Shown: piece after piece, positions 1 through 64,000 of the stretch
Numbering within the stretch: the first letter of the stretch is position 1
How the letters are laid out: each line of letters opens with the position of its first letter
From: Pontixanthobacter rizhaonensis
GTDB taxonomy: Bacteria > Pseudomonadota > Alphaproteobacteria > Sphingomonadales > Sphingomonadaceae
Direction of reading: 5' to 3'
Assembly: GCF_012972675.1 (NCBI RefSeq)
Contig: NZ_JABCRE010000002.1
Span: forward strand, 423,001 to 487,000
DNA length: 64,000 bases
Program-made: the position numbers and the translations under genes
The notes under the pieces: model-generated
Told to the model about the DNA's origin: nothing
The model's database searches: none
Seen by the model: the letters and a program-made list of their open reading frames with translations, nothing else

Positions 1-653
1 TGTTACGCGTATTGGTGACAGGCGGAAGCCAAGGGGCGAATATCCTGTCCGAAATCGTCCCGGATGGTCTTGCGATGTTGCAACCTGCCTTGCGGTCCCG
101 CTTGCAAGTCACGCAGCAATGCCGTGCTGAAGATTTGGATGCAGTACGCGAACGATATCGCGCTCACGATATCCCTGCCGAGCTTGGCACCTATTTTGAA
201 GATATGGCCGCGCGATTGGCAGACGCCCATCTGTTTATCGGGCGCGCCGGTGCGTCCACCATTGCAGAGTTAACTGCCGTGGGCCGTCCGGCAATCTTGG
301 TGCCGCTGCCAATCGCGACGGATGATCATCAAACCGACAACACCCGTGAAGTTGTCAAAGCGGGTGGGGCCAGGGCGATCAAACAACCCCGCTTTACTGC
401 GAAGGAACTGGCCAAGCAGATTCAGGCAATGGCGCAGCGGCCAGAGACTTTGGCCACGGCAGCACATGGCGCGTGGAATTGTGGCCGGCCCGATGCGGTG
501 AAAGATTTGGCTGACTTGATCGAGAGTGCTGGCGGGGCGGATTTGATGGATGTCATTCGTGTGGACGGCAAACACAGGCAAGGGGCAGCCCAAAGCGTCA
601 AGCCTGCATCCTCTGCAGCCAAAGATGTATCAGCAAAGGTTGGATCAGAATGA
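1..653 (+). CDS. murG: MurG, lipid II N-acetylglucosaminyltransferase (3' part; start lies before the window)
   Basis: MurG transfers GlcNAc from UDP-GlcNAc to lipid I at the inner face of the cytoplasmic membrane, making lipid II. Only the C-terminal GT-B half is present, about 216 codons read from base 3. It opens with [10 protein letters not shown], the start of the UDP-sugar-binding domain, and contains [10 protein letters not shown] and [13 protein letters not shown], which match the family donor-site motifs. The tail after about residue 180 is Ala/Ser/Lys-rich and less conserved. The stop codon overlaps the murC start by 4 bases (ATGA). No premature stop is seen; truncation is only the window edge. 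Confidence 0.95.
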
Positions 654-2080
654 AGGGCGTCGCCACCGATATTGGAACAGTCCATTTTGTGGGTATTGGC
701 GGGATCGGCATGTCCGGAATTGCCGAAGTGATGCACAATCTGGGCTATTCGGTTCAAGGGTCTGACCTGGCCGAGAGCCCCAGCGTGCTGCGTTTGAGAG
801 AGCGCGGCATCACGGTGAAAATCGGCCATACCAAGGAAAACGTGGAAGGTGTTGCTGTTGTGGTGACTTCCACAGCCGTTAAACGCACCAACCCAGAGGT
901 CGCCCAAGCTTTGGAAGACCGTGTGCCGGTTGTCCGCCGGGCTGAAATGCTGGCAGAATTGATGCGTTTGAAAAGCACCGTCGCGGTGGCCGGGACGCAT
1001 GGCAAAACAACGACAACCAGCATGATCGCAGCGTTGCTTGATGCGGGTAATGTCGACCCGACCGTCATCAATGGCGGTATCATTGAACAATATGGTTCCA
1101 ACGCGCGCATGGGCGATAGCGATTGGATGGTTGTAGAAGCTGACGAGAGCGACGGCAGCTTTTTGCGGCTTGATGGCACCATTGCCGTCGTCACCAATAT
1201 CGATCCGGAACATCTTGATCACTATGGTGATTTTGACGGGGTGAAGGACGCATTTGTGGAGTTTATCCATAACGTGCCGTTCTATGGTGCAGCGATCCTA
1301 TGTATCGATCATCCAGAGGTGCAAGCAGTCGTCGGGAAAGTGCGCGACCGGCGCGTAATAACCTACGGGTTCTCGCTGCAAGCTGATATTTGCGGGGTCA
1401 ATATCCGCCCGGTTGATGGCGGTAATGAATTTGATGTTGTGGTCCGCCAGCGCGGCGAAGAAGATCGCCGGATCGAAGGTGTTCAGCTGCCCATGCCCGG
1501 CCGCCACAATGTGCAGAATGCGCTGGCGGCAATTGCTGTGGCAGTGGAAATGGGCTGTGCCGATAATGTCATTCGCGGCGGGTTTGGTGAATTTACCGGG
1601 GTGCGCCGCCGCTTTACCAAAGTGGGCAATGTGTCTGGGGCAGTGATTATTGATGATTATGCGCACCACCCGGTCGAAATTACCGCAGTGTTAAGCGCAG
1701 CGCGCGAAAGCGTGGACGCCAAGGGCAAAGGCCGTGTCATAGCGGTGATGCAGCCACATCGTTATACGCGGCTCAATGATTTGATGGATGACTTCCAGAA
1801 CTGCTTCAATGATGCGGACCAAGTGTATGTCACGCCGGTCTATGAAGCGGGTGAGGAACCGATCGACGGGGTGAATTCCGATACGTTGGTATCGGGCTTG
1901 AAATCGCGCGGACATCGTTTTGCTGCCACAGTGGCCAGCGAAAGCGATCTTGCGAAGACTATCGCAGGTGATTTGGAAGAGGGCGACATCGTGGTTTGCC
2001 TTGGCGCAGGCGATATTACCAAATGGGCCGCCAATCTTGCCCCTGCGATTGAGAGTGAAAAGGCTGGTTCTGCATCATGA
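650..2080 (+). CDS. murC: UDP-N-acetylmuramate--L-alanine ligase
   Basis: MurC adds L-Ala to UDP-MurNAc with ATP, the first cytoplasmic step of stem-peptide assembly. The 476 residues are normal for the family. The N-terminal Rossmann-type domain has [14 protein letters not shown] (residues 12-25). The ATP-binding P-loop GTHGKTTTT lies at 115-123, followed by EADESDGSF and the [11 protein letters not shown] Mur-ligase signature. The C-terminal domain contains [10 protein letters not shown] and MQPHRYTR. The start overlaps murG by 4 bases and the stop overlaps the murB start by 4 bases, so the cluster is likely translationally coupled. Confidence 0.97.
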
Positions 2081-3042
2081 ATCAAGCCGGTGATCATGCA
2101 CTTAATGACAATGGCCGCGCGCCATCTTGCGAAGTGGAAGGCGCGCTAGCGGCGCCTGTTTCCACCGACGGAATTCGCGGCAAGCTGACGCAGAATGCGC
2201 CGCTGGCCAAATTGGTGTGGTTCAAAGCGGGCGGGGCAGCTGATTGGTTGTTTGAGCCTGCCGATAAAGCGGATTTGATTGAATTTCTGGACCGGCTTGG
2301 TGGCAATTTACCGGTGATGGCGCTTGGCCTTGGTTCCAACCTGATTGTCCGTGATGGCGGTGTGCCGGGGGTTGTGGTGCGGCTCGGAAAGCCATTTTCA
2401 CGGGTCGAAGATCACGGCGATCACGTGCTGGTTTGTGGCGGCGGCGCGAGCGGGATTCTGGTATCATCCACCGCCCGCGATGCCGGCATTGCAGGCTTGG
2501 AATTCCTGCGCGGCATTCCCGGCACAGTTGGCGGGTTTGTGCGCATGAACGGCGGTGCATATGGCCGCGAAGTTGCCGATGCGCTGATTGATTGCGACGT
2601 GATTATGCCTGACGGGCAGTGTCATACTCTTCCAGCAGCGGACCTGGCGTATACATACCGCCATTCCTCCCTGCCCGAAGGCGCGGTGGTTATTAGCGCG
2701 CGTCTCCAAGGCAGCGCAGGTGATCCGGCAGAGATTGGCGCGGAGATGGACCGGATTGCCGAGGCTCGTGAAAATTCCCAGCCACTGCGCAGCAAGACGG
2801 GCGGTTCCACCTTCAAAAATCCTGAAGGGAAAAAGGCGTGGCAATTGGTTGATGATGCCGGATGTCGCGGTCTGACAATGGGCGGTGCCCAAGTGAGCGA
2901 GAAGCATACGAATTTTATGATCAATACCGGTGATGCCACCAGCGCCGACATCGAAGGCCTGGGTGAAGAAGTCCGCCGCCGCGTCTATGCGCAGTCGCGG
3001 GTTGAACTGGAATGGGAAATCCAGCGGGTGGGGCGGCCATGA
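2077..3042 (+). CDS. murB: UDP-N-acetylenolpyruvoylglucosamine reductase
   Basis: MurB reduces the enolpyruvyl group of UDP-GlcNAc-enolpyruvate with NADPH and FAD to give UDP-MurNAc. It has 321 residues. FAD-binding signatures [12 protein letters not shown] and GIPGTVGG are visible, and the C-terminal domain has GGSTFKNP, whose Ser is the family's proton donor, followed by the conserved [11 protein letters not shown]. The overall layout resembles the shorter type II MurB. An N-terminal extension of about 40 residues precedes the recognisable domain. It overlaps murC and ddl by 4 bases each. Confidence 0.96.
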
Positions 3043-4028
3043 GCGAATTACCCAAACTGCATATCGCTGTCCTGATGGGCGGTTGGGCCAATGAACGCCC
3101 GGTATCCTTGATGAGCGGGAATGGCATTGCGGATGCGCTGGAAGAACGCGGTCACCGGGTAACCCGGATTGATATGGACCGCAGCGTTGCGGCCCGCATT
3201 GCAGACGCAGCGCCGGATGTGGTGTTCAACGCGCTGCACGGTGTTCCCGGTGAAGACGGGACGGTACAGGGGATGCTGGATCTGATGGGCGTGCCCTACA
3301 CGCATTCGGGTCTCGCCACGTCGGTTATCGCAATTGATAAAGAGCTGACCAAACAGGCGCTTGTTCCGGCGGGTATTCCCATGCCGGGCGGGCGGATTGT
3401 GGCGAGTGAAGAACTCCATACATCCGACCCGCTGCCGCGCCCCTTTGTATTGAAGCCGGTCAATGAAGGGTCATCTGTCGGCGTGGCTATCGTGACGGAT
3501 GACAGCGATTACGGTAACCCCATCCGGCGCGATGCTGCAGGCCCTTGGCAGGAATTTGAACACTTGTTGGCCGAGCCGTTCATTCGCGGACGGGAAATGA
3601 CCACTGCGGTCATCGACGGTCCCGACGGGCCGCGCGCGCTGACTGTTACAGAGCTGGTCCCCAAAAGCGGTTTTTATGATTTTGACGCCAAATATACCGA
3701 CGGCATGACCGACCATATTTGTCCGGCTGATCTGCCGGAAAATATCACCAAACTATGCCTCGATTATGCGGTAAAGGCGCATCAGGTGCTTGGCTGCAAA
3801 GGCACCAGCCGCACTGATTACCGCTGGGATGATGAACAAGGCGAGGCGGGCCTATTTGTGCTGGAAACAAATACCCAGCCAGGCATGACCCCGCTCAGCC
3901 TCGTTCCCGAGCAAGCGAAATATTGCGGCATGGATTACGGTGATCTGGTCGAGGCAATTGTTGCCGAGGCGCTTCGCACCCACTCAGCCCAGCCCGCAGA
4001 GAAAGGATCAGCGCATGGCGACAGTTAA
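3039..4028 (+). CDS. ddl: D-alanine--D-alanine ligase
   Basis: Ddl joins two D-Ala molecules with ATP for use by MurF. It is an ATP-grasp protein of 329 residues. Visible motifs are NALHGVPGEDGTVQG (N-terminal domain), PFVLKPVNEGSSVGV (ATP-grasp lysine and flexible loop) and the C-terminal metal-binding part LETNTQPGMTPLSLVPEQA. The ATG at 3039 overlaps the murB stop (ATGA) and aligns with the family start [15 protein letters not shown], so an in-frame ATG 27 bases upstream was not used. The C-terminal tail after about residue 310 overlaps ftsQ by 14 bases. Confidence 0.96.
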   Translation: MSELPKLHIAVLMGGWANERPVSLMSGNGIADALEERGHRVTRIDMDRSVAARIADAAPDVVFNALHGVPGEDGTVQGMLDLMGVPYTHSGLATSVIAIDKELTKQALVPAGIPMPGGRIVASEELHTSDPLPRPFVLKPVNEGSSVGVAIVTDDSDYGNPIRRDAAGPWQEFEHLLAEPFIRGREMTTAVIDGPDGPRALTVTELVPKSGFYDFDAKYTDGMTDHICPADLPENITKLCLDYAVKAHQVLGCKGTSRTDYRWDDEQGEAGLFVLETNTQPGMTPLSLVPEQAKYCGMDYGDLVEAIVAEALRTHSAQPAEKGSAHGDS

Positions 4029-4914
4029 GCGCAAAGCAAAGGGCGTTAGACGCTCGGCTGCGGCCTCCAGCAGGGCGACAAAGGCCCGCAGCGCCAAGGC
4101 AAAGACCGGTTCGGTTTTGGATTCCGTGATGGCTTTGTTGCCGTTTACGGATGAACAATTGCACCGTGTGTTTTTGGCCATCATTTTAGGCGGTGCAGTG
4201 GCGCTCGCTTGGTTTGTTGCAAGTTTGGCCGGTGTTCCGGCCATGGCGCAACAACAGCTATCTTTTCTGGCGCAGGATTCAGGCTTTGTCGTGAATAAGG
4301 TTACGCTTCGCGGCGGTGACCGGATCAATGAACTGAAGATCTATCAGCGGGTTCAGCTTGGTCAGGCGATGACCGACGTCGACCTTGGTTTGGTCCGTGA
4401 TGATTTGCTGGAGCTTAACTGGGTTAAAGATGCGCGGGTTTCTCGCCAGCTGCCTGACACGATCGTTGTCGATATTGTCGAACGCGTGCCGCATGCAGTG
4501 CTGAAGAAGCCTGACCGGATGGTTCTGATTGACAGCACCGGCGCGGAGCTGGAGCCGATTTCAGAAGCGAATGCCAAGGGTATGCTGATCGTGTCTGGCC
4601 CAGGCTCTCGCAAATATGTGGCAGAGCTTACTACATTGCTCGACTCTGCGCCGGCGCTGAAGCCGCAAGTGGCGGAAGCAGAATGGATCGGCAATCGCCG
4701 CTGGAACCTGACTTTCGGGACCGGCCAGATGTTGGCGCTGCCGCAAGGTGATGATATCGCCGCAGCGGCGCTGATCCAATTCGCACAGCTGGACGGGAAG
4801 AGCCGGCTGCTGGGCGGTAAAGTGGCAACTTTTGATATGCGCGCACCAGAACGCATTTATATGCGTATTCCGGGCCGATCGAAGGAAATCCTCAACACCA
4901 GCGGAGGTAGCTAA
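4015..4914 (+). CDS. ftsQ: Cell division protein FtsQ
   Basis: FtsQ is a bitopic divisome protein that recruits late division proteins in the periplasm. The 299 residues have a Lys/Arg-rich cytoplasmic tail (1-35), one membrane segment at about 51-73, a POTRA-like domain starting near residue 91 (FVVNKVTLRGGDRINE) and the following FtsQ/DivIB beta domain. ATG 4015 is preceded by GAAAGGATC and starts inside the end of ddl, a 14-base overlap. The stop codon shares one base with the ftsA start (TAATG). Confidence 0.93.
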   Translation: MATVKRKAKGVRRSAAASSRATKARSAKAKTGSVLDSVMALLPFTDEQLHRVFLAIILGGAVALAWFVASLAGVPAMAQQQLSFLAQDSGFVVNKVTLRGGDRINELKIYQRVQLGQAMTDVDLGLVRDDLLELNWVKDARVSRQLPDTIVVDIVERVPHAVLKKPDRMVLIDSTGAELEPISEANAKGMLIVSGPGSRKYVAELTTLLDSAPALKPQVAEAEWIGNRRWNLTFGTGQMLALPQGDDIAAAALIQFAQLDGKSRLLGGKVATFDMRAPERIYMRIPGRSKEILNTSGGS

Positions 4915-6194
4915 TGCCGTTGCCGCGTATCAGTAAGGTCTTCGGGGCCGTTAATGTCGGGTCATTCCGTATCTCGGCCATGATTATGGGAATGTCGGAA
5001 ACCGGCGAGATGATCGTTCTGGGGTCGGGCCACCGCGCCAGCCAAGGGATCAAGCGCGGCTATATCACCGATATGGCGGGGGCGACCTATGCCATCCGCG
5101 ATGCTGTAGAACGCGCGGAGAAAAATGCTGGAACCAGCGTGTCTAGCGTTTGGATCGGCTGCGCCGGGGCAGGGCTTGCCAGCCAGATTGCCAAGGTAGA
5201 AATCGATATTGGCGGCCGCCGGATCGAAGAAGAAGATATTGAACAATTGCTGCTGACCGCGCGGGATTCGATCCAGCCCGATGGCCGCATGGTGCTGCAC
5301 GCACAGCCGGCACATTATACTTTGGACGGGGCGCATGGCGTGGCCAATCCTAAGGGGCTGCACGCAGAACGGCTGGGCGTTGATATTCACGTGATGCTGG
5401 CCGATGGAGCGCCGATCCGCAATCTGATTGAGTCTGTTCAAAACGCGCATCTCGATGTCGAAAGTGTCGTCGCCGCGCCAATTGCTGGCGGCTATGCCTG
5501 CCTCAGTCCGGAAGAGCGGGAGCTTGGCACCGCCCTGATCGAGATTGGCGGTGATGTTACCAATGTCTCTGTCTATGCGGCGGGTATGCTGCTGGGTTTG
5601 AAGGCTATTCCGCTGGGTGCAGCTGACATAACAGACGCAATTGCAAGCGCCTTTGGTATTCGCCGCTTTCAGGCGGAACGGCTGAAATGCGTGGCAGGAT
5701 CTGCCATTGCCAGTCCGACTGATCATCGCGAAATGATCCCGGTGGGCGGACCGTCTGACAGCGGTGAAGGGCCTATCGCACGCGGGGCAGATGACAAAAA
5801 CCGGATCCCGAGAGCGGAACTGGTATCGGTCGTGACGGAAGAATTATCCCGCCTGACTGACGCGATTAACAAAGCGCTTAAAGAGCTCGGCTTTGCCGGG
5901 GCACGCGGTAACCAAGTGGTCTTAACCGGCGGCGGCGCAGAATTGGCCGGTATCGCGGAATTCACACAAAGCGCGCTTGGCCGGCCTGTGCGCATCGGCA
6001 AAGCGCCGTCATTGCGCGGTTTGCCAGAGGCCCATGCGACGCCGGGCTTTGCGACTTTGTCGGGCCTATGCCTTTATGCTGCTGATGATCCTGTGGATAT
6101 CCGGTCCATCCAATCGCACCATCAGGAAACCGTAAAAGCCACTGGCACGGCGATGGCTGGTAAGGTATTTCGTGCCTTGAAAGAGTATTTTTAA
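4914..6194 (+). CDS. ftsA: Cell division protein FtsA
   Basis: FtsA is the actin-like membrane tether of FtsZ. At 426 residues it has the normal length. Seen are the first phosphate motif VNVGSFRISAMI, the 1C-domain region, the second phosphate motif ALIEIGGDVTNVSVY and the adenosine motif VVLTGGGAELAGI. The C-terminal end KVFRALKEYF is a short basic-amphipathic helix, as expected for the membrane-targeting sequence. It overlaps ftsQ by one base and is separated from ftsZ by 123 bases, the first real gap in this cluster. Confidence 0.96.
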   Translation: MPLPRISKVFGAVNVGSFRISAMIMGMSETGEMIVLGSGHRASQGIKRGYITDMAGATYAIRDAVERAEKNAGTSVSSVWIGCAGAGLASQIAKVEIDIGGRRIEEEDIEQLLLTARDSIQPDGRMVLHAQPAHYTLDGAHGVANPKGLHAERLGVDIHVMLADGAPIRNLIESVQNAHLDVESVVAAPIAGGYACLSPEERELGTALIEIGGDVTNVSVYAAGMLLGLKAIPLGAADITDAIASAFGIRRFQAERLKCVAGSAIASPTDHREMIPVGGPSDSGEGPIARGADDKNRIPRAELVSVVTEELSRLTDAINKALKELGFAGARGNQVVLTGGGAELAGIAEFTQSALGRPVRIGKAPSLRGLPEAHATPGFATLSGLCLYAADDPVDIRSIQSHHQETVKATGTAMAGKVFRALKEYF

Positions 6195-6208
6195 GATGGA
6201 TCAACAAT

Positions 6209-6272
6209 TATCCACCGCTGTGGATAAGACCATTAACCCTATGCACGGGCGATTCGCTTTGTGCCAAGATTC
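6209..6272. promoter_or_regulatory. ftsZ upstream region: DnaA-box palindrome and two GANTC sites
   Basis: TTATCCAC at 6209-6216 and GTGGATAA at 6221-6228 form a perfect 8-bp inverted repeat with a 4-base centre. The minus strand at 6228-6220 reads TTATCCACA, an exact consensus DnaA box, and the plus-strand arm differs only in the last base. GATTC (GANTC, the CcrM methylation motif) occurs at 6251-6255 and 6268-6272. TTAACC at 6234-6239 resembles a CtrA half-site. All lie between ftsA and ftsZ. That the palindrome binds DnaA is inferred from sequence only. Confidence 0.6.
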
Positions 6273-6317
6273 AAAACAGTATTTAAATCTGTGTATTTTC
6301 CCTTGGAGGGACACCCC

Positions 6318-8003
6318 ATGAGTATCAATATCGGCCCAGCAGCATCGGATGAGCTCCGCCCCAAAATCACCGTAATTGGTGTTGGCGGTGCTGGCGGCAA
6401 TGCGATTGCCAACATGATCGCCGCAAAGATTGAAGGTGTGGACTTCATTGTAGCGAATACGGATGCGCAGGCGCTCAACAATGCAGTGGCGGATACACGC
6501 ATACAGCTCGGGCCGGAAAGTACCGGTGGTTTGGGCGCGGGCGCGCGGCCTGAAGTCGGCAAAGCTGCCGCCGAAGAAACAGTATCGGAAATTGAAGACG
6601 CGCTGGAAGGCGTGAATATGTGCTTCATCGCCGCTGGTATGGGTGGCGGCACCGGTACTGGTGCGGCGGCTGTTATTGCAGAAGCAGCACGGCGTAAGGG
6701 TGTTCTAACGGTTGGTGTTGTGACCAAGCCATTCCTGTTTGAAGGCACGCGCCGGATGCGGGCGGCGGATGCCGGTATTGAAGAGCTGCAAAAGCACGTC
6801 GATACTTTGATCGTTATCCCGAACCAGAATTTATTCTTGGTCGCCAAGGCTGAAACGACATTTAAAGAAGCATTCCAGCTCGCTGATGAAGTGCTGCAGC
6901 AAGGCGTTCGCTCTATCACCGACCTGATGGTTATGCCGGGCCTGATCAATCTCGATTTCGCTGATGTGAAGTCGGTGATGGAAGAAATGGGCAAGGCCAT
7001 GATGGGTACTGGCGAGGGCGAAGGCGAAAACCGCGCATTGGAAGCGGCAGAGCGCGCCATTGCGAACCCGCTGCTCGACGGTGTGTCTATGCAAGGCGCG
7101 AAAGGTGTGATCATCTCCATCATTGGTGGCGAAGATATGAAGCTGCTTGAGGTGGATGAGGCCGCGAACCACATCCGCGAATTGGTTGATGAAGATGCCA
7201 ACATCATTTGGGGCTCTGCATTCAATTCTGAACTCGATGGCAAAATCCGTGTCTCTGTCGTGGCCACGGGTATTGAACCCGCATCAGGCATGGTCGATGG
7301 TTCGGGTGAAACGCACTCATTGTCGATGGGCGGCAGCCGTGCACCAAAACGGCCGGTCCTGGATTTGCCGGAAGAAGAGGCCGTGGAAGAAGCGCCTGCC
7401 CCGGTTGAAGCGGCGGCACCGGCAATCCCGCAGCCATTTGCAGAACTGTCCTTGGATGATGAAGAGGACGATGACGATGATGACGTCCATGAAATCGTCG
7501 ATCCGCTAGCCGGTTTGCGTCAATCGCAAGAGGAAGAAGTTGCTGCCGAAGAACCAGAAGACAATGACTGGGGTGCTTCGGACGACGATACAGAGGCTGC
7601 TCAGCCTGCTACTAATCAAGCGAGCGAGCCCGAACCCGCGCCGCTCGACTTGGTTGCAGAGGCCGATCAAACACCAGAGCAGCCAGCGAAGTCATCTACC
7701 GATCAAGATGAACTGCTTCTCGACGCTGACAAACTTTCCCAAGAAGATGCTCCTGTGCAAGGCGGTGCCGGACGGCGCCGTAATCTGGTCGCCGGAGATG
7801 AAGGGGGCGCTGCCGAAACTAGCGGCGGAGCTGCCGCTGGTGGCGGTGGCGGGATAGCCGGAAAGACCCTGTTTGAGCGGATGGCGAACCTGTCTCGGAG
7901 CAGCAATCGCGAAGAAGAGGACGAGGACGATGCTGATGATAGCGGCGACGATGCGTCATCGCTTAACATCCCGCGTTTTCTTGGCCGCCAAAACAACCAA
8001 TAG
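6318..8003 (+). CDS. ftsZ: Cell division protein FtsZ with long acidic linker
   Basis: FtsZ is the tubulin-like GTPase of the Z ring. The ATG at 6318 has a GGAGGG ribosome-binding site; an upstream in-frame ATG at 6261 gives a non-conserved N-terminus. The GTP-binding tubulin signature GGGTGTGA is at residues 109-116 and the GTPase T7-loop region is present. After about residue 325 comes an unusually acidic intrinsically disordered linker with runs of Asp/Glu near 377-385 and again near 532-545. The last 13 residues ([13 protein letters not shown]) form the conserved C-terminal peptide that binds FtsA and other partners. Total is 561 residues, longer than the roughly 380-400 of compact FtsZ. 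Confidence 0.97.
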
Positions 8004-8104
8004 GGACTGTAGCGGTTTGACCGTTCCCGATGGGTTCATATTGTCGAGCCTATCGCGCCGATGGTATATTGGTTTGGCTTGGTAAGTTGGAAGGTTGGTG
8101 GCCT

Positions 8105-9805
8105 GTGTCTGTGGCCTGTAAATTGCGCGGTTCTACAGTATCGAAAGCGGCTCTGGGTTGCGGGATCGCTATGCTGGCCATGCCGGGCGCATCGGTGGCT
8201 CAGGCACAGTCGAGTGCTCCGGTAGTTTCCCGGCCAGTGGTCCAACCGCTGCCGCCAGCTGAAGTGACCAAACTCAATTCTGCCTTGCGAGTGCTTGCCC
8301 GTAATTCGCAGAATATCGGCGCTTTGATCGACGCGGGCAATGCGTCATTGGCGGTCAATGATATTGATGCGGCGATTGGGTTTTTTGGTCGCGCCGATGA
8401 TCTTTCACCCAACAATCCGAGAGTGAAAATTGGTTTGGCCGCGGCATTCGTTCGGACACAGCGCCCGATAGAGGCACTGGCCCTATTTGACGAAGCTGAG
8501 CGTGCCGGAACCTCTGCGGGTGCGTTGGCGATGGATCGCGGGCTTGCCTATGATTTGGTCGGCGACAATGCCGCGGCGCAGCGGTATTATCTTCAGGCCC
8601 TTAACGGACGCGAGAATACAATAGCGCGCCGCCGTTTTTCACTCAGCCACGCAATCGCCGGTAATCGCGAAGAGTTTGAGGCGGTGTTGCTGCCTCTGCT
8701 TGAGGCGCAGGATTTTGCATCTTACCGGACCAGAGCTTTCGGCCTTGCTATATTGGGTGAGGAAGATGAAGCAATCGCCATTACCGAAGCTGTTATGCAG
8801 CGCGATATGGCGGCACGAATAGCCCCGTATTTGCGGTACATGCCGCGCCTCACCAAAGCACAGCAAGCTGCCGCTGCCAATCTTGGGATATTCCCCCGGG
8901 CGGCCCAAATCGGCCGGGATACCCCGCAAATTGCAGGGTATATCGGACGGGCGGAGGCCGGACGGAACGCGGATGCCCGCTTAACGCCGCAAGGGCAGCC
9001 CTTGGGGGCCAAGCCGGACAATACCAGCCAGCGCCGCCGCCCCGACAGGGGTGGAAGCGCGGTTGAGCCGGTGCGTTTAGCGGCGGTGGAAGCAATACCG
9101 AGTGCCGGTGCCTCTACAGCCACGTCACCAGCGGCGACGCCAGCGGCGCCAATAGCTGCACCAGCAACGCCTACTCCGGAGCCAGCAGCGCTTACGCCGG
9201 AGCCGACGCCGGAACCAGTCACGCCGGTTCCAGCACCAGTGGCCGTGGCGCAGGCAGCGTCCGGCACGGCTTCATCGTCTGTGGCGGTGAGGGAAGAGGC
9301 CAGCGGATTCGATTTGGCAGACGTTGCACAGCCGATTGCGACCACGTCCAATCCTGTCGTTCAGCCTATTCCGCCCAAGCCAGAGAGTGTGGCGGAGGCG
9401 TTTGCCAATCTGTCGCTGGAAACGGTGCCCGCCGCGAAGCCGACCGGCGGTGTTGATATTACCGCGATCAAGCCTCCACGCGAAGTGGCCCAAAAGCCAG
9501 TTGCTGAGAAAAAGGCCGAACCGGAAAAGCCCAAGCACCCCCGGCGCTTCTGGGTGCAAATCGCCACGGGTAAAGATCGTAGCGCACTGCGCTTTGACTG
9601 GCGGCGGATAAGCCGCAAGGCAGATGGCGATCTAGAGGGAAAAGGACCATTTGTGACCCCTTGGGGGCAATCCAACCGATTGCTGGCAGGTCCGTACAGC
9701 ACGTCTAAAGCTGCGCGTAATGCTATGAATTCATTGAAAGAAAATGACATTGATAGCTTTACCTTCACTAGCCCGGAGGGGCAGGAAATCGAAAAACTGC
9801 GCTAG
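8105..9805 (+). CDS. Exported SPOR-domain protein with TPR-like repeats
   Basis: The product is probably a periplasmic peptidoglycan-binding protein. From the GTG at 8105 it has 566 residues: a signal peptide with a hydrophobic core and an Ala-x-Ala-like cleavage near SVAQAQS, TPR-like helical repeats at about 60-250, a long Pro/Ala/Glu-rich region (about 320-470, with repeated PEPxP units) and a C-terminal SPOR domain from about 477 (RFWVQIATG ... LLAGPYSTSKAARNA). SPOR domains bind denuded glycan strands at division sites, which fits the position directly after ftsZ. An upstream ATG at 8030 would bury the signal peptide, so GTG 8105 is preferred. Confidence 0.8.
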   Translation: MSVACKLRGSTVSKAALGCGIAMLAMPGASVAQAQSSAPVVSRPVVQPLPPAEVTKLNSALRVLARNSQNIGALIDAGNASLAVNDIDAAIGFFGRADDLSPNNPRVKIGLAAAFVRTQRPIEALALFDEAERAGTSAGALAMDRGLAYDLVGDNAAAQRYYLQALNGRENTIARRRFSLSHAIAGNREEFEAVLLPLLEAQDFASYRTRAFGLAILGEEDEAIAITEAVMQRDMAARIAPYLRYMPRLTKAQQAAAANLGIFPRAAQIGRDTPQIAGYIGRAEAGRNADARLTPQGQPLGAKPDNTSQRRRPDRGGSAVEPVRLAAVEAIPSAGASTATSPAATPAAPIAAPATPTPEPAALTPEPTPEPVTPVPAPVAVAQAASGTASSSVAVREEASGFDLADVAQPIATTSNPVVQPIPPKPESVAEAFANLSLETVPAAKPTGGVDITAIKPPREVAQKPVAEKKAEPEKPKHPRRFWVQIATGKDRSALRFDWRRISRKADGDLEGKGPFVTPWGQSNRLLAGPYSTSKAARNAMNSLKENDIDSFTFTSPEGQEIEKLR

Positions 9806-9987
9806 TCTGAGCTCGCGCCACTTGGTGCTTTTGCACAGAGTTTGAACAGGCAATTTTACTTCTCCCCAGCCACTGTATCAGTTGGCATTGCGCCAAACGG
9901 GCCGCCGCTTCATCCCGCCAATATGATATTTGGTAATCGGCCTTTTAACGTTATTGCGTTTAGCCACTCACGTGAAAGCCTTTCTCT

Positions 9988-10494
9988 ATGAGAGTGGCTC
10001 AACACGCCTTTCCCGGTAATGATGATGCTGCACCAGTCGATATGCTGGCCGCTTTGTTTGAAGCGCGCGGTTGGCCATTTGAAACCTTGTCACCCGAAGA
10101 ATTGTCAGGCGAAATCCAAGGCAGTTGGACCAAATATCAAATGCGGGCGATCTGGCGTGCTGAAGACAAGGTGCTCCAGCTTTTGTGTTTGCCCGATATC
10201 CGTGTGGCGGACGATAAGCTGACGGGTGCTTACGAGCTGCTGGCGCTGGTCAATGAACAGATGTGGCTTGGTCATTTCGATGTTTGGTCAACCGGCAACG
10301 TGTTGGTCTATCGCAACGGCGCAATGCTGGGCAGTGGCGGGATGATGGGGCTCGATCAGGCGCAGGCGATGGTCGAAACGGCAGTGGAAGAATGCGACCG
10401 GTTCTACCCCGCGTTCCAGTTTGTACTGTGGGGTGACAAAGCGCCGCGTGATGCGCTGGATAGCGCGCTTGTCGATGCGGCTGGTGAGGCTTAG
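9988..10494 (+). CDS. YbjN domain-containing protein
   Basis: A soluble acidic protein of 168 residues that resembles the YbjN family (alpha/beta fold related to type III secretion chaperones). Family-like features are the N-terminal alpha-helical segment followed by WRAEDKVLQLLCLPDIRV, the ALVNEQMWLGHFD segment and a C-terminal helix with DQAQAMVETAVEECDRFYPAFQF. The biochemical role is not known in alphaproteobacteria. It lies 29 bases before proC in the same direction, a common sphingomonad pairing, so the two are probably co-transcribed. The 182 bases upstream hold no gene that I can see. Confidence 0.75.
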   Translation: MRVAQHAFPGNDDAAPVDMLAALFEARGWPFETLSPEELSGEIQGSWTKYQMRAIWRAEDKVLQLLCLPDIRVADDKLTGAYELLALVNEQMWLGHFDVWSTGNVLVYRNGAMLGSGGMMGLDQAQAMVETAVEECDRFYPAFQFVLWGDKAPRDALDSALVDAAGEA

Positions 10495-10523
10495 GTCAAG
10501 CTTTCAGATAGAAGGCACGCATA

Positions 10524-11330
10524 ATGGCATTTGAAAAGATACTGATCGTTGGCTTCGGCACAATGACGGGGGCAATGGTCGATGGCTGGATCGCGGCAGG
10601 TTATCCGGCGTCACGGTTTGAGGTCTATCACCCTGACAAGACCAGGGTTGCGCATGATCTGATGGTGCATAACTCTTGGCCCGATGCAGGTTTCGATGCG
10701 ATCTTGCTGGGTGTGAAGCCGCATATGCTGGATGATATTGCTGGCGGATTGGCAGCTTTGGCAGGCAGCGAAACCGTGATCCTGTCGGTTTTGGCAGGGG
10801 TTGAACTTTCCAGCTTGCGCGATCGTTTCCCGCAGGCAGCCGGGGTGGTGCGCTTTATGCCCAATCTGGCTGTTGCATTGGGAAAATCGCCTAATGCGCT
10901 TGTCGCGGAAGGCCTGAGCGAGCCGCGAATAACGGCCGTGACGCAGCTGGCATCAGATATCGGCACGGCAGAGTGGCTTCACGATGAAAGCCAGTTTAAT
11001 TTGGTGACCGCATTGGCCGGGTCAGGCCCCGGTTTTGTTTACCGCTTCATAGATGCGCTGGCCGCCGGTGCCGCCGAACTGGGCCTTGATCCTGCCCAAG
11101 CGGGGCGGTTGGCCACCGCTATGGTTGATGGCGCAGCGGCATTGGCTGCCGCATCAGAACATTCCCCGGGCGAACTGGCGCGGCGGGTGGCCAGCCCTGG
11201 CGGCATGACCCAAAAAGGCCTGGATGTGCTCGATGCGGACGATGCGCTCAAAAAATTACTGACCGAATGTCTACGCAGTGCGAGAGACAGAGGGGCAGAA
11301 ATGGCGGAGCAGGCCCGAAAACAGGGTTAA
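10524..11330 (+). CDS. proC: Pyrroline-5-carboxylate reductase
   Basis: ProC reduces 1-pyrroline-5-carboxylate to L-proline with NAD(P)H, the last step of proline synthesis. The 268 residues carry an N-terminal Rossmann motif (ILIVGFGTMTGAM) and the C-terminal dimerisation/substrate domain with LAGSGPGFVYRFIDALA and the characteristic RVASPGGMTQKGL. The dinucleotide motif reads GxGxMxxA-like with a Thr where many homologues have Asn. proB, which works earlier in the same pathway, is at 14266. Confidence 0.93.
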   Translation: MAFEKILIVGFGTMTGAMVDGWIAAGYPASRFEVYHPDKTRVAHDLMVHNSWPDAGFDAILLGVKPHMLDDIAGGLAALAGSETVILSVLAGVELSSLRDRFPQAAGVVRFMPNLAVALGKSPNALVAEGLSEPRITAVTQLASDIGTAEWLHDESQFNLVTALAGSGPGFVYRFIDALAAGAAELGLDPAQAGRLATAMVDGAAALAAASEHSPGELARRVASPGGMTQKGLDVLDADDALKKLLTECLRSARDRGAEMAEQARKQG

Positions 11331-11442
11331 CGCTGATGATCACGCAAGAGTCCGGTTTTGCTTGAAAAACGCGGTGTAAATGCCAATATCGTAACCAGAG
11401 CCGATACCTATAGGGGTTTCGGGAAAAGGAGTTTAATTCGAC

Positions 11443-12216
11443 ATGGCTGATTGGAACGATACCCGTCAGGAAAGATCTGGGTTCGGTACTGCACCCGGCG
11501 CTGCCGGTGATCTCGGTACCCGTGCCGTCTTTGACGAAGGTCTACGGAAGCATATGCTTTCGATTTATAATTACATGACATCCGGCGTTTTGCTGTCAGG
11601 CATCATCGCAATGGTGTTCGCCAATGCTGGTTACGCCGCTGCAATGGTCGGTAGCCCGATCATGTGGCTGGTTGTTTTGTCACCGCTGGCAATCGTGTTC
11701 GCGATGAGCTTCGGGCGCAATAAATTCAGCACCGGGACATTGCAGATCATGTTCTGGGCCTTTGCAGTTCTGATGGGTGTGTCACTATCGACCATCTTCC
11801 TGCGCTACACTGGCGGATCAATTGCGGTAACATTCTTCGCGACATCGGCAGCCTTCGCAGGCCTCAGCCTGTTCGGTTATACCACAAAGAAGAATATGTC
11901 CGGCATGGGCAGCTTCCTGATCATGGGTGTAGTCGGGCTGATTGTCGCGATGATCGCCAATATGTTCATCCAGTCCGCGCCGCTGATGTATGCCATCAGT
12001 TTCATCGGTGTGCTGATCTTTGCGGGTTTGACCGCTTACGACACACAGCGTCTGAAAATGGAATATTTGGCTGTGCAACAGGCAATGGTGACCAACCCTG
12101 CGGTTGCCCAGCAATATCCGGTTGGAAAAATGGTGATCCTTGGTGCGCTGACGCTCTATCTGGATTTCATCAATATGTTCCAGTTCCTGTTGAGCTTCCT
12201 CGGCAGCCAAGACTGA
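11443..12216 (+). CDS. Bax inhibitor-1/YccA family membrane protein
   Basis: An inner-membrane protein of 257 residues with a short polar N-terminus (about 1-40) and about seven hydrophobic segments, typical of the BI-1/TMBIM family. Family landmarks are the start of the first segment around HMLSIYNYMTSGVL, the FAGLTAYDTQRLKMEY loop containing the conserved Asp, and the final segment LGALTLYLDFINMFQFLL. Members are implicated in calcium leak or membrane-protein quality control; the role here is inferred only from the family. AAAGGAG lies 11 bases before the ATG, and a strong terminator follows. Confidence 0.9.
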   Translation: MADWNDTRQERSGFGTAPGAAGDLGTRAVFDEGLRKHMLSIYNYMTSGVLLSGIIAMVFANAGYAAAMVGSPIMWLVVLSPLAIVFAMSFGRNKFSTGTLQIMFWAFAVLMGVSLSTIFLRYTGGSIAVTFFATSAAFAGLSLFGYTTKKNMSGMGSFLIMGVVGLIVAMIANMFIQSAPLMYAISFIGVLIFAGLTAYDTQRLKMEYLAVQQAMVTNPAVAQQYPVGKMVILGALTLYLDFINMFQFLLSFLGSQD

Positions 12217-12254
12217 TTTCAACACCCTTGGCGGTGCATTGAACGAGAATTAAG

Positions 12255-12292
12255 ATGCCCGGAGTGCGTGATGCATTCCGGGCATTTTTTTT
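12255..12292 (+). terminator. Rho-independent terminator after the BI-1 gene
   Basis: A perfect 9-bp stem pairs ATGCCCGGA (12255-12263) with TCCGGGCAT (12277-12285) around a 13-base loop, followed directly by a run of T to 12292. It lies 38 bases past the BI-1 stop codon. Confidence 0.88.
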
Positions 12293-12379
12293 ACATGATT
12301 GACTCATTAGGGTTGACCTTCAGACAATAGTCAGACTCAAGAGAACAAAGCTTATTGCGCGCTAAGGAGGCCGCTTTTC

Positions 12380-13090
12380 ATGTTCCAATCGAACACTGCC
12401 AGAATTCGCCTTGCAGGAACCCTGATGGGGCTCGCCCTATTGGCAGGGTGCGTAACGCCTCCGCCGCCACCTCCGCCTCCGCCGCCACCTCCGCCTCCTG
12501 TGAAGGTCATTCCAGCACGTCCGGTACCTCCGGGTGGGGCTGCTCTGGGAATGTATATCCCGCCGCGCGGACCCGATGGCATCCGTCTCTCTGTCAATTC
12601 TAATATTACAACCGCGCAATCGGTATGGAATCTGCGGTCCGGTTTGAATGTGGCCGCGCTAAATTGTTTAGCACCGCGATATGCCGGTATTTTGCCCGCA
12701 TATTCCGAGCTGCTGAAGCAAAATCGCAGCAAGCTCAAAACTGTGAATGATGTCATCATCCGCGAATTTCGCGCTGAGCACGGACGCCGGTACCGTGATG
12801 AATTTGATGGGTATATGACGCAAGTCTATAACTACTTCGCATTGCCACCGGCCAAGCGGGATTTTTGTGATACAGCCTTACAAGTCGCCAATGCATCTGT
12901 TGGCGTGACGTCTGCTGAACTGGATGGGTTCGCGCTGGCGAACTTACCCGTCTTGGACAGCGTGTTCGATAATTTCTACACACAGTATGAGCAATATCAG
13001 ATCGATGTGGCAGCGTGGGATGCAGAATACGCCCCGCCTCCTGCTGTTCCCCCTGCACCGATAGAGCCGGTTGAAACACCGGGCGGTTAA
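12380..13090 (+). CDS. Polyproline lipoprotein of unknown function
   Basis: The 236-residue product starts with a lipoprotein signal (LLAGC, Cys at about residue 23) and then runs into 14 consecutive prolines. The rest is a mostly helical domain with several Tyr-rich stretches (YMTQVYNYF, FYTQYEQYQID) and a proline-rich C-terminus. A stall at the polyproline run would require EF-P; this is inference from the known behaviour of such runs. TAAGGAGG sits 10 bases before the ATG. I recognise no named domain. It stands alone between two intergenic gaps, upstream of obgE. Confidence 0.75.
   Translation: MFQSNTARIRLAGTLMGLALLAGCVTPPPPPPPPPPPPPPVKVIPARPVPPGGAALGMYIPPRGPDGIRLSVNSNITTAQSVWNLRSGLNVAALNCLAPRYAGILPAYSELLKQNRSKLKTVNDVIIREFRAEHGRRYRDEFDGYMTQVYNYFALPPAKRDFCDTALQVANASVGVTSAELDGFALANLPVLDSVFDNFYTQYEQYQIDVAAWDAEYAPPPAVPPAPIEPVETPGG
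12463..12498 (+). repeat. 18-bp perfect tandem duplication encoding polyproline
   Basis: The 18-base unit at 12463-12480 is repeated exactly at 12481-12498. Each copy encodes six residues of the proline run that follows the lipobox. Exact identity at synonymous positions points to a recent slippage or duplication event. Confidence 0.9.
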
Positions 13091-13144
13091 CGCTGTTTTG
13101 ATATGGCAGGCACGGTGCTGGCCATATCGGTGATTTGCTCCTAA

Positions 13145-14209
<1,065 letters not shown>

Positions 14210-14265
14210 TGCACTCTGTCTAACGACGCTGTTCATGTATTAGGCCGGACGCTATTTGACTGATC

Positions 14266-15399
14266 ATGGCAATCAAAACTCTCAGACAGCTTGTTTCCGC
14301 AGATAGCTGCAAAACACTGGTCGTTAAAGTCGGCTCGGCATTGCTGGTTGATGCCAATGGCCAGCCGCGTGAAGAGTGGTTGTCCGGCCTATCGGCGGAA
14401 ATCGCTGCGATGCACGCTAAGGGCCAACGGGTTGTGGTGGTAAGCTCTGGGGCGATCGCATTGGGCGCATCGCGGCTACATCTCGATAAAGGCGGACGGG
14501 CCAACTTGGCCGATGCGCAAGCGGCAGCCTCTGTCGGCCAGATTGGCTTGGCAGGATTATGGTCATCGAAGCTTCAGACGCATGGTTTGAACGCGGCGCA
14601 AATTCTGGTCACTGTTGGTGATCTGGAAGATCGGCGTCGCTATTTGAATGCATCCTCCACTCTGGAACGGTTGCTCGATTGCGGCGTGGTGCCGATCGTG
14701 AACGAGAATGATAGCGTCGCGACAGAGGAAATCCGGTTTGGCGATAATGACCGGCTGGCCGCGCGGGTAGGGCAGGCGGCAGGGGCCGATGCTGTTCTGC
14801 TGCTGTCCGATGTCGATGGCTTGATGGACCGTGACCCGTCCCAAGCGGGTGCGCGCCTCATCCCCATTGTAGAGGGTGTGACGGACGATATCCGGTCCAT
14901 GGCAAGTGGCAGTTCCGCAAGCGGCTTGGGTTCCGGCGGGATGATTTCCAAAATTCAGGCGGCCGAGATTGCCGAACGTGCCGGTATTGCGCTGGCGATC
15001 ATCAATGGCACGCGGGACCACCCGGTTTCGGCGGCTGTGGATGCAGATCTTGGAACGCTGTTTATTCCCACCCGCCAAGATGGCGGACGCAGGGCTTGGC
15101 TGGGCGGCCGGATTGCGCCCGCTGGCAGCCTGACTGTTGATGAGGGCTGCATCGCAGCACTGGCCAAAGGGGCGAGCTTGCTTGCGGCAGGCATCACCAA
15201 AGTCGATGGCAGTTTCCAGCGCGGTGAATTGGTGTCGATCAAGGATGCAGATGGCTGCGCGATTGCCCAGGGCCTGGTGGAATACGATGCGGCTGTGTGC
15301 GCCGCTTTATCCGGAAAACGGCATGAAGAGCAGGCTGAGGTGTTGGGACACGCGCCGCGGTCCGCCGTTGTCCACCGTGATCAAATGGTATTGTTGTGA
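14266..15399 (+). CDS. proB: Glutamate 5-kinase
   Basis: ProB phosphorylates L-glutamate in the first step of proline synthesis and is the usual target of proline feedback. The 377 residues comprise an amino-acid-kinase domain (LVVKVGSALLVD, VVVVSSGAIALG, PIVNENDSVA and the FGDNDRLAARV segment, residues about 15-260) and a C-terminal PUA domain (about 280-370). ProB with PUA is the standard bacterial form. It lies between obgE and a GTG-started epimerase-like gene whose start overlaps the proB stop. proA is not in the window. Confidence 0.95.
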   Translation: MAIKTLRQLVSADSCKTLVVKVGSALLVDANGQPREEWLSGLSAEIAAMHAKGQRVVVVSSGAIALGASRLHLDKGGRANLADAQAAASVGQIGLAGLWSSKLQTHGLNAAQILVTVGDLEDRRRYLNASSTLERLLDCGVVPIVNENDSVATEEIRFGDNDRLAARVGQAAGADAVLLLSDVDGLMDRDPSQAGARLIPIVEGVTDDIRSMASGSSASGLGSGGMISKIQAAEIAERAGIALAIINGTRDHPVSAAVDADLGTLFIPTRQDGGRRAWLGGRIAPAGSLTVDEGCIAALAKGASLLAAGITKVDGSFQRGELVSIKDADGCAIAQGLVEYDAAVCAALSGKRHEEQAEVLGHAPRSAVVHRDQMVLL

Positions 15400-16313
15400 G
15401 CGAGGGTATGGTCGCGGTTACGGGCGGAACCGGTTTCGTCGGGCAGGCTGTGCTTGATGGGCTGGCTGCAAAGGGCATCAAAGCGAAAGCCTTGGCCCGC
15501 AAAGTCCCAGAGGACCGGCCAGAGGTGCAGTGGGTGCAGGGCAGCCTGTCAGACAATGCTGCGCTGGCCGATCTGGTAAGCGGCACAGACGCAGTGATCC
15601 ATATTGCGGGGCTGACCAATACGCCTGATCCAGCGAATTTCACTGCTGCCAATGTTGATGGCACAGCGGCCGTCATTGCTGCGGCGAAGGCGGCCAAAGT
15701 GAAGCGCTTTGTATTTGTCTCCTCCCTGTCAGCTCGCAAGCCTGATTTATCCCGCTACGGAGCTTCCAAACTGGCGGCTGAAGAGCTGGTCATGGGAAGC
15801 GGACTCAATTGGACAATGGTTCGCCCCCCGGCTGTCTATGGCCCGCGTGACAATGATATGCTGGAACTGTTCAAGGCTGCGCGTTGGGGCGTCATCCCGA
15901 TGCCGCCCAGCGGCGCAACGTCGATGATCCATGTCGATGATTTGGCTGAATTGCTGATCGCTCTTATTCCATCATCACCGAAAACACGCCGCCGAATGTT
16001 TGAACCTGATGACGGGCGCGAAGGCGGCTGGTCCCATCAAGAGATGGCCAAGGCGATTGGTACAGCGATGGGCCGCAATCCTTTTGTTGCGCAGCTGCCC
16101 AAGCCGGTTTTGGATATGGCAGCCAGGACAGACCGCTTGATGCGCGGCGATGCGGCGAAACTCACTGCCGACCGGGTAGGGTATATGTGCCATCCCAATT
16201 GGGTGGCACGGTCTGATAAGGCAGTGCCGGCCGATATCTGGCAGCCCAGTATCGAAACACATAAGGGGCTGAAAAGCACCGCCGAATGGTACCAAGCCAA
16301 CAATTGGCTATGA
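15396..16313 (+). CDS. NAD(P)-dependent epimerase/dehydratase-like protein (extended SDR)
   Basis: The 305-residue product has an extended short-chain dehydrogenase fold: the Rossmann motif TGGTGFVGQAV near the N-terminus, IHIAGLTN, the active-site-like FVSSLSARKPDLSRYGASK (Ser and YxxxK) and PPAVYGPRDNDML. It resembles the NDUFA9-like/NAD(P)-binding epimerases of unknown substrate common in alphaproteobacteria. The GTG at 15396 overlaps the proB stop by 4 bases; an ATG at 15408 is the alternative, but its GAGG is too close. The substrate cannot be told from the sequence. Confidence 0.8.
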   Translation: MSEGMVAVTGGTGFVGQAVLDGLAAKGIKAKALARKVPEDRPEVQWVQGSLSDNAALADLVSGTDAVIHIAGLTNTPDPANFTAANVDGTAAVIAAAKAAKVKRFVFVSSLSARKPDLSRYGASKLAAEELVMGSGLNWTMVRPPAVYGPRDNDMLELFKAARWGVIPMPPSGATSMIHVDDLAELLIALIPSSPKTRRRMFEPDDGREGGWSHQEMAKAIGTAMGRNPFVAQLPKPVLDMAARTDRLMRGDAAKLTADRVGYMCHPNWVARSDKAVPADIWQPSIETHKGLKSTAEWYQANNWL

Positions 16314-16317
16314 TGCC

Positions 16318-17112
16318 TTAGAACGCCGGGTCGTAGCCTGGTGGCAGGTCGCTGGTGTCGCCATCTTCTGACCCCGGCGTGTGGATCCCGCATTCGGTCT
16401 TGTCCCAGCCCTTCCAACGGCCAGAACGTGGGTCTTCACCAGGCGCAACTTTGTTCGTGCACGGGCCGCAGCCAATAGAGGGATACCCCTGCGCCACCAA
16501 AGGATGGCGGGGCAGGTCGTGCTCGTCAAAATAGGCTTCGATATCGTCTGATGTCCAATCAATCAGCGGATTGATTTTGAGGCGCCCTTGGCTGTCTGAA
16601 TTGTCCACTTCAAAGCGCGGCAAGTTAGCGCGCGTTGCCGATTGGAAGGCTTTGCGCCCGGTCAGTGTTGCGTCGTAATCCGACAGCGCATTTGCCAGCG
16701 GTATTACCTTGCGAATGTCGCAGCAGCCATCAGGATCATATGACCATCTCAGGCCGGTCTCATCCTTCTTTTCCAGCGTTTCTGCATCAGGCGTTAGGTT
16801 GCGCAGATTGGTCAGGCCAAGCTTGGCAATAAGCGCGTCACGATACGCCAATGTTTCGGGAAAATGTTTGCCCGTATCCAAAAATAGCACGGGCAAATCC
16901 GGCGCAACTTCGCTGATCAAATGCAGCAAGACCGCGCTCTCTGCGCCAAAGCTGGATACGGTTGCCAAATCACCGGCCAAACCGTCAGCGATCAAATTGC
17001 CCAGCATCTCGCGCGTGTCCTGCCCGCGAAACATACGGTTGAGACGCACGGCATCTTCGTCTGTAAAGCGGGGGCCGGTATCAATCCGGTCAATCGCGCG
17101 TAGCTCATTCAT
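16318..17112 (-). CDS. cysH: Adenylylsulfate reductase, assimilatory (APS-type, CysH family)
   Basis: The enzyme reduces activated sulfate to sulfite with thioredoxin. The 264 residues show the phosphate-loop region SSFGAESAVLLHL and the catalytic ECGIH near the C-terminus. The additional Cys pairs CCDIRK and CGPC indicate a [4Fe-4S] cluster, which by family knowledge marks APS rather than PAPS specificity. ATG 17112 starts within the end of the DUF934 gene (8-base overlap); earlier in-frame starts have no conservation. It is the last gene of the sulfur operon. Confidence 0.92.
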   Translation of the reverse strand: MNELRAIDRIDTGPRFTDEDAVRLNRMFRGQDTREMLGNLIADGLAGDLATVSSFGAESAVLLHLISEVAPDLPVLFLDTGKHFPETLAYRDALIAKLGLTNLRNLTPDAETLEKKDETGLRWSYDPDGCCDIRKVIPLANALSDYDATLTGRKAFQSATRANLPRFEVDNSDSQGRLKINPLIDWTSDDIEAYFDEHDLPRHPLVAQGYPSIGCGPCTNKVAPGEDPRSGRWKGWDKTECGIHTPGSEDGDTSDLPPGYDPAF

Positions 17113-17542
17113 GGTTGGCACCGTGTCTGATATTCCAGATCGGGTTCCGGCCATCTGTGGTCGCTTGATAGACTTCGGGCCATGTTTTGAATGCTGCATC
17201 AGCATCCGCCCGATCAAGCGGAGCGTTTGGTTGGAATGCATCAAACCCGCACCGGCGCATATTGTTCAGCTGATCGACCAAAACGTCACCAACCGCACGG
17301 ATTTCTCCGTCGAACCCGGCTTCGCGCAATATCCGCGCAGCGGAATAGCCGCGTCCATCGCCATAGACCGGAAAATTGACTTCGACCAAAGTCAGCCGGT
17401 CAAGAAACGTAAGCAGTGCACGCGCATCATCACCCGGTTCAATCCGGACGGCGGTGGCGTTGCTTTGGTCGCAGCATGTTTCAAAGGCAGCAACGGGATC
17501 TGTTGTGGGCGTATCGTCGCGAAAACGCAGAAGATCAGTCAT
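17105..17542 (-). CDS. DUF934 family protein, sulfite reductase-associated
   Basis: A small soluble protein of 145 residues with the DUF934 signature PVYGDGRGYSAARILR and a following GEIRAVGDVLVDQLNNMRRCGFDAF. DUF934 genes sit almost always beside cysI/cysH in proteobacteria, but no activity is established. The start at 17542 (MTDLLRF) overlaps the cysI end by 8 bases, and the stop overlaps cysH by 8 bases, so the three are tightly coupled. Confidence 0.88.
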   Translation of the reverse strand: MTDLLRFRDDTPTTDPVAAFETCCDQSNATAVRIEPGDDARALLTFLDRLTLVEVNFPVYGDGRGYSAARILREAGFDGEIRAVGDVLVDQLNNMRRCGFDAFQPNAPLDRADADAAFKTWPEVYQATTDGRNPIWNIRHGANHE

Positions 17543-19166
17543 AAAGCGCCTCCTTAAATGGGGCCATGCCAATTCGGTTATAGGTGTCGAGAAAGCGCTC
17601 CCCATCCTCTTTTTGAGCAAGGTAAACGTCGGTCACGGTTTCCACCGCTTCGATCACGCCATCTTCGTCAAAACCGCGCCCGGTGATCTTGCCCAACGCA
17701 GTGTCTTCAGCTTCGCTGCCGCCCAATGACAATTGGTAATTCTCGACGCCTTTTTTATCCACGCCGAGGATACCGATATGGCCGGCGTGGTGGTGCCCGC
17801 AGGCATTGATGCAGCCGGAGATTTTGAGCTTAAGCTCGCCGAGCGTATCTTCCTTGCCGTTGGCTTTGAACCGTTCGGAGATTTTCTGTGCGAGCGGGAT
17901 CGAACGCGCATTGGCGAGGCTGCAATAATCGAGACCAGGGCACGCGATGATATCGCCAATCTGGTCCAGATTTGGTGTGCCCAGCCCTGCGGCTTCCAGT
18001 TTGGTCCATAGCGCGTGCAGATCAGCGATTTTTACGTGCGGCAGAACGATGTTCTGCGTGTGCATGACGCGCAGTTCATCAAAGCTGTATTCCTTGGCCA
18101 GATCGGCCATCAGATGCATTTGCTCTGCCGTTGCATCGCCGGGAATTCCGCCAACGGGTTTCAGGCTGACTACCGCACTGACATAGCTATCATGTTTATG
18201 ACGATGCGTATTGCGATCGACCCATAGTGCGAAGTCTGGATCGCTGCGATCCACGGTTTTGGTACCGTCTTCAAAGGCCGGGTCAGCGAAGAAAGGTTTG
18301 ATCCGCTCTAGCTCGGCAATTGGCGGTTCGATGCCTTGCTCGAGTAGATGGGCAAACTCTTCCTCGACCTGCCGAGTATATTCCTCTGCGCCCAATTCAT
18401 GGACGAGAATTTTGATCCGTGCTTTGTACTTGTTATCGCGCCGACCATAGCGGTTATAGACGCGCAGGCAGGCTTCGGAATAGGTGATGAGCTGGTCGAG
18501 CGGAACAAAGTCACGAATGTTGGGCGCGATCATCGGGGTCCGCCCCATGCCGCCGCCAACATAGAAGGACGCGCCGATTTCACCGTCAGCATTTTTGACG
18601 ATCTGGATGCCGATATCATGCAGCCGCATCGCCGCACGGTCCGTGTCGCTGGCAATGACCGCGATTTTGAACTTGCGCGGTAGATACATGAATTCCGGAT
18701 GGAAGCTGGACCATTGTCGCAAGAGTTCGGCGTAAGGCCTTGGATCAACTAGCTCATCCTGCGCAGCGCCAGCAAAGTGGTCGGAACTGATGTTGCGGAT
18801 GCAATTGCCGCTGGTTTGAATGGCGTGCATTTCCACTTTGGCGAGATCGGCGAGAATGTCGCCCGCATCTTCCAGCTTGATCCAGTTATACTGGATATTC
18901 TGACGGGTGGTGAAGTGCCCGTAGCCGCGATCATACTTGTCCGCGATGTCCGCGAGTACGTGCATCTGTGTACTGTTCAGCGTGCCATAGGGCACAGCAA
19001 CGCGCAGCATATAGGCATGCAATTGCAGATAGAGACCATTCATCAAACGCAATGGTTTAAACTGGTCTTCGGTCAGCTTCCCGTCGATGCGGCGCTGTGC
19101 CTGATCGCGGAATTCCGCGACGCGGGCATCGACCATTGCTTGGTCATATTGGTCATATTTATACAT
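17535..19166 (-). CDS. cysI: Nitrite/sulfite reductase hemoprotein (CysI type)
   Basis: This siroheme/[4Fe-4S] enzyme reduces sulfite to sulfide by six electrons. The 543 residues contain two ferredoxin-like halves, FTTRQNIQYNW in the first half, and the four cluster cysteines in CPGLDYCSLA (C409, C415) and GCINACGHHHAG (C452, C456). No cysJ flavoprotein follows, so electrons probably come from a ferredoxin or another donor elsewhere. The sulfite rather than nitrite substrate is inferred from the flanking cysH and cobA. It starts directly at the DUF2849 stop. Confidence 0.93.
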   Translation of the reverse strand: MYKYDQYDQAMVDARVAEFRDQAQRRIDGKLTEDQFKPLRLMNGLYLQLHAYMLRVAVPYGTLNSTQMHVLADIADKYDRGYGHFTTRQNIQYNWIKLEDAGDILADLAKVEMHAIQTSGNCIRNISSDHFAGAAQDELVDPRPYAELLRQWSSFHPEFMYLPRKFKIAVIASDTDRAAMRLHDIGIQIVKNADGEIGASFYVGGGMGRTPMIAPNIRDFVPLDQLITYSEACLRVYNRYGRRDNKYKARIKILVHELGAEEYTRQVEEEFAHLLEQGIEPPIAELERIKPFFADPAFEDGTKTVDRSDPDFALWVDRNTHRHKHDSYVSAVVSLKPVGGIPGDATAEQMHLMADLAKEYSFDELRVMHTQNIVLPHVKIADLHALWTKLEAAGLGTPNLDQIGDIIACPGLDYCSLANARSIPLAQKISERFKANGKEDTLGELKLKISGCINACGHHHAGHIGILGVDKKGVENYQLSLGGSEAEDTALGKITGRGFDEDGVIEAVETVTDVYLAQKEDGERFLDTYNRIGMAPFKEALYD

Positions 19167-19462
19167 CAGACGATTTCCTCAATCGCAGCCGGATTGTCAG
19201 GCTTTAGTGTCAGATCAGGGCGCACAGTCGGGCCAAGGCCGCGTACCCGGTCCTTAATATGGTTTGGGCGGGCGATACCGTCTGTCAGCGTTGCCTCGAC
19301 AGAATAGGGCACATTGACACGGCGGGCGCTTTCTTCGCGCGCCATGATCGCTTCTGCTTCGTCACCCACATCCACCGCGCTTTCGATGTGGAGCGACCAT
19401 TCGGCCCCATCCCACCAAACGACAGCGCCGCTTTTCAAATCGTTACCAGTAAGAATAATCAT
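19166..19462 (-). CDS. DUF2849 family protein
   Basis: A 98-residue protein with the DUF2849 pattern: LKSGAVVWW at the N-terminus, then VDVGDEAEAIM, a helical middle and PNHIKDRVRGLGPTVR at the C-terminus. The function is unknown; the family is found between cobA and cysI in sphingomonads and rhizobia, suggesting a link to siroheme or sulfite reductase maturation. The start overlaps the cobA stop by 4 bases (ATGA), and its stop overlaps the cysI start. Confidence 0.85.
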   Translation of the reverse strand: MIILTGNDLKSGAVVWWDGAEWSLHIESAVDVGDEAEAIMAREESARRVNVPYSVEATLTDGIARPNHIKDRVRGLGPTVRPDLTLKPDNPAAIEEIV

Positions 19463-20217
19463 GCTGCGGCCTCCAAAGCCATTTGTGCCACGGCCGTATT
19501 TTCCCGCGCTGTCACATCGCCAATCACGATAAGGGCAGGGCTGATGACCTGTTGCTGTTCAACCAGTTGGGGAAGCGCCGCCAGCGGTCCGCGCAAGACG
19601 CGCATTTCAGGCCGTGCGGCGTTTTCGATAATGGCCACCGGCATATCTGGTGCCAGCCCGTCTTCCATCAATTTTTCAGCAATTTGCGGCGCTGTTTTTA
19701 CGCCCATATAGATCACCAATGTGCGGTTCTTGCCTGCCAGACCTGCCCAGTTCTGATCTTTCAACCCTTTGCATTGGCCTGCCACAAAGCTGACGATGCT
19801 GGCGCTGTCACGGTGGGTTAGCGGGATTCCGGACGCTGCCGCTGCGCCATTGGCGGCGCTGATACCGGGTACGATCTGAACGGGAACGCGGGCTGCATGG
19901 CAGTCTTCCATTTCTTCGCCGCCGCGCCCGAATACGAACGGGTCGCCGCCTTTGAGCCTTATCACATCACGGCCCGCGCGTGCTTCACGCACCAGCAAAG
20001 CGTTAATCTGATCTTGCGGCAAGGTGTGCTTTGACCGTTTTTTGGCGACGGATATCAGCCGCGCATCTGCACTGGCGAGCGCGAGAATGGCCGGATCAAC
20101 CAGACCGTCATGCACGATCAGCGATGCGCTTTCTATCAGCCGCGCAGCGCGCAGCGTCAGCAGCTCTGGATCGCCGGGACCCGCCCCAACGAGGTATACT
20201 GTGCCTGTGTGTGTCAT
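19459..20217 (-). CDS. cobA: Uroporphyrinogen-III C-methyltransferase (SUMT)
   Basis: SUMT methylates uroporphyrinogen III at C-2 and C-7 with SAM to give precorrin-2, the branch point to siroheme. The 252 residues show VYLVGAGPGDPELLTLRAA (SAM-binding N-terminus), the second motif RLKGGDPFVFGRGGEE and PGISAANGAAAASGIPLTHR. It leads the minus-strand sulfur operon cobA-DUF2849-cysI-DUF934-cysH, placing cofactor synthesis with the enzyme that uses it. The siroheme synthase at 40382 retains only a fragment of this domain. Confidence 0.95.
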   Translation of the reverse strand: MTHTGTVYLVGAGPGDPELLTLRAARLIESASLIVHDGLVDPAILALASADARLISVAKKRSKHTLPQDQINALLVREARAGRDVIRLKGGDPFVFGRGGEEMEDCHAARVPVQIVPGISAANGAAAASGIPLTHRDSASIVSFVAGQCKGLKDQNWAGLAGKNRTLVIYMGVKTAPQIAEKLMEDGLAPDMPVAIIENAARPEMRVLRGPLAALPQLVEQQQVISPALIVIGDVTARENTAVAQMALEAAA

Positions 20218-20315
20218 GCTGGCGAAATGGGCCGAGCAGCCCCTATTCGCCAGCGAGAATGGATTTTAGTTCGGCAAGCAAAGGTATTAGGCTGATAGTG
20301 TAACGTGCCCTGAAG

Positions 20316-21440
20316 CTATGCCTCTTTCTGGCTGACACGCTGCGATACCGCGGCGATCAATTGGTCTATTTGATCATTGCTGCGCACGTTCAAATCACGC
20401 TGCGGGAATGGAATCTCGATGTCGTGTTCCTGGAACAGTTCCCAAATACGCATATACACATCGGACCGGATATTCGTCAGACCCTCCTCGGGATCCTGAA
20501 TCCAGAAGCGCACTTCAAAATTGACCGAACTGTCGCCAAATTCCATGATATTGACCCGCGGTGCGCGGGTCTTGAGAATGCGATCTGTCTCCTCGACAGC
20601 TTGAAGCAGAAGCTTGCTCACCAATTTCAAATCACTGTCATATGACACGCCCACTGGCGCTTTGACCCGTACATCGCGGGAGCTGTAAGACCAGTTGACC
20701 ACTTGATTGATCATCAAATTTTCGTTGGGGATCAAATGCTCTGTCTGGTCACGCGTAATCACCGATATTGCGCGAACACCAATTTTCCGGATTTGTCCGA
20801 CGCTTTCATTCCCCGCCTGGTCGGACACAGAGATAACATCGCCGGGTTTGATCGACTTATCCAGCAGCAACAAAATGCCAGAGATAAGGTTGCCGAAGGT
20901 CTTTTGCAGGCCGAAACCAATCGCCAAACCGAATGCACCGGAAAATACCGCCAGCGCGGTGAGGTCAATACCGAGCAAGTCAACGCCCAAGAAGAACGCA
21001 GCTGCCCAAATGATAATTGTGCTGAGCTTTTCAGTCAGCAATCGCTGGGTGCTATCCAACCGTGACATCCGGTTGATTGCCGCACGGCAGATCCTGGTCG
21101 CGACCCACGCAAGTATGATGACGAAGGCAATCACGCCCACCACGACCAGCACGTCGAATACCGAAAGGCGCATCGACCCGACTTCAATTGCCATTGCGTC
21201 GAGGCCTTCGGCCATACTGCCGATGGTTTCACTCTGCCCTGCGAGACCTTCTTTGATCTCTGCCGAAGCGCCGACCGCCTCAACCGGCTCTTCATCGACT
21301 ATAGCGTCAACCGCAGCTTCTACCGGGCCTTCCGCGGCTTCCGTACCTTCGCCAGCATCTGCTGATGTCCCTTCGGGCGGGGTGCTGGATGGCTGTGCAT
21401 CGCTATCGGCAGGAATGCTGGGGGTGGTTGCGGTTGTCAT
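20316..21440 (-). CDS. Mechanosensitive ion channel, MscS family
   Basis: A 374-residue inner-membrane protein. The first 95 residues are an acidic Ala/Glu/Pro-rich extension with no clear fold, followed by three hydrophobic segments (about 97-118, 138-155, 160-185) and the MscS pore and beta domain (FGLAIGFGLQKTFGNLISGILLLLD, trimmed here to its key Gly/Ala pattern; then KPGDVISV). The C-terminal soluble domain ends in IEIPFPQRDL, a standard MscS signature. Its ATG overlaps the metC stop by 4 bases. Confidence 0.9.
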   Translation of the reverse strand: MTTATTPSIPADSDAQPSSTPPEGTSADAGEGTEAAEGPVEAAVDAIVDEEPVEAVGASAEIKEGLAGQSETIGSMAEGLDAMAIEVGSMRLSVFDVLVVVGVIAFVIILAWVATRICRAAINRMSRLDSTQRLLTEKLSTIIIWAAAFFLGVDLLGIDLTALAVFSGAFGLAIGFGLQKTFGNLISGILLLLDKSIKPGDVISVSDQAGNESVGQIRKIGVRAISVITRDQTEHLIPNENLMINQVVNWSYSSRDVRVKAPVGVSYDSDLKLVSKLLLQAVEETDRILKTRAPRVNIMEFGDSSVNFEVRFWIQDPEEGLTNIRSDVYMRIWELFQEHDIEIPFPQRDLNVRSNDQIDQLIAAVSQRVSQKEA

Positions 21441-22645
21441 ATTTGCTCCAGTGCCGCAAAACCGTTTTCAAGGTCGCGAATTAAATCTTGTGGGTCTTCT
21501 AGACCAATAGACAGACGAATGCCTAGATGTTCCCCATCACCCCAACTTTCAGGTGGCCATGCCGTTCCGGTGCGGATCGATTTGGGGTCATAGGGTATCG
21601 CCAGACTTTCAAACCCGCCCCAACTGAAGCCTATCCCAAACAGTTGCAGCGCATCGATAAAGCGTGCGCGCGCTGCGGTGTCGGCGTCAGACAGAACGAA
21701 GCTGAATAAGCCGCATCCACCGCTAAAATCGCGCTTCCACAATGCATGGCCCGGCGCACCGGGCAACATGGGGCATAAGACGCGGCTGACCGCGGGATGT
21801 TGATTGAGCCAGTGGGCAATCTCAAGCGCGCTGGCAGTGCTTTTGTCCAACCGCAAGGGCATCGTCCGCAATCCGCGTAGCGCGAGCGCTGCATCATCGG
21901 GAGAGACAACGTGGCCCAATGATTGGGCTGTCCGGCGCAGGCGGCTGTAATATAGCTTGCCCGCGCTCGCACTGCCCATCATCAGGTCGGAATGCCCGCC
22001 GACATGTTTGGTAAGCGCCATAATCGCAATGTCGCAGCCATGCTGGAGTGCCGGGAAGCCAAGCGAACTGGCCCACGTATTATCAAGGAGGCTGACCGCC
22101 TTGTGCTCTCGCGCGATACTGGCAAGAGCCGGGATATCGCACACCTCCATTGTCAAACTGCCCGGGCTTTCCAGCATAACCGCTGCTGTCCGATCGCAAA
22201 AATGATCGGCAAAACCATCCAGATCGAGCGGATCAAAAAAGCGTGCTTCGATACCGAATTGTTTGAACAATCCGCTCGCCATCAGCCGGGTGGGTTCATA
22301 GGCATTGTCCGTCACCAGCAATACGTCGCCTGGCTTTAGAACCGTCATCAACGCGCCAGACAGAGCGGCCACTCCGCTGGGATACAGCACCGTGCCATGC
22401 GCGTCTGGTTCCAATTGGGTCAGCGCTTCGGATAAAGCCCATTGGGTTGGAGAGCCGCGCCGGCCGTAGAAAAATTCACCATCGGCATTGCGGGATTTGG
22501 AATTTTCGAATGTTTCGATATCCGGGTAAAGATGCGTGCTTCCCCGCCAGATTGGCGGGTTGACGACTGGGCCAGTCCATTCTGCGCGCCGACCGGCAGC
22601 AACGGCTTTGGTGTCGCGCCGCCCGTTTTTACCTGCATCGCTCAC
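21437..22645 (-). CDS. metC: Cystathionine beta-lyase
   Basis: A PLP enzyme of the Cys/Met metabolism family, 402 residues, that cleaves cystathionine to homocysteine, pyruvate and ammonia. Seen are YGRRGSPTQWALSEAL near residue 60, LLDNTWASSLGFPAL and the PLP lysine in ALTKHVGGHSDLM (K213). Sequence around the active site resembles MetC rather than MetB, but the two cannot be fully separated by eye. The start is a GTG sharing bases with the sulfurtransferase stop (GTGA), giving a coupled three-gene unit. Confidence 0.88.
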   Translation of the reverse strand: MSDAGKNGRRDTKAVAAGRRAEWTGPVVNPPIWRGSTHLYPDIETFENSKSRNADGEFFYGRRGSPTQWALSEALTQLEPDAHGTVLYPSGVAALSGALMTVLKPGDVLLVTDNAYEPTRLMASGLFKQFGIEARFFDPLDLDGFADHFCDRTAAVMLESPGSLTMEVCDIPALASIAREHKAVSLLDNTWASSLGFPALQHGCDIAIMALTKHVGGHSDLMMGSASAGKLYYSRLRRTAQSLGHVVSPDDAALALRGLRTMPLRLDKSTASALEIAHWLNQHPAVSRVLCPMLPGAPGHALWKRDFSGGCGLFSFVLSDADTAARARFIDALQLFGIGFSWGGFESLAIPYDPKSIRTGTAWPPESWGDGEHLGIRLSIGLEDPQDLIRDLENGFAALEQI

Positions 22646-23514
22646 GCTGCCACCCCCGTTTGTTTAGGCGTATCAGGGTCTGCACCCCATTCGCTCCAGC
22701 TACCGTCATATAGCGCGTAATGTGAATGCCCAAGAAGCTCCAAGGTAAACAGAATGACTGACGCCGTCATCCCGCTGCCGCAGCTGGCGGTGATCGGGGC
22801 GGATCGATCAATCCCGGCATCATCAAACAGGGCCGCCAGTTCATCGGGGCTTTTGAAAGTACCGTCGGTGTTGAACAATTGGGCAAAGTGCAGGTTCTTC
22901 GCGCCGGGAATATGGCCGCCGGGCAAACCATGGACAGCATCATTGACCTCCGCCGCGAACCGTCCCGCATCGCGCGCGTCGATCACTTGTTCTTTGCGGC
23001 TGTCGATATTTGCCAGCATGTCGGCTTTTGACCGGACTGTATCGGTGAGCTGGCGGGGCAGCGGAAAGTCGGATGGCGGGGCCTCTGTCACCCCGGTCGC
23101 GACGGGTAAATTTTCCGCGCGCCATTTTGCAAAACCGCCATCCAGTATGGCGACATTGGTGAACCCGAACATTGCGAAGATGAAGAATGCCCGGGCCGAA
23201 CTTCGCAATGCGCTATCGTCATAAAGCACGACATGGTCGTCAGGCTGGACACCTAACGCAGAAAGGCGATCGGCGAATTGATCAGCACGCGGCAAGGCTG
23301 CCGGTACGGGCGAAGCCGTGTCTTGGAGTGATGGCAAATCAAGAAAGCGCGCGCCGGTAATATGGGCATCGGTATGTTCGGCAAGCGGGTCCCGCCCCGC
23401 TGCGGGCAGATGCGCTGAGGCATCAAGAATTACGATATTCTCTTGATCCGGCTTCTCGGCCAGAATCCGCGCCAGATTTTGGGCAAGCCAAGCTGTAGTA
23501 ACCAGTTTTTCCAT
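22642..23514 (-). CDS. sseA: 3-mercaptopyruvate/thiosulfate sulfurtransferase
   Basis: A tandem-rhodanese enzyme of 290 residues that moves sulfane sulfur from mercaptopyruvate or thiosulfate to an acceptor. The inactive N-terminal rhodanese covers about 1-145 (DDHVVLYDDS) and the catalytic half has the loop CGSGMTAS with Cys245. The CGSGxT loop favours mercaptopyruvate by family knowledge. It is the first gene of a minus-strand unit with metC and the MscS gene. Confidence 0.88.
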   Translation of the reverse strand: MEKLVTTAWLAQNLARILAEKPDQENIVILDASAHLPAAGRDPLAEHTDAHITGARFLDLPSLQDTASPVPAALPRADQFADRLSALGVQPDDHVVLYDDSALRSSARAFFIFAMFGFTNVAILDGGFAKWRAENLPVATGVTEAPPSDFPLPRQLTDTVRSKADMLANIDSRKEQVIDARDAGRFAAEVNDAVHGLPGGHIPGAKNLHFAQLFNTDGTFKSPDELAALFDDAGIDRSAPITASCGSGMTASVILFTLELLGHSHYALYDGSWSEWGADPDTPKQTGVAA

Positions 23515-23572
23515 AGTACGGCGGTAGCGTTCAGCTCTGTGCTCGTCGAGCCTGACGTGAAGCAGGGCGGGG

Positions 23573-24811
23573 TTATGTCAGCGCCCGGAATCCAATCGTA
23601 CGGTAAGTCTGCGGCATTTCGTCCAGACGGAAGGGGCGCAGCTTGCCGCCCTTGGCCTCTGGCCGGATTCCGACCACAAAAGTATGGACAACCGGTTCCA
23701 AGCCCTCCGCCTCGACGCGCAACCGGACCAATGGAACGTAAAGTTTGGCCGATCCCTGTGCGATCCAGCGGATACTGCCGACGGGTAGGCGCAGCTCGCC
23801 TTTCAGTTCCTGACTGCCGCCTTTTTTGATGGCGGCAATAATGCTGACGAATGGCAATTCGGATCCACTATGAGCGACCTGCTCGTCAATCGGCGCTTTT
23901 CCATGTGCGGAAATCATATCCGCGCTGATGGATATTTCTTCCAGATCTTTGCCGCCGATATTCATAAATTCAAACCGGTAGGACAATGCAGCATTCATTA
24001 TGCTGCGGCTGAGAGATATTGCCTCGGCTTTGATCTGGATAGGCAGCAGCGGCGTTGCCGCATCTGCTGTTGTGTCTTGGGCCGCAGCTTGCGCTTCAGC
24101 CGCGCTATCCGGTGCAGGGTCAGCGGGCTTTTGCGAGCGAGCCAAAGGCGGTTCAATGGTTGGAACACCAGCGGCCAACGGTGCGCGTTGGCGCCACCAC
24201 ATCACCGCGCCTATCAATAGCAATACCAGCAGGGCGAGTCCGCCGATCCACCACAGATAATTCGGGAGGGGGAGGGCATCGCTGCCGGAAAACTGCGTGG
24301 CAGGTGATGCGGCGTTTGGTGTGGTGTCAGCGGGCGCATTATCGGTTGGAAGGCTGGCCGGGCCGTCGGGCAGTGCACCATCTAATGCTGGATCGGGTAC
24401 CGGTGTGGTGCTTGGTTCAACCGATTGGACTGGCGGGCTGGGCGGATTTTGGGTTCGCGATGGTTGTGGCGCTGCCCGGCGGGGCTGGGGTGCTGATCTG
24501 GTTGCCTGAGGAATAGGCTGAATGACCGGCCTAGACACTGTGTTGACGCTCGCTGGCGGCGTTCCATTTGCCGTTTCAGTCGCCGTTTCAGCAGGGGCGG
24601 CTTGATCATTGGGTGCAGCGATATCCCGCGGCCGGGTAGCGATAGGGGCTTCGCTATCAACCGGGCCTTGAACTTCAGGTGCGTTACTTGGTGTCGGCGC
24701 GGGGGCGGGCGGCAACTGAAAACCGCGTACGCTGCCGGGTGCTGCAACAGCAGCCGTCGCAAGCGGTAGGAGCATTGCAGCAAGCAGGGAAAGAGTAAGC
24801 GTGCGTTTCAT
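23573..24811 (-). CDS. Exported proline-rich membrane protein, unknown function
   Basis: The 412 residues start with a Sec signal peptide (MKRTLTLSLLAAMLLPLATA), then a disordered Pro/Thr/Ala-rich region to about 185. One membrane segment follows (YLWWIGGLALLVLLLIGAVM, about 186-206), then another Ala-rich linker and a C-terminal beta-rich domain (about 255-412) containing YRFEFMNIGGKDLEEISIS and a DEMPQTYRTIGFRAL tail. The C-terminal domain is predicted cytoplasmic or periplasmic depending on signal cleavage. I recognise no named family. A peptide SRPVIQPIP resembles the SRPVVQPLP of the SPOR protein at 8105. Confidence 0.7.
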   Translation of the reverse strand: MKRTLTLSLLAAMLLPLATAAVAAPGSVRGFQLPPAPAPTPSNAPEVQGPVDSEAPIATRPRDIAAPNDQAAPAETATETANGTPPASVNTVSRPVIQPIPQATRSAPQPRRAAPQPSRTQNPPSPPVQSVEPSTTPVPDPALDGALPDGPASLPTDNAPADTTPNAASPATQFSGSDALPLPNYLWWIGGLALLVLLLIGAVMWWRQRAPLAAGVPTIEPPLARSQKPADPAPDSAAEAQAAAQDTTADAATPLLPIQIKAEAISLSRSIMNAALSYRFEFMNIGGKDLEEISISADMISAHGKAPIDEQVAHSGSELPFVSIIAAIKKGGSQELKGELRLPVGSIRWIAQGSAKLYVPLVRLRVEAEGLEPVVHTFVVGIRPEAKGGKLRPFRLDEMPQTYRTIGFRALT

Positions 24812-24960
24812 GGTATGTCTTTGGGGCAGTTCTTAAGCGATGTTCTGGGTGGCTGGCGGTTCGGCTAACTTTCGGGCCAAGCTGGCGCTGAATAGTCACT
24901 GAATACCATTATGGCCACAGGTGACTTGTGCGAGAGACGCGATCACGGCATCAGCGCGGC

Positions 24961-25434
24961 ATGACTGACACACCCGATTCATCCAGCCCGAATGTGCAAT
25001 TTCTTGGCCAGCAAAGCGCCTTGCCTGCCAGCCCTGAAGACGCAAAGCTCGATTATGTGCCCAATCCGCGTGCCGGATCGCTATATCTGATCCGTTTTGC
25101 CGCGCCGGAATTTACGTCGCTCTGTCCTGTAACAAGCGCGCCCGATTTCGCCCATCTGGTGATTGATTATGCGCCCGGCGACACAATCGTCGAATCGAAG
25201 TCGCTCAAGCTGTTCCTTGGCAGTTTCCGCAATCACAACGGATTTCACGAGGATGTGACGGTGGGAATCGGCCAGCGGCTGAATGACGAGATGAAGCCGA
25301 AGTGGCTGCGCATAGGCGGCTATTGGTATCCGCGCGGGGGAATCCCGATTGACGTATTCTGGCAGACCGGCGCGCCGCCGGAAGGGCTGTGGGTGCCGGA
25401 TCAAGGCGTACAGGGATATCGCGGTCGGGGTTGA
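24961..25434 (+). CDS. queF: NADPH-dependent 7-cyano-7-deazaguanine reductase, type I
   Basis: QueF reduces preQ0 to preQ1 in queuosine synthesis. The 157 residues carry [16 protein letters not shown], with nucleophile Cys55 and proton donor Asp62 at the same spacing as characterised short QueF, then [20 protein letters not shown] for substrate and NADPH binding. ATG 24961 is preferred over a GTG at 24928, whose 11 extra residues are basic and not conserved. It is divergent from the proline-rich membrane protein across 149 bases and no other queuosine gene is in view. Confidence 0.95.
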
Positions 25435-25567
25435 AGCCGAATCCAGACAAAAATGTCGTGACTTTGGTTGCGGCAGCCTGAGGGCGACTGCCCGCCGCAG
25501 CTTATGCTGCGAAGCCAAGCGAGCCGGATGGCTAGCGCCCGGCGTTTGAGGGTCAAATTAAAAAAGG

Positions 25568-25616
25568 AAAATGGTGCCGGCTACACGATTCGAACGCGTG
25601 GCCTGATGATTACAAA
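25568..25616 (-). repeat. Left copy of the 49-bp direct repeat (tRNA-Thr 3' fragment, att site)
   Basis: This copy matches bases 26811-26859 exactly, covering the tRNA-Thr from the anticodon loop to the CCA end. Beyond 25616 the sequence departs from the tRNA, so it is not a functional tRNA. It marks the distal junction of the integrated element. Confidence 0.92.
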
Positions 25617-25653
25617 GCTAAATGACCCACGGTTTTCTGAGGTTTTCTGTCTG

Positions 25654-25701
25654 AAATCGTTCCAACATCGTGTCGTATTTCCGTAAATGTTGGAACGATT
25701 T
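25654..25701. repeat. Perfect 15-bp inverted repeat inside the element's left end
   Basis: AAATCGTTCCAACAT (25654-25668) pairs with its exact complement at 25687-25701 across 18 bases. The inner 9-mer ATGTTGGAA recurs as a palindrome at the other end of the element. It lies 20 bases past the cargo gene's stop and has no following T run, so it may be a recombinase or operator site rather than a terminator. Confidence 0.85.
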
Positions 25702-25721
25702 TGCCTATGAAACGGTCATTG

Positions 25722-26669
25722 CTAATCGGATAGGAAGTCTGTTTGGCGAGGTGGAGGAGTAACTAGATGCACCTCGGTTATTCGATAGGTTGCCCGGCCC
25801 AATATAAGGCCTTGTGGATCCAAGAATGCTCGCTCAAACATCGTGACGTTCAGGATGCTGTTTGGCGGAGCGCTAACTCTGTTTTCTTGGAACTCGATCA
25901 CCCAATCTGCTGCCGCATCGACCATCTCGGCCGAAATGGCCCGGCCGTTCCATAAAAATGACCATTGAGCGGTTCCTTCATACTGTGCAGATTTGATCCG
26001 AAGATCTCCGCGAATTGTCGAAACGCTCTCTTCTGGGATACGTTCAAAAGGTGTGCTCGGGAGATCTTCAATCTCATCGGCATCGTTGTAGTCGAATTCG
26101 ACTACTTCCTTATTATCCTGGATGAATGTTAGGGTGCTGTACCCTTCGCTATGCAGCGGACTGAGTAAGGCTTTTGCTTTGTCGATCATCCGTGGCTCTT
26201 GAGCCAATTCATATACGGGCCGTGGAACAATGATGGTATTGCCGTTGCCAGTTATGACAGTGCTGCCATCACCGTGGTTCTCGACGCGGAGTGGATCAGC
26301 TTTATTCGCGTTCGCTGTCAACCATTTGAGGAAAGTCAACAACCCCACTGAGCCAGCGACTCCGATACCAATCCATTCTGCAATCTCGCGAGCTGTCTTG
26401 GCATTTTCTGATCCAAGAAGATCCTTCGCTTGATCCAGAAAAGACTGAACCAGGCTGATATCTATCATGAAGCATTTTTGCTCAACGTCTGTGTTCACCA
26501 AGACTTTAATCTCAGTCTGCGAACCATTGAACTTTCGATTGGCCGTTTGGATCATATCTGCGAGCGCCAGCAGGGCTGGTGCGAGATCCTGAACGTCCAT
26601 CTCATGATCTACCAACGCGGGACCATCATACTTCAGAGTTGTGCGAGCGTGCTTACTCATTTCAGCCAT
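25722..26669 (-). CDS. Uncharacterised protein, sole cargo of the tRNA-Thr element
   Basis: The 315-residue product has an N-terminal alpha/beta domain (about 8-90, LKYDGPALVDHEMDVQDLA then a helical ALLALADMIQTANRKFNG), one hydrophobic segment at about 97-117 suitable as a membrane anchor, a Gly/Asn-rich strand (GDGSTVITGNGNTIIVP, about 134-149) and a beta-rich C-terminal half. No catalytic motif is evident. ATG 26669 has GAGGGA 7 bases upstream; further in-frame ATGs upstream lack a site. Codon use and base composition are more AT-rich than the flanks. A defence or maintenance role is possible from its place as lone island cargo, but nothing in the sequence proves it. Confidence 0.75.
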   Translation of the reverse strand: MAEMSKHARTTLKYDGPALVDHEMDVQDLAPALLALADMIQTANRKFNGSQTEIKVLVNTDVEQKCFMIDISLVQSFLDQAKDLLGSENAKTAREIAEWIGIGVAGSVGLLTFLKWLTANANKADPLRVENHGDGSTVITGNGNTIIVPRPVYELAQEPRMIDKAKALLSPLHSEGYSTLTFIQDNKEVVEFDYNDADEIEDLPSTPFERIPEESVSTIRGDLRIKSAQYEGTAQWSFLWNGRAISAEMVDAAADWVIEFQENRVSAPPNSILNVTMFERAFLDPQGLILGRATYRITEVHLVTPPPRQTDFLSD

Positions 26670-26725
26670 TTGTTCCCTCACTGATGAACCACAAATTGTC
26701 CATAATGCAGTTGATGCCAACACTT

Positions 26726-26771
26726 ATGTTGGAATTCCAACATAAAAAAGTTGGAATGTTTCAAATGAAAC
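26726..26771. promoter_or_regulatory. Palindrome cluster upstream of the cargo gene
   Basis: ATGTTGGAATTCCAACAT at 26726-26743 is a perfect 18-bp palindrome. It is followed by GTTGGAATG (26750-26758) and a second palindrome GTTTCAAATGAAAC (26758-26771). All are within 105 bases before the cargo start. The 9-mer ATGTTGGAA also forms the inverted repeat at the opposite end of the element. They could be operators or recombinase arm sites. Confidence 0.6.
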
Positions 26772-26810
26772 TTCTTCTTAGTCGGGCTAACGCATTGTTT
26801 TCAAATGGGA

Positions 26811-26859
26811 AAAATGGTGCCGGCTACACGATTCGAACGCGTGGCCTGATGATTACAAA
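26811..26859 (-). repeat. Right copy of the 49-bp direct repeat (3' part of intact tRNA-Thr)
   Basis: Identical to 25568-25616. Here the repeat continues into the intact 5' half of tRNA-Thr, so this junction reconstitutes the functional gene. Confidence 0.92.
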
Positions 26860-26890
26860 TCAACTGCTCTACCAACTGAGCTAAGCCGGC
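26815..26890 (-). tRNA. tRNA-Thr (TGT)
   Basis: The 76-base gene on the minus strand begins GCCGGCTTAGCTCAG and ends in an encoded CCA. The acceptor GCCGGC pairs with the 3' GCCGGC, and the T arm has TTCGAAT. Anticodon TGT is at 26857-26855, with loop TTTGTAA. The anticodon stem GTTGA/TCATC has a T-T mismatch at positions 28-42. It is the integration target of the adjacent element. Confidence 0.93.
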
Positions 26891-26932
26891 CCATCAACAG
26901 CACTCTAAAGTGAGTGCGGAGCGCCCTTTGAC

Positions 26933-27826
26933 TCAAAATGCGCCAAAGGTCCACCCCTCAGTTGCAGCTATTTGCAAACTCATGTGTTTTGGGGCCCATC
27001 TCGGCGGTTCTACGGCCACTTTTCTGAGCCATGCGGCAGTTAAAAGCGCATCGGAGGAGTGGTCGTCGATTGCACCTGTGTGCTTCACGGGCTGCGAATC
27101 GAGCTGTGTTAGTGCTTCATTGAGCTGAGCGTAGTCCCTCACTTTTGTTCGGCCCGGCGGCCGGCCTGCCTCAATCGCGGCAAGGCCGGTATATATTTCG
27201 GTAATAACAGAGCCTGATTCTGGCAGGGGATCAATCGGCCATACCGGTATCGCATCATTAAGCTGGTGTAACATTCGCATACCGGTGAGGCTGGATTTGC
27301 CGACTTGGGCCGCACCAACCAGATTGAAATTGCTGTAAGGTTTGCACTGCTGTTGTTGCTGGGCCAGCTCTGTCAGGCGGAAGCGCCCGCGTTTGTCGTT
27401 CGCACCCGGGGTATGAAACAAGTCCCCCTCACGCCCGCCATGACGGCGAAAATAGCGCGAGAGATCGGGATGATCGACAAAGCTGCCTGCTTCAAGGTTG
27501 GGATCATTGGTGCAGATCTGATCGATTAATGCCCACAGGGCACGCGCATTGGCGGGCGTTTCGGCCCAACCGGGAAAATACGCGCCGCAATCCGCAAACG
27601 GCAGCGCGATGCCCAAATCGAGGCCAATCAAAGTGTTGGCGGGCAAAGTGTCACGGATGAAGGCCAGAACTTGGGTTCGCGACCATGCGGCATCGCTTTT
27701 CACCAGAACCGGCGCTGTGTTTCCCGCCCCGCCTGCTGCAATGGCGATCGCGATTCCCTTTTGCCGCGGTCCGGCGGCACCAGACCAGTCAATCGCGCAG
27801 AAATGGTCGAAAACCGGGATGCTCAC
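26933..27826 (-). CDS. RNase H-like fold protein, DUF429-like
   Basis: The 297-residue product starts from a GTG 7 bases after the rarA stop. It has an RNase H/RuvC-like pattern: an early strand ending in Asp (CAIDWSG, D13), a second strand GLDLGIALPF with another acidic residue, and a C-terminal helix DDHSSDALLTAAWL supplying the last acidic group. This matches the DUF429-type predicted nucleases in layout, but catalysis is inferred. Co-transcription with the recombination ATPase RarA is likely. The start is uncertain because no good ribosome-binding site precedes it. Confidence 0.65.
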   Translation of the reverse strand: MSIPVFDHFCAIDWSGAAGPRQKGIAIAIAAGGAGNTAPVLVKSDAAWSRTQVLAFIRDTLPANTLIGLDLGIALPFADCGAYFPGWAETPANARALWALIDQICTNDPNLEAGSFVDHPDLSRYFRRHGGREGDLFHTPGANDKRGRFRLTELAQQQQQCKPYSNFNLVGAAQVGKSSLTGMRMLHQLNDAIPVWPIDPLPESGSVITEIYTGLAAIEAGRPPGRTKVRDYAQLNEALTQLDSQPVKHTGAIDDHSSDALLTAAWLRKVAVEPPRWAPKHMSLQIAATEGWTFGAF

Positions 27827-27833
27827 GTAACAC

Positions 27834-29168
27834 TCACGGCGCGCTGTTGGGGCCGCGCAACTCGTCGCGCTTTTTGTCCCACCATTCCATACGTTCGCGC
27901 ACTTTGCGTTCAAAGCCGCGTTCTACCGGTTCATAATAGGTCTGCGGCTCCATGCCTTCCGGCCAGTAATTATCGCCTGAAAAACCATCTTCCAGATTGT
28001 GATCATACGCATAATCTTTGCCATAGCCGATATCCTTCATCAGCTTGGTTGGCGCGTTGAGGATGTTCTGCGGCGGGGACAGGCTGCCGGTTTCTTTCGC
28101 GTTTTTGAAAGAGGCTTTCTGCGCCACATAGGCGGCGTTCGATTTTGGCGCGGTGGCAAGATACAGGCACGCTTGAACAATCGCCACTTCGCCTTCCGGG
28201 CTGCCCAGAAATTCATAGGCTTGTTTGGCGGCAAGACATTGGGTGAGGGCCTGCGGATCAGCAAGGCCGATATCTTCGCTGGCGAACCGAACCAAGCGGC
28301 GCAGCACATAGAGTGGCTCCTCACCCGCTGTCAGCATTCTGGCCATATAATAGAGCGCGGCTTGCGGGTCTGATCCGCGCAGGCTTTTATGGAGCGCGCT
28401 GATGAGATTGTAGTGCCCGTCACGATCCTTGTCATACACTGCGACGCGGCGCTGCAAGAATGTGCCCAGTGCAGCAGGATCAAGCGGCGCCTCTATCTTG
28501 GCGGCGTAAAGCGTTTCGGCTTGGTTGAGCAGAAACCGCCCGTCACCATCAGCAGATGCGATCAGTGCATCACGGGCATCGGCGGTTAGCGGCAACGGGC
28601 CTTCCAATGCTTCTGCGCGGTCCAGCAATGTGCCCAATGCGTCATGGTCCAACCGTTGCAGAATCAAGACCTGCGCGCGGCTCAGCAGAGCAGCGTTGAG
28701 GGCGAAGCTGGGGTTTTCAGTGGTCGCGCCGACCAGCGTCACTGTGCCGCGTTCCACAAAGGGCAGGAAACCATCCTGCTGCGCGCGATTGAAGCGGTGG
28801 ATCTCGTCCACAAACAGCAAAGTACGTTGCCCCGCCGCTGCGGCCTTGTCAGCCAATGCGAAGGCTTTCTTCAGGTCAGCTACGCCGGAAAAAACCGCAC
28901 TGATTGCCTCAAACCGCATACCGACTGCATCGGCCAGCAGGCGCGCGGTGGTGGTTTTGCCGGTTCCGGGCGGCCCCCACAAAATCATAGAGGATAAGCG
29001 GCCCGCTGCGACCATCCGGCCAATCGCGCCCTCCGGCCCCGTAAGGTGCTGCTGCCCGATAACTTCGGATAGCATTTGTGGGCGCAACCTGTCTGCGAGC
29101 GGCGCATCTTCGCGTACCGTGTGAGGCGTATTATGCTGGGAAGGATCGTCACCAAACAAATCTGTCAT
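27834..29168 (-). CDS. rarA: Replication-associated recombination protein A (MgsA/WRNIP1 family)
   Basis: RarA is a AAA+ ATPase acting at stalled forks. The 444 residues show Walker A GPPGTGKTT (65-73), Walker B FVDEIHRFN, the sensor GATTENPSF and the C-terminal tetramerisation domain ending in MEWWDKKRDELRG. The start MTDLFGDD at 29168 aligns with alphaproteobacterial homologues; an upstream in-frame ATG adds 36 basic residues. The RNase H-like gene follows after 7 bases. Confidence 0.95.
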   Translation of the reverse strand: MTDLFGDDPSQHNTPHTVREDAPLADRLRPQMLSEVIGQQHLTGPEGAIGRMVAAGRLSSMILWGPPGTGKTTTARLLADAVGMRFEAISAVFSGVADLKKAFALADKAAAAGQRTLLFVDEIHRFNRAQQDGFLPFVERGTVTLVGATTENPSFALNAALLSRAQVLILQRLDHDALGTLLDRAEALEGPLPLTADARDALIASADGDGRFLLNQAETLYAAKIEAPLDPAALGTFLQRRVAVYDKDRDGHYNLISALHKSLRGSDPQAALYYMARMLTAGEEPLYVLRRLVRFASEDIGLADPQALTQCLAAKQAYEFLGSPEGEVAIVQACLYLATAPKSNAAYVAQKASFKNAKETGSLSPPQNILNAPTKLMKDIGYGKDYAYDHNLEDGFSGDNYWPEGMEPQTYYEPVERGFERKVRERMEWWDKKRDELRGPNSAP

Positions 29169-29296
29169 GATGGTGCGATAGGGCAGGGCGGTTGGCATTG
29201 CAGCCAAAAAACGCGGGCTAGCCCTTGCACGGCCCTGATACCGCCCCCGCACGGACCTGACTTGCATTTGGCGCACCCCACCTATTTATGGTAGCC

Positions 29297-29321
29297 CCCC
29301 TCCATTATAACGATGGAGGGG
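29297..29321 (+). promoter_or_regulatory. Hairpin enclosing the ribosome-binding site of the next gene
   Basis: CCCCTCCAT (29297-29305) pairs perfectly with ATGGAGGGG (29313-29321) around the loop TATAACG. The right arm contains GGAGGGG, the ribosome-binding site for the ATG at 29328, so the folded form would hide it. Confidence 0.6.
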
Positions 29322-29327
29322 AACATC

Positions 29328-29750
29328 ATGACGGATCACGTCAAAACACCGTGGCATCTTTGGGCCGTTGGTATCATCACATTGCTGTGGAACGGCATCG
29401 GTATTTTCAGCTATCTGATGACCCGGCTGGGCAAGCTTGAATCGCTGGGCATGACCGCCGAGGATATTGCCTTTTTTGAAAGTTTTCCGGCATGGGCCAA
29501 TGCTCTTTGGGCAATGGGTGTATGGGGCGCATTTGCGGGGTCGATATTGCTGCTTTTACGCTCCCGCTGGGCGGTTACCTCCCTTGTGATTGCCGTGATC
29601 GGCTTGTTGGGTACGACTTACTTTCAGCGCATGATGATCGAAATTCCGGAAAAGCATGACAGCATCCCATTGTCGGTCATGATCTGGGTCATCACAGTGT
29701 TTATGCTGTGGTATGCAAGCCGGATGAAACGCGAAGGCGTTTTGCGGTAA
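29328..29750 (+). CDS. Small four-helix integral membrane protein, unknown function
   Basis: The 140 residues contain four hydrophobic segments at about 10-32, 55-76, 80-100 and 115-130, with short loops and a basic C-terminus (RMKREGVLR), suggesting a cytoplasmic C-terminal end. No conserved family motif is recognised. ATG 29328 uses GGAGGGG and is better spaced than the ATG at 29313, which lies inside the hairpin. It is convergent with the glycosyltransferase gene. Confidence 0.75.
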   Translation: MTDHVKTPWHLWAVGIITLLWNGIGIFSYLMTRLGKLESLGMTAEDIAFFESFPAWANALWAMGVWGAFAGSILLLLRSRWAVTSLVIAVIGLLGTTYFQRMMIEIPEKHDSIPLSVMIWVITVFMLWYASRMKREGVLR

Positions 29751-29763
29751 TCAGCGTTTCGGC

Positions 29764-29796
29764 CGCTATTTTTTGGGCGCTATTTTTTGGCGCTAT
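29764..29796. repeat. 13-14-bp tandem repeat at the glycosyltransferase stop codon
   Basis: CGCTATTTTTTGG occurs at 29764-29776 and 29778-29790, followed by a partial third copy CGCTAT. The second copy holds the stop codon of the minus-strand glycosyltransferase gene. Confidence 0.8.
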
Positions 29797-30922
29797 CAAT
29801 CAGGCGTAGATAGGTGTCAGCCACCGCCTGATTGATGGCGTCCCAGCTATATTCCAAGCTGCGCTTTTCGCCTGCTGCCCCGTGGGCATGGCGCACGGCA
29901 TCATCGGTTAGATAGGGGCTGATGGCGTCGGCCAGCTTCATCGCGGAGCCGGGCGGGACCAAATGGCCGGACACGCCGTCCTGAACCAGGCTTTGACTGC
30001 CGGTGGCTGCAGAGGCGACCACAGGCAGGCCAGATGCCATCGCTTCCAACGTGACATTGCCGAATGTCTCGGTGACCGAAGGGTTGAAGAATACATCACC
30101 GCTGGCAAGCGCGCGGCCCAGATCAGCACCCATCTGGAAGCCGACAAAAATGCCGCCGGGCAGGTGCTGTTCAAACCAATTACGGGCCGGGCCGTCCCCG
30201 ATAACCAGAACCTTATGTTTCAATTGCCGCTTGCGCAGTTCGATGATTGTCTCGGCAAATATGTCGAGACCTTTTTCCATCACCAACCGGCCCAAGAATA
30301 CGATTGCTATATCATCATCTTCGATGCCGAGCGACCGGCGCCACTCAAGATCGCGCCGTTCTGACGCAAATATCGTCCGGTCTACGCCGCGTGACCAGAT
30401 TGAAACATCATCATTCATGTTCTGCTCTCGCAGAACTTCGACCATGCTTTCTGATGGCGTTACCAGCGCGTCGCAGCGCCTATACAGCCCGCGAATCCAG
30501 CTTTCCAAAATGGGTTCAAGAAAGCCCATTTTGTAATATCGGGGATAGGTTTCAAACCGTGTGTGAACGGAAGCCAGAACCGGAATATTTTTGCTGCGGG
30601 CCCATTTTACCGCCGCACGTGCGCTAAAATCCGGTGATGAGATATGAAGCAGATTCGGAGCGAACGCTTCCAAATCCGCTTTGACTTGCGCAGAAATTCC
30701 CGTGGGAATGTGATATTCCGACCGGCCGGGAATCGCGAATGATGGCAGGCTGACCAGATCGCCTTGCGGTTCAAAAGCTGGCGTGTCGATGGTCGGTGAA
30801 TACACTCTCACCTGCGCGCCCATGCGCAGCATATATTCAACCAGCCGGTTCAGCGCTTTGTTCGCGCCGTCCAGCGTCATGTTGTAATTGCCGCTAAATA
30901 GGGCGATCCGAAGGTCAGACAT
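29780..30922 (-). CDS. Glycosyltransferase family 4 protein
   Basis: A GT-B-fold retaining glycosyltransferase of 380 residues, probably cytoplasmic or membrane-associated. The N-terminal domain has IALFSGNYNMTLDGANKAL, the linker VHTRFETYPRYY, and the C-terminal domain has IVFLGRLVMEKGLDIF, VIGDGPARNWFE and the nucleotide-sugar motif PSVTETFGNVTLEAMASG. The pattern resembles alpha-mannosyl- or sulfoquinovosyl/diacylglycerol-type transferases, but the substrate is not determined. The start could also be the ATG two codons earlier at 30928; neither has a strong ribosome-binding site. Confidence 0.85.
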   Translation of the reverse strand: MSDLRIALFSGNYNMTLDGANKALNRLVEYMLRMGAQVRVYSPTIDTPAFEPQGDLVSLPSFAIPGRSEYHIPTGISAQVKADLEAFAPNLLHISSPDFSARAAVKWARSKNIPVLASVHTRFETYPRYYKMGFLEPILESWIRGLYRRCDALVTPSESMVEVLREQNMNDDVSIWSRGVDRTIFASERRDLEWRRSLGIEDDDIAIVFLGRLVMEKGLDIFAETIIELRKRQLKHKVLVIGDGPARNWFEQHLPGGIFVGFQMGADLGRALASGDVFFNPSVTETFGNVTLEAMASGLPVVASAATGSQSLVQDGVSGHLVPPGSAMKLADAISPYLTDDAVRHAHGAAGEKRSLEYSWDAINQAVADTYLRLIDSAKK

Positions 30923-31006
30923 CTGCATTACTTTCGCGCTGTACGCATCAATTGTTACTTTGGCGAGAGGGGAGTTAACCGCAGATTACGTGCCATCCAC
31001 CGTGAT

Positions 31007-31099
31007 AAGCGTAAGAACGCTTGACTTGCTGCGGCGCAGCATTAGTGACGCCGACGGGCCACGCGGTCCCAACGCCGCGCGAGCTCTCTGTAAGGAGAG
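31007..31099 (+). ncRNA. Structured 5' leader of serC (candidate serC RNA motif)
   Basis: Four successive hairpins fill the leader: AAGCGT/ACGCTT (31007-31022), TGCTGC/GCAGCA (31027-31041), GGGCC/GGTCC (31056-31069) and CTCTC/GAGAG (31084-31099). The last encloses the ribosome-binding site AAGGAG. A conserved serC leader motif is known in alphaproteobacteria; the match is by position and shape only. Confidence 0.45.
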
Positions 31100-31104
31100 A
31101 ATAC

Positions 31105-32256
31105 ATGACAAATACACCTGCGCTCAAACCTGAGCGTCCATTTTTTTCGTCCGGTCCCACTGCCAAAATTCCTGGCTGGTCGGCACAATCCCTTGAAACA
31201 AAAGCATTAGGCCGTTCGCACCGCTCTGCCGTTGGTAAGGCGCGGCTGAAATATGCCATCGATTTGACTCGCGAATTGCTGGGCGTTCCCGACGATTATC
31301 TCGTCGGTATTATGCCGGGTTCCGACACCGGTGCGCTTGAAGCCGCGATGTGGACTATGCTCGGCGCACGCCCGGCGACTGTCGCTGCGTGGGAAAGCTT
31401 CGGCAATGTCTGGATCCAGGATGCGGTCAAACAGCTCAAGCTGAAAGACCTGACCGTTCTCGACGCCGATTATGGCGAAATTCCTGATCTGGCGAGCATT
31501 CCGCAAGACAATGATGTTGTCTTCACATGGAATGGTACGACTTCGGGCGCCAAGATTAAGAACACTGACTGGCTTGCTGAAGGCCGCGAAGGCATCACCA
31601 TCAACGATGCCACCAGCGCGGTATTTGCGCAGGAAATGGATTGGGCGAAGCTCGATGCCACGACCTTTAGCTGGCAAAAAGTGATGGGCAGCGAAGCGCA
31701 GCACGGAATGCTGATCCTCAGCCCCAAAGCGGTTGCACGGATCGAAAGCTACGATCCGGAATGGCCGCTGCCGAAATTGTTCCGCATGAAGAAGGGCGAT
31801 AAAATCAATCGCGCTATCTTTGAAGGCGCGACGATTAACACGCCAAGCCTGCTTGCAACCGAAGATTACATTATGGCTCTGGAGTGGGCGAAATCCCTCG
31901 GCGGACGTCAGGCCATGTTTGACCGGGCTGATGCCAATGCCAAGATCGTAACCGACTGGATCGAAGCGACACCGTGGCTACGCAATATGGTTTACGATCC
32001 GGAACAACGCACCAACACTGGTGTCTGTTTCGTATTCCAGGGTGACTATTACGATAGCCTCTCGCCAGAAGAACAAGCGGCAGTACCAAAGACCATCGCG
32101 TCAAAGCTTGACGAGCTTGATGTCGGCTATGACTTCAATGGCTACCGCGATGCGCCGCCAAGTCTGCGGATCTGGTGCGGCGGTACGGTTGAGCAAGAAG
32201 ATTTGCGCCGTCTGCTGCCATGGATTGAATGGGCTTACGCAGAGCTGCAAGCCTAA
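31105..32256 (+). CDS. serC: Phosphoserine aminotransferase
   Basis: SerC converts 3-phosphohydroxypyruvate and glutamate to phosphoserine. The 383-residue PLP enzyme belongs to the long alphaproteobacterial form. Seen are FFSSGPTAKIPGWS at the N-terminus, the ATNDATSAVF-like INDATSAVFAQEMDW before the PLP lysine in SWQKVMGSE (K192), and a C-terminal RIWCGGTVEQEDL. Start 31105 has TAAGGAGA and aligns with the family; an earlier in-frame ATG is in the leader. It precedes serA, the enzyme making its substrate. Confidence 0.95.
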   Translation: MTNTPALKPERPFFSSGPTAKIPGWSAQSLETKALGRSHRSAVGKARLKYAIDLTRELLGVPDDYLVGIMPGSDTGALEAAMWTMLGARPATVAAWESFGNVWIQDAVKQLKLKDLTVLDADYGEIPDLASIPQDNDVVFTWNGTTSGAKIKNTDWLAEGREGITINDATSAVFAQEMDWAKLDATTFSWQKVMGSEAQHGMLILSPKAVARIESYDPEWPLPKLFRMKKGDKINRAIFEGATINTPSLLATEDYIMALEWAKSLGGRQAMFDRADANAKIVTDWIEATPWLRNMVYDPEQRTNTGVCFVFQGDYYDSLSPEEQAAVPKTIASKLDELDVGYDFNGYRDAPPSLRIWCGGTVEQEDLRRLLPWIEWAYAELQA

Positions 32257-32276
32257 CTCCACCCCGAACAGTTTTC

Positions 32277-32360
32277 TCGTCATTCCCGCGAAAGCGGGAA
32301 TCCAGAAATACTCAGCGCATAGCTTACCGCTCTGGATTCCCGCTTTTGCGGGAATGACGA
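32277..32360. repeat. Long imperfect inverted repeat between serC and serA (dispersed palindromic repeat family)
   Basis: Two 30-base arms (32277-32306 and 32331-32360) are complementary at 29 of 30 positions with a 24-base loop. Each arm also contains the internal palindrome CCCGCxxxxGCGGG. Single related units occur at 34004-34035 and 50111-50145. Such units are dispersed in many proteobacterial genomes. Confidence 0.9.
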
Positions 32361-32378
32361 AGTCAAAGGTATTCCGAT

Positions 32379-33974
32379 ATGACTAACGTAACGACCAAAC
32401 CACGCGTTCTTATTTCCGATAAGATGGATCCTAACGCAGCCCGCATTTTTGAAGAGCGCGGCTGCGACGTAGACGTTATTACAGGTGAGACACCTGAAGA
32501 ATTGATCGCTCGCATTGGTGAGTATGACGGCCTTGCCATCCGGTCCTCGACCACGGTCACACCGGCGGTGCTTGATGCTGCGACTAATCTGAAAGTCATT
32601 GGCCGCGCCGGTATTGGTGTGGATAATGTCGACATTCCTTATGCCAGCGGCAAGGGCGTTGTTGTGATGAACACGCCATTTGGCAATTCCATCACTACGG
32701 CTGAACACGCCATTGCGATGGTGATGGCGCTTGCCCGTCAAATCCCGATGGCGGATGTCCGCACGCAGGCTGGCGAATGGCCCAAGAAAGACTTCATGGG
32801 TGTGGAGATTACCGGCAAAACCCTTGGCCTGATTGGCGCGGGTAATATCGGTTCCATCGTCGCCAGCCGCGCGCTTGGTTTGAAGATGAAAGTGATTGCC
32901 TTCGATCCTTTCCTGACCGAAGATCGCGCGGTGGAAATGGGTGTAGAGAAGGTTGATCTGGACGGTTTGCTGGAACGGGCCGACTTTATCACTTTGCACA
33001 CCCCGCTAACCGATCAGACACGCAACATCCTGAGCCGCGAAAACCTTGAGAAAACCAAGCCTGGTGTCCGCATTGTCAACTGCGCACGCGGCGGTTTGAT
33101 TGACGAGGCAGCTTTGAAAGATCTGCTGGAAAGCGACCATATTGCTGGCGCGGCGCTTGATGTGTTTGCGCAAGAACCCGCCAAAGAAAACCCGCTGTTC
33201 GGTACCAAAAACTTCATTTGCACCCCGCATCTTGGCGCATCCACAACAGAAGCGCAGGTGAATGTGGCCCTGCAAGTGGCGGAGCAATTGGCTGACTATC
33301 TGGTCAATGGCGGCGTGACCAACGCCCTCAATATGCCGAGCCTGAGCGCTGAAGAAGCGCCGAAACTGAAGCCCTATATGGCGCTGGCCGAAAACCTTGG
33401 TTCGCTGGTTGGGCAGCTGGCCCACGGCAATCTGACCAAAATCAGCATTGAGCGTGAAGGCGCCGCTGCCGATTTGAATGGAAAGCCGATCACTGGCGCC
33501 GTTCTGGCTGGTTTCATGCGCCAATATTCCGACACTGTGAACATGGTCAATGCGCCGTATCTCGCCAAAGAGCGCGGTATGGAAGTGCGTGAAATCCGCA
33601 ATGAGAAAGAAGGGTATTACAACACCCTGCTGCGCGTTACGGTTGAAACTGAACAGGGCAATCGCTCTGTCGCGGGGACATTGTTTGGCAGCGAAGCGCC
33701 GCGTTTGGTGAACATCTTTGGGATTGGTATCGAAGCCGACCTTACGGGGCACATGCTGTATATCGTCAATGAAGATGCGCCGGGCTTTATCGGCCGGATC
33801 GGGTCGTTGCTGGGCGCGAATGGCATCAATATCGGCAACTTCAATTTGGGTCGCCGTGAAGGGGGCGGGGAAGCTGTCCTGCTATTGTCGGTAGACCAGG
33901 CTATTCCTGAAGATCTTGTGCAGGAAGCGTCCGCATTGGAAGGCGTCAAAATGGTAAAGGCGCTGACTTTCTAA
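32379..33974 (+). CDS. serA: D-3-phosphoglycerate dehydrogenase
   Basis: SerA oxidises 3-phosphoglycerate with NAD in the first step of serine synthesis. The 531 residues comprise the split substrate-binding domain, the NAD domain (TLGLIGAGNIGSIVASRAL), catalytic-region motifs NCARGGLIDEAAL and CTPHLGASTTEAQVN, an intervening domain (about 320-450) and a C-terminal ACT domain starting near HMLYIVNEDAPGFIGRIG. This is the long form in which ACT can bind serine for feedback control. The start lies 19 bases after the inverted repeat following serC. Confidence 0.96.
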   Translation: MTNVTTKPRVLISDKMDPNAARIFEERGCDVDVITGETPEELIARIGEYDGLAIRSSTTVTPAVLDAATNLKVIGRAGIGVDNVDIPYASGKGVVVMNTPFGNSITTAEHAIAMVMALARQIPMADVRTQAGEWPKKDFMGVEITGKTLGLIGAGNIGSIVASRALGLKMKVIAFDPFLTEDRAVEMGVEKVDLDGLLERADFITLHTPLTDQTRNILSRENLEKTKPGVRIVNCARGGLIDEAALKDLLESDHIAGAALDVFAQEPAKENPLFGTKNFICTPHLGASTTEAQVNVALQVAEQLADYLVNGGVTNALNMPSLSAEEAPKLKPYMALAENLGSLVGQLAHGNLTKISIEREGAAADLNGKPITGAVLAGFMRQYSDTVNMVNAPYLAKERGMEVREIRNEKEGYYNTLLRVTVETEQGNRSVAGTLFGSEAPRLVNIFGIGIEADLTGHMLYIVNEDAPGFIGRIGSLLGANGINIGNFNLGRREGGGEAVLLLSVDQAIPEDLVQEASALEGVKMVKALTF

Positions 33975-34003
33975 CGGCACGTGCCGCAATAGACTTCAAA
34001 CCA

Positions 34004-34035
34004 TCCGTCATTCCTGCTTTCGCAGGCGTGACGGA
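34004..34035. repeat. Single palindromic repeat unit between serA and hisZ
   Basis: TCCGTCATTCCTGC and GCAGGCGTGACGGA form a hairpin with two mismatches and a TTTC loop. It is a diverged relative of the arms at 32277-32360 and could also end the serA transcript, though no T run follows. Confidence 0.7.
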
Positions 34036-34053
34036 TTGGTTAGAGGCCCCATT

Positions 34054-35175
34054 ATGACCAACCGATCCGACGATTTGCTGCCCATCGGGCTATCCGACCG
34101 CTTGCCTGCCGAGGCTGCCATTGCGACTGACGCAATGCGCAAAGTGCTCGATACGATGGATGCGCATGGCTATGATCGCGTTCGGCCGCCACTGGTGGAA
34201 TTTGAGCGGTCCATGGCGGAACGTATGGCCAGCAATGGCGATAGCGTTTCTGCCCGGCGAATGTTTCGTTTTGTCGATCCGGCCAGTTTGCGCACGCTCG
34301 CGCTGCGTAGTGATATGACAGTTCAGGTTGGCCGGATCGCGGCAACATCGCTTGCTGCAAGCCAGCGCCCGCTTCGCCTGTGTTATGCCGGTGAAGTCGC
34401 GGCCATCACTGCGGATCAGCTCGATCCGGCACGCCAGCGTTTGCAACTGGGCGCAGAGATTATCGGCACCGATACGGTTGCTGCGGCGGCCGAAGTGGTT
34501 GAGCTCGCGATTGAAGCCTTGAAGGGCGCAGGCGCGACCGGTGTTTCAGTGGATTTCACTCTGCCGGATTTGGTCGATACTCTGGCCCAAAGCGCAATGC
34601 CTTTGTCAGACGATCAAAAGTCTGCTGTGCGCCGCGAATTGGATACCAAGGATGCTGGCGGCCTGAAGCAAGCTGGCGGCGAAGCTTACCTCCCTCTGCT
34701 TTATGCTACCGGTGATTTTGCTGATGCTATTGAAAGGTTGCGCAATATTGATGCGGGCGGGGCATTAGCCAGTCGGATCGAGGGGCTGGAAGCGATTGCA
34801 GCGCGTGTTTCCACGCAAGCCCGCGTGACGCTGGACCCGACAGAACGCCACGGGTTTGAATATCAAAGCTGGTTCGGCTTTACGATTTACGCGGAAGGCG
34901 TGCGCGGCGCATTGGGGCGTGGCGGAACCTACTCCATCCGCGGAACGGACGAGGCTGCTACTGGTTTCTCCCTCTATCTCGACCGGTTGATTGATGCATT
35001 GGATGAGACCCCAAAGCGTGACACCGTGTTCCTGCCGTTGGGCTATGATGTCGCTGCAGCGAATCGGTTGCGGGCGATTGGGTGGCGCACAGTGGCGGCC
35101 TTGTCAGAGGATGACCGCGCTGCTGCGCTCGGCTGTACCCACCGTCTGGAGGGCGGCGAGGCAGTAGCCCTTTAA
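34054..35175 (+). CDS. hisZ: ATP phosphoribosyltransferase regulatory subunit HisZ
   Basis: HisZ is a catalytically inactive HisRS paralogue that activates the short HisG. The 373 residues have class II synthetase-like motif 2 and 3 remnants: PPLVEFERSMAERM, ALRSDMTVQVGRIAA, PLRLCYAGEVA and a final GRGGTYSIRG. Presence of HisZ implies a short-form HisG elsewhere. ATG 34054 has GAGG 7 bases before; an in-frame ATG at 34036 lacks support. It precedes purA, a frequent alphaproteobacterial pairing. Confidence 0.9.
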   Translation: MTNRSDDLLPIGLSDRLPAEAAIATDAMRKVLDTMDAHGYDRVRPPLVEFERSMAERMASNGDSVSARRMFRFVDPASLRTLALRSDMTVQVGRIAATSLAASQRPLRLCYAGEVAAITADQLDPARQRLQLGAEIIGTDTVAAAAEVVELAIEALKGAGATGVSVDFTLPDLVDTLAQSAMPLSDDQKSAVRRELDTKDAGGLKQAGGEAYLPLLYATGDFADAIERLRNIDAGGALASRIEGLEAIAARVSTQARVTLDPTERHGFEYQSWFGFTIYAEGVRGALGRGGTYSIRGTDEAATGFSLYLDRLIDALDETPKRDTVFLPLGYDVAAANRLRAIGWRTVAALSEDDRAAALGCTHRLEGGEAVAL

Positions 35176-35310
35176 TCTGTATATTATCGCGGAATGTCGC
35201 GTAGTAGTGCTTGACCCTGTTTACTCAGCGCGAGTAAGCTTTTGGGACATCGCGGCCTTTGGTCCGCTGCAATCCATCCCTTACGTCGAGTCCTGTCGAA
35301 GGACGTCTGA

Positions 35311-36630
<1,320 letters not shown>

Positions 36631-36658
36631 TAGAACGGGCTGGGCTGCGTAGCGTACA

Positions 36659-37189
36659 ATGATGCGCTATGCAGTTCTCCTAATCGCAATGCTGCTGGCT
36701 GCGTGTCAGCCGACATCCGGCCCAGCTCCGGAACCTGCACCGGCCAATATCGTCCCCGCCGCCGCTGATTTCGTGTTGGTCGATAAATCCGACCGGACGC
36801 TTGCGGTGTATTATGAAGGCAAATTGATCAAAACCTACCAAGGCATTGGTTTCGGCGATGCGCCAAGCGGGCATAAGCAGTTTGAAGGTGACGAGCGCAC
36901 GCCAGAAGGGCTGTACACTATCGATACGCGCAACCCCAACAGCGCCTATCACCTGAGCTTGCGAATATCCTACCCCAACACAGCAGATCGTGCCCGTGCA
37001 GAATCTATCGGCCGCGATCCCGGCGGGGATATTTTTATTCACGGACAGCCCAATGCAATGAGCGGTCTTGGCCCCGACGCGCGCATCCCTGGTGACTGGA
37101 CCGATGGCTGCATTGCCGTGTCCAATGCCGAGATAACCGAGCTATGGAATGCCATCCCTGATGGGACCCCGATCGAGATACGGCCTTGA
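36659..37189 (+). CDS. L,D-transpeptidase-family lipoprotein (YkuD domain)
   Basis: A 176-residue lipoprotein with LLAAC (Cys16), a short Pro-rich linker, and a YkuD-type domain from about residue 36 (DFVLVDKSDRTLAVYYEGK). The active site reads IHGQPN with His128 and TDGCIAVSN with Cys151, the family's catalytic pair. Such enzymes form 3-3 crosslinks or attach proteins to peptidoglycan; it most resembles short YafK-type members. It starts 28 bases after purA. Confidence 0.88.
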   Translation: MMRYAVLLIAMLLAACQPTSGPAPEPAPANIVPAAADFVLVDKSDRTLAVYYEGKLIKTYQGIGFGDAPSGHKQFEGDERTPEGLYTIDTRNPNSAYHLSLRISYPNTADRARAESIGRDPGGDIFIHGQPNAMSGLGPDARIPGDWTDGCIAVSNAEITELWNAIPDGTPIEIRP

Positions 37190-37255
37190 CCTGATCTCTA
37201 TTTGTTCTCATTATGTTTCTGTTAACTCTATGAGTCGGCGGGAACGGGTGAACTG

Positions 37256-38257
37256 ATGGCGCAAGCGGATTTTGAATATCAACCAGCGAGTATAGCACCT
37301 GAAGCGGCGAATGATGCGGCTGGGGTTGCGCTGGCCGTATCGATCTATTCCGATCGGGCGCATATGCGCGACATGATGCGCGATGATGCGCAGGCAGCCG
37401 GCTTTCGATTGGGCCAAGTGGGTGATTTGGATGCGCTGCTGGGAAAAGCAGCGGTCCCGCTGGGCGATGTCATTTTGCTTGACTGCCCCATAGCAGGCGG
37501 CGGTGTTTTGGCGGCTTTATCGCGGCTTGATACGCGGGCTGCGCATTCGGGTTCTCAGCTGATTGTTTCTACATCTGTGGACGGGTTGGACGGCGTGTTC
37601 GGCTGTCTGGAACAGGCCGATATGCAGTTGCTGGTCGATCCGACTAGGGGCGAGCGCGTAATTGCGCTTGGCAGAGCGTTAGCCAAGATGCCGGGCATGC
37701 GGCTGCGCGAAATAAATGATGAAGACCGGCTGACATTGATCCGCTTGACCGAGCAGGTCGGCCAGATTGCCGAACGGCTGGAGCGGATGGGCGCAGCCGG
37801 ACAAAGCGCACATGGCGGGGCATTCCGTTTTGAAAGCCCCGACCCGAAGTTTCACGGCCAAACAGGACAGGACGGGTCGGAGCGGCTGGTGCGGGCGAAA
37901 CGGCCATCCCTGCCCGATCCGCGCTTGGTCCGCCGGATTATCCGCCAGCGCCAAGCGCGTGCCAAGTTCTTTGACGGGGAACTGTTCGCTGATCCGGCGT
38001 GGGATATGCTGCTGGATCTGACGGCTGCGCGGGCCGAGCACGTGCGCGTTTCGGTGACATCTCTGTGTATTGCATCCGGCGTCCCACCCACCACGGCGCT
38101 ACGCTGGATCAGCCAAATGGTGGAGGCTGGGCTGCTGGAACGAGTGGAGGATGAAAGCGATAAACGCCGCGCCTTCATCGCGCTAAGCGATAGCGCCGCC
38201 GACGCAATGGCGCGGTATTTCGCGGAACTGGCAAGCGATGGCGCGGGTTTGGTGTAA
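37256..38257 (+). CDS. Pseudo-receiver / MarR-like winged-helix regulator
   Basis: The 333-residue protein has an N-terminal alpha/beta domain like a response-regulator receiver (about 25-145, LAVSIYSDRAHMRDMM to VILLDCPIAGGG). The usual lysine near its end is missing (LLVDPTRGERV), so phosphorylation is doubtful. A linker of about 100 residues follows, then a C-terminal MarR-type winged helix (about 235-333): VTSLCIASGVPPTTALRWI as recognition helices and the wing ERVEDESDKRRAFIALS. DNA binding is inferred. It follows the transpeptidase gene by 66 bases. Confidence 0.7.
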   Translation: MAQADFEYQPASIAPEAANDAAGVALAVSIYSDRAHMRDMMRDDAQAAGFRLGQVGDLDALLGKAAVPLGDVILLDCPIAGGGVLAALSRLDTRAAHSGSQLIVSTSVDGLDGVFGCLEQADMQLLVDPTRGERVIALGRALAKMPGMRLREINDEDRLTLIRLTEQVGQIAERLERMGAAGQSAHGGAFRFESPDPKFHGQTGQDGSERLVRAKRPSLPDPRLVRRIIRQRQARAKFFDGELFADPAWDMLLDLTAARAEHVRVSVTSLCIASGVPPTTALRWISQMVEAGLLERVEDESDKRRAFIALSDSAADAMARYFAELASDGAGLV

Positions 38258-38299
38258 CGCTACTGATCTTGCATCGCGCGGTACACGCCGAACGCTATA

Positions 38300-40198
38300 T
38301 CAATACGGTCTTGATTGGTGCGTCGTCTTTCCCACAAAGAAATCCAGTTCCGGCTGCGAGCTAACTGCTGCCTGAATACCGCGAATTCTTTTGGTGCGGG
38401 TGTTTATGACGAACCGGTGAATGGAGGATTTGACATCCTGTAAGCTGATCGTATCGGCGGTCCTACCCGTCACTCGCAACTGTGTGTGGGGTTTGTTCCG
38501 GTCACCGCGCATACCGCCAGCTTGCGACGTTACAAACCAGTTCCAGATATTGGATCCTTCTTCGGATATTTCAAAACGGCCGCTTTGATTGACCTCGCCG
38601 CTGGCATTGAAACGGTCGTAATAAATTGCGCCCACATTTTGCCCGGTCACACCCTGCGGAGTCCAACGCATTTCCTCTGGCCCGCGTGGTTTTGGCGGAG
38701 ACGTTGGTTGGCTTGTGCGTGCTTGCGGAGGAGATGATGTCGCGGCCTGTTTGGAAGCTGGCCGGACGCGAATAAATGACAGCACGTCATTAAAGTTCTG
38801 ATTCGTCAGACAGGGTTGGAACGAGCTCAGGGTTTTGGTCACACCACCACGGGCATAATCATTGGACGAAACCACCGCTTCATATCCGTTCTGGATTTTG
38901 ATGGATGAAACGGTGTCATTCGGCATTCCCATGCGGACCAAAGTTGCACTGTCCCAAGTGCCGATGTTCAGGCCGATTGCTTTTCCGGTGTAATTGCAAC
39001 CTTCATATAAAATCACTCTGGTATTGCCGGATAGAACCGGCGCGGGAACCCGGTTTGCTGTGTTCTGGCGCGGCGGGGTGGCTGCTGCGCGTCTGGTGGC
39101 AGGCTGCACGCGGATATACGATAATACGTCGTTGAAATCCTGATTGACCAGACAGGATTGGTAGGTGCTGAAAGTCTTGTTCACGCCGCCGCGAGCGTAA
39201 TCATTAGAGGATGCCACCACTTCATATCCGGCTTGGATCTTGATCGAAGAAACAGTGTCATTTCTCATGCCCAAGCGGGACAATGCGGCTGTATCCCACG
39301 CGCCGGCATCCAGACCAACCGCCTTGCCGGTGAAATTGCACCCTTCATATAGGATGGCTTTGGTGTTCCCTGCCAAAACCGATGTGGTGTTCCGGTTTGG
39401 GGTGCTGGATGTTGTACGATTTCGGGTGTTTGAACTGGTGCGATTGTCGCTGCTATTCGTTCGCTGGCCGCGCTCCACTGCCTTAACAAAATCCGCTAGC
39501 GCGCCTGCCAATCCTGATCCTTTGGATGGCGGAGGAGAAGCGGGCGGACTGCTGCGTGTTGGTGCTGACCGGCTGGGTGTATCATCAGCGGAGAAAACAG
39601 TAAGTCCGCCGCTGCTGGCGGTATTACCGTTTGCTGATCGTGCCCGCGGAACACTGCTTGCCGGAACAAGGTTTAGTCCCATCGCATAGACCCTTTTCTT
39701 GTCCGCGCGGACGGTTAGTCCGGAAAATCTCAGATTATTGCCAAACAGCTGTTTGGATCGGCCATTTGCCAATGTGGATTGAAAGCCGCGTTTCGCGCCA
39801 GCTTCAGTTGTCAGCAAGAAAGAAGCGAGCGCTCCGGCAGGGCTGGTTTCAACTTCAAGCCCGTTGATGATGTCATCCCAACCCACGCTGACCCGTATTT
39901 GCTTCCCGACAAGCCGCCCGGCATAATTTGTACTGACGGGATCTGAATTGATATCGGGTTGATAATATATCTGAACCCCGTTGATCGCATCGACAGATTC
40001 ATCATAAAATACGACAATCTCGCTCACATGTGCGGTCGGCGGCACATAGATTGTGAACTCGTTGCCCTTATCGAAACCATACGGTTCGGCAAAAGACGCT
40101 ATCGCTGCTTTTTCGCTTTCATTCGATTGCGCGTGGCCGGGCGCAGAAAGACATACTGCAACAGCAGCGGTTAGCGAAAACAACGTGCGTAACTTCAT
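38300..40198 (-). CDS. Secreted protein with two beta/gamma-crystallin-like domains
   Basis: The 632 residues start with a Sec signal (cleavage near GHAQ-SNE). An N-terminal beta-rich domain (about 45-180) has a jacalin-like look (INGVQIYYQ, INGLEVETSPAG). After a Ser/Thr/Asn-rich linker come two near-identical domains at about 275-368 and 389-483, each beginning ILYEGCNxTGKAxGL and containing NDTVSSIKIQxGYE and SNDYARGGV, the Greek-key pattern of beta/gamma-crystallins, with two paired Cys each. A C-terminal domain (about 507-632) follows with no family recognised. Calcium binding and polysaccharide binding are possible but only inferred. No membrane anchor is seen. Confidence 0.75.
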   Translation of the reverse strand: MKLRTLFSLTAAVAVCLSAPGHAQSNESEKAAIASFAEPYGFDKGNEFTIYVPPTAHVSEIVVFYDESVDAINGVQIYYQPDINSDPVSTNYAGRLVGKQIRVSVGWDDIINGLEVETSPAGALASFLLTTEAGAKRGFQSTLANGRSKQLFGNNLRFSGLTVRADKKRVYAMGLNLVPASSVPRARSANGNTASSGGLTVFSADDTPSRSAPTRSSPPASPPPSKGSGLAGALADFVKAVERGQRTNSSDNRTSSNTRNRTTSSTPNRNTTSVLAGNTKAILYEGCNFTGKAVGLDAGAWDTAALSRLGMRNDTVSSIKIQAGYEVVASSNDYARGGVNKTFSTYQSCLVNQDFNDVLSYIRVQPATRRAAATPPRQNTANRVPAPVLSGNTRVILYEGCNYTGKAIGLNIGTWDSATLVRMGMPNDTVSSIKIQNGYEAVVSSNDYARGGVTKTLSSFQPCLTNQNFNDVLSFIRVRPASKQAATSSPPQARTSQPTSPPKPRGPEEMRWTPQGVTGQNVGAIYYDRFNASGEVNQSGRFEISEEGSNIWNWFVTSQAGGMRGDRNKPHTQLRVTGRTADTISLQDVKSSIHRFVINTRTKRIRGIQAAVSSQPELDFFVGKTTHQSRPY

Positions 40199-40381
40199 CC
40201 AAATATCCCCAACCTATTGTGTCTTGAAGCGCCAATTTTAGCTATTTTTTTACAGGCAAGAAATGCCCCAATCGCCAAACAGCCCGAACTGATTATGCCT
40301 GCGGCCTAGCACGGCTGGACGCGTTTCATTGGTCAATTGCGACATCTGGCGGAATGATTGAGCTTTTGAGGGAAAAGGATA

Positions 40382-41152
40382 TCACGCCCGCTTGAGCACC
40401 ACCGTCAGCCCTTCTTTAGGCGGATCAAACGGCATTTCGCGGCGCAGGGCATCGGCGCGGGACCGGTCCAAAATTGCCGCCGGTATGGCGGGGTCATAGA
40501 TCAGAGTGTCGACTGTGCCCAAGATGCGCGCTTGGCGCAGGGTCAGGTCTTCGGGATCGTCGCTGGTCAGCATGATTTCGATCGTTTGCGCGCCTGTGGG
40601 TTTTTCCTCCGAAGCGAGCCAGGCATCGACTTTTTCGGCCGAGGCGGGATCGAGCAGATCGAGCGTACCGCCTTCTGCAAGGGCTGCATCCAATGCGTTG
40701 CGGCGGTCTGATCCATCAGCCCAGCGCGCGCGCATGGCATCGCGGCTATTTTGCAGCTTGTCCGCCAATGCGCCCAGGCTTTGCGGCAACATAGCTTCCA
40801 GCCGCAGCCGCAATTGCTTGGCCATACCGGCGGATGCACCCGATGTGCCGATGGCGATCAATACCGGATCGCGGTCGAGTATGCTGGGTGTCGTAAATTC
40901 GCAGAGTTCGGGCCGGTCGGCGACATTGACCAGCAGGCCCTTATCGCTCAACCGTTTGGCGGCGGCTTCGGCCTCGCGCTCATCTTCCAATGCGATGAAT
41001 GCCAGCTTTGCGTGATGCGCCTCTGGTTCGCCGCAGGGAATACCGCCAGCGCGTTCAATCAGCCGCGTCTTGGCTTCACCCATCTCGCCATCGCCCACAA
41101 CCACAACGCGCTTGCCAGCAATGCGGTGGAGAAGTGGAAGGGACCGGATCAT
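40382..41152 (-). CDS. Precorrin-2 dehydrogenase/ferrochelatase (CysG N-terminal half) with a truncated SUMT remnant
   Basis: This makes siroheme from precorrin-2. The first 150 residues are a Met8p/CysG-N module with the NAD motif VVVVGDGEMGEAK, NVADRPELCEF and TSGASAGMAKQLR. Residues 189-243 align with the beginning of SUMT: DPEDLTLRQAR against DPELLTLRAAR in CobA at 19459, and PAIPAAILDRSRADA against VDPAILALASADA. The SAM loop GAGPGD is replaced by MLTSDDP and the rest of the methyltransferase is absent, so this part should be inactive. It is the last gene of the argH-lipoprotein-lysA unit. Confidence 0.88.
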   Translation of the reverse strand: MIRSLPLLHRIAGKRVVVVGDGEMGEAKTRLIERAGGIPCGEPEAHHAKLAFIALEDEREAEAAAKRLSDKGLLVNVADRPELCEFTTPSILDRDPVLIAIGTSGASAGMAKQLRLRLEAMLPQSLGALADKLQNSRDAMRARWADGSDRRNALDAALAEGGTLDLLDPASAEKVDAWLASEEKPTGAQTIEIMLTSDDPEDLTLRQARILGTVDTLIYDPAIPAAILDRSRADALRREMPFDPPKEGLTVVLKRA

Positions 41153-41168
41153 CGCGCTGCTAAAACCC

Positions 41169-42431
41169 TTACTCTAGCCAGTCGGGAACGCGTTCTGCGC
41201 CCATAATATCGGCGGGTGGCAGGCGGTCGGCCACAACGGCATATTTATCCCCATCAACGAGCACCTCGGCCACAAACCCGCGCGAGTTGTAACTGGATGC
41301 CATCGTCGCGCCATAGGCTCCGGCGGTGCGGAAAATCGCCAGATCGCCCGATTCCAACGTGTCCATTTCGCGGTTCATCGCAAAGGTATCACCCGTTTCG
41401 CAAATCGGGCCGACAATGTGCGATGTGCTTTTGCTTCCGGTTGGTTCAACCGCTTCGATATCGTGCCATGCGCCGTACATTGCGGGGCGAGCAAGATCGT
41501 TCATCGCGGCATCGACCACCACAAACGGGCTGGCGTTTGAACTGCGCTTTACGCGGATTACACGGGTCAGCAAAATGCCCGCATTGCCTGCAATAACGCG
41601 GCCCGGTTCAAAGGATAGCGCGCAGTCCCAATCCGCTGTGACCCGCGCAACCATCGCACCATATTCCGCCGGGCTGGGCAAAACCTCGCCCGCTTTATAG
41701 GGCACGCCAAGGCCGCCGCCGAGATCTGCATGGGTGACGCTTTGGCCCGCCGCGCGCAATTCCGTGATCAGCGCGCCGACTTTGCCAAAAGCGGTTTCGA
41801 GCGGTTCGAGTGTCGATAGTTGGCTGCCAATATGCACCGCAATCCCGCGCATTTCCATGCCGGGCAAAGCGGCCAACGCGCTGTAAATTTCCACTGCGCG
41901 GTCAATCGGCACGCCGAATTTGTTTTCCGCTTTGCCGGTGGAGATTTTTTCATGCGTGCGCGCATCGACATCGGGGTTCACGCGCAAAGCGCAGCGCGCG
42001 ACTTTGCCAGCGCGCGCAGCAATTGCGGCCAGCTCGCGGCCTTCTTCTTCGGATTCCAGATTGAACTGGCCGATATTGGCTTCCAGCCCCTGAAGCAGTT
42101 CAGCATCGGTTTTTCCGACGCCGGAAAAGACAATATCTTCGGGCTTCATATCGGCTGCCAGCGCCCGGGTCAGCTCACCGCCGGATACTACATCCGCGCC
42201 GTATCCCTCGCGGCTGAGAACCTTCAGAACCGCCAGGTTAGGATTGGATTTCACCGCAAAGGCGATGTGCGGATTTCTTACGCCGCTCAGCGCATCGCGA
42301 AATACCCGCGCATGGCGCACCAGCGTGGCGCGGGAGTAGACATAGACAGGTGTGCCCACTTCCTCTGCAATTCGCGGCAAGGGGATGTCTTCGGCGTGCA
42401 TCACGCCATTACGAAGTTGAAAATGGTCCAT
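41169..42431 (-). CDS. lysA: Diaminopimelate decarboxylase
   Basis: LysA converts meso-diaminopimelate to lysine, a PLP enzyme of the alanine-racemase fold. The 420 residues show the PLP lysine in IAFAVKSNPNLAVL (K61), HIGSQL, DLGGGLGVPY, EPGRVIAGNAG and the catalytic GPICETGDTF. The ATG at 42431 lies 20 bases after a small lipoprotein stop. The neighbouring siroheme gene follows after 16 bases. Confidence 0.96.
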   Translation of the reverse strand: MDHFQLRNGVMHAEDIPLPRIAEEVGTPVYVYSRATLVRHARVFRDALSGVRNPHIAFAVKSNPNLAVLKVLSREGYGADVVSGGELTRALAADMKPEDIVFSGVGKTDAELLQGLEANIGQFNLESEEEGRELAAIAARAGKVARCALRVNPDVDARTHEKISTGKAENKFGVPIDRAVEIYSALAALPGMEMRGIAVHIGSQLSTLEPLETAFGKVGALITELRAAGQSVTHADLGGGLGVPYKAGEVLPSPAEYGAMVARVTADWDCALSFEPGRVIAGNAGILLTRVIRVKRSSNASPFVVVDAAMNDLARPAMYGAWHDIEAVEPTGSKSTSHIVGPICETGDTFAMNREMDTLESGDLAIFRTAGAYGATMASSYNSRGFVAEVLVDGDKYAVVADRLPPADIMGAERVPDWLE

Positions 42432-42451
42432 CGGGTCGCTTTGTCAGATGC

Positions 42452-42709
42452 TTATTCAGGAGGGGGGAGGTCGAAAGGGTCGTCCTCCCGTTCTTCGCTT
42501 CGGCGGCGCAGTTCGACACTACGTTCCGGAGCGGCTTGCGGAGTAGGCTCAAGCAGGTCAGCGGCAGTTGGCGCCGCGGCAGCTCCGGTTGGTGTCGGCG
42601 GTAAATCATTGCCAGCCAGCGGCACCAAATCAGCCGTTTGCGCGCAGGCTGACAAGGTGAGAAGACAGGCCGCAGCACTGCCGATGAGGGTAGCCTTTGC
42701 GTGTTTCAT
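42452..42709 (-). CDS. Small lipoprotein in the lysA operon
   Basis: An 85-residue protein with lipobox LSAC near residue 21, then a Pro/Ala-rich stretch and a charged C-terminus ending in DLPPPE. It sits between argH and lysA, where other proteobacteria carry the small lipoprotein LptM/YifL, but the sequence after the Cys (AQTADLVPL) only loosely matches. Function is unknown. Confidence 0.7.
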   Translation of the reverse strand: MKHAKATLIGSAAACLLTLSACAQTADLVPLAGNDLPPTPTGAAAAPTAADLLEPTPQAAPERSVELRRRSEEREDDPFDLPPPE

Positions 42710-42713
42710 CGTC

Positions 42714-44129
42714 CTATCCCTCTATGTCCAGCGCGGCGCGTGCTTGCGCCACTTGACTACGCACTTGATCGGGCGCGGTTCCGCCATACGATGCTCTGGC
42801 AGCAACCGATGCTTCGACAGACAGCGCGGAATAGACCCGCTTATCCACCCGGCTGTCAATCGCTTGCAGTTCCTCGATAGAGAGTTCGTCTAACGCTACG
42901 CCCTTGCTTTCCGCCAGTTTGACGGCGGCGCCGGTAATATGATGCGCCTCACGAAACGGGATGTCCGCTTCTGTAACCAGCCAGTCGGCCAGATCTGTGG
43001 CCGTGGCGTAGCCCAGTTCCGCAGCTTGCCGCATCCGGTCCGTTTTGAACGTGCTGTCCGCCACCATGCCGGTCATCGCGGCAATGGACAGGGCCAGCAG
43101 ACTGGCAGCTTCAAACACTGGCGGCTTATCGTCCTGCATATCTTTGGAATAGGCCAGCGGCAGGCCTTTCATCGTGATCATCAGGGATGTGCACGCGCCG
43201 ATAATCCGCCCGGCATGACCGCGCACCAGCTCTGCCGCATCGGGGTTTTTCTTCTGCGGCATGATCGAACTGCCGGTGGAGAGGCTATCTGCCATCCGTA
43301 CAAAGCCGAAAGGCTGGCTTGCCCAAATAATGAATTCTTCTGCGAGGCGCGACAGGTGCAACGATATCTGGCTTGCCGCCATCAGATAATCGAGCGCAAA
43401 ATCGCGGTCTGATACAGCATCGAGGCTATTGGCGGTGGGCCGGTCAAAACCCAGCGCAGCCGATGTCGCATCACGGTCTATGGGAAAACCAGTGCCCGCC
43501 AGCGCCGCCGAACCGAGCGGGCTTTCATTCATCCGCACCCGCGCATCGGCGAGCCGCGAACGGTCCCGGCGGATCATTTCGTAATAGGCCATCAGATGGT
43601 GGCCCAGCGTGACCGGCTGCGCGGTTTGCAAATGGGTAAAACCGGGCATGATGCTGTCTGCATGATTGCCAGCCTGTATCACCAGCGCGCGTTGCAAAGC
43701 CTCCAGCCCGGCATCGGTTTGATCAATGGTTTCGCGCACCCACAAGCGAAAATCGGTGGCGACCTGATCATTGCGGCTGCGGGCAGTATGCAATCGGCCC
43801 GCAACAGGGCCAATCAGTTCGGCAAGCCGCCCTTCCGTGGTCATGTGAATATCTTCAAGATCCCAATCCTCCGGCACGCCGTCGCGCTCATATTCGGCGG
43901 CGACAGCATCAAGCCCGTCAGTAATGGTTTTGGCATCGTCGGCAGAGACAATATTCTGCGCGCCAAGCATGGCGACATGGGCCTTGCTCGCCGCGATATC
44001 CTGCCGCCATAAAGCCTTGTCAAAAGGGATCGAGGCATTGATTTCGCGCATGATCGCACTAGGTCCTTCAGCGAACCTTCCGCCCCACATTTGGTTGGAG
44101 CCTGCTGTGCTATTACCGTCTTCGCTCAC
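42714..44129 (-). CDS. argH: Argininosuccinate lyase
   Basis: ArgH splits argininosuccinate into arginine and fumarate. The 471 residues carry [16 protein letters not shown] at the start, [26 protein letters not shown]-like [14 protein letters not shown] and the signature [11 protein letters not shown] (with the catalytic Ser). GTG 44129 has AAGG 8 bases upstream; an ATG at 44144 is in frame and possible. Either start overlaps the start of the divergent thioredoxin-like gene. argH leads argH-lipoprotein-lysA-siroheme synthase. Confidence 0.93.
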
Positions 44130-44691
44130 AAAAACTGCCTTCATGCTTGCCGGACTGAGTCTGGCGCTAAGCGCTTGCGATAGGGAAGCCGCCGTGCCCG
44201 CGCAAGAACAGGCCGGTTTGGATGGTCAGAAGCAGAGCTTGTCAGGCGTAATTGATGATAGCCGGGCTGGAAGTCTGATGCCCGCGATCAATGTGACCGA
44301 TCCAGCGGGTAACCAGCTTAATCTCGGCGCGCTTCAGGGAACGCCGGTTCTGGTCAACCTATGGGCAACCTGGTGCGCACCCTGCGTGGTTGAAATGCCG
44401 ATGCTGGATGAACTGGCCGGCGATATGGACGGCGAGCTGCGCGTTCTTACCGTAAGCCAGGACTTACAAGGCGCGAAACAGGTTCAGCCATTCTTTGCAA
44501 AAATGCAGTTTGAAAATCTGGAACCGTGGATGGACCCGGAAAACCAGTTCGGCTTCGCTTTGGAAAGCGGCGTATTGCCCACGACGGTTCTCTACGATGG
44601 AAGCGGTCAAGAAATATGGCGCGTGGTCGGTGAATATGACTGGTCCAGCGCAGAAACACAGGAAGCCATCCGCGCTGCTTTGGCGAGCTGA
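44107..44691 (+). CDS. TlpA-like thioredoxin-fold lipoprotein
   Basis: A periplasmic membrane-anchored thiol-disulfide protein of 194 residues. From the GTG at 44107 (GGAG 6 bases before) it has a lipoprotein signal with LSAC at Cys24; starting at the ATG 44143 would leave no basic residues before the hydrophobic stretch. The thioredoxin domain has WATWCAPC (C90, C93) followed by [10 protein letters not shown] and a cis-Pro loop [10 protein letters not shown]. It may reduce periplasmic disulfides or serve cytochrome c maturation. It is divergent from argH with overlapping 5' ends. Confidence 0.85.
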
Positions 44692-44787
44692 TTAGCTAAG
44701 TTTTTCTGCTGGGTAGGTTGCCCCGACGCTATCGCTCGGGATTTTTGGCCGAAAATCATTCCCCGAATGATTGCCTGTGGCCAAGAA

Positions 44788-44863
44788 TGGTGGGCGCTGA
44801 CGGGTTCGAACCGCCGACCCTCTCGGTGTAAACGAGATGCTCTACCAACTGAGCTAAGCGCCC
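44788..44863 (-). tRNA. tRNA-Val (TAC)
   Basis: The 76-base minus-strand gene begins GGGCGCTTAGCTCAG, ends with an encoded CCA, has loop TTTACAC with anticodon TAC at 44830-44828 and a T loop TTCGAAC. All stems pair. Confidence 0.95.
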
Positions 44864-44964
44864 GATATTCATCGGAAGCGCTGCTAATAGCGACCAAAGG
44901 TTCAAAATCAATTGCCAATGTGGATTTCTTTGAACCTTTTTTCATCGTGCCCTAAGGGCGGGCT

Positions 44965-45960
44965 ATGAATAATGCTGACATTCGATCGCCGCATATCAAG
45001 GTGTTTGCCACTGGCGGGACCATCGCAGGTGTCGCAGGTTCCGCGACTCGGCGCGATTATCGGCCCGGTCAAATCGGAATAGATGATTTCTTGGGCGAGC
45101 TGGCCGCGATGGGTATTGAGACTGCGCTGATTGGCTCTCAATTCGCCAATATCGGTTCGGAAGATATCGGGCCCGCATTGTGGGCACAATTACATCAGGC
45201 GACCACCGACGCGTTGGCTGACGATGCGTGCAGGGGCGTCATCATCACACATGGCACGGATACTGCCGAAGAAACCGCGTTTTTGCTTGATCAGACAGTG
45301 TCCGCTGACAAGCCGGTGGTGATCGTGGGCGCGATGCGGCCGGCTGATGCGGTTGGATCGGACGGATTGCGCAATTTTGCCAATGCGGTGCGTGTTGCTG
45401 ATGATCCGGATGCCGCGGGCAGAGGCGTTTTGCTGGTTATGAGTGACCGGATTTTCGCGGCCCGCGATGCGCGCAAAGCCCATACAGAGATGACCGACGC
45501 CTTTAAGGGATTTCCGCGTGGTCCTGTGGGCCATGTTACGCCGACTTCGCTGGAATGGTTCGGCCCGGCATGGCGCGCTGGCGAAGGGGCCCGATATAGG
45601 TTCTTCGAGGATATGCCGAAGGTGTCGATCCTGTATGCCTATGCAGGGATGCCGGCTGACAATGTTGCCGACGCACTCGATGGCGGAACTGCCGGGATTG
45701 TGCTGGCCGGTTTTGGCCACGGCAATGCGCCGCGCGGTATCCGCGATGCGTTGGCTGATGCAGTGAAGCAGGGTGTTCTGGTGGTCAGATCATCACGGGT
45801 GGATGAAGGCCTGGTTGACCGGGAGCCCGAAGATGATGATGCGGGCTTTATTGCCGCGCGCGCGCTAGGTCCGGCCAGAGCGCGTATTCTGTTGCAGCTC
45901 TTGCTCGCGAACGGGATCACTGACCCCGCTCGCGCTCAAGAAGAATTTAGCAGACGCTAG
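44965..45960 (+). CDS. L-asparaginase (bacterial type)
   Basis: The 331-residue enzyme hydrolyses L-asparagine to aspartate and ammonia. The catalytic sites are FATGGTIAG (nucleophile Thr19) and VIITHGTDTAEETA (Thr/Asp/Lys triad region, with Lys in VVIVGAMRPADAVGSDG replaced by the usual neighbouring pattern). No signal peptide is present, so it is probably cytoplasmic. The sequence resembles type I/II bacterial asparaginases, but kinetic type cannot be assigned. AAGGGCGGG precedes the ATG. Confidence 0.9.
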   Translation: MNNADIRSPHIKVFATGGTIAGVAGSATRRDYRPGQIGIDDFLGELAAMGIETALIGSQFANIGSEDIGPALWAQLHQATTDALADDACRGVIITHGTDTAEETAFLLDQTVSADKPVVIVGAMRPADAVGSDGLRNFANAVRVADDPDAAGRGVLLVMSDRIFAARDARKAHTEMTDAFKGFPRGPVGHVTPTSLEWFGPAWRAGEGARYRFFEDMPKVSILYAYAGMPADNVADALDGGTAGIVLAGFGHGNAPRGIRDALADAVKQGVLVVRSSRVDEGLVDREPEDDDAGFIAARALGPARARILLQLLLANGITDPARAQEEFSRR

Positions 45961-45975
45961 CCTGCCGCCGTTTTT

Positions 45976-47088
45976 TTAGGAATGCGGCGTGACGAGGTAT
46001 TTCTCGCCAGTTTTCATCGCCCGGTAATCAAGAGCAGCCTCTTTCTCGAGCATTTGCTCCAGATTGACGTGCGCTTTGTAATTGCTGGCAAAGGTTGTTT
46101 TCATGTTGGTCAGCACGCGGGTGCGCATCCGGACGACCGTTTCCATGCCCGCTTTGGCGAGGAACGGCGTTAGCAGCCAGCCCGACACTGTCCATTGCAG
46201 ACCGTAAGACGGGGTCAGAATGGTCGGGCCCAGATCGAGGCGGCCATACATGTACATTTTCTTGTCTTGATCCGAGCCATAGCGCGAAAATTCGGTCATC
46301 TTCCCGGCTGCGACTTGTTCCATTGCTTTCAGGACCGCATCGGTCATCTTGCCGCCGCCAATCGGATCAAAGCCAAGATATGCGTCGGTTTCATCAATTG
46401 CGCTGCGCAATTGCGCCATGAAATCATCATCGGATGAGTTCACAACATATTTCGCGCCTTGGCTTTTCAGCAGATCAGCGTGTTCTTGCTTGCGGACAAT
46501 ATTGACCAGCTTCATGTCGTCTTCTTGGCAGATGCGGTTAAGCATTTGGCCAAGGTTGGATGCGGCCGCCAAGTGGATGATGGCATTGTGCCCTTCCATC
46601 TTGGCAGTTTCCACGAAACCCAGCGCGGTCATCGGGTTCACAAAGGCAGACGCGCCATCGACGGAAGAAATGTCACCCAGCGGCAAACACATCGCGGCAG
46701 GTGCAACCGCATATTGGCCAAAGGCGTTGCCGGGTACGCACGCAACGCGCTGTCCAATAAGGGCCTGTGCCGCTGGATCTTCGCCAGCTGCAATCACAGT
46801 GCCAGCGCCTTCGTTACCGACAACCGATTTTTGGCCATGGCGGCCCTTGGCACCTGACAGAAACGGTTCTGGCATCTGTGCCACGATCTTGCCCGGAGTG
46901 TATTCCGCATTTTCCAGATCAGCGGCGCTGAACAGCAGGGCCAGATCAGACGGATTGATCGGGGCGGCCTCCATTTTAACCAGAACCTGCGCGCCGGTCG
47001 GGGCGTCAAACGACTTTTCGCCAACTTCCACGGTTAAAGTGCCGCCTGCGTCCAGAGTCGAGAAAATCTGCTTACCAGTAGTCGCCAT
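45976..47088 (-). CDS. MDR-family zinc-independent oxidoreductase (quinone-reductase-like)
   Basis: A 370-residue medium-chain dehydrogenase/reductase. The N-terminal GroES-like domain has VKMEAAPINPSDL and GNEGAGTVIAAG; the nucleotide part has IIHLAAASNLGQMLNRIC, with the canonical GxGxxG altered. There is no zinc-ligand pattern. The substrate is unknown. ATG 47088 with GGAGAG is preferred over an ATG 18 bases earlier. It lies convergent to the asparaginase and 57 bases after truA. Confidence 0.8.
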   Translation of the reverse strand: MATTGKQIFSTLDAGGTLTVEVGEKSFDAPTGAQVLVKMEAAPINPSDLALLFSAADLENAEYTPGKIVAQMPEPFLSGAKGRHGQKSVVGNEGAGTVIAAGEDPAAQALIGQRVACVPGNAFGQYAVAPAAMCLPLGDISSVDGASAFVNPMTALGFVETAKMEGHNAIIHLAAASNLGQMLNRICQEDDMKLVNIVRKQEHADLLKSQGAKYVVNSSDDDFMAQLRSAIDETDAYLGFDPIGGGKMTDAVLKAMEQVAAGKMTEFSRYGSDQDKKMYMYGRLDLGPTILTPSYGLQWTVSGWLLTPFLAKAGMETVVRMRTRVLTNMKTTFASNYKAHVNLEQMLEKEAALDYRAMKTGEKYLVTPHS

Positions 47089-47145
47089 TATGTGCTCTCC
47101 ATTCACTTGAGTTGCTATACCGCTAGGCTGGCTCTGCTGATTTGG

Positions 47146-47895
47146 CTAGGTTTCATTTGGATACTGAGCTGACACGAAATACAATCCATGCGGCGGCGCA
47201 TTGATGCCCAACATTTGCCGGTCTTTGGCCTCTAACGCGTCCTTCAAACGAGCTTCATCCCAGCGGCCCATGCCGACCAGAGCAAGACAGCCGACCATTG
47301 AGCGTACCTGATGATGCAAAAAACTACGCGCCTCAGCCTCGACAAAAACCCACTCATCCTTGCGGTACACATCGAGCCGGTCCAAGGTTTTTACCGGGCT
47401 TTGTGATTGGCAATTGACCGATCGGAAGGTGGTGAAATCATGCAATCCGGTAAGGATTTGCGCCGCATCATGCATCGCTTCTGCGTCCAGTTCCTGCGGG
47501 ATTTGCCATGCATTGCCGCGTTCAAATGTCAGCGGCGCACGGCGGTTGCAGATTTTGTAAATATAGCTGCGTCCGGTGCAATCGAACCGCGAATGCCAAT
47601 CATCCGGCTTGATCGCGATATGCGTAACCGCGACGGGATGAGGGCGCAGACAGGCGTTGATCGCTTCCTGCATCCGAAACAGCGAAAGGTCAGTGTCCAG
47701 ATCAATGTGGGACACCATGCCATAGGCGTGGACCCCCGCATCGGTGCGGCCAGCGGATTGCATCCGCACATCTTGCCCGGAAAATTTTAGCACCGCGTCT
47801 TCCACGGCTTGCTGTACAGTCATGCCGTGGTTCTGGCGCTGCAAGCCCATAAAGGGTGCGCCATCAAATTCGAGAGTGAGCGCGTAACGGGTCAA
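47146..47895 (-). CDS. truA: tRNA pseudouridine(38-40) synthase
   Basis: TruA makes pseudouridine at positions 38-40 of tRNA anticodon arms. The 249 residues contain [11 protein letters not shown] with catalytic Asp52, and [11 protein letters not shown] near the C-terminus. Its start overlaps the fmt stop (ATGA), a standard fmt-truA pair. Confidence 0.96.
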
Positions 47896-48797
47896 GCGAG
47901 CTGCGTTCCCGCTGGCACGTTGGAGCCGCGCAGGAAATCATCGACATCCATTTTCGGCTTACCTGCGCGCTGGATCAGCAGCGGGCGTATCGCACCTGAT
48001 CCGCACGCAATCGTCAATGCGTCATCCAATGTGCTGCCCGCGGGCCCTGTATCGCTGGCAAGCTGTGCCTTCAGCACTTTGATCCGTTCGCCATCCAGTT
48101 CAAACCATGCGCCGGGGAAGGGGGCCAGCGCCCGGATTTTGCGTTCGATGACAGCCGCATCATCGGCCCACACAATACGCGCTTCGGCCTTGTCGATTTT
48201 GGCGGCATGGGTGGCATCGCCGTCATCTTGCGCAACCGGGATATGATTGGCCAGTTCACGCAAGGTTTCCGCCATTAAACGTCCGCCCAATTCGGCCAGT
48301 TCAGCGGTTAATTCACCCGTTGTTTTGTCTTCGATGGGTGTCCGTATCGTGGACAGCATCGGGCCGGTATCCAGTCCCAGTTCCATTTGCATGATGGTAA
48401 CGCCGGTTACTTCGTCACCAGCCATGATTGCGCGGTGGATGGGGGCCGCGCCGCGCCAACGGGGCAGGATAGAGGCATGGACATTGAGGCAGCCTTGCTT
48501 CGGCGCGTCGAGCACCGCTTGCGGCAGGATCAACCCATAGGCAGCCACCACCGCTACATCGGCGTTCAGTGCCGCAAATTCCTGCTGCGCTTCTGCAGTT
48601 TTGAGCGACACCGGATGGCGCACCATCAGCCCCAGTTCGTCTGCCCGTGTGTGGACGGCAGAGGGTTGCAGTTTCTTACCGCGCCCGGCGGGGCGGGGGG
48701 GCTGCGTGTACACTGCCGTAATATCATGCCCCAATTCGTGTAGGGCATTCAGCGTCGGCACGGCAAAGTCGGGTGTTCCCATGAAAATGATGCGCAT
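47892..48797 (-). CDS. fmt: Methionyl-tRNA formyltransferase
   Basis: Fmt formylates initiator Met-tRNA with 10-formyl-THF. The 301 residues contain [16 protein letters not shown] at the N-terminus and the catalytic [18 protein letters not shown], then an OB-like C-terminal domain. ATG 48797 matches the family start; an upstream in-frame ATG adds nine residues. def, its functional partner, is at 49493 on the other strand. fmt is divergent from recR across 53 bases. Confidence 0.96.
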
Positions 48798-48850
48798 AGC
48801 GGTGTCTGCTGGCCTTCCTATCAAGCTGCAAGCGCCCTATCTTGGCCCGC

Positions 48851-49447
48851 ATGGCATCGCAAGAGATCGAGACACTGGCTTCGGCATTGGCACGGCTCCC
48901 CGGCTTGGGGCCACGCTCGGCACGCCGTGCGGTTTTGTGGCTGGTGAAGCGCCGCGACAATGCGCTTGATCCGCTCATCAATGCCCTTGTTGCCGTTCGT
49001 GACAGGTTGGTTGAATGCGAGACGTGTAGCAATGTCGATACGCAGAACCCGTGCGGCATCTGCGCCGATCCGCGCCGCGATCAAAAATCGATCTGCGTTG
49101 TCGAAGATGTGTCCGATCTGTGGGCGCTTGACCGGGCTAAGCTGTTTACCGGGCGCTATCACGTGCTGGGCGGCAAATTATCTGCAATGGACGGTGTCCG
49201 GCCAGAGGATTTGAATATTGCTGCATTGCTGGGCCGTGTGGCTGATGGCGGTATTGATGAAATCGTATTGGCGATGAATGCCACGTTGGAAGGGCAAACG
49301 ACCGCCCATTACATCGCGGAGCGGTTGGAAGAATTCCCTATCAGGATCACGCAACTGGCGCACGGCCTGCCGGTTGGCGGGGAGCTGGATTACCTGGATG
49401 AAGGCACGCTGGCGCAGGCATTGCGCGCGCGGCGACCGGTGGATTAA
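48851..49447 (+). CDS. recR: Recombination protein RecR
   Basis: RecR loads RecA with RecO at gaps. The 198 residues have an N-terminal helix-hairpin-helix ([15 protein letters not shown]), a C4 zinc finger (Cys56, 59, 68, 71), and a Toprim domain ([13 protein letters not shown] to [15 protein letters not shown]). ATG 48851 fits the family; a TTG 9 bases earlier is possible. def follows after 45 bases. Confidence 0.95.
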
Positions 49448-49492
49448 CTCTCACCGCTTGCAGCATTGCCCTCGCACCCCTAGATAGCGCCT

Positions 49493-50083
49493 ATGGCTAT
49501 CCGTGAAATCCTTGAAGTGCCGGACCCCCGGCTGAAAACCGTTTCGACCCCTGTGACAGAGTTCAATGATGAGCTCAAAACGCTGGTCGAGGATATGTTC
49601 GAAACCATGTATGACGCGCCGGGCATTGGCCTTGCCGCGATCCAAGTGGGTGTGCCCAAGCGTGTATTGGTGATTGATCTTCAACCGGAAGATACCGATG
49701 CGGAGCCGGAAGAATGCGGCCATGATCACGGGGATGGCCATGGGGACGGGCAGGGTTCTCACAAGCATTATCCGCTGAAAAAAGAACCGCGCATTTTCAT
49801 CAATCCGGAAATCCTTGATCCGGCAGAGGAGCTGGCGACATATCAGGAAGGCTGCCTGTCGGTCCCTGAAATCTATGCCGATGTGGATCGCCCCGCGACC
49901 TGCCGTGTGCGCTATCAAGACCTTGATGGCAAAACGCATGAGGAAGATTTGGACGGCCTGATGGCCACCTGCATCCAGCATGAAATGGATCATCTGGAAG
50001 GCATTTTGTTCATCGATCACCTCAGCCGTTTGAAAAAGCAAATGGCGCTGAAGAAGCTGAACAAGCTGCGTAAGGCTGCCTAA
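49493..50083 (+). CDS. def: Peptide deformylase with a His/Asp/Gly-rich insert
   Basis: Def removes the formyl group from nascent proteins. The 196 residues have the three motifs GIGLAAIQVG (44-53), EGCLSVPE (119-126, metal ligand Cys121) and QHEMDHLEG (162-170, ligands His163 and His167, catalytic Glu164). Between motifs 1 and 2 is an insert at about 65-95 with HDHGDGHGDGQGSHKH (77-92), a candidate metal-binding stretch not present in typical deformylases. The core enzyme looks intact. Confidence 0.93.
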   Translation: MAIREILEVPDPRLKTVSTPVTEFNDELKTLVEDMFETMYDAPGIGLAAIQVGVPKRVLVIDLQPEDTDAEPEECGHDHGDGHGDGQGSHKHYPLKKEPRIFINPEILDPAEELATYQEGCLSVPEIYADVDRPATCRVRYQDLDGKTHEEDLDGLMATCIQHEMDHLEGILFIDHLSRLKKQMALKKLNKLRKAA

Positions 50084-50110
50084 GGCGCGTTTAAACAGCC
50101 CATCGCTACG

Positions 50111-50145
50111 CCGCTCTGGGTTCCCGCCTTCGCGGGAATGACGAA
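50111..50145. repeat. Single palindromic repeat unit between def and rmuC
   Basis: The unit from CCGCTCTGGG to GAATGACGAA matches the right arm of the repeat at 32331-32360 apart from a few bases and includes the CCCGCxxxxGCGGG core. It sits 27 bases past the def stop. Confidence 0.8.
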
Positions 50146-50205
50146 ATTATGTGAGTATCACTGGGAGCCACTAGCGTTCCCTGTCCGTTCCGCCTATCAA
50201 GCGTT

Positions 50206-51630
50206 ATGGATTCAACAATTTTAACCATCATCGTTCTACTCATCGGCCTCGCATTGGGTGGAGGGGCTGGTTGGTATTTCGGCTCTCGCCCCGTTGCCGA
50301 TTGGCGCACCCGTTTTGAAGAACGTGATGCGGCGGCGAAAGAAGCGAGCGATACGGTCGCGCGCATGGCCCCCGAACTGGCGACCATGAGCGACCGCGCG
50401 GCACGGGCGGATGATCTGGCTGCGAAGCTCGATATGGCGCGGGATGAGAATGCGGCGTTCAAAGCCGAACGCGCCGGTTTTGCCGAGCAGAAAAAGCTGC
50501 TCGAAGAAAGCCGCGAGAAACTGCTCAAAGAATTTGAAAACACCGGCGCGCAAGTGCTTGGAAAGGCGCAGGAAGCCTTTCTACGGCGCGCGGATGAACG
50601 CTTCAAACAATCTGAAGAAACCGGCGAGCAGAAGATCAAAGCTTTGCTGGAACCTGTTGGTCAACGCCTCAAAAACTATGAAGAGCAAGTCGCGACTTTG
50701 GAGGCTAAGCGGGTTGATGCGTTCGGCCAGCTAACCGGCCTGATCGATAATATGCAGAAGGGCCAGGAAGAAGTCCGGCGCGAGGCGCAGCGGCTGGGGA
50801 ATTCGCTGACCAACGCCCCGAAAGCGCGCGGGCGTTGGGGTGAGCGGGCATTGCAAAATGTGCTCGAACAATGCGGCCTGTCACAGCACACAGATTTCAA
50901 TCTGGAACATTCCATTGACACATCGGAGGGTCGGTTGCGCCCGGATGCGATTGTGAACGTACCGGGCCAGAAAAAACTGATTATCGACGCGAAAGTTTCG
51001 CTCAATGCCTATCAGGAAGCGTTTGAGGCAGATGATGACGATGTGCGCAAAGTCTCGCTTGCTGCACACGCGAAATCCATGCGCAATCATGTCCAGCAAT
51101 TGGGTGCTAAGTCGTATCAAAGCCAGTTCGATGAAGCGCCAGACTATGTCGTGATGTTTGTACCGGGCGAGCATTTCATTGCCGCGGCTTTGGAGGCTGA
51201 TCCCGATCTGTGGGACTTCGCTTTCCAGAACGGGGTACTGCTGGCTTCCCCGACCAATCTGGTCGCCATTGCGCGCACAATCGCGCAGGTTTGGCGGCAG
51301 GACCAACTGGCCGATGAAGCGCGTGAAATTGGCAAGGCTGGGGCGGAACTATACGAGCGTCTCGCGGTTGCTTCCCAGCATTTGAAACGTATGGGCTCAG
51401 GCCTCGAAACAGCGGTCGGCAATTACAACAAATTTGTCGGCAGCTTTGAACGCAATGTCCTGTCGTCCGGCAAGCGCTTGGCAGAAAAAGGGATTGAGGT
51501 CGGCAAGCGGGAGATTGAAGAGGTGCCGCTGGTAGAGGCTGCGCCGCGCTATACTGCCAAAGACGCGGTGGAGGCAGATATCGATATGTCTGACATGGAT
51601 GATGGCGAAACACCTGCTTTGCCCGGCTAA
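50206..51630 (+). CDS. rmuC: DNA recombination protein RmuC homologue
   Basis: RmuC restrains inversions at repeats, likely through a nuclease-like fold. The 474 residues begin with one membrane segment (about 5-22), then a coiled coil with heptads rich in Glu, Lys and Ala (about 30-190) and the conserved core GRWGERALQNVLEQ, DAIVNVPGQKKLIIDAKVS and MFVPGEHFIAAAL. The C-terminal tail is acidic. It follows recR and def in the same direction. Confidence 0.9.
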   Translation: MDSTILTIIVLLIGLALGGGAGWYFGSRPVADWRTRFEERDAAAKEASDTVARMAPELATMSDRAARADDLAAKLDMARDENAAFKAERAGFAEQKKLLEESREKLLKEFENTGAQVLGKAQEAFLRRADERFKQSEETGEQKIKALLEPVGQRLKNYEEQVATLEAKRVDAFGQLTGLIDNMQKGQEEVRREAQRLGNSLTNAPKARGRWGERALQNVLEQCGLSQHTDFNLEHSIDTSEGRLRPDAIVNVPGQKKLIIDAKVSLNAYQEAFEADDDDVRKVSLAAHAKSMRNHVQQLGAKSYQSQFDEAPDYVVMFVPGEHFIAAALEADPDLWDFAFQNGVLLASPTNLVAIARTIAQVWRQDQLADEAREIGKAGAELYERLAVASQHLKRMGSGLETAVGNYNKFVGSFERNVLSSGKRLAEKGIEVGKREIEEVPLVEAAPRYTAKDAVEADIDMSDMDDGETPALPG

Positions 51631-51956
51631 TATCGGGGCCAAGCTAATATCGGGGCCGGACCGATAGGGTGCTCTTGCAAAGGCGGCTTATGGCTACGCG
51701 GTTTTCCTACTGGGAATCCTGCTGATATTATGACCCGGCTCTTTCACATCGTCAGTGTATCGCCCCCGCATGAATGGAACGGGTGAATTAGGATCAGCCG
51801 CGACCAAAACGTGCGCCACACGTGTCAACTTCGCAAAATCGCCTTAATGTACAGAAAACACAGAACAAATACATGATTTGGCTGCCTGACAGACTGTCAA
51901 CTTCGTCAAGTTACCGCCCCGCCTGATTGATCCAGCCCCGATCAATCCAGCCTCAA
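51626..51956. other. Intergenic region (about 326 bases after rmuC), with a short tandem duplication
   Basis: No open reading frame or RNA is recognised here. GCTAATATCGGGGCC at 51626-51640 is repeated at 51643-51657, so the rmuC stop codon region is duplicated. GTCAACTTCG occurs twice (51826-51835 and 51897-51906 region), and the end carries near-repeats of GATCAATCCAGCC. No clear terminator is seen. Confidence 0.6.
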
Positions 51957-52808
51957 TCAATCGAGTGACGCCAAAACCTCGTAAGCCAGAACCGCACCGG
52001 CGACCGCTGCGTTCAAGCTATCGGCGCGGCCTTTCATCGGCATGGTCACCCGCAGATCGCAGGCGTCTTCGTATTCAGCGGGCAGTCCGCGCGATTCATT
52101 CCCCACCATGATGAAACACGGGGCGCAGTAGGGCGCGCCGCGATAATCGACCGCATCACGTAGGCTTGCCGCCACCAACTGGCCAGCACGGCCGCCATGA
52201 TCTGCACGCAGCCATGCGGAGAAATCGTCCCACGTGGCTTGGCCGATTTGCTGGGTGAAAACCGCCCCCATGCTGGCGCGCACGGCCTCCACCGAAAAGG
52301 GATCAGCGCAATCGTCAATCAGGATCAATCCGCCGGCACCCACTGCATCGCAGGTCCGCAGCATCGTGCCCAGATTGCCAGGATCGCGCAGCGCCTGTGC
52401 CACCAGCCAGATATCGCCCCGGTCACGCTCCAATGCGGCCAGCGAGGTGTCAAATTCTGCGAACATCCCCACAACGGCTTGTGGATTATCCTTGCCGGTG
52501 ATTTTGGTGAGGATGTCTGCCGAGGTTTCAATGATCTCTCCGCCAGCGTCCGCGACGGCCTGTTCAAGCTGCGACAAGAGCGGATGCGGATCACGTTTTG
52601 CCGCCATCACCAGCATTTGCGGAATATGGCCGCATTCGCGGGCATCGGTCAGCAACCGGAGGCCTTCGGCCAGAAATTTGCCTTCCCTCTTACGGTGCTT
52701 CTTCTCCCGCAAACTGCGAAGGTATTTGACAGTTGGGTTTGAGAAACCGGTTATTTCCCGGCGCGCTGAAAAACTCCCGCCTGCCCCGGTGCCCGTGTCA
52801 AAAGGCAT
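51957..52808 (-). CDS. TrmH/RlmB-family SpoU RNA 2'-O-methyltransferase
   Basis: A SAM-dependent RNA ribose methyltransferase of 283 residues. An N-terminal substrate-binding domain (about 20-130) has NPTVKYLRSLREKKHRKREGK, and the SPOUT domain shows NLGTMLRTCDAVGAGG, FIMVGNESRGLP and ADSLNAAVAGAVLAYE. The target base is not told by sequence; RlmB-like or TrmH-like activity is possible. The start shares one base with the HPr stop. Confidence 0.92.
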   Translation of the reverse strand: MPFDTGTGAGGSFSARREITGFSNPTVKYLRSLREKKHRKREGKFLAEGLRLLTDARECGHIPQMLVMAAKRDPHPLLSQLEQAVADAGGEIIETSADILTKITGKDNPQAVVGMFAEFDTSLAALERDRGDIWLVAQALRDPGNLGTMLRTCDAVGAGGLILIDDCADPFSVEAVRASMGAVFTQQIGQATWDDFSAWLRADHGGRAGQLVAASLRDAVDYRGAPYCAPCFIMVGNESRGLPAEYEDACDLRVTMPMKGRADSLNAAVAGAVLAYEVLASLD

Positions 52809-53086
52809 TATTCTTCGCCGAAGCCATCTTCGATCATGGCCGCCAACCGGTCAAATGCGGGCTGCGGCTCGGTTCCGGACACGATCAGCTCAACCGTGTC
52901 GCCTTTGGCTGCCCCCAACATCATCAGGCCCAGTATCGATCCGCCTGCGGCCTCGTTACCGTCTTTGGCGATGGTGACTTTTACATCGCCGCCCAGATCA
53001 GCAACGGCACCGACGAATTTTGCACTTGCGCGTGCGTGCAGTCCGCGTTGGTTCACAATTACGATGTTCCGCCGCAGCTCGCTCAT
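52808..53086 (-). CDS. ptsH: HPr-like phosphocarrier protein (PtsH)
   Basis: A 92-residue HPr with the phosphorylatable His17 in GLHARASAKF and the regulatory-Ser region GSILGLMMLGAA. In alphaproteobacteria this HPr is phosphorylated by HprK and by PtsP rather than for sugar uptake. Its ATG overlaps the EIIA stop by 4 bases. Confidence 0.92.
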   Translation of the reverse strand: MSELRRNIVIVNQRGLHARASAKFVGAVADLGGDVKVTIAKDGNEAAGGSILGLMMLGAAKGDTVELIVSGTEPQPAFDRLAAMIEDGFGEE

Positions 53087-53496
53087 TTTGCGTCGCCTTC
53101 CTGACCCAAAAATTCTGATGCAATGGTGATATAGTTTTTGCCGGCGTCACGGGCGGCGGTGACTGCCTTCATAATGGTTTTCTTCTTCCGTGCCTCTGCC
53201 AGGCGGATGAGCATCGGTAGGTTAATTCCGGCTATCACTTCTACGTGGCCTGCTTCCATCAGTGAAATGGCCAAGTTTGACGGTGTGCCGCCAAACAGAT
53301 CGGTAAGAATAACCACACCCGTGCCATCGTTCACGTCGTTAACCGCGCCAGCTATTTCAGACCGGCGCTGTTCCATATCGTCGCTTGGCCCAATGCAAAT
53401 TGTAGCCAAGGCGGGCTGCTTGCCAACGACGTGTTCCATCGCGGACACGAATTCGTCGGCGAGATTGCCGTGAGTCACCAATACCATGCCGATCAT
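53083..53496 (-). CDS. PTS EIIA component, mannose-family
   Basis: A 137-residue EIIA(Man)-like protein with the phosphorylatable His9 in VLVTHGNLADEF and DLFGGTPSNLA. No EIIB/EIIC transporter genes are present, so a regulatory role is likely, as in the alphaproteobacterial PTS-Ntr-like pathway. It lies 61 bases after rapZ. Confidence 0.9.
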   Translation of the reverse strand: MIGMVLVTHGNLADEFVSAMEHVVGKQPALATICIGPSDDMEQRRSEIAGAVNDVNDGTGVVILTDLFGGTPSNLAISLMEAGHVEVIAGINLPMLIRLAEARKKKTIMKAVTAARDAGKNYITIASEFLGQEGDAK

Positions 53497-53557
53497 GGTG
53501 CGAGCGTGTGTCCGAAAGTGATCGCAAGGTAAAGGGGTAACCGTTCAGCAAGCCACA

Positions 53558-54484
53558 TCATGTCTTCCGCCCTTCGATTGCGTCAGCGGCTCTGGATGCC
53601 AGATTGCGGTGGATGACTGTCGGTTCAAATCCGGCTTCGGTCAGCTGGTTCGCCATTTGGGCGGCCGTATAGACGGAACGGTGCCGGCCGCCGGTGCATC
53701 CAAATGCAATATTCACGTAGCTTTTGCCCTGAGCGGCATAGCGTGGCAGCAACGTGATCAACAGCTCTCTGATCTGTGAAAACGCCTGATCAAAGGCGGG
53801 GTCTTTGCGGATATGCGCCCCAACGGGTTCATCCAGCCCGGTTTGCTCACGCAATTCTTCAATCCAGTGCGGATTGTCCAAAAACCGCATATCAAAGACC
53901 AGATCGGCCAGCGGAGGTGTGCCGCGCGCAAAGCCAAAGCTTGAAACGATAACCGACATTTGTTGCGGCGCGCTGCCCGAAAAGCGCTCACGGATAGATT
54001 GCTGCAATTGGTTGCTGGCAAATTCGGTTGTGTCCACGACCGCATCGGCCCAGCGGCGTAAAGGCTCCAGCAATTCACGTTCCGCCTGAATGCCGACATG
54101 GACAGGGCGCCCCTGAGCCATCGGGTGACGGCGGCGGGTTTCGTTATAGCGGCGTTCCAGCTCGCCCCCTGCGCAATCCAGAAACAGTGTGGTGACGACC
54201 AAATCATCACGCGCGGTGAGTTCTTTGACGGTTGCGATAATGTCATCGGGCACGAAGCCGCGTGTGCGAGAGTCAAATCCTATTGCGAGCGGGGCATGCT
54301 GGGCGTTATGCGCGTTGTGATCGACCAAGCCGCCCAGCAGCCGGATCGGGAAGTTGTCTATCGCTTCCCAGCCCAAATCTTCCAAGACACGCAGAGCGGT
54401 TGTTTTGCCGGCCCCGGACAACCCTGTGACGAGCAAGATACGTTGTCGTTCTTGGTCAGATGGAGTGGGCGAATCATAACTCAT
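53558..54484 (-). CDS. rapZ: RNase adapter/nucleotide-binding protein RapZ
   Basis: A 308-residue P-loop protein of the RapZ/YvcJ family. Walker A is TGLSGAGKTT (20-29). The C-terminal domain has the typical VNIAFGCTGGRHRSVYTA and the Walker B region VVTTLFLDCAGGEL. In E. coli RapZ targets a small RNA for RNase E cleavage; here its target is unknown. Its position between hprK and EIIA suggests a role in the same signalling block. Confidence 0.93.
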   Translation of the reverse strand: MSYDSPTPSDQERQRILLVTGLSGAGKTTALRVLEDLGWEAIDNFPIRLLGGLVDHNAHNAQHAPLAIGFDSRTRGFVPDDIIATVKELTARDDLVVTTLFLDCAGGELERRYNETRRRHPMAQGRPVHVGIQAERELLEPLRRWADAVVDTTEFASNQLQQSIRERFSGSAPQQMSVIVSSFGFARGTPPLADLVFDMRFLDNPHWIEELREQTGLDEPVGAHIRKDPAFDQAFSQIRELLITLLPRYAAQGKSYVNIAFGCTGGRHRSVYTAAQMANQLTEAGFEPTVIHRNLASRAADAIEGRKT

Positions 54485-54523
54485 GGTGGCTTGTGTGCGC
54501 GCTATTGAGCCTGATGAAAAGAC

Positions 54524-54952
54524 TTAGTCTGCACCACCGGGTAAGCCGTATCTTTTTAGCGCATATTCAGCCCGGATTGCGTCCGCAGAGCCATATAGCG
54601 GGAATTCCAGGCACGGGATGGCGTGCCCCATAAGGTGCGTCACCTGTGCTTCCTCAATATATCGAGGGGCCTCAGGTGCGATCTTTAAAACCAGTGATAC
54701 AGGGGCGCGTCGGGCTGCGAGTTTGACAATTCCCACATTGCGTATTTCGATCAGGCCGACAGTCGCGGCTGGCGGCGCAGCCAACAAAGCGCCGTCATCA
54801 TCTGTCAGGGCCACCCCGTCATCGCCAATCAAACTGGCTCCGCGATCAATCAAGGTCAAAGCTAGACCGGTTTTACCGCAACCGGGCGGGCCCTGTATCA
54901 GTAAGGCCCGGCCATTGATTGCCACAGCTGTGGCTTGGTGCAGATTTTCCAT
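54524..54952 (-). CDS. hprK: HPr kinase/phosphorylase, short alphaproteobacterial form
   Basis: A 142-residue HprK C-terminal-like domain, without the N-terminal half found in Firmicutes. The P-loop GPPGCGKTG is at 21-29, followed by LIGDDGVAL and an IEIRNVGIV motif. It phosphorylates HPr at Ser. The start codon is just 2 bases upstream of the chvG stop, indicating coupling. Confidence 0.9.
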   Translation of the reverse strand: MENLHQATAVAINGRALLIQGPPGCGKTGLALTLIDRGASLIGDDGVALTDDDGALLAAPPAATVGLIEIRNVGIVKLAARRAPVSLVLKIAPEAPRYIEEAQVTHLMGHAIPCLEFPLYGSADAIRAEYALKRYGLPGGAD

Positions 54953-54954
54953 TG

Positions 54955-56553
54955 CTAGAAAACGCGCGGGCTGATGCGCGGTAGGCGCAGCAACAAACAG
55001 GCACCATCTTGACCGTCGGGCCGATCAATAGCTGTTAGCGTGCCGTCATGGGCATCAGCGATTGTCCGGGCAATAGCGAGCCCCAAACCGCTGTGATTTC
55101 CAAAATCCTCTCCATCGGGCCGGTCGGAATGAAATCGGGTAAAAATCTTCTCCCGGGCATCTACCGGGATGCCTTGACCATGATCACTGACTGTCAAGGA
55201 AACACATGTGTCATCGACGGAAATGGCCGCGCTGATGACCCCGCTAGGCGGCGAGAAAGATACGGCATTATCAAGCAAATTCTCGATCACGCGTTCCAGC
55301 CTTTCTGGAACACCGCGCACCATCGCCTTGCCAATAGGGTGGCTCAGTTCGACCCGCCTTTCATCATTCACCGACCGATAGGCGCGCCTATCGATGATAG
55401 CTTTGGTGATGGCGGTAAGGTCCATTTCTTCAAACGTCGCGCGGGACAGCTCTGCATCAATGCGGCTGGCATCAGCAATTTCGGTAATCAGCCGGTCCAA
55501 ACGGCGTACATCGTGCGAGGCGATATCTGTCAGTTGTTTACGCAATTCCGGATCATCGACGCGGGCGAGCGATTCAATGGCACTGCGTAAGCTGGCAAGC
55601 GGGTTTTTGATTTCATGCGCCACGTCAGCCGCGAAATGTTCCACCGCATCGATCCGTTCACGCAAGGCTTCCGTCATATCGGAAACGGCGCGCGCGAGCA
55701 GGCCGATTTCATCATGCCTGTCGGGCAAGCGCGGGACTTCGACACCGCGCTCACGCCCCAGTCTGACCCGAATTGCTGCTTTCGATAAAGTCCGCAGCGG
55801 GCCAACGATAGTGCGGGCCATATAGAGCGATAATAATATGGAGCCGGTCAGCGCCAGCAACACGGCGATGCCCAATGTGGACCGGGCCGATCGCACCGCT
55901 TCTGTAATATCAACCGCGTTGCGAGTGGTAAGCAGTGTCGCGCCGATCAGGCCAACGGGGGCAGCGGCGGTGATGACAGGCGTGCCATCAGGCCAGTCGC
56001 GCAGTTCAATTTGGCTGACGCCTTCTTCGCGCGCACGGACGAGTTCCGGCCATGCATCTGCAGTGTCCGATTCCGGTTCGATATAATCAGGCACTGGTTC
56101 GGCAGACACAACAGTATCGACGATTTTGTCGAGCGTCTGAGCGAACTTTTGGCTCCAATCATCACGCGATGTGTCGGCGAAGCTAAAAGAGGGCTCGTCC
56201 AGGGCGAAACTATCAGCCCACAGATTTCCCTCAGCATCAAACATCCGCAAGCGCATCTTTTGCTCTTTGCCGATTTGGATCAGCAGCGCCTCTTGCCGTT
56301 CACGTGTCGCACCAGCCAATGCCTCGGCAGTGATCTGGGCCTCGATGCGGGCGAGTTTATACCGTTCATCCAGTAACTGGGCGCGGTAGCCATCCAGATA
56401 AAATATGCCGCCACCAAGAAAGGCGAGCGGCAATAGGTTGACGGCCAAGATACGCGCCGTGAGCGATATGCTTCGGAACCAGTTAAAGCGTACAGGATCC
56501 GTATCGGCGGATAGCGCCGCCAAATCCCCATTCTGTGAATAGGGTTCAGCCAT
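54955..56553 (-). CDS. chvG: Sensor histidine kinase ChvG/ExoS-type
   Basis: A 532-residue membrane sensor. TM1 (about 33-52), a periplasmic domain (53-226), TM2 (227-246), HAMP (about 247-300), the H-box [17 protein letters not shown] with His313 and the ATPase region (about 405-530) with [10 protein letters not shown] and [17 protein letters not shown]. The start at 56553 overlaps the chvI stop by 8 bases; earlier in-frame starts at 56577 or 56616 lie within chvI and cannot be excluded. Confidence 0.92.
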
Positions 56554-57310
56554 CAGTGAAGCTGTATCCTGCGCCATAAAGCGTTTCGATTGCATCAAAA
56601 TTTGGATCGACCACACGGAATTTGCGGCGCATCCGTTTGATGTGGCTGTCTACTGTACGGTCATCGACAAACATATCGTCGGGATAGGCTGCGTCCATCA
56701 GCAGGTTACGCGATTTGATGACACCTGGCCGCAATGCCAGAGCTTCCAAGATCAGAAACTCTGTCACGGTCAACGCTACTGCTTTTCCATCCCAGGAAAC
56801 GTGATGCTTGGCGGGATCCATTTCCAACCGCCCACGGGAAAGCTTTTCGTTAGGGGGGCTCTGATCTTCTTCATAAGAAAAAGGCGAAGTTTCTGATCGA
56901 GCGTCGCTCCGCCGCAGGATTGCCCGGATGCGTGCCAGCAGCAAGCGCAGACTAAACGGCTTTGCGATGTAATCATCGGCGCCTTGCTCAAGACCGGCTT
57001 CTTCGTCTTGCTCATCATCTTTGCTGGTCAGGAAGATCACCGGCAAGGCAGAATGCTGCCGCAGGTTCTTCAGAAGCTCCATACCATCCATTTTCGGCAT
57101 CTTGATATCGAACACTGCCAAATCAGGCGGGTTTTCCAGCAGAGCTTTCAAAGCGGCCTCACCATCTGAATATAGCCGCGTGGTATAGCCTTCCGCTTGT
57201 AAGGCGATTGATACGGTCGTCAGGATATTGCGATCATCATCGACAAGAGCAATCACGCGGTTGGGACCAGCGGATGCGGCAGGTGATGATGTGTCTGGCG
57301 ATTCTGGCAT
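56546..57310 (-). CDS. chvI: Response regulator ChvI, OmpR family
   Basis: A 254-residue regulator with receiver acceptor Asp68 ([12 protein letters not shown]), the acidic pair D24-D26 (ALVDDD) and Lys117 (IAKPFS), then an OmpR-type winged helix ([32 protein letters not shown]). It acts with ChvG in acid/envelope signalling in relatives. Divergent from pckA, the standard arrangement in rhizobia too. Confidence 0.95.
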
Positions 57311-57460
57311 GATGTCTCCGCCAGCCTTATGGCGTCTGGCCGTCGATATGCCAATATCACATCGTTAGCCCAGATGCCGGCGGCGGCTCTGTTGGTAGTT
57401 CAGCTAATGGTGGGTAAACAGCAAACGTCCTTCATCCACGCACAATTAGAGCGCGACAGT

Positions 57461-57489
57461 TTGACCTTACGGCAGACCGCTACTATGCG
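57461..57489 (+). promoter_or_regulatory. Candidate promoter for pckA
   Basis: TTGACC at 57461-57466 and a poor -10-like TATGCG at 57484-57489 are 17 bases apart, about 90 bases before the pckA start. It is weak and uncertain. Confidence 0.3.
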
Positions 57490-57579
57490 GGCCAAAATAT
57501 TTTGCATTCGTATGCAGACGAGTCGAACCCCGCCGTAATGTGCACATCGCCGGACGTTTCTACCGGCCAGGAGACCATT

Positions 57580-59190
57580 GTGATCGCCCCCCTCGCTAAA
57601 TCGCTTTCCAGTCAGAATATTGAAACTGGTGCAACCATCCATCCCAACCTTGGAACGCCGCAATTGGTAGAGCATGCTTTGGCCAACGGCGAAGGCCGTC
57701 TTGCCAAACATGGCGCATTGGTGGTGGAAACCGGCCAGCACACGGGCCGGTCGGCCAAGGATAAGTTCATTGTCCGCGACGAGGCGACTGAAGACGCGGT
57801 TTGGTGGGGCAAGGTCAACGCCTCCATGACACCTGAGCACTTCGCCAATCTCAAGGAAGATTTCCTCGTGGCTGTTGGCGAAAAAGACACTCTGTATGTC
57901 GCTGATTTGTTCGGCGGTTCGCAGCCAGAACACCGCGTAAACGTTCGCGTGATCAACGAACTGGCATGGCACAACCTGTTCATCCGGACGTTGTTGGTTC
58001 GCCCGACCGCGGAAGAGCTGGGCGCGTTTGCGCCGGAATATACAATCATCGATCTGCCGAGCTTCCGTGCTGACCCCGCGCGGCATGGCACCCGCAGCGA
58101 AACTGTTGTGGCGGTCAACTTGGCCGAAAAACTGATCCTGATTGGCGGCACCAAATATGCCGGTGAAATGAAGAAAAGTGTCTTCGGCATTCTCAATTAC
58201 CTGCTGCCGACCAAAGGTGTGATGCCGATGCATTGCTCTGCCAATATTGGTGCGGATGGCAAAACAGCCGTGTTCTTCGGATTGTCGGGAACAGGCAAAA
58301 CAACATTGTCTGCCGATGCGAGCCGCACGCTTATTGGTGATGATGAGCATGGTTGGTCAGACACCGCTGTCTTCAATTTTGAGGGTGGTTGCTACGCCAA
58401 GATGATCCGGCTTTCTGAAGAAGCGGAGCCGGAAATCTACGCGACGACCAAGAAATTCGGCACAGTCCTGGAAAACGTGGTCATGGATCCGGTTTCACGG
58501 GAGCTGGACTTTGATGACAACACGCTCGCGGAAAACACACGCGGCGCCTATCCGATTGAATCGATCCCCAACACATCTGCTGACAATCTTGGCCCGGTTC
58601 CAAGTAACGTCATCATGCTTACTGCGGATGCGTTTGGTGTATTGCCTCCGATCGCCCGTCTAACGCCTGATCAAGCGATGTATCACTTTCTGTCCGGCTA
58701 CACAGCGAAGGTGGCAGGCACCGAAATCGGCGTGACGGAACCCGAAGCCACTTTTAGCACCTGTTTCGGTGCGCCGTTCATGCCGCGCCACCCAAGCGTC
58801 TATGGGAATTTGCTGAAAGAGCGTATCGCGACAGGCGGTGTGGCGTGCTGGCTGGTCAACACGGGTTGGACCGGCGGTAAATACGGGACTGGCAACCGGA
58901 TGCCGATCAAAGCGACCCGTGCCTTGCTCAATGCTGCATTGGACGGTTCCCTTAATGATGTGGAATTCCGCAAGGATCCGAATTTCGGATTTGATGTGCC
59001 GGTAAGCGTTCCCAGTTTGGATGCGCTTGGTATCGACAGCACCATTCTTGATCCGCGTTCGACATGGGCAGATGGTGATGAGTATGACCAAACAGCGCAA
59101 AAACTCGTTCAGCTATTCGTTGATAACTTTGCAGAGTTTGAAGCCCATGTGGATGAAGGTGTGCGGCAGGCTGCACCTTCTGCTGCATAG
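57580..59190 (+). CDS. pckA: Phosphoenolpyruvate carboxykinase (ATP)
   Basis: PckA converts oxaloacetate to PEP with ATP in gluconeogenesis. From the GTG 57580 (AGGAGA 5 bases before) it has 536 residues, the usual alphaproteobacterial length; an ATG at 57538 has no good ribosome-binding site. Motifs: TGRSAKDKF, the P-loop GLSGTGKTT (234-242), GDDEHGW and the adenine-binding [11 protein letters not shown]. It is divergent from chvI. Confidence 0.96.
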
Positions 59191-59250
59191 ATGGCCGCTG
59201 CATAAGCGGTTGGCGACAATCTAACACAATTTTACCAGTTGGAGAGGAGA

Positions 59251-59287
59251 CCCTCTCCCCGCTTGTCGGGGAGGGGGTTTTTCTTTT
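59251..59287 (+). terminator. Rho-independent terminator after pckA
   Basis: CCCTCTCCCCG pairs with CGGGGAGGGGG (one G-T pair) around a short CTTGT loop, followed by TTTTTCTTTT. It lies about 60 bases past the pckA stop. Confidence 0.85.
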
Positions 59288-59332
59288 GCCGGGAGTCGGC
59301 CAATGTAGGCGCAAACAACACATGGAGGTTTT

Positions 59333-59695
59333 ATGAGCATTCTTGATTCGATCCTGACACAAGTCTCAGGCTCACCCGACACAGTGGCTGCCATCGCAGA
59401 GAAAGTCGGCATTGATCCGGCAATGGCAGAAAAAGCGGTTGCGGCGCTGGGGCAATCCCACGCTGAAGATGGTGACACCGTTGAACTGGCGGCGGGCAAG
59501 ACCGGCCTAGACAGCGGCACGCTTGGTTCCATTATGGAGCAAATGGGCGGTGAGGGTGCATTGGGCGATCTGGCCGGGAAAATGGGCGGCGATTCCAAAT
59601 TGGCCGGTCTCGCATCCATGCTTGATCGCGACGGTGATGGAAATCCGATCAACGATGTGATCGGTATGGCATCAAGCCTGTTTGGCAAAAAATAG
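59333..59695 (+). CDS. DUF937-like helical protein
   Basis: A 120-residue acidic, mostly helical protein with DPAMAEKAVAALG and a Gly-rich repeat GGEGALGDLAGKMGG, plus a calcium-site-like DRDGDGNPIND. It resembles the DUF937 family of unknown function. TGGAGG precedes the ATG. The second, related gene starts 28 bases later. Confidence 0.75.
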   Translation: MSILDSILTQVSGSPDTVAAIAEKVGIDPAMAEKAVAALGQSHAEDGDTVELAAGKTGLDSGTLGSIMEQMGGEGALGDLAGKMGGDSKLAGLASMLDRDGDGNPINDVIGMASSLFGKK

Positions 59696-59723
59696 TCACA
59701 CTACCACCGCGGGGAGAAGATAT

Positions 59724-60248
59724 ATGAGTTTGGCGCAAATGCTGCAGCAAAGCGGCGTAATCGAAAGCATGGCGGGTGAGCTGGGCATTGATCCGCAAAC
59801 CGCCAAGATCGGCGCCGGGGCTCTGTTGCCGGCCATCGTCGCAGGAATGGGGAGGAGTGCCACGGGCGGTTCATCGACGCCGGACCCGTTAGGTGGTTTG
59901 GGCGGCCTAGCCGGTGCAATTTTGGGCGGCGGCGGGGGCGGAATGCTCGATGCGGTACTCGGCCAGTCACCCACACCGACGCAACAGGGCAACGATATCC
60001 TCGGCACAATCTTCGGCAGCAAAGATGTCAGCCGCGGCGTTGCTGGCGAGGTTGCGGCAATGACCGGTATTGATGAAAGTGTTTTGAAAAAGATGCTGCC
60101 AATTCTGGCTATGGCAGCGGCTGGTTACATGGCCAAAAATGCCCAGGGTTCCGGCGGAGGCGCTGGCGGCAGTGCAGGCGGTAGTGCCGGGGGTGGGGCA
60201 CTCGGCGGAATTCTTGGCTCTATCGTTACCGGCATGATTTCGCGCTAA
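59724..60248 (+). CDS. DUF937-family protein with Gly/Ser-rich tail
   Basis: A 174-residue protein. The N-terminal part has MSLAQMLQQSGVIESMA and IDPQTAKIGAGALLPAIVAGM, then a Gly-rich linker, a second half with GVAGEVAAMTGIDESVLKKMLP and MAAAGYMAKN, and a Gly/Ser/Ala-rich end. This is the DUF937 pattern. ATG 59724 has a GGGGAG upstream. It pairs with the gene at 59333. Confidence 0.78.
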   Translation: MSLAQMLQQSGVIESMAGELGIDPQTAKIGAGALLPAIVAGMGRSATGGSSTPDPLGGLGGLAGAILGGGGGGMLDAVLGQSPTPTQQGNDILGTIFGSKDVSRGVAGEVAAMTGIDESVLKKMLPILAMAAAGYMAKNAQGSGGGAGGSAGGSAGGGALGGILGSIVTGMISR

Positions 60249-60272
60249 ACGCCCGGACAACATTCATAACAA

Positions 60273-60316
60273 ACAAAAGCGGCGATGGGATTGGATCCCG
60301 TCGCCGCTTTTGTTTG
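60273..60316 (+). terminator. Rho-independent terminator after the DUF937 pair
   Basis: ACAAAAGCGGCGATGGGA (60273-60290) pairs with its near-complement at 60296-60313 with one G-T pair, followed by TTT. The stem has a purine-rich left flank so it could stop transcription in both directions. Confidence 0.85.
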
Positions 60317-60496
60317 GCATGCAGCATATTGAGGGATAGCTTTTCGATAGACTGGAACTATTGAAAAGTTCGATCATTTCATATTGGTCTATGTGATCAT
60401 GTGACACCACATCTTAGATCAGACGGCGCGACCGAAGCGTCATCTGCAATTGGGGCTGAGGCGTAGATTTCTCCCCGGACAATGAAGGAAAAGATT

Positions 60497-61069
60497 ATGA
60501 AACTTAAACACTTGGTTCTCGCAGCCGCTGCCCCACTTGCACTTGCAGCGTGTGGAACACCCTCCGACGCAGAAGGCACCACAGATGTAGCAACAGCGGA
60601 AGCTGGCGCGCCAATCACCGCTGAAGAAGTGGCTGCTGCTCAAACAGCCTGGGGTGAAGGCATTGTCGCAATCGGCAAAGTATTTACTGAAGAAGGCGAC
60701 GTGAAAGCGGCTGCTGAGAAGCACATTGCTGACTTCTATGCCTATGAAGGTGGCGACACCGTTTTGTTCAAGCCAACTCTGGCCGCTGAAGACCAGTTCC
60801 GCGGTGACGCTGACGAAGCCCTGAGCTACTTCATCGGTACAGAAGGCACCGAAGATAAAGGCTTTGCGATCAAGCCATGGACTGCTGTTCGTTGGGAAAA
60901 CGAAGGTACCGTAACCGATGGTGACAGCGCGATGGCAATGGGCAACTATTACTTCACTGACACCGATGGCAACGACACCAAGGTTGAATACACCTTCGGC
61001 TATGTGCGCGCTGAAGACGGTTCACTGAAGATCAATCTGCATCATAGCTCGGTACCCTTCTCGAGCTAA
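60497..61069 (+). CDS. NTF2/SnoaL-like lipoprotein
   Basis: A 190-residue lipoprotein with signal LALAAC (Cys at about 19). The mature part after about 45 has the NTF2-fold look used by SnoaL-like and CaMKII-association domains: helix, then HIADFYAYEGGDTVLFKP and a beta-hairpin end IKPWTAVRWENEGTVTDG and YTFGYVRAEDGSLKINLHHS. AAGGA precedes the ATG at 60497; an ATG at 60482 is weaker. The role is unknown. Confidence 0.8.
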   Translation: MKLKHLVLAAAAPLALAACGTPSDAEGTTDVATAEAGAPITAEEVAAAQTAWGEGIVAIGKVFTEEGDVKAAAEKHIADFYAYEGGDTVLFKPTLAAEDQFRGDADEALSYFIGTEGTEDKGFAIKPWTAVRWENEGTVTDGDSAMAMGNYYFTDTDGNDTKVEYTFGYVRAEDGSLKINLHHSSVPFSS

Positions 61070-61077
61070 GACAGGGG

Positions 61078-61113
61078 AGCGTGGCGTTACCGCGAGTGGA
61101 GCGCCACGCTTTC
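61078..61113 (+). terminator. Terminator-like hairpin after the lipoprotein gene
   Basis: AGCGTGGCG (61078-61086) pairs perfectly with CGCCACGCT (61102-61110), followed by a short TTC. The T run is weak. Confidence 0.6.
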
Positions 61114-61177
61114 ATTCTATGGCGACTGTGCCTTGAATGGGCGTATTGAACGGCCCATCAATGGTGCCAGTAATCGT

Positions 61178-62719
61178 TTATTCTTCTCGACCATCTTGTT
61201 GGGTCACTTTGAACTTTGGCCTGCTGCGAGCTCTAAAGGGCTCTCCCTCGGTTGCGTTCTGTAGTGCAGCTATCAAGGCCTCGGCCCTAGAGGCCGTTCT
61301 ACCTCCGTGAGGGTTGGCAGCTACCGGCGAAAGGCTTTCCTTTGCTAAAGCTATCTTGCCTTCTGCAGCTTGCATTGCGCCAACATTCACCCACAATCCG
61401 TGATCAAAGGGTGCGAGTTCCGCCGCCCGTTCCAATGCGTGCCTTGCCTGCTCAGGTGGCTCTTTTCCGCGCGCCACGAAACTACGGTAGTAATAGATCA
61501 AGGGCAAAGGGTGGTCATTCTCCAACGCATTCAACGCCGAAAATGGTGCCATCGCTGCTTTATAGGCGCTGTCCGGATCCTCTGCGTCAATTGCTTCACG
61601 AAATAGCGCATAGCCCTTTTGAACATATGCATTGCGCTGTTTTGGGTCGAGCGCGATAGCTGCGTTGGCAGCCGCAATGGCGGCTGCATTGTTACCTGCA
61701 TCTACTTCCGCTTCGGCAAGAACCGTCAGAACAGCGGGATCATTTGGATATTGTTTGGCCACTTTCTGCACATCAGGTAGCAGCTCCAGCGCCTCCTCCC
61801 GTGTCACGCCCCTTTGTGAGCGCATCCTCAATGGCATTATGTCGGCTTCTCCCTCCGAAAGTTCCCGGATCGACACTTCACCGACAGTCAACCAGTCAGG
61901 TTTCAGGTTAAATGTCATCATTCGTCGCTGTTTCAAATAGCGATCCAAATCCTTACCGAGCTGATCAAGGTCTCCAAATGCTTCTTGTGCGGCATCGGTT
62001 GATGTCTCCCCTTCAACAACTCGTTTCCAATAGGCCGTGAGTTGCCCCTTCCGCGTGGGTTCAAACTGCAGGTAGTGATAAAGCAACCAGCTGCGACCAT
62101 AGAATGAGTCGTATTTCCGCCCTTTGTTCTTCTCGTATAAGTTTCGATCAAGCAGTTCGTAGATGGAAACATCTTTGGCATAGGCCAATTCTCCAGCGCG
62201 GTGTTGCGCTGGCCTTCCAATCAGAACACTTCCGTCGCGATTGAATGTTGCTGCTGCAAAGAACTCAGCGGCACCCTCACTCATCCAGCGGGGCATTGCG
62301 TAGCGTGAGCTCGAGATCAAGAAGTGGTGTGCATACTCATGTAGCAGCACCACTGTTGAGAAATCAGGGTAGCCGCTTTTGAGACGAATATCCTGTACGA
62401 ATGCCTTTGAGCCACCAGCACGCGGTATGTAAAAACCGGCTATCGTTGTGCTTTTTGATCCAGATAGCTTTCTGATGTCTCGTTTGCTGCCCACCGCAAA
62501 AATTGTAACTCTGTTTGATGGGCTAGGCTTATCCAGTTTGCGGCCCGTAATGAATTCCATCGAGGCATGATATTGTTCAAGCATTTCAGCGAAACGCCGA
62601 ACATCCTTCTCGCTGTCATCGGCATAGATTACGAAATTATCGCTCTGTGCCTCGTACCACTTTGCTTCTGCCGCCGTGCTGAAAACCACCAATGAAAATA
62701 GTAGAATCCAATATTTCAT
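61178..62719 (-). CDS. Exported DUF1570-type gluzincin metalloprotease-like protein with TPRs
   Basis: A 513-residue secreted or periplasmic protein. Signal peptide (1-19), then a peptidase-MA-like domain with VVLLHEYAHHFL (His127, Glu128, His131) and third-ligand candidate Glu148 in MSEGAAEFF. The C-terminal half has TPR-like helices (about 310-500). Substrate unknown. The start at 62719 is a clean ATG; 68 bases separate it from the next minus-strand gene. Confidence 0.82.
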   Translation of the reverse strand: MKYWILLFSLVVFSTAAEAKWYEAQSDNFVIYADDSEKDVRRFAEMLEQYHASMEFITGRKLDKPSPSNRVTIFAVGSKRDIRKLSGSKSTTIAGFYIPRAGGSKAFVQDIRLKSGYPDFSTVVLLHEYAHHFLISSSRYAMPRWMSEGAAEFFAAATFNRDGSVLIGRPAQHRAGELAYAKDVSIYELLDRNLYEKNKGRKYDSFYGRSWLLYHYLQFEPTRKGQLTAYWKRVVEGETSTDAAQEAFGDLDQLGKDLDRYLKQRRMMTFNLKPDWLTVGEVSIRELSEGEADIMPLRMRSQRGVTREEALELLPDVQKVAKQYPNDPAVLTVLAEAEVDAGNNAAAIAAANAAIALDPKQRNAYVQKGYALFREAIDAEDPDSAYKAAMAPFSALNALENDHPLPLIYYYRSFVARGKEPPEQARHALERAAELAPFDHGLWVNVGAMQAAEGKIALAKESLSPVAANPHGGRTASRAEALIAALQNATEGEPFRARSRPKFKVTQQDGREE

Positions 62720-62787
62720 TATCTGCCCCTATCGAATCGCCATTCAGACTAGCGAGATCGAAGAAGAATAGAAGTTGTATTTGTGAT

Positions 62788-64000
62788 CTATGACACTGAA
62801 GTTATATAACGCGCGACGTTTTTGCCTAACACATCAAGCGGGGCGTTTCCGCCCAGAATAACTGCGTCGTTGAAGGCTTTGAAATCATAAGCATCGCCCA
62901 GTTTTTCCTCTGCCATGGTGCGTTGCCGAACAATTTCACTGTGGCCAACCTTGTAACCACAGGCTTGGCCGGGCCAGCTGCAATAGCGATCGACTTCGCT
63001 TTCAACCTCTTGCCGTTTGCTGCCATTGCGTTCGACGAAGAAGTTGACCGCTTCATCGCGGCTCCAGCGTTTGTGATGTAAGCCTGTATCAACGACCATC
63101 CGGCAGGCGCGGAAGGCCAAGCTTTGCAGATAGCCCAGACGGCCGACGACAAAATCGTCATAGGCGCCGAGTTCATCCGCCAATTGCTCGCCATAAAGTG
63201 CCCAACCTTCACTGAAGGCATTGAAGGCCAAAATGCTGCGGATCAGCGGTAAACGGTTAGAATATTCGCCTTCCCAAACGTGTCCCGGGATCGTTTCATG
63301 ATAGGTGAGGTCGGCAAGGTCATATTTGCGGTGTAGATCGGTGGTGCGCAAATTGATCCACATCCGGCCAGGGATGGTGCCATCCTTGCTGCCAGCCCCG
63401 CCATACGCGCCGGGTGCGCCCGGTTCTTCCGCAAGCGGCAGGCGTTTTACCTCCAGATTAGGGTCGACAAGCGTATTGAAGGCGCGGGGCATCTGGCCCT
63501 TAATCCAACCGATCCGGTCTTTGATGAAATCCATGATCTCTTTACGGCCGGGATCGCCTTCTGCGAACTTGTACCGCGGATCTTGGCTGAGCGCCTGCAT
63601 CCTTTCGCCAACCGTGCCGACCGTGTAGCCGATATCTTTGAGGATCGGGTCCATCCGCCCGTGCAAGGATGCGAGTTCTTCCAAACCCTGCTCATGCACT
63701 TCGTCCGGCGTTAGCGGCGTTGTGGTACTGGCGCGTAATGCCCATGCGTACCATTCGTCCCCTTTGGGCCGGGCGGCCATGCCCGGATCGCCGGTTGCGG
63801 ATTTTTGTTGCCGGTACAGCTCTGCCAGTTGCGCCTCAAGCGCGGGTGCAATCTGGTTTTGCACTATGGCCTTGGCTTCGCCAGCTGCTTCGTTTGCAGC
63901 ACCGAGTGTGGAATTTTCTAGCGGAGCGACCAGCGATCCGCCTTTCATGGCGTCGGTAATTGTCCGCTGCATTTGCGCGACGGCCTTCACCAATAAGAAA
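62788..64000 (-). CDS. DUF885 family protein (N-terminal part lies beyond the window)
   Basis: The frame is open to the window edge at 64000, so the start is missing. About 404 codons are present out of the roughly 570-600 usual for DUF885. The zinc-metalloprotease-like signature YHETIPGHVWEGEY and FNAFSEGWALYGEQLADELG mark the family. Substrate is unknown, though oligopeptide hydrolysis is often proposed. The visible end is complete: DVLGKNVARYITSVS. Confidence 0.85.
   Translation of the reverse strand, partial: FLLVKAVAQMQRTITDAMKGGSLVAPLENSTLGAANEAAGEAKAIVQNQIAPALEAQLAELYRQQKSATGDPGMAARPKGDEWYAWALRASTTTPLTPDEVHEQGLEELASLHGRMDPILKDIGYTVGTVGERMQALSQDPRYKFAEGDPGRKEIMDFIKDRIGWIKGQMPRAFNTLVDPNLEVKRLPLAEEPGAPGAYGGAGSKDGTIPGRMWINLRTTDLHRKYDLADLTYHETIPGHVWEGEYSNRLPLIRSILAFNAFSEGWALYGEQLADELGAYDDFVVGRLGYLQSLAFRACRMVVDTGLHHKRWSRDEAVNFFVERNGSKRQEVESEVDRYCSWPGQACGYKVGHSEIVRQRTMAEEKLGDAYDFKAFNDAVILGGNAPLDVLGKNVARYITSVS

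Follow-up and report, generated by a model that had tools for sequence, protein, structure and literature searches.

The 64,000-nucleotide stretch of Pontixanthobacter rizhaonensis DNA analysed here (the window) harbors, in a tRNA-Thr(TGT) gene, a 1.2-kb island that is probably a non-autonomous integrative element, in which one cargo gene is enclosed by the attL and attR sites of a phage tyrosine integrase and which, as read from its sequence, would occupy the anticodon loop of the tRNA. What is new here is the presence at both ends of the island of arm-type half-sites of the kind that accompanies a divergent phage tyrosine integrase. The open question addressed is by what route single defence-candidate genes that lack mobility genes pass from genome to genome, and the identification of the attachment site, the arm sites and a matching integrase family makes mobilisation by a helper phage directly testable.

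The repeat finder returns a 49-nt direct repeat with 100% identity and a start-to-start distance of 1243, the right copy of which comprises tRNA positions 32-76 and 4 nt beyond the 3' end (Table 1). An earlier note on this DNA had described a perfect repeat of the 3' part of tRNA-Thr(TGT) bracketing a single gene, and ARAGORN, the repeat finder and the ORF listing agree on this arrangement: the single long ORF between the copies extends from 25722 to 26723 on the minus strand (333 codons), translation likely begins at the ATG at 26669, just 5' of which a GAGGG is visible by eye, and the remaining ORFs between the copies comprise 50-101 aa. No sigma-70-like promoter was found in the island region. 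The GC content of the insert is lower than that of all 629 segments of equal length sampled each 100 bp (lowest 0.474), and the flank-repeat score of the island is 49, as against 8-14 for 417 of the 427 other genes of the studied loci, which excludes chance as the source of the repeat. The intergenic sequence beside the island at 25481-25552 is a dispersed repeat, with similar copies elsewhere in the same genome (81%) and in many relatives.

Table 1. Features of the tRNA-Thr(TGT) island in the window and repeat-bracketed LAPAL genes at other loci.
Feature	Sequence	Position	Strand	Basis or description
tRNA-Thr(TGT), intact	window	26815-26890	minus	ARAGORN
Left 49-bp att repeat copy, displaced native 3' part of tRNA-Thr	window	25568-25616	minus	repeat finder; continuous with native left flank in G005 and G004
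Right 49-bp att repeat copy, within intact tRNA	window	26811-26859	minus	repeat finder
Insert body	window	25617-26810	no strand	GC 0.473
Native left flank of site	window	25461-25567	no strand	aligns through joined junction in G005 and G004
P' arm, inverted half-site pair (TTCCAAC 25660-25666, GTTGGAA 25689-25695)	window	25660-25695		motif positions
P arm half-sites (GTTGGAA 26728-26734, TTCCAAC 26735-26741, GTTGGAA 26750-26756)	window	26728-26756		motif positions
Cargo gene LAPAL_fam / PDC-S42, 315 aa	window	25722-26669	minus	ORF and profile matches; start chosen by eye
LAPAL at start of prophage small-terminase gene	G057 (L111)	8526-9771		repeat of 68 positions, 2 mismatches; gene start duplicated
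LAPAL at 3' end of small ORF	G638			48-bp repeat; target by reading
LAPAL at tRNA-Asn	G290 (L065)	8664-10108		46-bp perfect repeat; LAPAL gene broken
LAPAL at hairpin-like intergenic site	G1283			40-bp repeat; target by reading
LAPAL between 71-bp attC-like repeats	L158	5140-6307		probable integron cassette

The joined flanks of the island align through the junction in two relatives, G005 (274 columns, 84%) and G004 (277 columns, 82%), and in both the empty site ends exactly at the repeat. These uninterrupted tRNA-Thr(TGT) sites are what the earlier note had proposed to look for in related genomes and, together with the arm-type sites at both ends, they bear out its reading of the insert as a tRNA island. 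Four further relatives (G001, G003, G006 and G007) carry one intact tRNA-Thr with no second copy in the 5.5-6.5 kb examined; similarity starts there only at about the repeat and the left flank is not alignable, so that these represent an unoccupied tRNA rather than a matching left flank. In G002 (77% complete), tRNA-Thr was not found among the matches listed. A single pattern for the tRNA-Thr 3' part matched 17 of 199 family genomes, with two copies in the window's genome only, and among the genomes searched the insert is present in that genome alone. The identity of the two repeat copies had been taken to indicate recent or maintained integration, a conclusion that falls because the single copies in G001 (48/48 bases) and G005 (46/46 bases), both of which lack the island, are equally conserved, and tRNA conservation alone can explain identical copies. 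The region beside tRNA-Thr is variable, judged by its spacing from a queF-like gene, which is ~6 kb in G005 (L052, G005:C1:366842-373036) and <1.5 kb in G004.

Half-sites GTTGGAA/TTCCAAC occur twice at the left end of the island (P') and three times at the right end (P). Matches to TGTTGGAA number five in the 64 kb, four of them in the two arms; this total is not unusual, being reached in 5 of 100 shuffles, and it is the clustering alone that is unusual, with at least two half-sites in each 150-bp arm in none of 20000 mononucleotide shuffles. The exact 26-base core is found in no viral contig, and the core pattern with a chosen neighbour is found in one, with a single half-site. A gapped pattern taken from the window's P' arm matched 46 viral stretches; 43 of these were judged by motif positions only, and the other three (L190, L194 and L210) contain further half-site copies in an attP layout around part of a tRNA-Gly. 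The P-arm pattern matched 12 viral contigs, eight of which have an integrase of the family represented by P0002, the L210 integrase, in the DNA examined (in one case by way of a further locus on that contig) and nine of which have tRNA sequence beside the arm (five full genes by ARAGORN, four parts by eye). One of these, L251, has the arm beside a tRNA-Thr(TGT), with the integrase frame ~570 bp away; neither an integrase nor a tRNA is seen in L252 and L255, and the contig of L249 ends first. Judged by these motifs, the island has the appearance of one gene enclosed by a complete phage att pair.

P0002 was recognised by eye and is 100% identical to the integrase of L194; it has no Pfam match, and its match to phrog_1 is at 3e-7. 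For three full-length relatives the phrog_1 matches range from 6e-14 to 1e-25, and a match to the Pfam family Phage_integrase is either below the cut-off or absent. Integrase searches based on Pfam can thus overlook the family. The six integrases used first had no match near the P'-pattern pairs, with one weak match in L218, ~9 kb off. Relatives of P0002 lie at eight viral loci, two of them of the query's own kind, and named phages with related annotated integrases (~26% identity) include Paracoccus phage Psul1 and EBPR podovirus 2. Among 148 relatives searched with P0002, eight had a match, seven of them much weaker than that of G101, whose integrase is 46% identical to P0002; the window's genome (G000) and seven other genomes of the genus gave no match at E 0.001. 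No integrase lies between the repeats, as the earlier note had stated, no P0002 or Pfam recombinase match lies at tRNA-Thr in the window's genome, and the four Pfam-detectable tyrosine recombinases of that genome, two of which adjoin tRNA-Ser(cga) and tRNA-Lys(ttt), respectively, are all distant. Near the end of contig C4 of this genome (L069 17916-19574, G000:C4), a tRNA-Lys(ttt) and a 538-codon frame with an integrase may form a further island.

The closest counterpart of the island ends is found in G101, where a prophage with a P0002-type integrase occupies a tRNA-Arg and spans ~40 kb between 54-bp perfect repeats. The half-sites lie 44/73 from the core on the P' side in the window and 45/73 in G101, and 83/76/61 and 80/73/57, respectively, on the P side, a correspondence suggesting that the island consists of the ends of a G101-like prophage, between which a single gene replaces the phage. 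Arms were read in nine integrase relatives (the eight viral loci and G101) and are present in L231, L232, L233 and G101; L234-L238 have no half-site cluster in the DNA examined, with exact heptamers only counted. With a tRNA core flanked by P and P' half-sites in a conserved layout, the island has what marks an att site of the P0002/G101 family; five of the nine relatives are without a cluster, and either the link between this integrase family and the half-site motif is not universal or the motif varies. Relative to the tRNA, the arm is located 5' in L251 and 3' in both the window and G101, and either orientation of the symmetric anticodon stem-loop may be usable by the P0002 family. The integrase family itself is seen 5' of the tRNA in some phages (L251 9811-9960, L239 2400-2565) and 3' in G101.

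The cargo, which the earlier note called unknown, belongs to a described family: it matches NCBIfam LAPAL_fam (NF053583) at 194.2 bits, over the curated cut-off of 60 bits, PADLOC PDC-S42 at E 8.5e-50 and phrog_3243 (function unknown) at E 4.3e-30, and has no Pfam match over cut-off. NCBIfam names LAPAL_fam a putative phage structural protein. PDCs are presented, in an excerpt of PMC12988326, as single-gene candidates from 'guilt-by-embedding' that are largely unvalidated (see also PMC11514479, in excerpt). By its family membership the cargo is a candidate phage-defence gene, and it most likely acts alone. In the open-access papers searched, the term PDC-S42 does not occur and, among the matches listed, no title or abstract concerns such one-gene elements. 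The distribution of LAPAL is scattered. A protein search finds it in 7 of 397 family genomes, and profile searches, with the own genome included, find it in 13 of 396 genomes of the order (7 over cut-off), 6 of 385 of the class (5 over cut-off) and 18 of 329 of the phylum (13 over cut-off). By tblastn, the cargo has no match in 50,697 phage records and four partial, distant matches in 72,556 plasmid records; a scan of genome contigs with an alignment of five proteins yielded 8 homologues where the single protein yielded none. Phage contigs, too, contain LAPAL as an accessory gene, beside an integrase in L107 and between tail genes in L109, and in L108 it lies in a contig with Mu-like ORFs (by eye). 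In Qipengyuania sp. S6317L1 (L101 5471-12592), LAPAL and an integrase share a ~7-kb stretch beside tRNA-Ser(cga) that has a 19-bp repeat (one mismatch) of the 3' end of this tRNA, which has an integrase beside it in the window's genome as well.

Only G16, G49, F67, W236 and V300 are invariant in 24 LAPAL sequences. An AlphaFold2 model of the cargo built on these 24 sequences has a mean pLDDT of 84.9 and a pTM of 0.67. Foldseek searches with the model found no PDB entry at E 0.001 or better, the best being weak OB-fold matches, and four BFVD entries at that level with TM-scores of 0.27-0.44, namely three uncharacterised phage proteins and one DUF6575 protein; the sequence profile had three PDB matches, the best at E 0.19. 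LAPAL proteins share a hydrophobic, Gly-rich stretch near residue 96, and the best 19-residue hydropathy window falls at residues 55-100 in 23 of the 24, exceeding 1.6, a usual transmembrane threshold, in only nine of the 24. From family membership and this hydrophobic segment only, we infer that the cargo is perhaps a phage-defence protein acting at the membrane, the idea of a transmembrane segment being weak.

The gene also stands alone between repeats elsewhere. We tested 48 LAPAL loci and dropped three at contig ends, leaving 45; the duplicates L103-L104 and L005-L006, L119 and L120 (no LAPAL by profile) and the 57-codon L144 were left out. The best flank-to-flank repeat score is 62, 50, 49, 48, 46 and 40 in six loci, 17 in one and at most 13 in 38. 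Five of the 45, each at a different target (Table 1), hold a single LAPAL gene bracketed by repeats that span 40-68 positions, and the sixth high-scoring locus, L158, looks like an integron cassette on account of what are presumably attC features. This answers the question raised in the earlier note of whether homologues of the cargo stand alone at tRNA genes: they do so at tRNA-Asn in G290, and at other sites as well. The locus scoring 17 (L118 in G036), with a diverged terminator-like repeat around LAPAL, is excluded from the five. Cassette-like repeats also lie near LAPAL in L155. Among the 427 other genes of the LAPAL loci, six score at least 39 (by reading, two are cassette-like and four lie in repeated coding-like sequence), which gives a Fisher p of 0.0003 for 6/45 loci and 0.002 for 5/45, in a set gathered by homology and not a random sample. 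One gene family as the sole content of repeat-bracketed inserts provides a search rule for finding more.

G290, G057, G638 and G1283 have no Pfam-detectable tyrosine recombinase within 20 kb on the same contig, a search in which divergent integrases can be missed and the G638 contig covers only 6.7 kb. A P0002-family profile found no integrase across the LAPAL loci, and hence no larger element with both LAPAL and a P0002-type integrase. The G290 site is empty in G409, where the alignment runs through the junction (691 columns, 75%); of four other loci tried, that in G155 is interrupted by ~230 bp, that in G390 aligns on the left side only and two have no match on the tested strand. The G290 element has a motif of its own, ACTGTGGCTT, of which its two ends together contain three copies; the search for a helper with this arm motif found none and gave one chance coding match, and G057, G638 and G1283 have no repeated motif common to both ends.

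Two histories fit the island, that of a minimal element carried by helpers and that of a remnant left by a large prophage deletion, in line with the two alternatives of the earlier note, and we favour the first on the grounds that at five targets this gene is found by itself and that no phage gene is left. The island would have entered by site-specific integration, with an integrase, now absent, supplied by a P0002/G101-type phage, and could leave again when a helper integrase is at hand. Alternatively, a helper prophage would integrate beside the island in the same tRNA and the pair would be excised together; such tandem integration and joint excision would be the simplest transfer route, as for CIMEs, and the 1.2-kb island would add ~3% to a 40-kb phage genome. 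The deletion history, which has a lesser but real chance of being correct, holds that a prophage of the P0002/G101 family with LAPAL near its P' end resided in tRNA-Thr and lost everything from the LAPAL promoter to the P arm, leaving a now immobile scar. A single deletion would be enough, the island ends are those of a full prophage, and LAPAL is known as an accessory gene from the three phage contigs mentioned above (L107, L109 and L108); yet between the repeats there is neither a phage gene nor another ORF >101 aa, LAPAL recurs alone between long repeats at five different targets, and the search for an element combining it with a P0002-type integrase found none.

As to the role of the cargo, it is rather unlikely that LAPAL is a phage accessory or structural protein and not a defence protein: the NCBIfam name and the position between tail genes in L109 speak for such a role, but the single-gene islands, the probable integron cassette and the membership in PDC-S42 fit a stand-alone gene of benefit to the host better. 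That LAPAL is itself an unrecognised recombinase moving its own gene would account for five inserts, each bracketed by repeats at a target of its own, that contain no other gene, but is very improbable, given that the five residues invariant in 24 sequences include no evident catalytic set, that the gene is also found in phages and probably as an integron cassette, and that the window ends match the sites of another integrase. Least probable of all is that the repeat has nothing to do with the gene and arose when a tRNA was duplicated or by homologous recombination. Fragments of tRNA genes without islands do exist in general, but here the repeat marks the exact end of the empty site in G005 and G004, and paired arm sites lie at both ends.

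Returning to the helper-carried element, we tentatively propose, as a possibility to which we give well below even weight, that the island exemplifies a class of phage 'att cassettes', each a stand-alone gene with one complete phage attachment site that would be mobilised when a temperate phage passes by and lends its integrase, in the way that integron integrases mobilise integron cassettes; being small, they could travel inside the helper genome, and LAPAL (PDC-S42) would be a frequent cargo. If this is true, att cassettes would give single-gene defences a route of spread that needs no mobility gene of their own.

Among known systems, the integron gene cassette likewise combines one gene with a recombination site and takes its integrase from elsewhere, but whereas integron cassettes have attC sites and stand in arrays, the island lies in a tRNA gene, its ends form a phage-type site with arm sites, and it apparently has neither an attC nor an array. 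With temperate phages of the P0002/G101 family it shares the tRNA repeat and the layout of P and P' half-sites, but it contains neither an integrase nor a phage gene. It is not a phage satellite, for satellites have their own integrase, regulators or packaging-interference genes and the island has one gene only. CIMEs, as described in an excerpt of PMC5704250, derive from ICEs or IMEs and have kept attL and attR but lost the integration and transfer genes; their transfer is there described as tandem integration of a helper followed by joint excision (PMC5704250; compare PMC3146451, both in excerpt). Like them, the island keeps both att copies at its ends without an integration or transfer gene; unlike them, with their origin from ICEs or IMEs and movement by conjugation, it is a phage-integrase site with one gene in 1.2 kb, and since its ends match a phage-type integrase family and not an ICE or IME, it falls outside the CIMEs as so defined. 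The Dehalococcoides ssrA islands, 15 of which are without an integration module according to an excerpt of PMC3146451, are similarly bounded by RNA-gene repeats, but differ in their serine recombinase, tmRNA gene target and larger cargo. By analogy, the island would work like a CIME or an integron cassette, but with a phage-type site and one gene.
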